Positions 1-49,940 of a DNA stretch of 49,940 bases are shown here, piece after piece. This stretch comes from Fragilaria crotonensis (lineage: Eukaryota; Bacillariophyta; Fragilariophyceae; Fragilariales; Fragilariaceae): assembly GCA_022925895.1 (NCBI GenBank), contig JAKSYS010000471.1, positions 1-49,940 of the forward strand, read 5' to 3'. The notes beneath the pieces were generated by a model, which saw only the letters and a program-made list of their open reading frames with translations, ran no database searches and had not been told where the DNA came from. A program made the position numbers and the translations under genes. Numbering within the stretch: position 1 is the first letter of the stretch; each line of letters begins with the position of its first letter.

Positions 1-331
1 AAACTTAACTCACTCCGGCGCAGAAACCGACCGAGGCTATACTGAAGTTTTCTGGTACTCCAGTATTATTCTGTACTGGATTACTGTACGCTACCATCCA
101 ACTCCACTGTTGTACTGGAATACACTACAGTACATACCTTGAACGGGACTCCTATCTCCTACTGGAGTACTGGAGTATTCCATAAGAACTATGCACTGGC
201 GAGCATGTTACATTATTGTTCAATATGAACATGACATAGACCTATCCCATAAACTTCGTAGCTCAGGACCTGACTCCAGTAAAACCCTAATATAAGAATC
301 CTTCAATGACTTCTCTCGAGAGCATAAATGC
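1..331. other. Left edge, intergenic
   Basis: No gene is visible. The first 180 bases carry several copies of a CAGTAC/GGAGTAC micro-repeat of the same kind that fills other intergenic stretches of this window. The rest looks like unique AT-leaning sequence. Confidence 0.5.
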
Positions 332-492
332 TCAGAACGGTTGGCATTCGCCTCCATCCGCTGCTAGCTTGGAACAGGCACAGCCAAAGATAAAATGGAA
401 GCACTGCTGGTCTGGTGCGCAATGATCATCACTCAGAATCGGGGAATCACAGCGTCGACTACACTGCCCCTGGCCAGGCACCAGCTCATTGG

Positions 493-1191
493 TTACTTCG
501 TTATCCCGAAGCGAAAATTTGCACAGCGGTAACGAGGCACAATTGGCCTGCGCCTCGACCAACTACCAGCACAAACGGAGGACGTTTCATTCAGAACCGC
601 CGATTCCGCGGGATTGAAGACAAAGTGTTCGCGTTCCGGCGGTATGCGCTCCATTGCTGGGATCTCGGCGTCTTGGCCCAACCCAGGAGCCAACTCCAAC
701 GTGGAATCTGGTACACTTTCATCGACAACATCTGGCTGGTTCACCGTATATTCCGGGGGAATGGGCTCCATCTCTGGGACTTCAGCCTCTTCATGAGTTT
801 CATCAACACCGGAAGGCGGGTCCACATTATCTTCTGGGAGATCTTCGAACGGATCAAGATCTTGAAACGGACTGTCGTGCGTCTCTATTGGTGTGTCCAC
901 AACATGGGCCCCAGAACCCTGCACATCGCCCTCGTTGTCACTTAAGAATCGAGATTGATCCAATTTAACTGCTGTGGCATCTAGCTTTGGTGCTGAAACC
1001 AACAAGGCCGGAATATCGGCGCCCAAATTTTCTTGCACTCCGTTGTTGACACCAGCGTGATTGGGTCCTGTTGAGGAAGTCATTTGCGCGGTTCTCGGTT
1101 CTTCACCGCGCAGCAAATTGGGGTTCAATCGAGCATCACAGCAACATCGCGATGAGGATAGCAGGAACAATACGGCTGTGGATCGAATCAT
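493..1191 (-). CDS. Secreted acidic, proline-rich protein of unknown function
   Basis: The gene reads from the ATG at 1191. The in-frame extension upstream has no ATG, and this ATG is followed directly by a signal-peptide-like stretch (MIRSTAVLFLLSSS, then CCCDARLN). The mature part is low-complexity and acidic, rich in Asp, Glu and Pro. It contains two diverged copies of a motif ending in PEMEPIPPE / PAMERIPPE, which suggests internal duplication. No enzyme motif is visible. The last 28 residues are basic and look unlike the rest. The overlapping reading frame 332-562 encodes a Cys-rich stretch (about eight Cys, spaced like a small disulfide-rich module). A splice from a GTGCCT donor near 530 to the CAG near 457 would join the two in frame. 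That is a possibility, not a demonstrated exon. It is probably a secreted or cell-surface protein, and I do not recognise the family. Confidence 0.45.
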   Translation of the reverse strand: MIRSTAVLFLLSSSRCCCDARLNPNLLRGEEPRTAQMTSSTGPNHAGVNNGVQENLGADIPALLVSAPKLDATAVKLDQSRFLSDNEGDVQGSGAHVVDTPIETHDSPFQDLDPFEDLPEDNVDPPSGVDETHEEAEVPEMEPIPPEYTVNQPDVVDESVPDSTLELAPGLGQDAEIPAMERIPPEREHFVFNPAESAVLNETSSVCAGSWSRRRPIVPRYRCANFRFGITK

Positions 1192-1370
1192 CGTGGCGGT
1201 TCGATTGAAACAATTGGGCAGTTCGGATTGCGCAATCCCCACTTGTATTAATGGAGAGTCGGTCCTGTTCGGTGCTGGCGTCTCGTGGGGGCGATTGATT
1301 GGGGCACGCGAATTCGAAGCGTGTCTTATGTGGTTTGGGGGTTGCGTAAACTTCGTACTGGAGAACTACA

Positions 1371-1516
1371 GTACATGCATACTCGTACTCGTACTCGTAC
1401 TCGAGGTGTTGGTACGGAGTATGAACTTGTACGTACGTTCTCCACTTCAGTAGTAGAATGCTAAACAGTACCCGGTACGACAGTATGTCATTAGCGTTTT
1501 TAGTACTACTTGGTAC
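1371..1516. repeat. GTAC-rich micro-repeat tract
   Basis: Short palindromic units based on GTAC (CTCGTACTCGTACTCG, GTACGTAC, GGTACTA) follow each other between the secreted-protein gene and the Harbinger element. It is neither a regular tandem array nor a transposon with recognisable ends. Confidence 0.6.
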
Positions 1517-1636
1517 TAAGAGCATTCTCTATGGAGGGGTATATTTGAGTAAATTTCAACTTTTTTCAAAAAAGCATTCTCTATGAGGGGGGTATATTTG
1601 ACATTTGGGGGGGGGTCACAAATATACCCCCCTGCT

Positions 1637-1678
1637 GGTCAGATTTCGAAAATCTGGCCAGATTTTCGAAATCTGACC
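1637..1678. repeat. Perfect 42-bp palindrome in the left subterminal region
   Basis: Two perfect 21-bp arms meet without a spacer. The left arm begins GGTCAGATTTCGAAAATC and the right arm is its exact complement. A shorter palindrome of related sequence (TCTGACCCTAGGGTCAGA) sits in the right subterminal region near 5258-5275. Paired subterminal palindromes like these are candidate binding sites for the transposase or its Myb-like partner. Confidence 0.85.
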
Positions 1679-1791
1679 CCTATGTACATTTGGGGGGTAC
1701 ATTTGCATTTCTCGCGTCAAGCTGCATGTATCCACCACACACCCTCCTAGTCACACAGCACACTCCTGCTGATACCTTCCAACAAATCACC

Positions 1792-3538
1792 ATGCCTGGA
1801 ACTCCGACATCACCTCCGCCTCGACGCTCTCCCCCGAACCAACAAGACGAACGCACCTACTACTAGTATTACTACTAGTGACCACGACGACAACGAATCA
1901 GACGCTGACGAACGAGCTCAAACAACACCTCCGCCTCGACGCTCTCCCCGGAACAAGAAGACAGCACGTACCATTCTTGAAAACAGCGAATCAGACGCTG
2001 ACGAAGAACAAACTCCTACATCAGCTCCTCGTCTGCCGCAACGCGCTCCCCGAAGCAAGAAGAAGGCACGGACTACTAGCACCGGGGGTGACAACAGCGA
2101 ATCAGACGCTGACGGACCAAGGAAGAATAAGAAGAACGACAACAACAAGGGACAGCATGCAAAGATGCCAGCAGTTGGTCGTAAGAAGAAATTTGCAAAC
2201 TACTCAGAAGATGAAGACTACTTGATTGCTATGGCATTCGTCCATGTCACAGTTGATCCTATCAGGGGTGTCGGGCAGAAGAGCGAAACGTTTTGGATGC
2301 GAGTGCATGAGAAATTCTGTTTGTTACAAGAGAAAGAGTTGGCAGTCATAGGACACGACATTTATGATCGGACAAGAGACTCAATTGAGCAGAGGTGGAA
2401 AAAGAGAATCAGTAAAAGTGTGCAGCTTTGGAACAAGCACTACCGGCAATTGAAAGGTGTGCAGAAAAGTGGTTGGAACGAAGAAAAATACATCAAGGAG
2501 GCGAGTGCATTGTATAAGTCTCAGACTGGTGAGACTTTTCGATTCGCGAAGTGTGTACCTGTACTTCATAAGTTGCCGAAGTTTGATCCAATGGTGCTGC
2601 CTCCCGCAAAAGCATTGTCTCCACAATCCAGCAATTTTGATACGTCGCATAGTATGGGCGCTGACGACGAAGAATGGTGCATCCCCGAAAGTGCACACAA
2701 GAAGACGAAGGCCACACTGGTGAATAATAGTGCACCGCCGCAAGGAAGCAACATGGAACGGCCAATGGGAATGAAGAAAGCCAAATTAATTAAGAAGTTG
2801 GAGGATGCAGGAGTTCTGTCGTCCGTAGCACCTGGTTTGTTGACAGATTCGCTTGATACCAGAAATGCAGAAGAGGAGAAAATGATGGCCGACATGTCAT
2901 CTGCAACGAGGGAGTTAGTCTCGGTGTTGAAGGCCGCTACCTCAACCAAGCAGGATGAGTTGAGGATGAGGACTCACGAGAAATGGATGAAGATGGCTTC
3001 CATTTACGCAACGTGTGGCCAGCATGACCTGGCGTTGGCAACGATGAAGAAGATTGAAGATGACGAGGACCGATTAGCAGCAAGCAAGGCAGACGAACTT
3101 GACCACGATCCTCGAGAGGGTCCAACAAAGGAGGCTGCGGAAGAAAAAATTAGTGATCAGCATGGTAAGGACGGAAACGGTTGGGACTATGAGGGCGAGG
3201 ACAAGTGGTGCGATGCCATTGAAACCGGCGAGGCAGCCGTGGAATCCGGTGAGACGGCAACAGACAGCACAATCCAGTTCTCTGAATCTGCAGCAGGAGT
3301 TGTCCCAGCACAGTCGTCGCTGGCTTTGTGCATTGAGTGCAAGCAGACTCCCAGCACTCACAAGTGCTGTCGGTGCAAACAATTTGTTTGCGATCCCTGT
3401 TGTTACGAGAAGAGGGGCTTAGAACTTATCTGGTGGTGTGCTACCTGTTTTGAAGACGAAAGTCTGACAAACCAACAACAAATCCGTGAGGGCAAATACG
3501 AAAGTGACAACGAGTCAGCAGGTGATATTGAACAATGA
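1792..3538 (+). CDS. Harbinger Myb/SANT-like DNA-binding protein with C-terminal zinc-binding domain
   Basis: The uninterrupted frame starts with the ATG at 2165 and encodes 457 residues. Residues about 5-110 form a Myb/SANT-like domain typical of the second protein of plant and algal Harbinger elements (GRKKKFANYSEDEDYLIAMA, then TFWMRVHEKF and SIEQRWKKRI). The middle is acidic with a helical segment. Near the C-terminus a compact Cys/His cluster (CIECKQ, THKCCRCKQFVCDPCC, WWCATC) looks like a B-box- or PHD-like zinc fold. The frame stays open upstream to about 1850 and there encodes three diverged repeats with PPPRRSPRNKK and NxESDADE motifs. The first repeat begins at the ATG at 1792 in another frame, so a frameshift probably lies in the TACTAC-type repeat near 1855-1875. 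It is nuclear by family knowledge and thought to carry the transposase to the element ends. Confidence 0.75.
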
Positions 3539-3591
3539 GACATACATGTTCCGAGTACTATCGTGATAATTGCATGGCTAGTAGTACTATA

Positions 3592-5071
3592 TTATTTCAG
3601 TCTCCTAGTAGTACTTCCTTTCAAATCTCGCAACGCACTATGGAGGCGTGCATGTTCCGCTTTATCATTGACTTCACGCCAATGATTTTGTCGTGCCAAA
3701 ATGTTCTCGACAACGTTCGGATTGTCAACATTGCCAAGACCAATTTGGGTACAGCGCGGTGCAGTTTCCTCCCCATTTTCGTACTCAATTACGACATCTC
3801 CGTCCTCTTCTTCCGTCGCGTTGTTTGCAGGATTGTACCTAGCATATACATCGCCATCCATGACTCTGTCGGAAACGCACATATTGTGCATTATCAAGCA
3901 TGATGAGACGACCATACTGATTTTCTTCAGGCAGTGTCCCAGAAAAGGGCGAGACATCACCTGGAACCGGCATTGCAGTACCAAATGCTCGTTCAATGTC
4001 TTTCCTTGCCGACTCCTGCCATGCTGTGTATCTCTTTTCCTTCTCGGTCAGAGGCATCTGAATTCCTTTCACAAATCTTGAGTAGGGGGGGTAGATCCCA
4101 TCATCGAGCACAAAAAATCAGTGAAAGATATTTCCATTAACTTCGTATGGTGCCTTTTCGCAATTCTTCTCCAGTTCCGAGAATGTTCCATCAACCAACG
4201 ATTCCAAAAATGGCGAGAGATTTAGGATATTCAGATCATTCAGGGACCCGGCATATCCAAACGATGCGTGCCAGAACCACAAGTTAAAGTCGCACAATGC
4301 TTCAAGCACAACCGTTGGTCCACCACTTTCCTTTCCTGTCTTGAAGGATGCCTGCCATGCTTTCGGGCAATTTTTCCATCCGGAATGCATACAATCCAAT
4401 GAACCAAACATACCATTCACTTGGTGACGCTCCTTGTGTAGCACAATAATCCTCTTCAGGTCGGTGCTGTCGGGAATATGGAGATATTCTTCATCATAAA
4501 GTTGTTTCATTATTGCAGCGAACTCATCGCAGCACGTTGCAGCAAGTCCCTCTGACATTTGAAAATAATCAGTAAACGTATGAGGCGGGACTCCATATGC
4601 GAAGGTCTTCAATGGCAGTAGAACTTTAGCTTCCAACGATGCCCCCTTTTTGCCAGCTGCATCAATCGACTTAGCGTAGAAAGGATGATTTGTTGTCATT
4701 ATGTCCTCAAGCATTCTTTGGACGCGACTCCGAGACACTCGGAACATCATTTGGAAGGTTCGGTCTTTAAAAATAGGTGTCGTCAAATCACCAGGGATTC
4801 CAAAGTAGTCCCTTTGGATGCAAAGAAAGGCCTCATGATGTCGAAAGATTGCTTTCTGCTGCCTTGGCAAATGCCTGTGATCTGGAGGTAAAAGGATTTG
4901 CACGGCAGCACGCTGGTGACGGAACTGCTGTTTTTTACGACGGCGACGGCGAAGAAATTGGATCAGTGCAAGATTGTTGTTTATGATGCATTGAGCGATG
5001 ATCAAAAAAAAATCCATGTCATCATCACGATCATGATCTCTGCCTATATTGCTCTCTTCGTCAATCTCCAT
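3592..5071 (-). pseudogene. PIF/Harbinger DDE transposase, broken by one stop and one frameshift
   Basis: From the ATG at 5071 the frame gives a Harbinger transposase with an N-terminal helix-turn-helix-like region and the DDE nuclease fold (DDE_Tnp_4 type). The first Asp is in GSLDCMHSGWKNCP and the second in GYAGSLNDLNIL. A TGA at 4118-4120 interrupts the frame where family members have an aromatic residue before the LDDGIYPPYS motif. Reading continues in the same frame through KDIERAFG, which holds the catalytic Glu. It then changes frame near 3985-3990, consistent with loss of two bases, into QCRFQVMSRPFLGH and the C-terminal LIMHNMCV motif, and ends at 3592. All three catalytic acids survive, so the damage looks recent. 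Confidence 0.88.
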
Positions 5072-5368
5072 AGTAATGGCAAAAGCAGGAGGAAAAGAAT
5101 GTATGTGTTGTATTTGTTTGTCACAACGACTTCGTCAACTAATGATGAGAGTAGAGAAGTCTGGCGGGTAGTGTAGAAAAAAACCAGTACGTCAGTAAGA
5201 AAAGGGGGTCAACCATAGAGAATGCTCAAAATTTTATTTTCTGAAAAGGGTACATTCATCTGACCCTAGGGTCAGATTTTTGACGTACCCCCCTCAACCA
5301 TAGAGAATGCTCTAAGAGGTCTACCTGTAGGTTGGATAATCTGGCAGACACTGTCATCATATATAATA

Positions 5369-5811
5369 GGGGAATTTGCAATTTAGTCCATAAATAAGTT
5401 TAAAGATTATAAAGTACAATGACCCTCTATCTAGTTTTGTACGGTATTGCAATATAGTACATTATGATTTCTAAATTGCATTGTAGTACACATCTTTTGG
5501 CCATGTTTGCTATCTAGTACATTTGTCTATTATATAATCCATTTCTCAAATGCAGCGCCTGCCACTCCAAGCTTTCACAGAAGATATCGTACCCCGTCCT
5601 GTAGACTAAACAAAAATCAACCATGTTCACCACGCTTCTTTGGAGCCGTTCTTCGTCATTTATCTTCCCATGATAGCATCGATGGGTGCAAACCATTTCA
5701 TTCTGATCCTGTCCATCAACCTCAACATTGGTCATAATTCACTTAGGTGCAATACTCTTGTCATATTGCATGATATCCATGGTGTGTCAAATTTCCTTGG
5801 AAAAACAATTT
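5369..5811 (+). repeat. Left terminal inverted repeat of the MULE
   Basis: This 443-bp arm pairs with 10401-10843 on the other strand. By eye I count about four mismatches between the arms (within the first ten bases, near 5494, near 5530 and near 5634). Each arm contains a short open frame on one strand, but that frame lies wholly inside the repeat and is probably meaningless. Confidence 0.95.
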
Positions 5812-6144
5812 GTGCGCGCTATCAGTACTTGGCCGTATACACTTATGTAGAGGTATACTACGGCGCCTCCTCAATTTCCCTCCACTACTATACATCATCA
5901 TCCAGCCAAAATCCATTTGACACTCACCACTTCAAACAACAAGAAAGAACATTCAGCTCTTTTCCTTTCTTTTGTCCTTTGTCCTACCACGGTCCACCAT
6001 TGTCGTATTGTCTGATAGGGTACTACCATCCAGTAGCTACGTATCGACAAGAAAGCAGCAAAGAACTGTGACAGGCGTGGTGTGACAGGAGTTAAGAAGT
6101 GACAGGAGAAGCGATAATTGTATCTTCGCACACGTGGCCGCCAA

Positions 6145-7155
6145 ATGTCCAGTATGAATGTTGAACAACCTTATGGCGGTCATTTTTCTGGTGATCCTCG
6201 CATCCTTGGCTATTTGTTGACTCCCACTGAAGATGACATCATTGCTTTGAAACGTGATCAATGGCTCAGCACTCATCTTCTTGATGTAATCGTTCAACGT
6301 GCTGGAATACGGCCGGACATTGATGTGGATCCATTTGCACCACTTCTTGGAAGTTTGGGTGCAGAGACATACATATCCTCCATGAATCTCACGGCATCAC
6401 TAAAGAGGGCTCAAGTCAAGAAGATAAAGGTGTGGAAGAGTAATCAGGAGTCCATCAAGCAACTTTGAGAAAAGCTAAAATTTGTGATGGAACAGCCGGC
6501 TTCAACTAATGGGAAATCATATCGTCTCATTGTTCCATTGGTGAATCCGCCTGGTGAAGTGGGCCACTTCTTTGTGGGTTGTTTTGATTTTTCTATGCAT
6601 TGCTCGAGTTTCTTTACTCATGTTTCGTTCTATGATTCCTTGGAGCGAAATGCGAGGAGGGTTGTTCGTGGCAGCACTGCAGCAAAACTGGTGCAGAAGG
6701 TCAATACCTTTGTTAATAACTTTGTTCTGCACCGACCTGAGCACCATCATCTACAGCAATCAGACGGTGCTGTACTTCGAACTGTGTTTTACCAATCATG
6801 CCCGGAACAACAAAACGGATTTGACTGTGGGCTATTTGCTGTGGCTGTGTGTTTGCATCTTGCGGAACGAAAGCCTGTTGACCCAAACTCCTTTGCACAA
6901 TGCAATGTCACAGAAGCAAGGAGATTATTGTCGCATTGTCTTGGTGTCAATACGGTCATCGATGTTGACAATGAAGAGCTGGAGACCACCAGCACATACT
7001 TCAGGGGGTGCTTTCCGCTTCTTTCTTCCTCAGGCAAGTTCGAGAATAGTGCTCAAGGTGTTCCGCCTCGCATGGCAACCACAAGAAAATCTACACCCTC
7101 GAAAACAAGAAACATCCAAGCAGCAGAAGGATCACAGAAAAGAAGATTGCTGTGA
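6145..7155 (+). pseudogene. Ulp1/C48-like cysteine protease of the MULE, one in-frame stop
   Basis: The first ATG of the frame is at 6145. The N-terminal half contains WLSTHLLDVIVQRAG, matching the substrate-side helix of Ulp1/SENP proteases. A TGA at 6466-6468 then interrupts the frame. Reading on in the same frame gives the catalytic half: His in GEVGHFFVGC, Asp in SFYDSLE, and Gln and Cys in EQQNGFDCGLFAVA, so the triad is complete. C48 proteases remove SUMO or related modifiers. In transposons such genes are captured passengers of uncertain use. The region after about 7080 is basic and low-complexity and runs into the transposase gene, so the two may once have formed one long frame. Confidence 0.85.
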
Positions 7156-9756
7156 AGAAGGTCAAACGGGAGTTGAAGGTCAAGACAAATTCTGACGCCG
7201 ACATTGTTGTTGATAAAAATGGCACAACCGAGGTGAAGCTGACCGAGGTTGTCCCGAAGAGCCCCATCAGGAAAGCCGTTGAAGAAGACAATGAGTGTGA
7301 AGAAGACAATGAGTGTGACAATGCGTCCATAGATAGTCTCGCCTCCGAAGAGATGCAGGTTCTTTTGCAGCAAGCCGTCGAACGGCTTATTGCGAGGGGC
7401 GAGTTTCCGTTTCCGCAGGGTGCCGTCGCGATGAGGAGGAATGACTCTGACTCCGAGGTGTCGAAAGAGTCAAAAGGAAATGACTCTGACTCCGAGGAGT
7501 CCGAAGAGATGATGACAACGAATGACTCTGACTCCGAGGTGTCCAAAGAGTCCAAAGACATGGCGGATGCCGTTGACCAGGTTACTATTGAGGCACAACA
7601 ACTTCCCAACGAGGCACAACAACTTCCCAACGAGGTTTCAAATGAGCTTCTTGTCATCAACACCATGTCCACTTCTTCCAAAACCGAGGATAGCAGTGCT
7701 CTAACAGGTGCATCATCGGACACAACCTTCTACAAGAAGGTGATGGCGGAAGCCAAAATTGACTCCTTTGCAGAGATGGATCACATCAACCCTCTTGTGG
7801 AAATCTATGAACAAAGAACTGGCAACCACTTGCGCATCAAGCGTTCTATCAATGGAAAATTTCGTGTGTACCAATGTAGGGAACACATCAACTGTCCATT
7901 TGAGATTCGTTTCTCGAGGCGCAGGAGTGATGGTATGTACACTGTCTCTAGGATGAAGACACGCCACGCTGAAGTTCGTCGTCCCCACTCGCGGCCGATG
8001 GTAGGAAATGGAAGACACGTTATTCCTCCAAGATGTTAACTGATGCGATAACTAAAGTCCTCAAAAATAAGCATGTTGCTCCCACGGCCCGTGACGTTGT
8101 GAAAACACTGGCAAACAGAAAGAACGATTCCCAAGTTGTTTCGTACAACACAGCATGGCGTGCCGTCAACCGTGACACCATGGTAACAAAAGGTTGGGGT
8201 ACAAGAGCTTTCAGCTGGTCGGACCCTACACCGAGGAGCTTGCGAGAACAAATCCGGGGTCGGTGCTTGGGTTCTTACGTTTGCCAACCTTCGAGCTTCA
8301 GAGCGTTCACTTCTTTCCTGGATTCATGAATAATGCTCTTAAGTTTGTGAGACCGGTGATTTCCTTGATGCTGCCCACCTTGAAGCGAATTCAAGGGAAC
8401 CTTGTATGTTGCATCTGTTCTGACTGGGAACAACGATGTATTCCCCATTGGTTTCATGATTGCAGCCGGCAATGAGGATGGGAAACGTGGATTCAGATGT
8501 TGACATATCTAAAGGAAGCGTGCCCCATTATTTGTCAGCAGGGAGGAGCGCAAAGCCATGGCTGATGACAATTCTCAACTTCGTGAAACACCATTTGTCT
8601 TTGTGTCTGATCGGGACAAAGGTCTCAAGGAGGCGGTGAAACGAGTGTTTCCTACAAGTATAGAATTCAGTTGTGCACAGCACATACGAGCAAATGTGAC
8701 GCAGAGGTTTGGAAGAAACGCTTCCAAATATGTTATGGCAATTGCCAAACATACTCTGCCCGATACGTGGAGTTGCTAATGGACAAAACAAAACGAGTGA
8801 AACCGCAGGCTGCAAAGTACATCCAAGATATTGAGGAAGGTGGTGTCCTGTGGAAGTCATCCCAGTGGCTCAGTCGGCAGCATCAGTATCCACCTCGATT
8901 TGGGATAGTGACAAGCAACACAAGCGAATCGGTTAACAGTATGTTCACAGGGGCTCGTGACCTTCCGTGGATGGGTGCATTTGAGCACTTGGTCAATCTT
9001 CTGTCAAGTCGTATCTGCAGGCTGAGAACGGTGTATTCCAAGCATGACGGTGGTGATGTTGTGCCAAGAGTGAAAAAGCTTCTCAAGGCAAGATGGGAGA
9101 AAGCAGCCTCAATGACAGTGCTAGAAGTCGAGGAGGACTGTGGACATTTTGAAGTTGTGTCGCCGAGTATGGAGATCCTGAGGATGCTGATATTGGTGAT
9201 ATAATTGTTGGTGTCGATGTGCCAAATGTGCAACTTAACTTGCACATGGTGAAACCAGAACAACGATGGTGCTCATGTGGTGCATGGCAGGACTGCATGA
9301 TTCCTTGCCGACATGCAATGGCGGTGTATCGGCTTCACAAAGGCTACGACTTGACCTATATACAATCAGAGCTTGTGGGTGATTATCATAAGTTTGGGTA
9401 CGTGCAAAAACGCTCAAGCAGAACGTTTATCCGGTAAGCACCGACTCTTTGAAATCTGATGGCATTACGCTGCCGCCAATTGTTAAAAGCGTGGAGCTGG
9501 GCGCCCCAAAACCAAGAGAATTCGTCATCGAAGTGAATACCGAATGGGCGAAGATTCTCCAATCATCTGTTCGAACTGCAGCCGCCGAGGTCATAATAAG
9601 AGGACTTGTCCAAATCCAAAAACGCCTACCGAGAGATTGCTTCCTGAGGAGAAGACCGAGGAAAACAACAACAACGACGATGAGGAGCGTGGCAAAGAAA
9701 TGCAACGTGAAAACGAAGAAGACGAGGAAAGAAAGGAGGAGCAATACGAATTATAA
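7156..9756 (+). pseudogene. MULE transposase, shredded by several frameshifts
   Basis: An acidic repeat region comes first, with NDSDSEVSKESK-type units at about 7440-7560. A FAR1/mudrA-like zinc-binding module follows (RVYQCREHINCPFEIRF). Next come the motif SYNTAWRAVN and the DDE nuclease fold: first Asp in FLDAAHL (8370-8390), second in VSDRDKGLKEA (about 8606), Glu in SNTSESVNSMF (about 8920). A SWIM zinc finger (CSCGAWQDCMIPCRHAMAV, 9270-9330) and a CCHC knuckle (CSNCSRRGHNKRTCP, 9570-9615) close the protein. The pieces lie in all three frames, so at least six frame changes are needed between 8030 and 9560. Domain order and catalytic residues are those of an autonomous MULE, but this copy is dead. 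Confidence 0.88.
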
Positions 9757-9910
9757 AAACGAAATAGATGCAGAAGACGCACTTGACATGCAAGAGGAAA
9801 CACAAGACGAGTAACCACAGCATGGTAGTTGCTTGATGAAGGTAACAAAAATAGTTCTACTACTAGACTATGAGTTACTTCATTTCTTGTCATGTCCTGC
9901 ATCTAGGTTA

Positions 9911-10273
9911 CTAATTGTTGCCTGTCGTATCATCTTCTCCTGTTTTCTTGAAGCGGCATTCCACGTCAACAATGCCACCATTTTCATCGTGACTGCGAAT
10001 GAACTCTACCTCGTTGCGAGGTACCTTGAGACGGAAATCCACCGAAATAACTCTCCCAGTGCTGTCCCTGGTGTAGATGTACTCGATTGGGTTGTCATCA
10101 GTGTTTGGAAAGACTTCTGCCATGTCAACCTTGCCATAGTCCTCGTCGTCCTCGATGATGTAGTTTTCATCAGGGTTCTTGGAATTGGCTTCATTGGAAT
10201 TCTCATGAACAATTTGTTCATCAGCAGACTTGTCCTTATTTAAATCATTACGTTCATCGCCAGTATTCTTCAT
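9911..10273 (-). CDS. Small acidic ORF on the antisense strand of the MULE
   Basis: The frame from the ATG at 10273 gives about 120 residues and runs against the protease and transposase genes. The first half is very acidic and Asn-rich. The second half has alternating hydrophobic residues (IEYIYTRDSTGRVISVDFRL, VEFIRSHDENGGIVDVECRF), which suggests a small beta-sheet module with two similar strand pairs. It lies wholly between the transposase gene and the right inverted repeat and has no frame damage, unlike its neighbours. I do not recognise it. It could be an accessory transposon protein, a captured host fragment, or chance. Confidence 0.4.
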   Translation of the reverse strand: MKNTGDERNDLNKDKSADEQIVHENSNEANSKNPDENYIIEDDEDYGKVDMAEVFPNTDDNPIEYIYTRDSTGRVISVDFRLKVPRNEVEFIRSHDENGGIVDVECRFKKTGEDDTTGNN

Positions 10274-10400
10274 GGTGGTCGTGGATGAGGTGTTAATGTC
10301 CACTTGGGTTTAATTGCCATTGTGTGGCTGCTTTCGAACATGAAGATCTCCTCCACTATACTGTGTACAAGCATTTGTGTACAACACTGTTTCGAAACTG

Positions 10401-10843
10401 AAATTGTTTTTCCAAGGAAATTTGACACACCATGGATATCATGCAATATGACAAGAGTATTGCACCTAAGTGAATTATGACCAATGTTGAGGTTGATGGA
10501 CAGGATCAGAATGAAATGGTTTGCACCCATCGATGCTATCATGGGAAGATAAATGACGAAGAACGGCTCCAAAGAAGAGTGGTGAACATGGTTGATTTTT
10601 GTTTAGTCTACAGGACGGGGTACGATATCTTCTGTGAAAGCTTGGAGTGGCAGGCGCTGCATTTGAGAAATGGATTATACAATAGACAAATGTACTAGAT
10701 AGCAAACATGGCCAAAAAATGTGTACTACAATGCAATTTAGAAATCATAATGTACTATATTGCAATACCGTACAAAACTAGATAGAGGGTCATTGTACTT
10801 TATAATCTTTAAACTTATTTATGGACTAAATTGCAATTTCCCC
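10401..10843 (-). repeat. Right terminal inverted repeat of the MULE
   Basis: This is the partner of the arm at 5369-5811, the same 443-bp length and nearly identical. The target duplication TATATAATA follows at 10844-10852. Confidence 0.95.
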
Positions 10844-11036
10844 TATATAATAATGATGATATGATACGCACTACTAGCGTACCGGAATCATACTGTCGGA
10901 CTCTGGACTCTGGACTGCACGCCTCATGCATTCGATCACGTTTGGGTCATTTGGCGGACGAGGAGGCAAGTCGATGTCTCAAAGTGCATGTATTGTCCAC
11001 TTATTACAGAGCCGTTTCACAAACAAACCAATCACC

Positions 11037-11782
11037 ATGCGAATTCCGGCGTTGATCGTCCTCCTCTTGGCATCCGCTGTTCATGGAGAAGTCCTTAGCT
11101 TGAATGAGGCAAACTATGCTGAAGCGACTGCCGGAAAAACCGTATTTCTCAAGGTATGACCGCGAACGACCGTGTGCTGCAGTTGGAGCATTGGAATTAC
11201 GGGATGATACTCACGCCGCACTGCCCTTTCTAATAGTTCTTCGCTCCATGGTGTGGACACTGCAAAGCCATGGCACCCGCTTGGGAGCAACTGGCAAACG
11301 ACTGGGCTGGTCATGACGTCGGTCTCGTGGCTGAGGTGGATTGCACAGCTGCGGCGGGGCTTTGTCAGGATTTCGAGGTGCAAGGATACCCAACCCTGTT
11401 CTATGGCGACCCAGCGGCTCCCGAGGTCTATGATGGTGGCCGAGACTATGATTCCCTGGCAGAATTTGCGAAGGAGCATATAGGCAGAGCTCTTTGTTCT
11501 GTCTACAAAACGGATGCCTGCACTGACGAGCAAAAGCTCGCCATAGCTGACTTCGAACGTAGATCGCTCTCGGATTTGAGCGCGTCATTGGAAGAAATTG
11601 AAAATGCGGCAGAAGCCGAAGAAAAAGCTTTCGATGAACTAGTTGAAAAGATGCAGGAGGAGTACGAAAGAGTGGTTGCCGCATACAACGAAAAGGTCGA
11701 CGAGATTCGCAGCAAGTCAAACTACCATCTCTTGCGAGCTGTTGTCAGCAAGAAGGAAGATGAGGATCGGAGTGAGCTTTAG
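11037..11782 (+). CDS. PDI-like thioredoxin-domain protein, copy A
   Basis: Exon 1 is 11037-11153 and exon 2 is 11237-11782, with an 83-nt intron (GTATGA...AATAG) in phase 0. The 220-residue product starts with a signal peptide (MRIPALIVLLLASAVHG). One thioredoxin domain follows, with the classic protein disulfide isomerase active site FFAPWCGHC (Cys45, Cys48), the cis-Pro motif GYPTLF and a C-terminal helical, Glu-rich coiled-coil-like tail. It ends in RSEL, which loosely resembles an ER-retention tetrapeptide. The role is probably thiol-disulfide exchange on secreted proteins in the ER. It is shorter than classical PDI, which has two catalytic domains. A paralogue lies 2.2 kb downstream on the same strand. 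Confidence 0.9.
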
Positions 11783-14036
11783 GTTGGATGCAAAGCATTC
11801 TGTTTGCCAACGTGAGGGCGAAAGAAGTCGGTCAACGGTTGGATTCATGCTGTGTTAATGTAGGCTATGTCACATTTCATTTTCGTTGCTCTCCTAGACA
11901 TGTCGTTGCGACTGTAGCATTTGACCTTCCGCGAACACCTTGATGACTTAAGTGCACGCACCCTTAAGAATGTCTGTACTCTGGATCTCTTCACAATTGT
12001 CGCCAAAGCATACATACTGGGACGCCTAGCGGGCACTTCCAGGCGTCCAACCAGGAAACAGGTCGAAATGGCCTTGGGGATCGAACTCCGCACGGCATGC
12101 ACTCGCAATACAACCCGGTAATTTGCTGTTCCTAACGAAAGGAGAGGTCCCAAACTGCTACACTTAGGCCATATATAGAACCGAATGTCAGGGTAGCCTA
12201 CCACGAGCCCAGTTGGCATGGAAACAGACAGAGCCTCGAGCTCACGACGGCACAAGAGACGAATGTTGGTTGCAATATCATCCACGCAGTCGGGATATTC
12301 TCCTAGGTAATCCTGATGAATGGAGTCTCGCTTCAATTCGTTGTTAATGTATCCATAAAAAGGACTGCAAACCGTCTCAGGAGTTGAAAGTATTTTTTCT
12401 TGGTTTAAGCACTCTGAAGGTCCTTGGCGTCAGACCGATTGACATGCTTAATTTCAACGAAAAACCAGGTTGATTTCCGGTTTCTGCCATGAGTAGTAAC
12501 ATATCATTATTTGACGTCATAGGCAAAGGTGTTGAAGATGCGCAATAGTGATGTTGTTTACGCTGAGCAGATGTCAGATCATTTGTTTTTATGTCTCAGA
12601 CCAGATTGCTGGCATGCAGCTTAAACGTACTACAGTAGCTCATGTGCAGGACAGCTCCAATGGGTTGTATAGATATACAACTTTTGGCCCTTTGTAGGAA
12701 ACGTTTTCATCAACAAACACAAGGTACCATTTTTTCGTCAACCAAATACAGACTGGTAGTAATTGCACTATTTTTGTGAGGACCTGATCACTATCGCGAA
12801 TCAACAAGACGTACTTCTGGTGGGGACTACATCGTTACCCTCTGCCACTACGATCCTACAGCCTTCATCCTTAAACTAACCTCTCTTACCAGCGGAGAAG
12901 GAATAACTTGCTACTCATCCACGAAACCAACTGCTGGAGTAAGTCATCGATTCTGCTGGCCTGGGTCATATTGAGGAGTTGAGTTACAGCTGTGGCACTG
13001 CCTGAGGATGGGGGCTGCTGGATTTTTCTGAAGTCACCAATGGCCTCACAGGGCTTCAATGCAAATTATCAATTCATCTCATTTTCCAGATGACTTGATA
13101 AATACTCCGAGTTTAAGAGTAGCAGCTTCTGAAGCAAAATCTACGTTTCCATGCAATGATTTCCTAGCTAGTGCTTAATGAGACAAGACACCAAGGGCAT
13201 AGCTACAATTGGAAATCAAGGCGTTAGACATAATCCCAAGTCTCCTCTCAAATTTTGGTGTGTTCCTCACCGACGTGAAAGGCTCTACACAATTGGTCAT
13301 CATTACATGATGCTGAACCAACAGGTTAGACCAGCATGCCACAACTTGCCAAGAGGATTGCCATCCATCATCATTTGTCCCAACTGAAACACAAAAATAG
13401 CTCATTCCTGCTGTTCTCTTCTTCGGTAGTTATCCTGGTGGTAAGTGTTGGGAGTTCTGGTTCACGTTGCCGACACTCAGTCAGCCTTGAGTTATTGCAG
13501 CAGGTATGATGATAGGGTCAGGCCCCAATTTTCTGGAATAGGGCCAGGCCTCAATTTTCTGGAATGGCTCCGGTGCTTCCTGTTGAGTCCCTCCCATGAA
13601 CTAGCCTGTTTGCTATCCAATGCCCAGCCAGTCTTCAACTGCATGACAGCTTTATGAATTCTACAGTTGTTATTGGCTGTGGGGAGGGGCGATTTATCTA
13701 TTTCCTCGACTGCATTATCATGTCTGCGTCTCCACCAAAGTTTGAAAACTCATTTCATGATTTTGACAACTAAAAAGCTATAAATAATTATTCAAACTAG
13801 GCAAATAATGTAATTTTTCTTGATTAGTAGATTTTTCACGGAGTAATTCGAATTCCGTGTGCACGTGTCGATCAAATGATCAAACACCGGACACCAGACG
13901 TATATTCGCTCGTCGCCATGCCTTCTCTCTCTTTTTTTTGCGGGGGGACAGGAGGATTCTGACGATTGACGGGAGCTTCGCAAGGAGTCGTACATTTTCG
14001 ATCGTGCTGCTTTTGGGCAACACCGCTGTCATGATC
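11783..14036. other. 2.25-kb spacer between the PDI-like paralogues
   Basis: I see no convincing gene. Open frames at 11845-12336 (minus) and 13175-13405 have no family features. An imperfect direct duplication of about 26 bp (AATTTTCTGGAAT with flanks) lies at 13522-13566. GTAC density is low compared with other spacers in this window. Confidence 0.5.
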
Positions 14037-14796
14037 ATGCAATTTACCGCTTTGATCGTCCTCCTTTTGGCATCCGCTGCTCAAGCAGAAGTCCTTAGCT
14101 TGACTGAGGCGAACTTCGCTCAAGAGACTGCTGGGAAAACCGTATTCATCAAGGTACGACGGCGAACAACTGGTCCATTAGAAGAATCCATTGTGATGAC
14201 GCAGACAGAAACTAACAAAAGCTGCGCCTTTTTGACTAGTTCTTCGCTCCATGGTGTGGTCACTGTCAAGCCTTGGCGCCTACTTGGGAGCGTCTGGCGG
14301 AAGATTGGGTTGGCCATGAAGTTGGTCTTGTGGCGGAGGTCGATTGCACAGTTGCCGAGTCCTTGTGCGAGGACTTTCAGGTTCAAGGATACCCCACTCT
14401 GTTCTACGGCGATCCATTGGCTCCCGAGACTTATGCTGGCGACCTTGAGTATGAAGCGCTCTCGGAATTCGCGAAGGAGAACATTGCGAAGCCTATTTGT
14501 TCCGTCCACAAGACTGAATTTTGCTCTGACGAAGAAAAACTTGTTATCGCTGAGCTTGAAGGACTATCCCTCACTGATGTGACCGCTAAATTGAACGAAA
14601 TTGAAAAGGCTGCTGCAGATGAGCAGGCAATTTTGATGAACAAGTTCAAAAGCTTCAGGCAGAGTACGAAAAAGCGATGGCTGCTTACACAGCTAAAATC
14701 GACGAGATTCAAACCAAGAACAACTTCAAGTTCGTGAAAGCTGTCGTCAACAAGAAGGAAGGGGAGGCTGGAAGCGACGTTCGGGATGAGTTTTAA
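14037..14796 (+). CDS. PDI-like thioredoxin-domain protein, copy B, frameshifted near the C-terminus
   Basis: Exon 1 is 14037-14153 and exon 2 starts at 14240, with an 86-nt intron (GTACGA...ACTAG) at exactly the same codon as in copy A. Exon 1 is also the same length (39 codons). An ATG two codons upstream (14031) is an alternative start. The product has a signal peptide (MQFTALIVLLLASAAQA), FFAPWCGHC and GYPTLF as in copy A. Near 14652 the frame shifts. The direct frame stops at 14737 with an unrelated tail, while the +1 frame continues the family coiled-coil (KLQAEYEKAMAAYTAKIDEI) to a stop at 14794-14796, ending RDEF. One missing base explains this. It could be real or an assembly error. 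The catalytic domain is intact in either case. Confidence 0.82.
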
Positions 14797-15034
14797 GTTG
14801 GATGTTCGAACATGATGTGTGTCTAAGTTCGGAGCAACGAGAACGGTTTCTAGACCTAAAAAACTCTAAGCCTGCGTTGATGTTGACTATGACACTTTCA
14901 TGTACATTTCGAATCCATACTCCATACTCTGGACTTAGCGACGCGGCGCTAATTCGATTTAAGAGTGTAGTGCTTGTAGACTATACTGCTATAGTATTTG
15001 ACATCTTCACAGGTTATGGTGACGGATAGCGCGC

Positions 15035-16548
15035 TTACTTCTTGGCAACAAGGTTGTCAATGATGGAGTAGAGGAGAACTCCTCCAATTCCAATGGAGCA
15101 ACCGAGCAACTTGATGGGATCGAGAGATTCTCCCAAGACAAGAGCAACACCGACGATAACAATGACACGCTTGGCAGTGTTAGCGACGGACTGTGTAACG
15201 GCACCAGTCTTCTTGAGAGTCATGGTGGCGAGCTCATTGTATCCGTAGAACCAAAGGCCGGAGGCAACAAGGTTGACCCAAACGGCAGGAGAAGTCTTCG
15301 CCAAGTTAACGAATTCACCCATACGGGATCCCTCCTGGACAATCATCACAGGGATGGCCATTAGGAATCCAAGAATAGTGGTGAGTGCAAACTGGTTTCC
15401 AACAGAACCCATGCGGTCCTTGAGCCCTGGGGTTTCCATGAGCTTCTTGTTCTCGTTACCCTTGAAGGCAGCGAACAAGTTGGCAGTGCAGGCGGCAATG
15501 AGGGCCGACACAGCGAAGTCAAGCTCCTTGACCGAGGCAAGAATCACACCGCCGATGACAACAGGAAGGCAGAGCCACTTGGCCTTTGAGACAGGCTTCT
15601 TGTATACGAACTGAGCAAGGACGGCTGCGAATGCAGGCTCAGCGGCCTTGACAATCTGAGCAAAGGAGACGGCACCAGCACCCATGGCAAAGACAGACGC
15701 ACTGTGAGCACCCATGAAGCAGAAAGCAACAGGAAGCATCTTGATGATGTCGTCCTTGGTAACCGTGGGCTTTGCGCGAGCGTCAGGTGCGAGCCACATG
15801 AAGATAGCGTAGATCATACCTACTCCAAGCTGAAGGGTGGAGATGGTCATTGGGAAACCAGTCTTTCCTCCAGCCGCCTTCAAGGCAAGCTTGTTGGTGA
15901 TGTTATACTTCGTTCGGAGGGATTCTGTGAGTTCATAACGCAATTTCAAGGTTTTTTTTCGTCGGCCGTGTACGTACATAGTAATTTCCGACATACCAGA
16001 AAACGAAATAGAGAATAAGACCGATGTCAATTCCAAGTCCCTTGGTGGTGGCGGCAGCGGCACCACCACGAGCCTCGATGGCATCACCGGCAGCCTCTCC
16101 CAACGCCTGTATAAGGACCCCAAAAAAGCGAAATTTTGTGAGGGGCAGGATCACGATGTGCAAAGATTCTGTCCGGGTGTCACCAGTTTCCGGTTATGCG
16201 AACGGTTACGGTGAATCTTGGGTGTCACGTGGTAATTGGTGGCCATGTTATGAATTCAAGGTAATCAAGTAAATCAAGAGGCCTGAAAGGCGAGGTTATC
16301 ACCAGGAATCGCAACAAATCGTACAATCCTATGGTAGCGCAATTGCAATGCGCGATATCAACAGAGGATAGTTGTGTTTTACTTACCACTGAGTTGAGTC
16401 GGTTGCCCTGCAAGTCGATGGGCTTAACCATTGGCATACCGCCCTTCTTGGCAGTCTGGATGACCGACCTAACTCCATGGTTGAGGCCGAAGGCGCTGAC
16501 AGCCGACGCGCAAAAGGTAACGAAAACGAGAGTGGAAGCGACCTTCAT
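15035..16548 (-). CDS. TPT: Plastid triose-phosphate/phosphate translocator (TPT family)
   Basis: Three exons on the minus strand (16548-16387, 16106-15978, 15907-15035) join in phase 0 to 387 residues. The introns are 280 and 70 nt, with donors GTAAGT and GTACGT. Exon 1 encodes a signal peptide ending ASAVSAFGLNHG, i.e. an A-F cleavage context like the ASAFAP motif of diatom plastid preproteins, followed by a basic transit-like region. The mature part is a drug/metabolite-transporter-fold protein with about ten membrane helices. It carries the hallmarks of plant phosphate translocators: WYVGNYYYNITNKLALK, FAQIVKAAEPAFAAVL and TKRVIVIVGVALVLGE-like segments with the conserved Lys-Arg pair. 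It exchanges triose phosphates (or related C3 phosphates) for phosphate across plastid membranes. Which of the four envelope membranes cannot be told from sequence. The upstream region carries a CRE-type motif cluster. The exact substrate is inferred. Confidence 0.92.
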
Positions 16549-16680
16549 GGTGGATTTGAAATGTGGTATGGTCCAGGGGTGCGATGGAGTCAAAATGACG
16601 GAGATTTGAGTACTTGATACCAGGAATCTCGATGTATCGGCGGTTGTCCCATTCGTACTAAGGCGTACATGAAAAATGTT

Positions 16681-16897
16681 TGACGTATCCAATACAAGTT
16701 CCCTTCAATGTCACCATTATGTTACGTCACACGTCGAATTGGGGGGGAAAACCGCCAGTAAGTGTTGTGACTTGTGACGTGTTGGATCCACACAACACAC
16801 ACTCACAAATCCGAATACTACAGTATTGTAACTGCAACTAGTACTCAGTGAGATGTGCTAGTACCGTAAGCCCTGACGTGATCGAGAAATGACGTCA
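16681..16897. promoter_or_regulatory. Cluster of five TGACGT (CRE/bZIP-type) sites upstream of the translocator
   Basis: TGACGT or its complement occurs at 16681-16686, 16724-16729, 16775-16780, 16874-16879 and as the palindrome TGACGTCA at 16890-16897. These lie 133 to 349 bp upstream of the translocator ATG. Chance predicts about 0.1 site in this length. In the diatom Phaeodactylum, TGACGT/ACGTCA elements mediate CO2/cAMP response of a carbonic anhydrase promoter through a bZIP factor. A similar role here is inference. The next gene (17398, plus strand) is another possible target. Confidence 0.55.
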
Positions 16898-16960
16898 TGG
16901 AATCCCACTCATTGGAATCTCGATTCAGAATGGCCACAGTAAACTCCTTTTTCACGGTGG

Positions 16961-17338
16961 GAGTACAGAGTACAAATACCAAATACATTACGGTACCCTG
17001 GTACCAGTACTGGAGTACGCGGTCCCTATGGGAACCCTAAAAAAGGGGAAGGTCCTGCTGATGACGGTTTCGAAACTCGAGTGAAGGGAACTACATGTAC
17101 GCATACCGTAATAATTAAATTCTCCTTGTCAGATCCCACGATACAATGTACTCCAGTACTCCTCCTGTTGTCATACACAGTACCGTCTCGTCCCAGGAGT
17201 ACTTCTGTACCAAGGAGGTACGCAGCACCAGTCCGTGTATACAGTCGACCGGGACTGTACGTAACGTACTATGAGTGTATCTTTTTATCTTTTCTTGTTG
17301 CAATGTAGTATTCCTACTCCAGCTACTGGTACTGTACT
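16961..17338. repeat. GTAC-rich micro-repeat tract
   Basis: I count 17 GTAC tetranucleotides in 378 bp (about 1.5 expected), mostly in contexts such as CCAGTACTGGAGTAC and GGTACCAGTAC. The tract lies between the divergent translocator and small-protein genes. Confidence 0.7.
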
Positions 17339-17397
17339 CTCAACTAGTAGAGAGCTACACCAGTAGAGTAGGCTACAATCACCAAAAAATTGCGACA

Positions 17398-17846
17398 ATG
17401 GCGCTCTCCCTGCTCAACTTCTTCGTGTGGAAAAAAGAGGTAAGTGCGAAAGGGATCGAATGGGCCATTCCAACCGATTATCAGCATTTGAAGCGTAAAG
17501 CAACCAGATGATTTAGCTTTGCCATTCTGAGTCCATTGGCCATTCGTAGTAGCACTCAAATATTGAATGCAATTTCTTTCTTCAGGATGCCAGAGTGCCC
17601 TTCATCATTGCCGACTGTATCATAATCGGTGTGCTTCATTTCTTTGAACATCGCGCGAAGGTCCACAAGGCGGCAATCAAGACTGCAGAAAACGCTCATC
17701 GTGAAGACGACAAAAAGACGAGCCTTGCCCTCAAGAAGGCACAGCGTGATGAGCAGCGACGAGTCCAACAGCAAAATAAATCAGGGCCAAAAGGACCTAC
17801 GACACATATGAACCCTCAGATCAACCAACCAGATAAGACCAAGTAG
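17398..17846 (+). CDS. Small single-pass membrane protein, unknown
   Basis: Exon 1 is 17398-17439 (14 codons). A 146-nt intron (GTAAGT...TTCAG) follows, then exon 2 at 17586-17846. The product has 100 residues. The N-terminus MALSLLNFFVWKKE leads into a hydrophobic segment (VPFIIADCIIIGVLHFF, about residues 18-34) that could be one membrane helix. A highly charged helical region of about 40 residues and a Gln/Asn/Pro-rich tail follow. No known domain is recognised. The very short first exon and clean splice sites support a real gene. Its stop lies 109 bp from the convergent eEFSec stop. Confidence 0.65.
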
Positions 17847-17955
17847 CAAGTGTATTGGTAGTTGATGTGTTGTTCATTCGCACTGGTAACTTGTCGCCAC
17901 CCCGATCCAATTGTGACTACCGGTAGAAGACGACTAAGGGTAGTTATAATCAAAA

Positions 17956-20088
17956 TCATGTGTGTAGCTCGGCCTTAGTTCCAGCCACAGCCGATATACC
18001 ATGCTCAAACGAAACCTTGCATTTGCCAGCTTTGCCGAAGGAACTGACGATCCTGCCTTCCTCGCAGGTACTTGGTATCACGACCTTCGCTCCAGCGTAA
18101 TCTCGTATGTTGACTTCAGGTGTAAAGAATCCACCAATAATGGCCATGCTATGTTTTCCATTCGTCAACGCGTCGCCCTTTAATGAAACAATTTCACCAA
18201 GAGTTATTTTGATTTTCTTTTTCTTCTTCGTCTTCACCTCCATTCGTGTACCAACTTGTTCTGCTGGTAGGAGAATGTCCTGGTGCATTCCTTTCGTTTC
18301 ATCATGAGCGAAACGTTTAAAATTCAAAATTAACGCGTCCCCCTCTTTGGCTTGCGTACCAGCAGGAAACCACACGCGGAATTGACCAGTCGTTCCATAC
18401 GAGCCCTTGATTTCACCCACGTCACCAGCTTCTGTCAGGAGCTTCATCCCAGTGAAAATTTTCATATTTGTCTCCTTCTTGAACAGATTATCACCAAAAA
18501 TTTCGTACCGCACCACCTCCTGGTCGCAGTCACGACGAAAGGGATCGCCCAGCTTTGACACGACACCTCGCTTCTCTTTCAGAGTATAGATCTTCAATCG
18601 AGCCGAGTCCACGGCAGGGTCCACCTTTTCGATCAGTCGTCCAGCAAACGCGAGTCGACATGAAGTTGACGACGCGGCGTCGGCATCCATGTCTAGTCGA
18701 GAGCCTATTATAAGACTGTCAAGCGGGCAATATATTGGTGTTTGAAAGTCGAGCAAAGCCCAATGCAGTAGATTTCTCGCGCCCCGGTCGCCATCCAATC
18801 TTTCCAACATCTGATCTTGGTGGATGAAATCCTCATTGAAGTCAAACTTCAATCTAGGCAACCCCGCCATGTCGGCATCGCCACCCAGCGAGGAGTTTCC
18901 AAGGAGACATTTTGATTTTCTGCCTTTCCGTGATGCCTCTTCATTTGTTTCCAATTCGCTTTCAACAGTGTCATTCGACTCCGCCAACTCACGAGCGCCC
19001 CAAAAGGTGACTGTGGCCATAATTGTTGTGTGACCGACAGAGATATGAAACTTTGCACCACATTTCAATGTCCCGGGGAAGTACGACACCTTGCGTACCA
19101 AAGCGATGGCTCCTTTAAGCAGTTGTACAGCACCGGGAGATGCGGCAAAACCACGTTCAAGCAGATTGGGATCAAAATTGGAGACGCAGATACCGGCCCG
19201 ATCGCCCTGCCGTATGCACTGAACCTTACGACGAAACATTTGGATGCTCTTGACTTTTCGGTCGAAGCCAAGAGTTGGAAATTCTAATGCTTGATTGACA
19301 GCAATACTTCCGCTCAGGACGGTTCCCGTCAACACGGTTCCTTGACCTCGCATCTGAAAGCAGTGATCGATCGAAAAGAAAAAGGAGTCAGACGACCCAC
19401 GCTTTGGAGGCGGAAGCTCTCGTTGCAGGGTTTCAACTAAAACATCGACGTTGACGGTTTCATTTCGACGAACTTCACTACCGTCGACAGCAGCCACCTT
19501 TTCACCACCAACACACGCCGACACGGGGACGATGGTACAATTAGCAAACCGCGTTCCTTCAAGTCGCTTCCAAACTGCCTTCTTGGCGTTCTCGACTTTT
19601 TCCTCTCGTTCGTCTGGTGCAAACATATCAATTTTGTTGAGTGCCACAACGAGGTGCGGCGATGTGAGTTCGGCCAGGACCAAACATTCGGTAGTTTGAG
19701 CCTGCCATCCCTTGAATGCATCGACAAGCAACAGTACCATGTCGATAATCTGTGCGCCGCCGATGATTGTTCGAATCAAGGATGCGTGGCCGGGGCAGTC
19801 TACCAGCGTCATTTGCAATTTGCTGCGCGTATTGGTAGGGCTCATCAGATGAGGAGGCATGTCGAGGAAGAAACATGAGAAACCCAAATCCAATGTCATT
19901 CCACGCTGTCTGGATTCTTTAGATTTGTCGAGTGCGGCAGTCGAAAGTAGTGTCGACAGGGTCTTCACAAGGGACGTCTTGCCCGAGTCCACATGACCTA
20001 AAACACCAACATTAACGTTCAAGACTTCTTCGGGAGCTACAGGTGTGGTGAAGGCTGCTGTAGTGGCGTTCGGTGGTGTAGGTGGCAT
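17956..20088 (-). CDS. EEFSEC: Selenocysteine-specific elongation factor (eEFSec/SelB)
   Basis: Single exon, 710 residues from the ATG at 20088. An in-frame extension upstream offers ATGs at 20190 and 20268, the latter lying in repetitive DNA, so I prefer the start nearest the domain. GTPase motifs are clear: GHVDSGKT (31-38), RQRGMTLDLG (switch I region), DCPGH (97-101), NKID (151-154). After domain 2 comes the long C-terminal region typical of eukaryotic eEFSec, ending in a domain-IV-like beta-rich segment with basic KTKKKKKIKITLG. The protein delivers Sec-tRNA to ribosomes at UGA codons together with SECIS-bound factors, so the organism should make selenoproteins. It is longer than the roughly 600-residue animal protein, with insertions around 410-460. 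GTAC is much rarer here than in the flanking spacers. Confidence 0.95.
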   Translation of the reverse strand: MPPTPPNATTAAFTTPVAPEEVLNVNVGVLGHVDSGKTSLVKTLSTLLSTAALDKSKESRQRGMTLDLGFSCFFLDMPPHLMSPTNTRSKLQMTLVDCPGHASLIRTIIGGAQIIDMVLLLVDAFKGWQAQTTECLVLAELTSPHLVVALNKIDMFAPDEREEKVENAKKAVWKRLEGTRFANCTIVPVSACVGGEKVAAVDGSEVRRNETVNVDVLVETLQRELPPPKRGSSDSFFFSIDHCFQMRGQGTVLTGTVLSGSIAVNQALEFPTLGFDRKVKSIQMFRRKVQCIRQGDRAGICVSNFDPNLLERGFAASPGAVQLLKGAIALVRKVSYFPGTLKCGAKFHISVGHTTIMATVTFWGARELAESNDTVESELETNEEASRKGRKSKCLLGNSSLGGDADMAGLPRLKFDFNEDFIHQDQMLERLDGDRGARNLLHWALLDFQTPIYCPLDSLIIGSRLDMDADAASSTSCRLAFAGRLIEKVDPAVDSARLKIYTLKEKRGVVSKLGDPFRRDCDQEVVRYEIFGDNLFKKETNMKIFTGMKLLTEAGDVGEIKGSYGTTGQFRVWFPAGTQAKEGDALILNFKRFAHDETKGMHQDILLPAEQVGTRMEVKTKKKKKIKITLGEIVSLKGDALTNGKHSMAIIGGFFTPEVNIRDYAGAKVVIPSTCEEGRIVSSFGKAGKCKVSFEHGISAVAGTKAELHT

Positions 20089-20621
20089 GGCACAGTCAGG
20101 GCCAACATGGAACTTGGAACGCACAGAAAACAAGTGGGCGAGGTGACTTCGAACTTCGAACCATTCAGCTGGGACTTCATATCGAATCATCGAATGAAAA
20201 CCTGGGAAAGGTGCTCCGGGAGCTGGGAGAAAAATACTGTACGTATAGTATGTAGTATATAGTAGCACCTGATACTGGCACTGGAGTATGCATTTTAAGC
20301 ATTAAGAAAAAAACAGCGCGATCTGTACTCAGAGTATTATTCGTGTATGGAATGCAAGTACTGGAGTACTATATAATGAAGTACTGTAGTACTCGATTGT
20401 GTATGTGCTCACAGCATATGTACTATGTACGGTCTACCAGTAGATTTTTCCTTATAATACCGGTACTAGTACCGTAAGTCGTACAGAAAAGGACAGCATG
20501 ACAACTGTTCGCATTCGAGCCATGATGGTGGGTTCTGGAGGGGGCGCTTGTCACTTCAAGTTCCGACATTTTCTGTTCCACTCTCAAAATCACACTCCTT
20601 TGTCTCTGGTTGCTATTGAAA
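20089..20621. other. Shared spacer between divergent eEFSec and FSH-like genes
   Basis: This 533-bp region must hold both promoters if the starts are right. GTAC-rich micro-repeats fill about 20230-20480. No other coding signal is seen. Confidence 0.5.
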
Positions 20622-21581
20622 ATGACAATGTCGACCGCGCTCCATCCACACAACCAACGAGACGAAGGCGAAGAGCCTCCGCCCCATTCAGATGACCAGC
20701 GATCGTATGTTTCGATTCGCGTCCTGTGTCTCCATGATGCCAACTCCAATGCGAAACTATTACACGAACGTCTCCGGCCTCTCGACGAGCGACTTTACGA
20801 GAAGCACGGCATTGAATTCGTCTACATTAATGCTCCACTAGTCGTGGTTGAGGAAGATATGGAGGCAGAAGACCGCCGGCGCATATGGTGGGAAGCTATG
20901 GAGGATCATGACTACGTCGGACTCGATGCGTCGCTGTTGCACATTCAGCAAATTTGGAAGTCCATGCCATTTTGTGGGATCCTGGCCGTGGGACAAGGGG
21001 CAGCGGTCGCCTCATTGCTTCCCATGTTAGAGACAGGTATTGGATTTGGTGTTTTCGTGTATGGCCAAGCTCTGCTGGAAGAGGATGAACCCATGATGGC
21101 CAATTGGCCGTGTCTGCATATAGTCGACGAGCTCCGTACAACGGACCCTGCCACCCAGCGCCTCGTGACTCAATTGCCGGGCCAAGTTCATGTCGCAGCA
21201 TCACTCAAGCTAACTAATACTGAATGGAATGTCATGGGAAAATTTCTGGTCGAACAAAAGAAGGAGATGCGAGTCAGTGGCACCGGTGAAGAGTTGGTTT
21301 TACAAACTCATTTGCACTTGGTTGAACAAGAAGCCAGTCGTATGATGGCGCAGGTGATCGCTGACAATCCACCCAAGGCCCTCATGGCGGTCATTCAGCC
21401 CAACGCAGAGGTATCGGGATGGTCTGGGCCGAAGCGAAGACCTTTTGGAGCGGAAGGTGGTGGCGCGCCTTGTCCTCCGGAATTTCTGTTGAAACGTGAA
21501 AAGCGATCGACGAATCCGAATGGGCCAAATCGACAGCATCCGAAGGCAGCAAAAGATGAAGACGAGGATGGCTCCTATTAA
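20622..21581 (+). CDS. FSH1-family serine-hydrolase-fold protein lacking the nucleophile Ser
   Basis: The first ATG in frame is at 20622, giving 319 residues. The alpha/beta-hydrolase fold of the FSH1 family is visible: VLCLHDANSNAK at residues 34-45 (family LHG-type oxyanion strand), FVYINAP, RRIWWEAM and DASLLHIQQIW. The nucleophile elbow reads GILAVGQGAAVA where the family has GxSxG. The Ser position is Gly124 (codon GGA at 20991-20993). The acid/His region around HIVDELRTTDP and GQVHVAA is weakly conserved. A C-terminal extension of about 80 residues is basic and Pro-rich. Without the serine it should not be a classical esterase, so it may be a pseudo-hydrolase or binding protein. FSH proteins in other eukaryotes are small cytosolic hydrolases. 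Confidence 0.8.
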   Translation: MTMSTALHPHNQRDEGEEPPPHSDDQRSYVSIRVLCLHDANSNAKLLHERLRPLDERLYEKHGIEFVYINAPLVVVEEDMEAEDRRRIWWEAMEDHDYVGLDASLLHIQQIWKSMPFCGILAVGQGAAVASLLPMLETGIGFGVFVYGQALLEEDEPMMANWPCLHIVDELRTTDPATQRLVTQLPGQVHVAASLKLTNTEWNVMGKFLVEQKKEMRVSGTGEELVLQTHLHLVEQEASRMMAQVIADNPPKALMAVIQPNAEVSGWSGPKRRPFGAEGGGAPCPPEFLLKREKRSTNPNGPNRQHPKAAKDEDEDGSY

Positions 21582-22437
21582 TGTTGGTTGTAGAGCAACA
21601 TTGGGTTTTGTACCGAGGCCCCGTTTAGTGCCCATCCACCGCAAGCAGTTGGGAATCTAGTGGGCTCGCGATGGGAAGTGGCGTCATACTGGTGGGTGGT
21701 AGGTAGCAACCTGAACGATGGGCAACTGCTAGACGGATGTCTGTTGAATGCCACACTTTTGATCATTTGGTCGACATCCAACATCCAATTTGCAGGCTGA
21801 AGGTTGAATGTTGAATGAAGACCCAGTGCACCGGCACATAATAAGGACAATTACCGTAGTTCGAAGTTGCAGGGTGGTATGCATACACATGTGCTGGAGT
21901 ACAGTACCAGGTACCGGTACGTGAACAAAATTGCAGTTTGGTCACTTTGCGAAGTCTACACTGTACTGAGTAGTGGCGTACTGTACTATGGCACGTTACC
22001 AGTACTGGCACCTCACCAGGTGTTTGCGCCACAACCACTCCCAAGGAGGCGTGACCAAAAATGGCAAACGTCACCACGTCGACGTGGTTCCGTTTTGAAA
22101 AGGAATCTACTGCCCTTTTTATGTATTTGATTCCACATTCCTTCTTGGAAGTCCTGCACCCAACTATTGTACAAGAGGATTGGTACAGAGAGGCAATTGA
22201 CGATGAGATATAAATTGCGCACGGAATCCGCATCTGGAGCAATATCATTGGCTCTTTCTCACTTTTTCTCTCGCCACTACATAAACAAAACACGCTCCGG
22301 AGGTCATCTGGAGGCGCTGGCCTAGGGCGACGTTTACCAACTTGCGTTGTCATCCTGTTGTGTTATTTCATTCGTAACCTGTCTAGCTCCAACAGCCAAC
22401 TTCGTTCGCCCTTTCATTTTCTGAAAGCGATAAAGTC
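21582..22437. other. Spacer upstream of the elongase
   Basis: There are no genes. GTAC-rich units are concentrated at about 21895-22015 (GTACAGTACCAGGTACCGGTACG). An ACGTCA site lies at 22068-22073, about 365 bp upstream of the elongase ATG. Confidence 0.5.
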
Positions 22438-23554
22438 ATGGGCGGTGGACCGGCAGCAGCTGACAAGGGGGAATCTGAACATATCGCCCTCAAGGCGGAT
22501 TTCAACGCTGGCGGCTGCGACAAAGTGCCTGTGGAGAAATTGCTGGAGCCCCCATCCTTCATTGCCCGGTATACTTGCGCCTCAGTCCTACTGGGGGCAT
22601 TTGCGGTCTGGGGCAAGCTAACATTCGTTCCAGAGGCAGAAGCTCCCGGGGTGGGAACTCCAATTCACAACTTTCGCGTTCCTCTGGTTCTCACGGTTGG
22701 GTATTTGGTGAGCCTGCCAATTTTGAGAGTCTTCGCAGCCAATTTTCTCTCTAAGAATGTGGATGTCAAACTTCTGCTGAGAGAGTCCATGATTCTTTAC
22801 AATGCGGGCCAGGTATTCTTGAACGCTTGGATGGTCTACAGATTTGTGGATGCTGTCCTCTTTCGGGGGCATCCTTTTGTGGGTGATGTTAATACAGTGT
22901 CAACCGGTGCGACGTACGCAGTTTGGGTGCACTACTGTGACAAATACCTTGAATTCTTCGATACATACTTTATGGTGCTTCGTGGAAAGATGGATCAGGT
23001 AAGGGGCTGCCACTGTGTTTTCGGTGAGGTATTGATGCATCCTGCTCATCCACTCACCCATGTGCCATCAGGTGTCGTTTCTACACGTGTATCACCACGT
23101 CTCGATTGCATGGGCCTGGTGGTACGCAATGTCTGTCTTTCCTGGTGGTGACAGTTATTTTGGAGCTCTCCTGAATTCGTGGATCCATGTTATGATGTAT
23201 TCTTATTATGCCCTTGCATTGTTAAGGATTCGATGTCCATGGAAAAGATTCTTGACGATGGCGCAGCTTACACAGTTCCTCTCCGTATTGATCTACACTG
23301 TTTTCAGCTTTTACTATCTCAAGGATAATGTAACATGGGCCCAACAAACGGCATGGATTGTGCAGACTGCTGAGATGGTGAGTCTGTTCGTTCTCTTCCT
23401 GCACTTTTACAAGAAAGCATACTCGAAGAAAAGGGCACAACGGAAAACAATTGATTCGCGCGATAGCGCATCTGACAACGCAGCGGAAGAGCAAGCCTCA
23501 CTTTCGTCAGAGAGCACGGATGATGTGGACGACCAACCCACAGATGAGCAGTAG
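22438..23554 (+). CDS. ELO-family fatty-acid elongase, PUFA type
   Basis: Exon 1 is 22438-22998 and exon 2 is 23072-23554, with a 73-nt intron (GTAAGG...ATCAG). The product has 347 residues. It is a multi-pass ER membrane 3-ketoacyl-CoA synthase that condenses malonyl-CoA with a long-chain acyl-CoA. The signature box HVYHH (192-196) is preceded by Q in DQVSFLHVYHH, the Gln-x4-HxxHH arrangement seen in elongases acting on polyunsaturated substrates. The other boxes are KYLEFFDTYFMVLRGK before it, NSWIHVMMYSYY (222-233) and QLTQF after it. The N-terminal 30 residues and the acidic Ser-rich tail after about residue 300 are not conserved. The tail ends without a di-lysine ER signal. Chain-length preference (C18 or C20) cannot be read from sequence alone. 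Confidence 0.93.
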
Positions 23555-26217
23555 TTATCTTACACATGACCGTTGACGTAAGTTCACGCATGACGCCCAA
23601 CCGTCATGAATATAGCGATCTACCGTGTTGCGGACATGCCATTAAGTGACGTAACTAGGTGAAGTAGTATTCCGTCGACACCATGATTAAAGATGAGAAT
23701 AGCGAATCAACGAAAGATGGGGGCGTACTGGAGGTGTGATCGCCGTCTTCAGCAAGATCTATTCTACCGGTAGAATGGTCCTTGAAACATAATCCTCATT
23801 AATGACGTTTGTGCGTTCGAGCTTAAACATCTACTGTGATAGTAGTCCGTTTTAATTCCACTCTCAGTACCACCACGTGATAAGGGGTCGTGATGTCGTG
23901 CATTCAAGTGTTGCTCGATTACAGGTCGTACGGTTTATAGCCTACTGTGCTACGGCTACGGACTTCTAAGTACATACTCCAGTACAGTATTTTTAACGTG
24001 AAGAATAAAACGAAATCTATGGCGGACTCTGAACGCTGACTATCCGGATAGATGTTGTTATCAATTAGCTTACATTGCAGTTTACCTTTACCTTTGATGA
24101 TTGCTCACCACAACCCAACAAGTAGCAACTAAACATCTCTAGATGTGGCCATTTCACTCAATTGCAGTCCTTAGGCAGGGTAGCCATGGCAATTCCAAGT
24201 TTGCAGCTTGTGATGACGCCCCATCTCCTTGATGGCATTCCAACAACATCACCAACCAGCATGCCTGTAAACCAGTCCTATGCAGTCCTGACAGTATGCC
24301 CAGCAATGATAACATACCAACACAATTTCCGGAGAACAGCGGTACAACCAATTCCAAATTACTGATGCCTTTGCCATCACAACAACCAGCAATCCCACGG
24401 TTGCTCTGACAGAGAAGTCCACCATTTACCTGGCATCTCCATCAATACTTGCTTCTTGTTGTTGGGTATGTTGTTGAGACTGCATACGTGAGCTGCTGGT
24501 TTGTGGGCGGCGGATTGGTTGCACCAACTTTGATGCCGCCAGCCAACATCTTGCTCAATGCTTCCAATGCAACCAATGGACCAACCAGCATGAAAACCAC
24601 TTCATTCTTACAAACCAGTACGTCCATGACTTCTCCAATGAAGCCTCCGTAAACAGCGCAAAACATGTTGTTGACAGGCCTGCAGTTGCCTCAAGCAACC
24701 CATGCACCAACATAGATGCCGACCAACATCTTAACTCGGATTCCATCTACTAACCAAGGCAGCAATTCATCATGACCTCAGCCACCATCAAACTAAACAG
24801 CATCCCAAAAACATCCCAACAGGGTGGTTGTTGTATTCAACAAGATCAGTTGCTTATGACAATGAGGGTGATGATGCAGATGATGACAGTGGTGCCAATA
24901 TAATCCTTTATGATCGGAGTACAGTGAACAAAATGCGCGTAGGATGTTGAGATCCAGTACAAGTGGAATAGTGGATTTTTAATAGGAGGCTCTACGAAGG
25001 AAAAAATCCACTCTCAGCGCCACTTGTGCAACAAAAATTACCTAAATTATACCCACCCCAAAATTAGAGTACAGTAAAATTATACGGGGACCCCCGTTAC
25101 ACTCCCCTACATAATACCACTTCGGTGGAATTTCCGTACTTTTGTACCAGTACCTGGTATGATTGTATGCCTGTCTCCGAGTATGTTCCTGTACTGTACT
25201 CTACTACTAGAGTCTATGCGTACTACAGGTACCGGTTCAGTACATCCGACTACAATGTACTCGGAGTCGTACGTATGACTGCTTATTGTTTTGTATGTAT
25301 CATACTGTGTATGCAGTATGTATCAGGGTTTTATAAAATAATACTGCAAGCTGAAAAATTTGGTACATTTGGATGCCGGTACGTATTATGGTGTACCACG
25401 TACCACCCCTATGTGGACTTGCACCAATGATCACTCGGTGTGCGAACGTCTTCACGGTTTTTATTACGGTTGTACCGACTCGCTTATTTGCCTGGCAGTA
25501 AATAACGGGTATTTGAAATTTGGTGCGGTAGGTGATTCAGTAACTGTCAGCTGCTGTACCGTCTATTCACACGACAGTACAGCGAGTACAATAGACGATA
25601 GCGCTCATAGCTCATAGTAACCTTCTGGTAAAAGACAGTTATTTCACAATATGTCTCAAGTACTTGGTTTGAAAATATCACCGGACAAACTTGGTATATG
25701 GCTACCACAGGGTGACGCTTACTGGTCAGTGTATTGCCCTCATTCCGGTGGTGGGATATTCCAACGCCTGACGACCTGGTGGTCGGACACTGCAGGCTGC
25801 TGGAGAGAAGGTATTGGTACGGTATAAAACCTGCAGTATAATACCTCCGGTAGCGGTGGTAACCTTTTATCAAACCCTGGTATGCATAGTGCTGGGAGGT
25901 GGGGTAAACCGTGCTATTGCATGCACACGCGTGCATTTATGTGAAAAACATGTATGAAAATAATTCTCCCCGCTTTTAAAAGCCTCTCTCGATTTACGCT
26001 GGAACCTCTACTACCGGTAGTCTAGTAGAGAGAATATTTCTGGAGGATTTGCACTATACATACTATACATACTCGTCCTTCTAATTTCGAATTCCAAAAA
26101 ATCCTCTTTCCTGGGTTCGGTTTGGGGTGTTCGCGGTGTTGCGGACGTCGTCGTACTGTACAACGCAGTACTGTACTACTGATACATACGACTATACTCG
26201 TACTTGACATTTATTTT

Positions 26218-26524
26218 GTACGAAAGCTCAACTCTAGTATCGTACAACATGCTACCGCTAGAACGCATACTCGAGTACTCGAGTAGTTGGACTTGTACTG
26301 GAGTACTACTCCATTCACGTTGCTACGGTACAAGTATGTAGTACTGGTGTACTGTAATCCTCGAGAACGTGGAAGGTCCAGTATCCGAGTACAACCCTGG
26401 TTGTACTCTAACCAGTCCTTGTACTGATACTATTGTGCGTTGGGTGGTGAATAAAAGGCGGGTACAAGTACCAGGTACTCCTACTGTACAAGTTACAAGT
26501 CCTCCAGTACCTGGTACAAGTACC
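26218..26524. repeat. Dense GTAC micro-repeat tract
   Basis: I count 18 GTAC tetranucleotides in 307 bp (about 1.2 expected), in contexts such as GGTACAAGTACCAGGTAC and CTCGAGTACTCGAGTAG. Open frames across it change content arbitrarily and are not genes. Confidence 0.75.
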
Positions 26525-27054
26525 AGGCCGTGGATCAAAATGCTGCTTCACGTCGTACAACACTCTGTGGATTGTGGATGTGCATCGAATCTTTGTACAA
26601 ATACTACTACTTGTACGAGTGTATGTCATACTTGAATTGTACCGACAAAGAGGGTCACATGACACGTGACGAGTTAAAGCAGTTGACGTGTGTCTGACGA
26701 TTCCCACAGTAAAATGAAAGTTAGACTTTTCCATCTTGTCTTCGGATCTCTCTATCCCGGTACCAAGTACTACCGGTACTACTACTAGTAGTGGATTGAT
26801 CGTTGGCTGCTTTGATCTTCTCTGTTCTTTGTGTTTTGAGTTTTGACGTAGCCAGTAGTAGTACATACTCAAAGTACGGGCATACTTTTGGGGGGAGGCA
26901 ACGTTCTTTATCTCAAAATGAGTGTTTTTATTCAGTTGCTCAATCATGACAATATGTGTAAGTAAATGTGCAGAGTCAAGGATTGTCCATTGGCTACATA
27001 TGGATGTGTACCTAACGATAATTCTAATTTAAATGAATGTATACATGCGAGGAG

Positions 27055-27262
27055 CATGCATTAGAATTCTCGAGCATGCAATGGAATGCTTTCGAGAATG
27101 CAATCGCATTCTCGAGCATGCTATGGAATGCATTCGAGCCGGCCAGACATCGTTCACTATGAAACTATAACTACTAAATACGTTTTGATAAAAAATCGCA
27201 TTCTATGGCATGCTCGAGCATTCCATTGCACGCTCGAGCATTCTATGGCATGCTCGAGACAA
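27055..27262. repeat. Large imperfect inverted repeat built from GCATGC/CTCGAG words
   Basis: The left arm (about 27066-27138) repeats CTCGAGCATGCAATGGAATG-like units. The right arm (about 27197-27258) carries their complement (CATTCTATGGCATGCTCGAG). About 58 bp of unrelated AT-rich sequence separate them. The arms could fold into a long hairpin. No target duplication is clear, so calling it a MITE would be speculative. Confidence 0.6.
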
Positions 27263-27854
27263 TTCGAATGCACTGAAATTTTATACCAGTGCCAATCCTT
27301 GTAAACATACATATGCATATATAAAGTATAAAAGATGCTACCAGGTACAAATATATCCTGATGGTCATCAATGAGAATGAACTGATACCAATGGACGACG
27401 TCATCAGAATATCATATATCAAGCTATGAATAAGAGTACAAAAGCAACCCATCTAATTGATGAACCGCACAGTCGGCATTTCGCATTCCACTGCACGCAA
27501 GACGGGAGGGAATCGTCAGACGCACGTCAGCTGCTGTAACTTGTCCCATGTCCCGTGTCCCGTGACCCTTTTCATGTGTACTCTATCGGTAGTAAGGTAC
27601 AAGTACTTGTACAGCTGGTTTTCTGTTCTAAAATCCGGGCGCACGTCCCAGTATTAATTCTACGCTAGACCGATTTCACTGCCAATATGACGTCACGAGG
27701 GCGGGACTTTGTCGTGTTGGAAGCAAGGCTTCCACAATGAGATTTTCAAGCCGTCGTTTGCAACATTTCCATTCTAATCTATAGATTTACCTCCTGCAGT
27801 CACCTTCCTATGTAACTCAGTGAACCTACTGTTGGTGATAAATCTATAGATACA

Positions 27855-30800
27855 ATGGTTGACAAAGGTAAATATGCTATTTTGACTGATGCCGTCATGC
27901 TACTTCGAACAGACATCACGTATGGTCCGAGATTGTCAAATTGCTGGCTTCCTGCATCAACTTGGGCTGAAGCTTTAGGGAGATTTGATGTCAATGCGTC
28001 CCTTGGCGTCATTGATGTAAGAAGGTTCAATACAGGGATGTCCAAGTCGGCTTCTTTCGGAGAATTGATGCACCGATTTGATGGATCAAACACAACAGGA
28101 GTGTTCAGAGTCACATACAAGAACACATTCTATTACTACTTCACAGAGAAATCAAGGCAGATACGGTACCCATGTCCACTTAACAGTGCATGGAACGAAA
28201 AAGTAATGGAAGCAGCCGCAAATGTGCTAGTCATTCCAAGCACAAGATCAAGACCCGCTCTCGACACAATGATAACTACACCTGTCAACACGGAGGCTAC
28301 AACGGGAGGAAGGATCGGAGACATTGTTGAGCAATCACCGAGCAAACGAGCAAGGATAGGAGATACTGGTGCGGCCGCTGTAATGATTGCTGCTGATGCT
28401 TCTAGCTCAAGTTACTGGCCATGTAGCCCAGAGGCATACCGAGTGTTCAAACCACCAAAGAAACATGGGACAACGAATTGCGAGGATGGGAATGATACTG
28501 ATTTCGATTCTGAAACTCCAATGGAAGCACTTCAGAGAAGGATTGTACTGCTTCAAAGCGTTCATGAGGAAGAAAATAATTGGAGGAATGTTGTGCAAGG
28601 TAGAGATATCGACAACGTGTGTACCAAAGCTGAGATATGCGCTGTCAGGCAAAGGGCGACGTTTCTTTGTTATGCGTACCGATTGGCTCTTGCAAAAATG
28701 AATGAATGGACGTGGCAAGACTGTTGCACTGAATCTTGTAAGGTATTGAACACTGTTGGTATGACGCAAGCAACCTTCTATAAAACCATCGCAAATTGGA
28801 ACATTGTGTTCCGTAATTTTGAATGCTTCCCAAACCCAAACTTGTCTGTTCAGTGTGGGAAACGACCTCTTCCTCGAGTTCTCGAAGTGTTTCCATGCGC
28901 AAAGGAGCAGATTGTTGCATTTGGCGTCGAGAACTTGTCACATCTTTCAATTGAAGCAGTCTATCAATTCGTTCATTCGTCTGTAATCCCAAGGCTGGCT
29001 GCGTTGTGGAAACGTGAATCGGTAGTAGACGAAGATACTGCAGAAACGTCAACATTGAGTACAAGTACTACAGCCATTAATCCTACTAGCAATCCTGTCG
29101 ATGTCGATCAAGATGAGGATGATATTGCGCTATTCCTTCGCGCACATAGACTTAAAAACATGAGCTTCACAACAGCATGGCGCTGGATGCGATTACTCGG
29201 ATTCAAGTATGATACGAGAAGGAAGAGCTTCTACGTCGATGGCCATGAACGTGAAGATGTTGTCGCACATCGAAATGCATTCTGCAAGAACTACCTTACC
29301 GTGCTTGAGCCACGTTGTCGGCGTTGGATTCAGCTTCCACTCAGTGAAGCTGCTACGATCAAGACCTTAGACACAGATTTCGGACATCATTACTATGATA
29401 TTATATCTGATGAGACTCGGGTTGAGTTTCACGTTGACTATTGGAAGAATTGCATATCAAGAATCAAAAGGGAGAAGAGGCAGCGCGAGATGTTGAAGCA
29501 AAAACAAGCATACGAGTGTCATCATCAGTCAGGCCCTTGATGATTATTGGTCAAGATGAGTCTGTCTTCGCGCAGTATCTACTGTCCTCCAAACAATGGG
29601 TTGGGCCAAAGGACAAGTGCCACTTCTGCCCAAGTCGGAGGGCGATGGGTATATGCTTTCTGCGTTCGTGTCACGCGAATTCGGCTTTGGCAGGCAGATG
29701 ACAGAGGATGAGTTACAAAGAGTGAATATGGCAAGGCAAACAGCAGCTCTCGGCGGTGGAAATTACCTCGATACAACAGCTGCGATGGAAATCTTGGGAA
29801 CAACGAGGAAGCCGATTTTGTTGGAATCCCCTTCGTAAAATACTTGTTCATCGGAATCAATAATCAGGGTTATTGGAATTCATACCACATGAGTCTTCAG
29901 CTTGAGGATGTGGTTGATTGCCTACGAATCCTATATCCAAGCTTCGATTTTGTATTTTGTTCGATCATTCTCAGGGACACGCTCGCAAACGTGATGGTGC
30001 ACTCAGTGCGATCAACATGCAAAAGAACTTTGGAGGATCAAAACAGCAGATGAGAGACACAGTCATAATGTCACAAGAGGGTTATCTGGGCACACACTCA
30101 CCAACCCTGGGCATCGGAGACACACAGTCAATGGTATTCAATACTGACGACTGTGGCCCATGGTATTTGACACCAGAGCAACGTGACTTACAACGTCATG
30201 ATCGAATAATGGGGAAAAGAAGCAAGCCAATTGAAAAAACAAAGAAGACCCTTCTTGAAGAGCTCAACGAAAAGGGTGTGACGCTCCAACAAAAACGCGG
30301 GTACACTAAAGCCGAACTTCAGGAATTGGCAAGAAACAATTCAATCGAAACTCACAAAGAAGTCGACAAAATCCTATCTGGATGGGAAGGAAAATCTAAA
30401 GGCATGCTACAAGTTCTGTGGGAAAGAGGACTGATTGATCCAAGTGAGTTAGATAAATACACTGTCGACGGAAAGAAAGACACAATTTCAGGGAAGATTG
30501 ACTTACGGTATTCCCTACGCCATCTCATCGCAGAGTGTGCTGATTTCAAGGATGAGGAAACGGCACTTCAGTACCTTGGATCTCAGCTGGGCATCACGGT
30601 ACTTCTAACACCAAAGTTCCATGCCGAATTAGCAGGGGAAGGCATTGAATTTTGCTGGGGTCACGCAAAGGCTTTCTACCGACGGGTTCCTGTATCTCAA
30701 AAGGGGACGAGAGAATTTCAAACAACTTGTGAGAGATTCAACGTGTTCAATCAAGGAGTTGACCAAAGAAAGGATGGGAAAGTTTGCTTCGAGCACGCGC

Positions 30801-31034
30801 ATATATTTGTACTTACCATCATCTTTTGAGAGTCAGCAGAGAATGAGGCAGCAAGGTCGTACCCACAACTTCATCGCCACAAGTATAACAGAAGATCAAG
30901 GACTTCTGTACTCCGAAATCCAACGCCTGATGAAATTGTTCAAGTCTCACAGGTGTGCATTGGACTTCGATCGTGGCTTCGTCAACAGTGCACTCAAAGA
31001 AGCAAAGACAAGAAACGAGGAGGACGAGGTGTGA
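27855..31034 (+). pseudogene. Decayed Tc1/mariner-IS630-like DDE transposase
   Basis: The intact first frame, ATG at 27855 to 29540 (561 residues), holds an N-terminal domain I do not recognise, a winged-helix-like middle part and TTAWRWMRLLGFKYDTRRKS / FYVDGHEREDVVAHRN. That last motif is common in a group of transposases abundant in fungi. The nuclease part follows in broken frames: GQDESVFAQYLLSSKQW (about 29545), FLFDHSQGHARKRDGAL (about 29955), INMQKNFGGSKQQMRD, and IEFCWGHAKAFYRR (about 30645) for the last acid. The frame changes at least five times (near 29525, 29620, 29835, 29970, 30710). The last readable stretch ends at the stop at 31032-31034. No terminal repeats or TA duplication could be identified. 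A TGACGTCA palindrome lies at 27688-27695, upstream of the ATG. Confidence 0.75.
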
Positions 31035-32386
31035 TCATCATGTCGACAGAGATGGATTTTTATGGTCGCAGGAGACAGCTGCTACTAAAACTTGATAAAG
31101 GATATGGAAATAATATGCGTGCATGGTACGAATTGTACACAACCTACGTTCGGACGCTTCAACGAAAAACCAGCTGTACCAGTACTCGTAGAACGAGATG
31201 TTCATTTTCACAGCGTGTACTCGTACACTCCGATAGAGGCACTTGTTCTTTGTACTGCCTGGCACCATGGTTCTGGAGTACGACTACTGTAGTACTGTAG
31301 TACTGTAGTACTTGTACTGGATTACCCTTATTGACCATCCACCGTACTACAGTACCAGGTACTACCGGTAGTAATGTACTGGTACCAGGAACTCGTTTAC
31401 TCGTACGTACTACAGCCTACACAGTACAACCCATGATTGTACTACTACATCGTACAAGTACTGCATACCTACTGGAGCTTCCAGCCACGTTCTCCAGTAC
31501 AAGTAGTCAGTACTCCAGTACCCCGAGGACTCCAGTATTTGTACTTAAGTATTAAAGAAACGCGAGACTCGAAAGGAGTGCAAGTGCTGCAGTAGCAACT
31601 TTGTAATTTTTCCCCTTGCTAGCTAGACTACTGGTAATCTTAGCAGGTGCGTATTGCTGCCTGCTCACAGAATGCGGTGGCTTAAAGTACTATGCCTGTA
31701 GTGCTATCGTCAACAGCAAGGTCAATTACGGAGTAGTAGTAAAGTACAACGCTGTACAGTACGACGTGGTCCGCAGTACGCAGAACCCGCAACACCGCAA
31801 ATTACGAGAGTGACCAGTGACCACAGTTCAGTCGTACGGAATATTCTACTACTAGCTAGTAGAGTACTGGAGTACAGGTCAAGCATAAATCAAAAAGCTT
31901 TTGAAAGTGGTGAATTTTTTAGATGTTCTTCATATGAACGCACATGTTCATGTGTGAATGCTATGGCACAGCTTACCCCACCTCCCTGTTGACTGTGAAC
32001 TTGCTTTACTTTGGCCGGCACAGCACACAATACAGTACTGGTATCATACGCAGGGGAGTAGACTCCGAGTACAAGCAGTAATACAGTCCTTGAACTTCAA
32101 CCGTTCAGTACAAGTATGCTTTCGTATGCGCACGACAAAGGAATGCACACAAATCGAAGGACCGCCTCCTTGTGTAGCATCTCATCAACACATCATCATC
32201 ACCAGCAATCTTTACTGCTCGCCTTGGTCAATGCCATTGTCAATCGTTTCCATAACTCAGCCATTCCATTCTGGAAAACATGTTCTCTTCTCGCTAAGTG
32301 CTTTGGGAAGACACATAAACCAAGTCTGGATTCAAAACTTGTGAGTCCCGCTTTTGGTTGCACTGACGAACAAGGCCATATGCAAT
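31035..32386. other. Spacer upstream of the glycosyltransferase-like gene
   Basis: It may contain the right end of the decayed transposon in its first 200 bp, but no inverted repeat is visible. GTAC tracts fill 31277-31545 and continue thinly to about 31875. No gene is seen. Confidence 0.45.
31277..31545. repeat. Densest GTAC micro-repeat tract
   Basis: I count 20 GTAC tetranucleotides in 269 bp (about 1 expected), including GTAGTACTGTAGTACTGTAG and TCGTACGTAC. The spacing is irregular, so it is neither a satellite nor a CRISPR array. Confidence 0.75.
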
Positions 32387-33706
32387 ATGAAGCAACGGGG
32401 TCATACTCGGCTGATCTCAATGATTAGAATTCTCGTAAGCGTTGGTGTTGCCTTTCTTGGATTATCGCTGGTTATGGTGCATAGGCTGCAAGGATTCAAC
32501 GACAAAATGGGCCACTACAGCCACCTCCACACTGCTTTATCAGCTGACCGAGGAGCATCAACCACAGGCGATTCGCATTGGCCCCACCCTTTTATCCACA
32601 TACTGAACACACGATTTCAGCAAGATCAGCCAAATTTAACGAGCTTGGGCAGGGCTCGTTTGGTCTTGTTTGAAACGTTCTGCTTAAACTCGATTGTTGG
32701 CCAGACAGTCCTCAACAAAGCAAAGGGGATCCCATTTCTTTGGATTCTCAAGGTCGACCCTGAGCTGCATGAGGACCTATTGAGAGATTTAATCGCGCTT
32801 GTCAAACCTTATGATTTTATCTACGTTGTCGCCAGTAATGTTAACTTTGGTGTCGGACAGCGCCAAGGTGGGTGGCGGGGTGGCCAAGCCGGCAGTGACG
32901 TACTTTCGTCAACCTTATATACTGGCGATCGCACTCGTCTGGAACAGGCACATTCAGCACGCGAAACGCGAGCCGTACTCGAGACACGGATAGATGCGGA
33001 TGACGGCCTGCATCTGGAGTACGTTGAACGTCTCCAACATGAGGCGTCGAGGACCCTCAGATGGGATCGTGACCAATCACATCAACGCACTCAGCGATGG
33101 CTTTACCTTTGTTCGCTTCGTAGTCTAGATTGGAACCCAACGCCACAAAACGATAACGTTGATCCACACAACCAGTTCGGAGTCTTTGTTGCCAGGAAGT
33201 CTCCGCATGTGTGCATCACGCCCGGAATAACCCTTGGTGTATCTATTGGAGTTCAGGAATCCGAACTTCCTCGTTACGGGCATTTCGATCTTGTTCAGAA
33301 ATTGCGTTATGGTGGTGCAAAGAAGGCAGTACTGTGTGGTGCGGCGACGCGAAGCAAGTGTTTGCATCTCTTGGCAACCCCGTTCATTGGCGCCGTGCGA
33401 TCTCGAACTCCCACGAGTGCAGGCATGCGGGATGTCTTGCTGGACGATGATAGATTTGAGAAACGTTTACATTCGTTGGTCACCAACAATGCTGCATTGC
33501 TTACTGCAGTGCTGAGGAAGGACTTCCATTGCCGACTCGATGATGTTGTTAGAGCCAACCGATACGTGCAGGCGCACGCCGTCGACATTGCTGCCGACAA
33601 CTTTCGAGGTCAATGCACCAAAGGACACAGCTGTAAGAATTCAACGAAGGAGGCTTTGTTGAGTGTGATAGCAAGGAGTACAAAGGGTGAAGTTGATAAT
33701 GTTTAG
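32387..33706 (+). CDS. Putative rhamnosyltransferase-like type II membrane glycosyltransferase
   Basis: The first ATG in frame is at 32387, giving 439 residues from a single exon. A short basic N-terminus is followed by one hydrophobic helix (about 12-31), giving a Golgi-type type II topology. The lumenal part resembles the Pfam family 'putative rhamnosyl transferase': HILNTRF (71-77), RARLVLFETFCLNSIVGQT (about 89-107), FLWILKVDPEL (about 117-127) and ETRIDADDGLHLEYVERL (about 199-216). The DADD in the last motif fits the metal/nucleotide-sugar-binding DxD of GT-A enzymes. A further conserved-looking segment is DPHNQFGVFVARK. Donor and acceptor sugars are unknown, and the family name is weakly founded. 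It probably acts on cell-wall or secreted glycans. Confidence 0.72.
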   Translation: MKQRGHTRLISMIRILVSVGVAFLGLSLVMVHRLQGFNDKMGHYSHLHTALSADRGASTTGDSHWPHPFIHILNTRFQQDQPNLTSLGRARLVLFETFCLNSIVGQTVLNKAKGIPFLWILKVDPELHEDLLRDLIALVKPYDFIYVVASNVNFGVGQRQGGWRGGQAGSDVLSSTLYTGDRTRLEQAHSARETRAVLETRIDADDGLHLEYVERLQHEASRTLRWDRDQSHQRTQRWLYLCSLRSLDWNPTPQNDNVDPHNQFGVFVARKSPHVCITPGITLGVSIGVQESELPRYGHFDLVQKLRYGGAKKAVLCGAATRSKCLHLLATPFIGAVRSRTPTSAGMRDVLLDDDRFEKRLHSLVTNNAALLTAVLRKDFHCRLDDVVRANRYVQAHAVDIAADNFRGQCTKGHSCKNSTKEALLSVIARSTKGEVDNV

Positions 33707-34306
33707 CAGTCGACGTATGTACAAAGTCGATGGTTTCGGTCGACTGCTCTTCAGTGGGATCCTCTTGATTTAGTTCGACTCGTCTTCTGGTGCAAGCTCT
33801 GAGATAGAACCGTAGTGTATTGGAATGCAATGTGTACTACCGGTTACCGGTAGTACCTACCTCTTACCAGTACCAGTACAAGTAGCTACCTTATAGCTAG
33901 TCGTTAGTAATCTTGTTCATGTACAGTACATGTAGAACGCGCACCAAGTTGGCGTCTGATCTCTCTACCAGGTACCGTATGACATAGTCACAATTCAAAT
34001 GTGGCCCGTACGTGCAGATTTTGACACGATTGCAGGTTGCACGTATTCCGAAAGGACCACGGTTCGTGACACGAGGACGGATCGTATTAACGCCTTTCCT
34101 CCATTTTAATCTCGACCACACGAAAAATGGGATTTGCATCCACGATCCACGACTATCCCCGAATCCAGATTCGTCCAGCGATTTCTTAAAGCGTGTTTGT
34201 AGACGCATTGCAAAACCTCACAGGCAATGTGAATCGTTTCACGACTATTAGAATCTCATCAATCCCAGCCTCTCACTCCCTTGTGAACCTTCAACGGATT
34301 ACACGT
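33707..34306. other. Spacer before the MORN gene
   Basis: GTAC units occur at about 33833-33980. The frame of the MORN protein stays open upstream to 34193, but there is no ATG before 34307. No other gene is seen. Confidence 0.5.
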
Positions 34307-35305
34307 ATGATTCCCGATAGACCCTCTCGATCCCAAAGGGACAAAAGGAGCCACCATCATAATTCGATGAAGAGCCACCACCATCAGAACAGCTTTTGTA
34401 GCAGTGCGGGCAACAAGAACATGTCGATGAAACACCTTTCGATAACAACAACCACAAGAGCAACAACACCCACTCCCATTCGAAAAATATTTTCCGATGG
34501 CGATTACGAAGGCAGCTTAGACGCACAAGGTGATCGTCATGGTTATGGAATCATGAGATTCTCGGAAGGCAACGTTTACGCCGGTGAGTGGGTGAATGAT
34601 GTGATGGAGGGGTTGGGCACTATTGTTTATCCCGACGGTGAGAAATACGCAGGAACCTTTTGGAGGGGGAATTTTCATGGCCGAGGAAAATACGTTTACA
34701 GAAATGGGGATCTCTACGATGGTGAATGGAATAACGATGTCTTTGAAGGGGAAGGGACTTACATTAGTCACACCGGATCAAAGTATAGTGGCATGTGGAA
34801 GGAAGACAAGATGCATGGACGTGGCAAGTATCTCGATGCGTCGGGCAATCTTTATGAAGGCACCTTTTTTCAAGGAAGGTTTCATGGTGCAGGAAAGATG
34901 AAGTACAGCAATGGTGATTACTACGATGGTGAGTTTTACCACGGTAAACGTCATGGCAAAGGGAAGTACATAGACGTTGACGGACCCACGTATATAGGAA
35001 TGTGGTCCGACAACAAGAGAAATGGATTTGGCACCTTAAGAGATGTTATGGGAGGCATATACGAGGGACACTATAATAAGGGAGTGAGAGATGGGCCTGG
35101 AATATATCGGTGGCCTGAAGGTCAACTAGATGTGACGAACTGCACTAACGATGTTAGAGCTGGAATTGGTGTTGGGTGGAGCGGCGATCGAGCGACTGCT
35201 TGGCGAATGGTCGACGGGGAATACGCTGGTGACTTGTCACTTGTAGAGGCACGCCACGTCGTGGAGGCTCTCGGCATAGACCCAGGCGAGGTGAAGAGGT
35301 TGTGA
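34307..35305 (+). CDS. MORN-repeat protein
   Basis: The first ATG in frame gives 332 residues. About 65 N-terminal residues are basic and rich in His, Ser and Thr. Nine consecutive MORN repeats of about 23 residues follow (YEGSLDAQGDRHGYG, YAGEWVNDVMEGLG, YAGTFWRGNFHGRG, YDGEWNNDVFEGEG and so on to YEGHYNKGVRDGPG). The C-terminal 65 residues have no repeats. MORN repeats form elongated beta structures that scaffold proteins and may bind membranes. In plants and protists they occur in PIP kinases, junctional and flagellar proteins. No kinase or other catalytic domain is attached here. The stop lies only 3 nt from the stop of the convergent gene. Confidence 0.92.
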   Translation: MIPDRPSRSQRDKRSHHHNSMKSHHHQNSFCSSAGNKNMSMKHLSITTTTRATTPTPIRKIFSDGDYEGSLDAQGDRHGYGIMRFSEGNVYAGEWVNDVMEGLGTIVYPDGEKYAGTFWRGNFHGRGKYVYRNGDLYDGEWNNDVFEGEGTYISHTGSKYSGMWKEDKMHGRGKYLDASGNLYEGTFFQGRFHGAGKMKYSNGDYYDGEFYHGKRHGKGKYIDVDGPTYIGMWSDNKRNGFGTLRDVMGGIYEGHYNKGVRDGPGIYRWPEGQLDVTNCTNDVRAGIGVGWSGDRATAWRMVDGEYAGDLSLVEARHVVEALGIDPGEVKRL

Positions 35306-35308
35306 CCA

Positions 35309-36118
35309 TCACTTTCGAGCTTGGAGGCCAAGTATCCTCATTCCCGTGATCGCGAGAACGGATCCCAAAAAGCCATTGGCCATCCTAACGATAAACATCA
35401 ATGCCGTCTGGAGCATTGGATATCTACCAAGCTTGTCGATGAAGCGTGGTTCGATAACACCCTGAAGGATTTGATACCTGAGATTGCTAACAAAAGCCAT
35501 GAATGCGCCTGTATAAATGCTGGCATGTACGATGTTGACGTTGCGCGTGACTGCCACGTATGATGGTATGAGGTAAGATCGAAGTGCTATCAAACCGGCA
35601 GTCAATCCATATCCAATGGCACTGGCCACCAAGCCCGCTTGGAAAAGTGAACTCATTGGGGCGAAAAAGGAGAGAAAGCGTTGATGAATTGATGGTTCCG
35701 TCACTCTATCGACAAGAGTAGCCTGAAATACGTTGTTTGGGACGGGAACACCGAAAATCGTAGTATCCGCTGGATGTGCTGAACCTATTCTGTCATCGTT
35801 TAAAGTAGGGGCAACGCGCCACATGGTATAATACTTCCCCACCATTGCAGTTATCACACCTGCCACCACAAAATCTAGTTCTAGAAGCAAGAAATCGCCA
35901 CGGCGGTTCCATTCAGCAGATAGCTGCGTGCCTGCGGCAAGCAAAAGCTCAGCAGCTGACTTCGCAGGGAAAGAGGGATCGGCCTCAATGCGCTGCCGAA
36001 ACCCTGTTGAAATTGAGCTTGTCAACTTGTGAATAGACAACATGCTCAAGGCATCCAGGGGCACCACTAGTCTCGAAATGGAAAACAACAGCAGCCATGA
36101 TGCCTCCCGTATCATCAT
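35309..36118 (-). CDS. RETICULATA-related (DUF3411) plastid membrane protein
   Basis: The ATG pair at 36118/36115 opens a 269-residue frame whose N-terminus (MMIREASWLLLFSISRLVVP) is a likely signal peptide. In-frame codons upstream are probably not used. The body matches RETICULATA-related proteins: RRGDFLLLELDFVVAGVITA and KYYTMWRVAPT, then FQAGLVASAIGYGLTAG and several hydrophobic helices to the C-terminus. In plants these proteins sit in the plastid envelope and influence leaf mesophyll development and amino-acid or metabolite homeostasis. The molecular activity is unknown. Plastid location here is inferred. After the signal peptide comes LDALSML rather than a clear A-F site. Confidence 0.85.
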   Translation of the reverse strand: MMIREASWLLLFSISRLVVPLDALSMLSIHKLTSSISTGFRQRIEADPSFPAKSAAELLLAAGTQLSAEWNRRGDFLLLELDFVVAGVITAMVGKYYTMWRVAPTLNDDRIGSAHPADTTIFGVPVPNNVFQATLVDRVTEPSIHQRFLSFFAPMSSLFQAGLVASAIGYGLTAGLIALRSYLIPSYVAVTRNVNIVHASIYTGAFMAFVSNLRYQILQGVIEPRFIDKLGRYPMLQTALMFIVRMANGFLGSVLAITGMRILGLQARK

Positions 36119-36458
36119 TTTTATGGGTAATACGGTACTTGCTTGTCGTTGCGACTTAATCGATTCTCGGCCCTCTTGCCTCCAGATGAACATGCTAGAA
36201 ACTGTAGTCAAGCTTTCTCTGTGTGGTCATTCATGTCTCTTGCGAACCCCGAGTTACTGAAAATTGAAATGCATGGCTGAGGATCTCGTACTGATCTATC
36301 TCGTCAGTATTTTAGTGTATGTAAAGTACTTACAATTCAATGCATACATCTCATTGCACAGTACGTGACGTGTTAGGATATCGGCACCATTGGTGTACTG
36401 TATCATACCGTCTACAGTACATCTCACGGTCTATGAGATTATAAATGCATACTACTAA

Positions 36459-37824
36459 TGTCTAAACGCCCGGGGGGGTATCTTTAATTAAAGACAAATC
36501 TGTCTTTATTTAAAGATGGCCATTTTCGTACGTTTTGCAAGACGGTCAATGTACGTTCGATACCACCATCAACACGAAATTTGACATTGACAATGGCCGA
36601 TTGCCGTCATCAATATCTTGACACATCTACACTAATGATCATAATGTAACATTTAGAACCTATTGATTGTTCACCATGGCAGGAGGCTAGGTGTGTATGA
36701 AAGTCTAGCTTTCCAGAAAATCATCATTCTCGTGGTGCAGTCCTAAACAGGCTTTCATCGGACAGGAAGTACGACCATGTTGACAAGAAGAACTGGCAGA
36801 CTTGGCATTGTTGGCCTGAAAGACAGACAAAGAAGGCAGGGCACTGTCCACTAGCAATTCCCTGCTTCCTCCTCTTTGATCCCAAGCGACAGAAAGTCCC
36901 ACTGCTTGGATCCCCAACTCAAGCTTTTGCATTCGTGCTTCGCTCCTTGATTGACAACCACGCAATGCATGCAACCAGCAATGATTGCAACCTCACCTCT
37001 GTCTGAACAGAAGCACAAGTATCATGTTCTCCGTCATCAGATGGGACTGCTGGCGGCAAAGTCAGCATGACATGTCTAAGCAGAGCAAAGGTAGTGAGAA
37101 CTCAGGATTCGAAGTAATTTGGAGCTCGACAAAATTACCGAACATTGCACTCAATGTCAGCGCCATAACACTGCAATGAATGAACATTTGAGATTGGCCT
37201 CCATAGAAACCTACTCTCAAGAGAACTTCCATGACAAGTGTTGCTCACCATTTGAATCAATGCATCAGGGCGAAGATGATGAATTCGATGCGTTGATTGA
37301 GGTCTCAAATGAAATGATCTTACGTAGCCTCCGTAGGGCATGTACCAAAAAATATTGTTCCACATCACCTTCATTTGCAGTCTCTAACTCACGAAGAATT
37401 GAAACTTAGAGATAGTCATCCGTTGCATACCTTCACTTCAGAGAACGTCCAAGACATTTCTTGCGGACCGTTTTGAGTCAATTGGAGTGGACGATGATGA
37501 AAAGAATGCGGCAAATAAGGCCTCAAACGATCTGACCTTGTGTAGAGTGCGTAGGCATGTACTGAAAACGTGTTATTTTTTGACCCCCAAAAACTCGCCA
37601 AAAAGGGGCTCTAGTTTTCCTTTCTAAAACATAAACCAGGAACTGTCGCTAACTAAGAAACACCCATTTGGCCCACGGGGTTTAACTCAATGGAGAACAC
37701 TTTGGCCGTCTTAATTTTTGTCAAAAACGAAAAATGAAGAAGTTGAGTAAGGGTCGAAATTGATCTTTAATTAAAGATTTCACCAGTGAGCGATCTTTAA
37801 TTAAAGATTTCGGGCGTTTAGACA
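36459..37824. mobile_element. Non-autonomous DNA transposon with TGTCTAAACGCCCG ends
   Basis: Inverted ends TGTCTAAACGCCCG at 36459-36472 and its complement at 37811-37824 are flanked by CTAA on both sides (36455-36458, 37825-37828). Inside each end lies the palindrome ATCTTTAATTAAAGAT or a near copy (one on the left, two on the right). The internal 1.3 kb has no long gene. Two related segments (about 37213-37345 and 37440-37560) look like a diverged duplication. The 4-bp duplication does not settle the superfamily. Shifting the end by one base would give a 3-bp TAA duplication and PIF/Harbinger, but with one terminal mismatch. Confidence 0.78.
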
Positions 37825-38191
37825 CTAAGGGCCACCCTTATGAGATTTTTTTTGACAGATACAGAAACGTTTCTGTTTCTGTTACTCAAAATTACCACCC
37901 TTGTGAGCAGAAAACGAGTTACGGGAAAAAGTTCTTTTCTGTTTGGATGCGCCCCATATCCCAAATCCAATCAGATACCACTTCGGTTTCTGATCGTGCA
38001 ACAGAAACCATTTTGGAAAAACAGAAACCGAATAAACATCAATGGGATTCGAGATTCCCTCGGATACCGTCATATTTTGCGCGATATCACTGTAGTAGTG
38101 TACAAAGTAATTTAAATCCATCACACATCGGCACATCGGAGATCATTTCATTTGATTGTACACTTGAGCGCCATCATCGTTTCCAAGAACA

Positions 38192-40005
38192 ATGTCAAGT
38201 CCATTTGATAGATTCTCGACCTCAAATTGGTTCAGCATAACTGATTGGAGCAGTAGTAGTACATCTGCTACTGCTGGTGCGGGAACGCAAGATGCCGAAT
38301 TCTCGATGAAACGGGCGCGCGCAAACGACTACGATGACGAAGTTCTGGTCATTATTGCATTGGCGGGAAATTGTAATGATGAACAAGATGACGATGCTGA
38401 GCCTACCATAGAGCTCCAGTACAATGATTGCAACACCCCCATCAAACGAAGAAGGATATCGAGGAATGGATATGCAAGATGGCCGAACCCTGACGGTTCC
38501 TATATCAGACTCGTTCCACGGAATTCATATTGGTACAAAGCGTACATTGAGTATCCAGATCGAGAGGACAAGACTTTCCATAAGAAATTCCGCCTCAGAT
38601 TTCGCGTCCCCTATGCTGAGTTTGAAGAGCTTGCTGCATCATTGGAACACGTTGATTGTTTCAGTCGTTGGCACGATGGACCAATCAATGCCTCACGAGT
38701 CAGATCAGCGCCAATTTCATTGCTTGTATTAACTTCACTTCGATACATGGGGCGCGGACTGACATTTGACGACGTGGAAGAGGGTAGTTGGATCAACGCC
38801 GAAGTCATCCGAGTGTTCTTCCACATATTTACACAATACGGGGCACAGTATTGTATGACAAGTACGTTCGTTCCCCGGAGACTCATGCCGATGCTCAATC
38901 ACACACAGGGAGTACCAACTTGCAGGTTTCCCAGGTGCTGTTGGTTCAACAGATGCAACACACGTATTGATTGAGCGTTTGGAGTGCCGCTTTCGCAATC
39001 ACATATTGGCTTCAAAATGGCACATACTGCCAGAACGTATAATGTGACGGTAAATCATCGTCGGCGAATCTTGACGTCGACAAAGGCCATCCGGCAAGGT
39101 GGAACGACAAAACACTTGCCACATTTGATGACTTCATGCAAAAGATAAATGATGGCACCATTTTGGATGATGTCTGTTTTGAATTATATGACTTTGACGA
39201 CGACGACCCTGGTGAAGTGATCAAGCGAACTTACCGTGGTGCATGGCTACTGGTAGACAATGGCTACCACTCTTGGGCAACTACAGTCCCTCCGATAAAA
39301 ACAACGAACAAAAAAAGTGAAATTAGATTTTCTTCCTGGCTGGAATCGATGCGGAAAGACGTGGAGTGCACGTTCGGGATATTGAAAGGCAGATGGCGTA
39401 TTCTCAAATCGGGAATAAGAGTATCGGGAACTGAGTGTCCAGACAATATCTTTTTGACGTGCTGTGCCTTGCACAACAAGCTTCTGGAGGTTGACGGACT
39501 TGACAAGGAATGGAGGAATGGAGTTTCGAGTGATTGGGAGGGCATCATTGGGGAGATGTCAGTTGCCGACGGCACTGCTGCTGGGACTACTGCAGCAGCC
39601 ACCAGCACAGCAAGAAACGACAATGGTACTCCTACGATGGCGGCAACTAGGAATAGTACTGATGGCGGTAGTGGTGACAACGCCAGTTCTACGGAGAGCA
39701 GCAACACACTGCCTAATGCAATCCACCGTCTGCTGAATCCAGCCGTCGCACGACATGATGGTAATAGTACAAGTGCTTGTACTACTACTGCTGGTGACGA
39801 AACAGCGCAGGAGCAGACAATGGAACAGCTCGATGGTGGACCAGCAGCAGTGCGAACTGTGGGTGGTGTTCACATTGTTAGACACCTAAGTTTGCCCTTC
39901 TTCCGATCGAAGTTGGTTCGCCATTTTGATATCGCATTCAAGAGGAATGAGGTGCAATGGCCTCGTCACTTGAAACGAAAGAACCCACCAGCTGCAAATT
40001 TGTAG
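38192..40005 (+). pseudogene. PIF/Harbinger DDE transposase of copy 2, broken
   Basis: From the ATG at 38192 the frame encodes an acidic N-terminus, a basic nuclear-signal-like KRRRISRNG, and the motif YAEFEELAASLEHVDCFSRW that precedes the nuclease fold of Harbinger transposases. The frame is lost near 38920. The first Asp lies in another frame (GAVGSTDATHVLIER, about 38937-38981). A further frame change near 39060-39130 restores the frame that carries the second Asp (WLLVDNGYHSW, about 39245-39277) and the Glu of MRKDVECTFGILKGRWRIL (about 39349-39405), then CCALHNKLL. The C-terminal 130 residues are Thr/Ala/Gly-rich. All three acids are preserved. Confidence 0.85.
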
Positions 40006-40164
40006 TACAGCTTCAGAAGCCCACTCGGATTACGCAGTCGACATCGATGCTCTTCTTACTTGATAATATATTTAGTACTATATATACTATGATCCTACTA
40101 GTAGTACTTATAAGTACTTGCTTGATCATCGTCCTCTCGCGTATGCAATACTACTAGGAAGCTG

Positions 40165-41795
40165 CTACATTGTCGGCGACATCGTTGTTGTCGTCGCCAC
40201 CATTGATCCTGGAGTTGCAATTAGGGTTGCGGTAAAAACGCTAGTACTTGCAGCTGGCGAAGAAATAGTCAAGTCCACCAGAACATTGTTGTAAAGTTTG
40301 TGAAAGCCTTCCTTGGTGCTTCGTGGAGAACTCGCAACTGCGATGGCCTGCTGTTTGAGCTGGAGTGTCTTTGACGCAGCATCAATAATTGATTGCTCCG
40401 ACTGCAAGAGCTCGTCAAGTGCACTTCCAAGCTCTCGATGAAGTACTTTGAGATCCTTCATGTAAACAGCCCGATCAGGGTCATCGCTGCTTGTATTCAT
40501 GATCATAAATTTCAACTCCTCGATAAGTACTTTTTTCCCGGCCACCTTGCTTGTGTGCATGGCCACAATCCGATCGCTCAAGTCACTACGCTCACGGTTG
40601 TTGATCACAATTTTTGATTGAGCCATTGCAGCAATCTGGAGTTGTTGGTTAATAGTATAGTCGTTGCTGGCACTGGTGCCTTGCTGATTGCCAGAACGGT
40701 GCATCGAACTGTCGGTAGCACTGCCAGCCTCTTGCTTCACTTCAACCTTCTTGTTCAATTTCTTCTCCTCGGTTGTGCTTCTCTTCCTCTTTGAGACGGA
40801 TACGCTGCCTGACGAGTCTTGCCCACCGCTTGTGCAATTGTTGCCTTTGGCTGTGTCATGATCAGATGCGATTGGAAGTGCCTCATATCCGGGTGAACAA
40901 TCGGACCAAGCAACGCAAAGACCAAAATCCAGGAAACACATAATTGACCGGCATCAACAAAGCAGCATCAGCAGAGGAAGCAACAGCAACGGCTTCCTCT
41001 GTATATCCCAAGTCAGCACTCGCATTGGCTGTTTCCTGATTGCACAAATCAACGCTGGCATCGCCTGCAGAAGCTCTCGTTTGCCCTCCCCTCACCCACC
41101 TTGTTGTTCTTTTTGTTGTTCCGGCTACTATTTGCGGTCGTGGACGATGCTCTTGGCGACAATGCCACGTACATTTTCTGTCGTACGTACAGAAAGTAGT
41201 CCTCAATGCACATTCCTGACGGAAGAAGGCCAGTCGATGCGTAGCTCTTGTACGGACTGTCATGACGAAGAACGACAGCTAATGCTTTCTTGCAATTCTT
41301 GAGGATGTCTTTTGAGCGAATAAGGAGCGTCCTTCCCTTGATGCCAGAATCAAACGCCTTGTCAGTCAATCCTGATGCCAACATGGTTGACAATTTCAAT
41401 CCATTGGTACCTCCAACAACAATTTTCTTGTCCTCCCCAAGACAATGAAGCTCGGGTTTCATCACAAGGACCAATCCTGTCGGTGTTGGTGATCGCAGCA
41501 AATTCTCTCCTCCTCCTCCTCTGCCAACAGATGCACCAACCACACTGTTCTGTAGGAACTCTTCATTGTAAAGCCCTGCAAATATGCCAAGTCCTCTGAC
41601 AAGCTGATCTGCCAAACCAATGGAATCGCTGTCAGTAGGGTCGCCAAAATAATGCTCCTCCATTTGATTCTCCATAGTGGCACTTGTCATCGCGTCACTC
41701 ATACAGCAAGCTTCATATGCCACAAAGCCTGCAAATCCCTGAAGTTCTTTGAGAACTTTAGCACTACCACTGAACTTGGTGGTACTCATAGCCAT
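40165..41795 (-). pseudogene. Accessory protein of Harbinger copy 2, not Myb-like, frameshifted
   Basis: The likely start is the ATG at 41795 (MAMSTTKFSG). The first 250 residues contain KVLKELQGFAGFVAYEACC, a Gly-rich loop and GIKGRTLLIRSKDILKNCKK, none of which I recognise. Near 41090 the frame changes to an Ala/Ser-rich stretch, and near 40930 it changes again. The last 240 residues carry a basic KRKRSTTEEKKLNKKVEVK segment and a long Gln/Leu/Glu-rich helix (about 40590-40330) that should form a coiled coil. Its place and orientation are those of the Myb-like partner in other Harbinger elements, but no SANT/Myb motif is visible. The coiled coil resembles the C-terminal helices of some SANT-type partners, so a very diverged relative is possible. 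Confidence 0.6.
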
Positions 41796-42059
41796 GACGA
41801 TGATGATGTGTTGGTCTTGAGGTGTGTGTGTGACTGTGGTGTTGTGATGAATTTGGATTGCGCGCCGCCCATGATGTGTGTTTCGAGGTATGCGAATGGA
41901 GATGACTCGCTCGACTAAGTTTTGACTCGTACGACTACTGTGTATGTGTTTCTGCAAAGTGCTTTTCTCACAAGGGTGCATCAGCACAAAAAAAAAAAAA
42001 AGTCAAAAACAGAAATGTTTCTGTTTCTGCGGAAAAAAATCTCATAAGGGTGGCCCTAA

Positions 42060-42975
42060 TAGTCGTACTCCGAGTATTGCACAAAATTTATTCATTCAAT
42101 AGACAACTTCAGCACGATCATTGGTGCGGGAGCCTCCATCTTGATATAGACGTTATTTCATATGATTCTATACGGATCTGTATGAATCAGGGATTGGAAG
42201 TAAATAACCACCGGTACCGGTAACCAAATACCGATGGTATTATACTGTACCACTACTGTGATTTTTAAAATGCCCAATAACTGGTTACCTGCGAGTTGCA
42301 ATATACCAACCAGTAACCAAGACCCTTGGTTATTTTCTACTGAGTTTAGTCGGTAGTATTTTGAATTCCGGTGTTCGGGAATACCAGTCGGAATTTCCAT
42401 AAATGTTCTGTCCTGCATCAGTGTGTTTACGGTTCATTTCTGTACTGTAGTACTGAAGTTTACTGTTACTGTAGTGTTTTTACTACCATTATACCTACCG
42501 GACGAAACCAATGGAACCGAGTATGCATAAGTACTGCGATTCGAAAAATGAAGAGAAGTATATTCATACCGGACTGAAGGATTTTTTCAATACCAAAATA
42601 CCTCCCAGTGCAACAGCGCAATACCATTCTACCTACTGGAGGACTGTAATACCAGATTCAACGTGGGACAGTATTATTTTTCCAATCCCTGGTATGAATA
42701 CTTAACGTCAACATGATGACGTCAAGTTTACGTCATAGGTGTCGGACTGAGATCTCACACTCCAAAACTGCAACGGACCTTTGCCATTTTGATCATTTCC
42801 GTCGACGTCGATTTGAGTTGCCTTGTTGGCGCTCACAACCAAGGTGCACTATACGAGTACTCAGGACTCAGCACTCAGGACTCTGGAGTACTGTAGTAGG
42901 CTTTTCAATATAATTGTTCTGTCAGTGCTTTGAGCGAAACTTCCCCTTGCTCTGCATCGATTAATTTGCCTGATT
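42060..42975. other. Spacer upstream of the UAA-family transporter
   Basis: It holds no gene. It is rich in GGTAC/CAGTA/ATACC words between 42200 and 42690 and has a short CAGGACTCAG direct repeat near 42865. A CRE-type cluster is listed separately. Confidence 0.5.
42705..42735. promoter_or_regulatory. Three CRE/bZIP-type sites upstream of the UAA transporter
   Basis: ACGTCA at 42705-42710, palindromic TGACGTCA at 42717-42724 and TTACGTCA at 42728-42735 lie within 31 bp, about 240-270 bp upstream of the transporter ATG. Confidence 0.5.
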
Positions 42976-44332
42976 ATGGTGCGACGACGAGGAGCTGCTA
43001 GTGGCGATGCGGACAATGACACTTCGAGAGTATCGCATGACGAAGGAGCTAGCACCGCAGCTGAGAGGTAAGTGATTCCAAACTCAATCTGATCACATTC
43101 AAAAAGCCACAGGTGCGTCGAGTGAAAGCACGCATCATTTATTAACACGTTCCCTGTATCGTGCTCGACATTCGCTTACCTGGTTTTCCAGACAAATCGA
43201 ACCCCTTCTCCTTGACCGTAATTTGAGAGAAGTGGAACGCGAGATCCCCATGGGTGATAATGGTGGTTCTCATGTCAAGCGACTGAACTTTCTCGAGCGA
43301 TCAGTGGCCCAATTATTTCCGTCCAACCCAGATTTTTTTGTCCAAGCCTTGAAATTTACCCTCTGTTTCGTGGGCCTGCAAGCCTCGTACCTAACGTGGG
43401 GATACATGCAAGAACTCATCATGACTACTGAATTTTCTCCCACTCCTCGAGTTCCAAAGGGAAAATTCCCGTCAGCAGCCTTTTGTGTCTTTTCGAATCG
43501 ATTCTTGGCTGTCATTGTGGCGGTGATTTGTGTCCGAATCAAGCACGGGGCCGTGTTTGGAAACAACACGGCACCACTCTTGGCCTTCACGCCGTGCGCA
43601 CTCAGCAACACAATGAGTAGCTGGAGTCAGTATGCGTCACTGAATTATGTATCCTTCCCGGTTCAGACCGTGTTCAAGAGTTCGAAAATCATTCCTGTGA
43701 TGATCATGGGTAAGCTGCTGAAAGGGACCAAATATCCCTTGTCCCAGTACATGGAAGCCGTCGCCATCACAGCGGGAGTCGCCATTTTTTCAATGGCCAG
43801 CAAGAAACACAAGGCAGAACAATCGGATGATACCGCCATGATTGGTCTTATCTTTTTGCTACTCTACGTCTGTTTCGATTCCTTCACATCCCAATGGCAG
43901 GATCGCGTGTACAGCAAGTATGGTCGCCAGAATGTGGACCAATACCAGATGATGTTGGGTGTCAACTGTTCGGCGATTATCATCACAACTTTGGGTCTTA
44001 TCGTAACTGGTGATTTCCCGATTGTTTACGAGTTTCTAGTTGCCAATCCCAAGGCATTGACCTACAATGTGATTACTGCCATAACATCGGCATCTGGGCA
44101 ACTCTGCATATTTTACACCATCAAGGAGTTTGGTCCCATCGCATTTACCATCATAATGACGACGAGACAAATGCTGTCGATTTGTATCTCTGCGATTGTC
44201 TTCGATCACCCCATTTCGGGCACGGCTCTGACGGGTGCAGCGGTTGTCTTTGCTGTCCTCTTTATGCAAATTCGTTCCAAGTATCAGGCTCGAAAGCTGA
44301 GAACGAAACGAGTAAGCGTAAGTGGCGGTTGA
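42976..44332 (+). CDS. UAA-family nucleotide-sugar/PAPS transporter (SLC35B2-like)
   Basis: Exon 1 is 42976-43067 and exon 2 is 43192-44332, joined in phase 2 across a 124-nt intron (GTAAGT...TCCAG). The product has 410 residues. A hydrophilic N-terminus of about 60 residues is followed by eight to ten membrane helices of the drug/metabolite-transporter superfamily. The motifs LQASYLTWGYMQE, FPVQTVFKSSKIIPVMIMGK and SATGQ-like SASGQLCIFYTIKEFGP match the UAA family, closest in appearance to Golgi transporters of the sulfate donor PAPS. It would import PAPS in exchange for a nucleotide monophosphate for sulfation of glycans in the Golgi. UDP-galactose-type substrates are the alternative. The C-terminus is basic (RKLRTKR). 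Exon 1 was found from its splice donor and frame continuity. Confidence 0.9.
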
Positions 44333-44449
44333 TCATACTATCGGCATGGGGTCCGTGGTGACATTATAAAACAAAAAGTCTAGATTCCAGCTTTTAATGG
44401 AGCTTCAAACAAATCATAGACCTCAGGACTGGTCAAGCAACTCGTTTTG

Positions 44450-45101
44450 TCACGACTGCGCCAGCCACAACCTCAATCGGTAGGCGTCTCCCCAATTCAA
44501 ATAGTATCTCACCAACAATTCTTCTCGAATAAAACCAAATGCATCTTGATACAATCTCTGGGCTGCTGCATTGCTCACTTCCGTTTCCAACGTGACGGAT
44601 ACGCACCCCATGCTTCGCATCCGTCGCAGAACTTATTGGACCAGTGATGCTCCAATGCCCAACCGTCGATGCGATGCCATGACAGCCAGCATTCCAATGT
44701 AACCAGTTCGTTCGGTCGTTGTTGTTGTTGTGGCACCACCTTCAGCTGCAACCCCAACTTCTTCGGCGTCGACTTTCCCTACGACGCAACCAATGGGTTC
44801 ATTCGGTTTGTCGGCGGGATACGCCAAGATGCAAAGTTCGGGGAAGCGTTCCAGAAAATAACGATATGTGAAAACTGAAAACAAACGGATGTGAGTTGAC
44901 TCGACGGGATGGATTCATTTAGTATTGATATGACGATCCATCGAGGAAGAAATTTGGACACACACACACACACGTGGGGTATGATGTAGACGTACTGGAA
45001 TAGGGCTCCGAAAGGTCTCGACCCACCAAGGACATTACAGAATCCAGTTGTGATTCATCCACATAATCTCGAAATATGATTCCAGGAATGTCTTCTTTCA
45101 T
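44450..45101 (-). pseudogene. NAA30: NAA30-like N-terminal acetyltransferase (NatC catalytic subunit) with an in-frame stop
   Basis: Exon 1 is 45101-44996 and exon 2 is 44874-44450, joined in phase 1 across a 121-nt intron containing a (CA)n run. Together they encode 176 codons. The protein matches NAA30: LSEPYSIFTYRYFLERFPEL across the splice, GYIGMLAVMASHRRLGIGASLV (acetyl-CoA-binding R/QxxGxG loop), VTLETEVSNAAAQRLY and VRYYLNWGDAYRLRLW. Codon 116 is TAA (44633-44635), where family members have a residue such as Lys between the acetyl-CoA loop and the next helix. Everything after it stays in frame and conserved. NatC acetylates Met-Leu/Ile/Phe N-termini co-translationally and is normally kept. 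The stop may therefore be a sequencing error, a recent nonsense allele or a recoded codon. Confidence 0.85.
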
Positions 45102-45773
45102 GACTGAAGGTATCTGTTAGTGGTGATGATGATGGTTGGTCCTGGATTGATCAATTTGGTGACAAACCACAAATAATGGTTTCGAAAGTATAAATGCTGC
45201 CAGTCTCACGAGAAAACTTGAGCGTATGGCGTGTAGAATTGGGAATTGTAGATGTCGATAATGGGAGGACCCCACATAAAAAAGTCTACAGTAACAGCTA
45301 CAGAAACACTGGAGTACTGTATGCATACGAAGCAGTAACAGGACATACGACACTCTACTTCTCGTAGTAGTAGGACTACTTCACTCTGAAATACCAGTAC
45401 AAGTACTGGAGTACCAGCTACTAATACCTGTTACTGTAGTACCGTCTTATCCGTGTACTCCACTGCTACGGTGGACAGTAGACAGTTCTTCGAGTACCCG
45501 GTACCGAGTACCTGGCACCTGGTACGTGCATGATACTTGTACTGGAGTATCACTACAAGAGTGTGAGCTGTGAGCATTGGAGAGAACAGAAACAACGCCA
45601 CGCAATTCACCTGTCGATCGAATATCTTCCAACAACTTCCCACTTCTGATGAAAGGACCCGCTCTTGAAGTTCAGCAATTATAAGCAACTGATTCAGTTC
45701 CATCGTAAATTTTATCCGAGCAGGTTTGTATCATGATTGGATGATTTAGCTATTGAGCATCAACATCGACGTC
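45102..45773. other. Divergent spacer between NAA30-like and channel genes
   Basis: It contains a GTAC tract (11 copies in 45312-45541). A minus-strand open frame from 45703 (MELNQLLIIAELQ...) might be a 5' exon, but no consistent splice into the NAA30 frame was found. No other gene is seen. Confidence 0.45.
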
Positions 45774-46982
45774 ATGGAGCCGTTTTTCGCATTTTTAAGG
45801 GACAAGAGTGAGGATCCGAAGGTAAAGGAGGATGATCCCGAACGAGCGGAGACTGTGCGCCTAATTCCAGAATCCCAATTGCCAGATGCGGATTCGAGCA
45901 CCAACTATGCATCGACTCAAGATCCTGCGATTCATAAGATTCGATTCCAAGTCGTAGTCTGGTACGTCGGTCCAGTCGATGTCGTCCTGGGAAAGGTAGA
46001 AATGAAGTTTCGAGTAACAATTTTCTGGAATACCCCCACCAACTTCTCTCGGAGCGACCCAGTTGGCTACGGCCTAGACAACCCATGGCATAAAAAGGTG
46101 TGGGCCATGCATGGACGACAGCGAGCCTTTGAACGAAACCTTTCACGCATCATGGATCAAGGTTCGCGCTTAGTCTACGTCCCTCCCGTGTCCATTCTCA
46201 ATGCTGTGGATTTAGAAACCGTTGGGGATGCGGAAGTTTGCTTGATCGATGAAAAGATCCAACTTATGAAGTGGACCTGTCTGTATAAGGCATCTCTCTT
46301 GCAAGACGACCTGCAAGTACCTAACTTTCCTCACGATGAACATGATTTGGTCATGCGATTCGGTATCTTGAAACATCGCCAGCCTAACAAACGCTGGGAT
46401 CGAAGGAAGTGGAAGCTCGCTCTAGCCACAGTCGAGGATACCCTGGATACCATTCACACGCCTCATGGGCTGATTGTTGATCATGTCAAGGTCCCGGGAT
46501 TCAGTTATACGGGTGGATTAAAGTTTGAATTCGTTCCCCTCCGTTATGGTATGCAGGGAAAGGATGCTGCCGAGGATCAGTGTCTTCAGGTTAAACTCCG
46601 CGTACATCGAGATTCCTCTTATTACAATTGTAATATCATCCCTCTTCTGGCTATGCTCAATGTTGTAGCCCTGTCGACGATGGCATTGGATGCCGAACAT
46701 TTTGGTTCGCGTGGTGAGATGATTCTTGCCACAAGTTTTGTGGAGATTGGCATTCGCATGACCGTTGATTCTCGATTACCATTGGTGGGGTATCAGATCA
46801 AAATCCAAGTCGTCCTCAACCATTTCTTTTATGGACTTGTCTTCTTGGGTCTCGAGAGCAGTTTGGTGTACGTGTTGCATGAAAAATACGGAGTCGATAC
46901 GTCATGGATCGACCGCGGCGCTGTGATGCTCGAGCTCCTTCACCTACTGATCGCTCTTGTCTACTACTATTGTTTCTTTTAG
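45774..46982 (+). CDS. Pentameric ligand-gated ion channel-like protein lacking the Cys loop
   Basis: The first ATG in frame gives 402 residues from a single exon. An acidic N-terminus of about 50 residues leads into a beta-rich extracellular-type domain (VVVWYVGPVDVVLGKVEMKF, YVPPVSILNAVDLE, NFPHDEHDLVMRFG). The last motif matches the FPxDxQ hairpin at the tip of pentameric channels, but both loop cysteines are absent, as in prokaryotic members. The channel part begins YYNCNIIPLLAMLNVVAL (M1), continues EMILATSFVEIGIRMTVDSR (M2) and QVVLNHFFYGLVFLGLESSL (M3), and ends GAVMLELLHLLIALVYYYCFF (M4). There is no obvious signal peptide. Ligand and ion are unknown. An anion or cation filter cannot be read safely from M2. 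Confidence 0.8.
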   Translation: MEPFFAFLRDKSEDPKVKEDDPERAETVRLIPESQLPDADSSTNYASTQDPAIHKIRFQVVVWYVGPVDVVLGKVEMKFRVTIFWNTPTNFSRSDPVGYGLDNPWHKKVWAMHGRQRAFERNLSRIMDQGSRLVYVPPVSILNAVDLETVGDAEVCLIDEKIQLMKWTCLYKASLLQDDLQVPNFPHDEHDLVMRFGILKHRQPNKRWDRRKWKLALATVEDTLDTIHTPHGLIVDHVKVPGFSYTGGLKFEFVPLRYGMQGKDAAEDQCLQVKLRVHRDSSYYNCNIIPLLAMLNVVALSTMALDAEHFGSRGEMILATSFVEIGIRMTVDSRLPLVGYQIKIQVVLNHFFYGLVFLGLESSLVYVLHEKYGVDTSWIDRGAVMLELLHLLIALVYYYCFF

Positions 46983-47052
46983 AGCCTTGTGCAAAATTAT
47001 ATCCGTGTGTATAAACTAGCTAGAGTAGCGAGTTTGCTTACAAATGGAAACG

Positions 47053-48493
47053 TCAATGAGACGGCGAGTTAGACAGAGTGTACTCGAATGTCCACACGTC
47101 AAGACCCAGGGAATCCTTCAGGCTCGAGAACTCCTTGTCGAGTTTTCGAATATGGTCCTTGTCCCATGTCATTGTGGTGGTGCATTCAGCGGTGATGACG
47201 AAGTCACGGCGACCATTATGTCTCATGACAACTTCAGTTGAGATATTCTCCACAGACATACCTTCTTCGGTAATTTTCGCAGCAATGGCAGCCAACATGC
47301 CGGGCCTGACAACGAGCACAAACAGAGTGAGCAAATTGGAAAAGAGAAACGAGAGGGAAATGAAACCACAACTCAGTCACGTACCTGTCTTCCCCGATAC
47401 AATGTATACGAAGACCATGCACCGCTTTGCTGTATTCCCCTGTGGCACGCCTCGTCAGACCGGTGCAACGAATGTTGAGAGGTTTCAAGTCCGGATTCTT
47501 CTGTAGCGACTTGATAAGGCTTTGGGTTTGTCCGGGCGGCGTTGCAACATGCATGAGAATGATAAATTCATTCCCCAATCGCACCATTTTGGAGTGTGTC
47601 ACGTTGCCATGTTCTTTCGCGACGCTTGCCGCCAACATGGCGACCCATCCCGGCTTGTCCGGTCCAGAGGCAGTCAGGACAAGATGATTCATATCCTTGT
47701 CCAAGTCCACAGACGTGTGAAAAAATCCCACAAATCCCTCTTGCATCATGGTCAGAGTCGCTCCCGTGACGGCACCTCCGGCCATTTCTTCTCCGTGGAC
47801 GACATCGCCACCACGCATGGAGGAGAGGATGCACGTCCATAGGAGGGATACGCCAGCGACAAATGGGATACGAGCGTACATGGGCATGAAGGAAAAGTTA
47901 ATAATCATGGCGGGGACCCAAATTTTCCAAAGTGCGATCAAGTCTTCTTTTAGGTTGGCGCGGCAATTGGAAAGGCTTTTGCCAATGTCGAAACTATCGG
48001 ACATGACGAGGTCTTTGGTAATGTAAAATGCTGGAAAGTACATGAGAGGGTGATGCACACATTGATCGAGGAAAACCTGAAAAATGTTGTGAGTGGATGC
48101 GATACATAGACACAAACGTAAAGTACCGGTACATACTTCAAGCTCAGCACTCGCCACTATCAGCATTGTCAAACTCACCTGTCCAGCGAGTTGCGCCATG
48201 CCCTTAAAGTCTCGGATCTTGGCCCGAAGCGGCTTGGCAGCGAATTTGGCAGCGTGCGGAAAGAGTCGAGTAAAGACAGGAACATAGAGAGTATACTGAA
48301 CACCACCCAAATAAAAGAACCCAAAGGCTGCAAAGGCAGCATTCCGCTTCCAATCGATTTCCTCACGTCGCTCGACAACCTTTTGCACCAACAAATCTGA
48401 AAATGAGGTCTTGACACAAGAGAGTCCCACGCCGAAAGCAAAGGGGTACTTTGCTGGGATTCGAGTCCATCCTGTACGGACGATGGAAGCCAT
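47053..48493 (-). CDS. Mpv17/PMP22-family membrane protein fused to two ACT domains
   Basis: Exons 48493-48179, 48076-47385 and 47305-47053 join cleanly to 419 residues. The introns are 102 and 79 nt, with donors GTGAGT and GTACGT. Residues 10-195 are Mpv17/PMP22-like with four predicted helices: YPFAFGVGLSCVKTSFSDLL, GGVQYTLYVPVF, DQCVHHPLMYFPAFY and the family signature LWKIWVPAMIINFSFMP / ARIPFVAGVSLLWTCILS. Two ACT domains follow: 235-300 (HLVLTASGPDKPGWVAMLAA) and 326-410 (LRIHCIGEDRPGMLAAIAAK). Each has the D-[KR]-P-G loop that binds small ligands, typically amino acids. The splice at 47385/47305 rebuilds the second ACT motif exactly, which supports the fusion. Mpv17 proteins form channels in mitochondrial, peroxisomal or plastid membranes. 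Ligand gating by the ACT pair is inference. Confidence 0.88.
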
Positions 48494-49083
48494 CGCTGAG
48501 AATGGCGACAAGAACAGTTACAGCAACGGGTGCGGCAGACAGTTTGAAGAACAATGTCTCAATGTTTTTATCCGCAACGATGTGGAAATATACGAGTACT
48601 CGAGCCTCGAGCACAGGATATAACTCGAATATTTCTTCATGACTGTGTGGTACATGGCATGTTTTACTGGAGTAGGAGGATATCACGTTGTAGTACGTAT
48701 ACTGTACAGTGCGTCGGAATTTAGTACTGGTGTAATGTGGGACTGCAACTGTAAGTCTACTGGTGTAGAACGTGACGAAGACAAAACTCAACGAATGATG
48801 ACGTCAAGGTCTTAATGACGTGGGGACGTGAATCCCGCGGATGGAGGTTGGCTGGCTGTTTTGGACTTCGTCACGGTTGTACAGGTAACGGTACTCGTCC
48901 TCGTACCTCGTACACCACTGGCACAACTGTACAAGTACAGAACGTGCATGATACTGCGTGCACAGTTAGCAGCTGGAGTTCATTCCTCAATTGTCATGAC
49001 GGTATTGCGAGATACTGTCTCATGCAGCCCATCATAACGACCCGACCATCGCAAAGTGCTGCCACCACCAAATCCTCATCAGT
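48494..49083. other. Divergent spacer between Mpv17-ACT and GNAT-like genes
   Basis: No gene is seen. GTAC/CGAGTACTCGAG units lie at 48592-48740 and 48890-48940. The CRE-type sites are listed separately. Confidence 0.5.
48799..48821. promoter_or_regulatory. Paired CRE/bZIP-type sites
   Basis: TGACGTCA at 48799-48806 and TGACGT at 48816-48821 lie about 310 bp upstream of the Mpv17-ACT ATG and about 270 bp upstream of the GNAT-like ATG, between two divergent genes. Confidence 0.45.
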
Positions 49084-49899
49084 ATGGTGTCGGCATCCGA
49101 AGCTGGCACCCCAGATCCACTTGAACCAGGTGGAGAGGACGTTCGCAAGAAACGTGAATACAACAACGATCAGGACGGCACCGTCGCCGAAGAGGATGGT
49201 GCCACTGCCGCTTTGAGTGGCAATGGCGGCGACGACGAAGACGACGACGATGATGACGGCAAGAACGAAATAACCAAAACGATTCCGGCCAAAATGACAT
49301 CGGCAACAGTTCAGCAATCGGAAACCGATGTAGAAACCGCGTTGCATCAGGTCATGGGGAACGACCCGTCGGACAAGGAATTCGTGTCGGCGGATTCGTG
49401 GATCACGTTTCGGGTTGGACATGCCGGAGATGCATCCACAATTGCCTCCTTATATCGGAGTACAGCATCATTAGTATCGTCCGCTGAGGGAGGAGGAAAG
49501 TTGTCGACAAAGGACGATGGCAAAAGCAGTAAATTGAATGAGGAAATCGATGACGCCTTGGAGTTGCAACTCGCTGCAGGGTTGGGTGACGAAGACACGC
49601 CTCCCGCCGTCTTTTGCGTTTTTGCGGATGTTACCTCGAACAAGCATGCCGATCCTGTGAACTCCAATAAAGATGAATTGCCTGGTAACACCACTGTCAC
49701 GCATATTGGTGCGGTCGCCTTGTTCAGTTTAGACTGGGAATTCGGGACGCGCATCTTACGAATCGAGTGGTTTCATGTGGACGAGACAATCGCGGAGCAC
49801 GATCTAATCAAACGACGTTTGTGGTTTCGACTATCCGCACTGGCACTCGCAACTGCATGTCAACTTCTACTTCCCCCCTCATCGTCGGTGGCTGAGTGA
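49084..49899 (+). CDS. GNAT-like acetyltransferase-fold protein
   Basis: From the ATG at 49084 the frame gives 271 residues. The first 100 are acidic and low-complexity with a run of Asp. ITFRVGHAGDASTIASLYRS then looks like the first strand and helix of a GNAT domain. The strand VTHIGAVALFSLDWEFG and the segment RILRIEWFHVDETIAEHDL would be the central beta strands before the acetyl-CoA loop. The loop itself is poor (no clear R/QxxGxG/A), with IKRRLWFRLSALALATACQL as the following helix. A second acetyltransferase-like gene close to NAA30 is probably coincidence. Function and substrate are unknown. The C-terminus PPSSSVAE is complete within the window. Confidence 0.6.
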   Translation: MVSASEAGTPDPLEPGGEDVRKKREYNNDQDGTVAEEDGATAALSGNGGDDEDDDDDDGKNEITKTIPAKMTSATVQQSETDVETALHQVMGNDPSDKEFVSADSWITFRVGHAGDASTIASLYRSTASLVSSAEGGGKLSTKDDGKSSKLNEEIDDALELQLAAGLGDEDTPPAVFCVFADVTSNKHADPVNSNKDELPGNTTVTHIGAVALFSLDWEFGTRILRIEWFHVDETIAEHDLIKRRLWFRLSALALATACQLLLPPSSSVAE

Positions 49900-49940
49900 T
49901 TCGTTGTCTATTTACGTCAGTTATATACCAACGCGTTATT

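Follow-up and report, generated by a model that had tools for sequence, protein, structure and literature searches.

Mutations in human MPV17, which with Sym1 and PXMP2 belongs to the Mpv17/PMP22 family, lead to mitochondrial DNA depletion syndrome, and passages of the same account call the role and cargo of the Mpv17 channel elusive and propose for Sym1 a pore of about 1.6 nm with an Nout/Cout topology (PMC6166979). Nucleotide precursors are suggested as Mpv17 cargo in parts of two sources (PMC6166979, PMC7050145). ACT proteins, for their part, are described in a passage of PMC4270767 as requiring the glycine of the first turn for ligand binding, and in the SerB2 protein of Mycobacterium tuberculosis changing either first-turn glycine abolishes serine binding and the accompanying change of oligomer (PMC4270767). 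This serine-driven oligomer change is, in the relevant section of another study, absent from two SerB2 orthologues (PMC10564941).

The window analyzed here, a 49,940-nucleotide stretch of DNA from the diatom Fragilaria crotonensis, carries both kinds of domain in one gene. Three minus-strand exons, the last running from 47305 onward, make up a single reading frame for an Mpv17/PMP22 domain followed by two ACT domains (Table 1). Spliced translation bore out the exons, phases, and splice sites, in agreement with the preliminary description, which had the exons joining without frame conflict and the last splice rebuilding an ACT motif; intron 2 indeed divides the Arg codon of GEDR/PGM. Above curated Pfam cut-offs, the spliced protein matches Mpv17_PMP22 (residues 137-190, E 2.5e-13), ACT_6 (236-299, E 1.1e-15), ACT_4 (327-361, E 7.8e-8), and ACT (333-373, E 2.9e-6). 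Weak matches to Fucose_iso_N1, ACT_AHAS_ss, ACT_7, and TTHA0829-like_ACT fell under the cut-offs and were set aside. The N-terminus is short, because only eight codons separate ATG 48493 from the in-frame stop upstream, and the near-identical relative P0001 starts at the same position. Retention of intron 1, which has a length divisible by three, would insert 34 residues into the Mpv17 domain. Elsewhere in the window, a 410-residue open frame on the plus strand (45750-46982) is convergent with the fusion gene; it has hydrophobic stretches near its end, as judged by eye, and no Pfam match at E values up to 1.

Table 1. Features of the Mpv17-ACT gene, in window coordinates
Feature	Position	Strand	Remarks
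Exon 1	48179..48493	-	Residues 1-105; a brief basic leader, then the first part of the Mpv17 domain; ATG 48493; from the spliced translation
Intron 1	48077..48178	-	102 nt, GT-AG, phase 0; without a stop codon if retained; missing from P0001
Exon 2	47385..48076	-	Residues 106-335 plus two bases; remaining Mpv17 domain, linker, ACT1, start of ACT2
Intron 2	47306..47384	-	79 nt, GT-AG, phase 2; within ACT2 motif GEDR/PG, Arg codon split
Exon 3	47069..47305	-	Remainder of ACT2, probably ending at the stop TAA 47071-47069; a base is lacking near 47096
Mpv17/PMP22 half	47807..48454	-	Residues about 14-195, interrupted by intron 1; modeled as long helices
ACT1	47456..47689	-	Residues 235-312, ACT_6 type; ligand-loop Asp245, Gly248
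ACT2	47069..47419	-	Residues 325-413, intron 2 inside; ligand-loop Asp335, Gly338
Off-frame tail WTFEYTLSNSPSH*	47053..47094	-	Frame of the earlier reading; unmatched by P0001 and by the alignment consensus at 407-413

We confirmed that the Mpv17 plus ACT-ACT fusion is genuinely encoded, in one spliced gene. A homologue search of 5.8 billion proteins gave 442 relatives, and all 120 of the best 120 carry both Mpv17 and ACT Pfam labels. P0001 (414 amino acids, from a 1372-nt contig) is 99% identical to the window protein: 400 of the first 406 residues match, six differ, and the match is uninterrupted at both junctions. Since 414 codons plus 181 nt of introns need more than 1400 nt, this contig must be intron-free. 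MMETSP, a transcriptome project, is among the sources of 13 of these best 120 homologues, twelve of which have transcript names. Both halves therefore sit on one piece of expressed sequence, which runs against the refuting outcome named beforehand, transcripts ending short of the ACT region or a separate one for each half, and upholds the earlier statement that the fusion is encoded rather than an artefact of neighbouring genes. Among the 38 retrieved proteins of 381 residues or fewer, 31 end or diverge directly past the GxDR motif of ACT2, at intron 2, as intron-blind gene calling would give if this intron is conserved.

One part of the earlier reading, its gene end at 47053, probably does not hold. 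The window frame agrees with P0001 at no position from residue 407 on and likewise leaves the consensus of a 121-row alignment there, while the expected ending, VDIRVHSV-TAA, lies one frame over at 47095-47069. We infer from this shift that the window lacks a single base somewhere between about 47097 and 47095, through an assembly error or in an allele. The stop at 47053 and the final 13 residues of the earlier reading, which are out of frame by both comparisons, are thus probably not real. A strict C-terminal motif pattern matched 60 of 197 full-length proteins; it was too narrow and was set aside as evidence.

The Mpv17 half resembles the described family in its PF04117 score (50.3 bits against a cut-off of 27; P0001, 50.2) and in its predicted layout, about 190 residues of helical domain whose first long helix follows a short leader. 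It differs in its C-terminal tandem ACT pair and in motifs of its own, such as DQCVHHPLMYFPAFY and WVP, at which the human and yeast Mpv17 forms differ. It is recognizable as an Mpv17 subfamily, with a mean identity of 64% over 89 relatives for residues 14-200. An AlphaFold2 model of the protein (mean pLDDT, 88.5) places helices at 17-40, 48-77, 96-130, 136-168, and 171-193, with mean hydropathies of 0.60-1.31, although the number of membrane spans they represent is unsure; there may be a fifth membrane helix. The linker to the ACT pair is predicted to be floppy, with a pLDDT below 50 at residues 197-208. Fold searches returned no Mpv17 structure, but their lists were filled by ACT matches and nothing follows from this. 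Mean loop charges are +2.4 for the N-terminus, +2.5 for 77-98, and −2.1 for 127-150, and they tentatively suggest an orientation, and hence a side of the membrane for the ACT pair, opposite to that proposed for Sym1.

The second half consists of two beta-alpha-beta-beta-alpha-beta units that match ACT profiles in Pfam, in the AlphaFold2 model, and in fold and profile searches. In sequence and predicted fold the pair resembles the putative GcvR 1u8s, and these matches support the GcvR-like pair of the original reading. It is not a GcvR orthologue: the GcvR equivalog NF008612 has a cut-off of 267 bits, against which P0001 scores 30.1, P0205 43.7, and P0214 42.0, with no NF008612 match listed for P0185. 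Unlike GcvR-type tandem ACT proteins, it is joined to a membrane domain. The ACT match to 2nyi from Galdieria sulphuraria, a 195-residue chain that lacks an Mpv17 part, is just as close. In the phosphoserine phosphatase SerB2 (3p96, 5jlp), the ACT pair sits at the N-terminus of a soluble phosphatase, which it regulates. The fold points to no particular ligand, since 2nyi was deposited as an unknown protein, and further down the fold and profile lists come aspartokinase, acetohydroxyacid synthase, homoserine dehydrogenase, NikR, and ribosomal S6.

In a 90-row count, in which P0001-P0122 form a diatom group of 36 rows and the other rows number 54, both ACT domains keep the glycine of the beta1-alpha1 turn (Gly248 in 85 rows, Gly338 in 86), and Asp335 is kept in 89. 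Few ACT positions are nearly invariant across these 90 sequences, and the Asp and Gly of the ligand loop belong to them. Such retention fits the binding of a small amino acid, although the glycines may instead be structural. The remainder of the pair diverges quickly, with mean identities to P0001 of 40% and 30% for the ACT halves against the higher value for the Mpv17 half; between P0001 and the Thecamonas protein, the values are 58% for the Mpv17 half and 28% and 16% for the ACT halves. Divergence this fast could arise without a shared ligand and counts against a sensing role.

The fusion is present in ochrophytes, a haptophyte, and an apusomonad. The preliminary description had proposed a protein search for Mpv17 plus ACT architectures, and ours found the fusion in diatoms, Parmales, a pelagophyte (Chrysophaeum), and beyond, the other named carriers being Kryptoperidinium, Emiliania huxleyi, and the apusomonad Thecamonas trahens. 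Kryptoperidinium is a dinoflagellate that hosts a diatom endosymbiont. A diatom-specific fusion was rejected on the carriers outside diatoms, which include E. huxleyi and Thecamonas. A second search with a shifted length band gave 91 relatives, 90 of them with an ACT label; the exception, P0186, has a scrambled tail. A further search contributed the best 120 of 165 matches. In all, 238 of 239 retrieved proteins carry both labels, a count that is silent on how often the subfamily occurs without ACT, as the queries were themselves fusions. P0187, a 481-residue metagenome protein in which the start of an FAD/NAD-binding oxidoreductase runs into the later portion of an Mpv17-ACT protein, is probably a chimeric gene call. 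The wider tree, built from 69 of 187 retrieved proteins, has several weak deep forks and places Thecamonas on a long branch.

Within the F. crotonensis genome, there are 19 Mpv17 matches, the fusion gene included, whereas a search with the ACT part finds nothing else at E values up to 1. A paralogue tree of 19 fusions and eight loci from this genome (P0186 and P0187 were excluded from the trees) puts the fused Mpv17 halves on one side of a weakly supported branch (66/89), found in 68% of 200 bootstrap trees. The nearest unfused paralogue, L012 (G000:C548:100992-101270), is 35.5% identical over 214 residues; its leader is long, basic, and rich in serine and alanine, with a mitochondrial look. 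Three further Mpv17-only copies, L001 (G000:C715), L015 (C55), and L008/L016 (C412), are near-identical, and by eye each has a hydrophobic leader with an AHSFSPA site, which looks like plastid targeting. The three copies on C715, C55, and C412 suggest a recent duplication or uncollapsed haplotypes.

The leader of the fusion itself, 16 residues long in P0001, shows no such plastid signal by pattern or by eye. Among 217 scorable leaders of fusions, 175 lack acidic residues and 187 have a net charge of at least +2; in internal control windows the shares are 21% and 20%. They look mitochondrial-like but not specifically so, and other routes are equally compatible with a basic leader. P0133 opens with a stretch resembling a signal peptide, and P0185 has a long hydrophobic start. 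Plastid targeting, judged by a signal peptide followed by an ASAFAP-like motif, was rejected, since a simple pattern found that motif in one of 234 leaders, that of P0006.

The reading we tentatively favor, at a likelihood just short of even, is that the protein is an Mpv17 pore in an organelle membrane, most likely mitochondrial, whose state is set by an amino acid at the ACT pair. The Mpv17 half would form or join a small-solute pore, an activity carried over by analogy from the reported behavior of Sym1, MPV17, and PXMP2. The ACT1-ACT2 interface would hold a small amino acid, with glycine or serine the likeliest, whose binding would alter the swapping or dimerizing of ACT pairs, and the pore would in turn be opened, closed, or assembled. 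Glycine and serine come first to mind since glycine, serine, and one-carbon metabolism is where the nearest named ACT relatives act. The nucleotide precursors suggested as Mpv17 cargo and the two SerB2 orthologues that show no oligomer change speak against this reading.

It is also conceivable, if rather unlikely, that the ACT pair is a constitutive oligomerization module whose domain-swapped contacts hold Mpv17 subunits together, with the ligand irrelevant. The lower conservation of the ACT halves would suit such a role, and the ACT pairs of SerB2 are described, in part of one study, as dimerizing through domain swapping (PMC10564941). Against it stand the near-invariant Asp and Gly of the ligand loop, a point tempered by the possible structural role of the glycine. 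About as unlikely, in our estimation, is that the Mpv17 half serves mainly as an anchor and that an amino-acid-sensing ACT pair brings a soluble enzyme or regulator to the surface of the organelle, in the manner of GcvR and GcvA. GcvR, the best-known relative, acts by a glycine-dependent protein contact, as Heil reportedly described in 2002, and the low-confidence linker also favors this reading, but conservation across lineages is highest in the Mpv17 half, which would be odd in a mere anchor.

The preliminary description had instead suggested an organellar pore gated by a metabolite such as glycine or serine, fitting photorespiratory traffic in an alga; in its fuller form this would be a pore of the peroxisome or plastid specific to algae. 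Algae do make up the majority of the named carriers, PXMP2 is peroxisomal, and one ochrophyte Mpv17, not known to be the fusion, appears in a portion of the work of Dorrell et al. among plastid candidates picked for experimental check (PMC5462543). Two things argue against this proposal: the presence of the fusion in Thecamonas, a non-photosynthetic phagotroph, and the near absence of the ASAFAP-like motif, set beside the leaders of the paralogues on C715, C55, and C412, which look plastid-like by eye. Carrier and leader together weaken the tie to algal photorespiration, and we consider the proposal improbable. Finally, that two adjacent genes were misread as one has virtually no chance of being right, as the near-identical contig is too short for introns, the transcriptome sources hold the fusion in one piece, nearly all retrieved proteins carry both labels, and nothing was found in its favor.

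A literature search, with subscription journals mostly outside it, returned no study joining Mpv17/PMP22 with an ACT domain, bar one plant-root paper that holds both terms once; looser searches, too, turned up nothing on the fusion among the papers listed. Source names for members cover one half at a time: ACT domain-containing protein, Mpv17 / PMP22 family, glycine cleavage system regulatory protein, and peroxisomal membrane family protein. The domains have been noticed, and their joint architecture appears to be unstudied.

That several distantly related groups of unicellular eukaryotes share the fusion suggests an organelle pore able to sense a metabolite. Somewhat doubtful, though worth stating, is the broader proposition that these proteins represent an old and widespread class of eukaryotic organelle pores in which a small amino acid, through a built-in GcvR-like sensor, directly controls gating. 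If true, a ligand-gated Mpv17 channel would tie the glycine, serine, and one-carbon state of the cell to solute flow across the mitochondrial membrane. An Mpv17 protein with an attached sensor would also offer a direct handle on the family, testable on purified protein, as the ligand of the ACT pair should indicate which metabolic pool is served by a pore of this kind.
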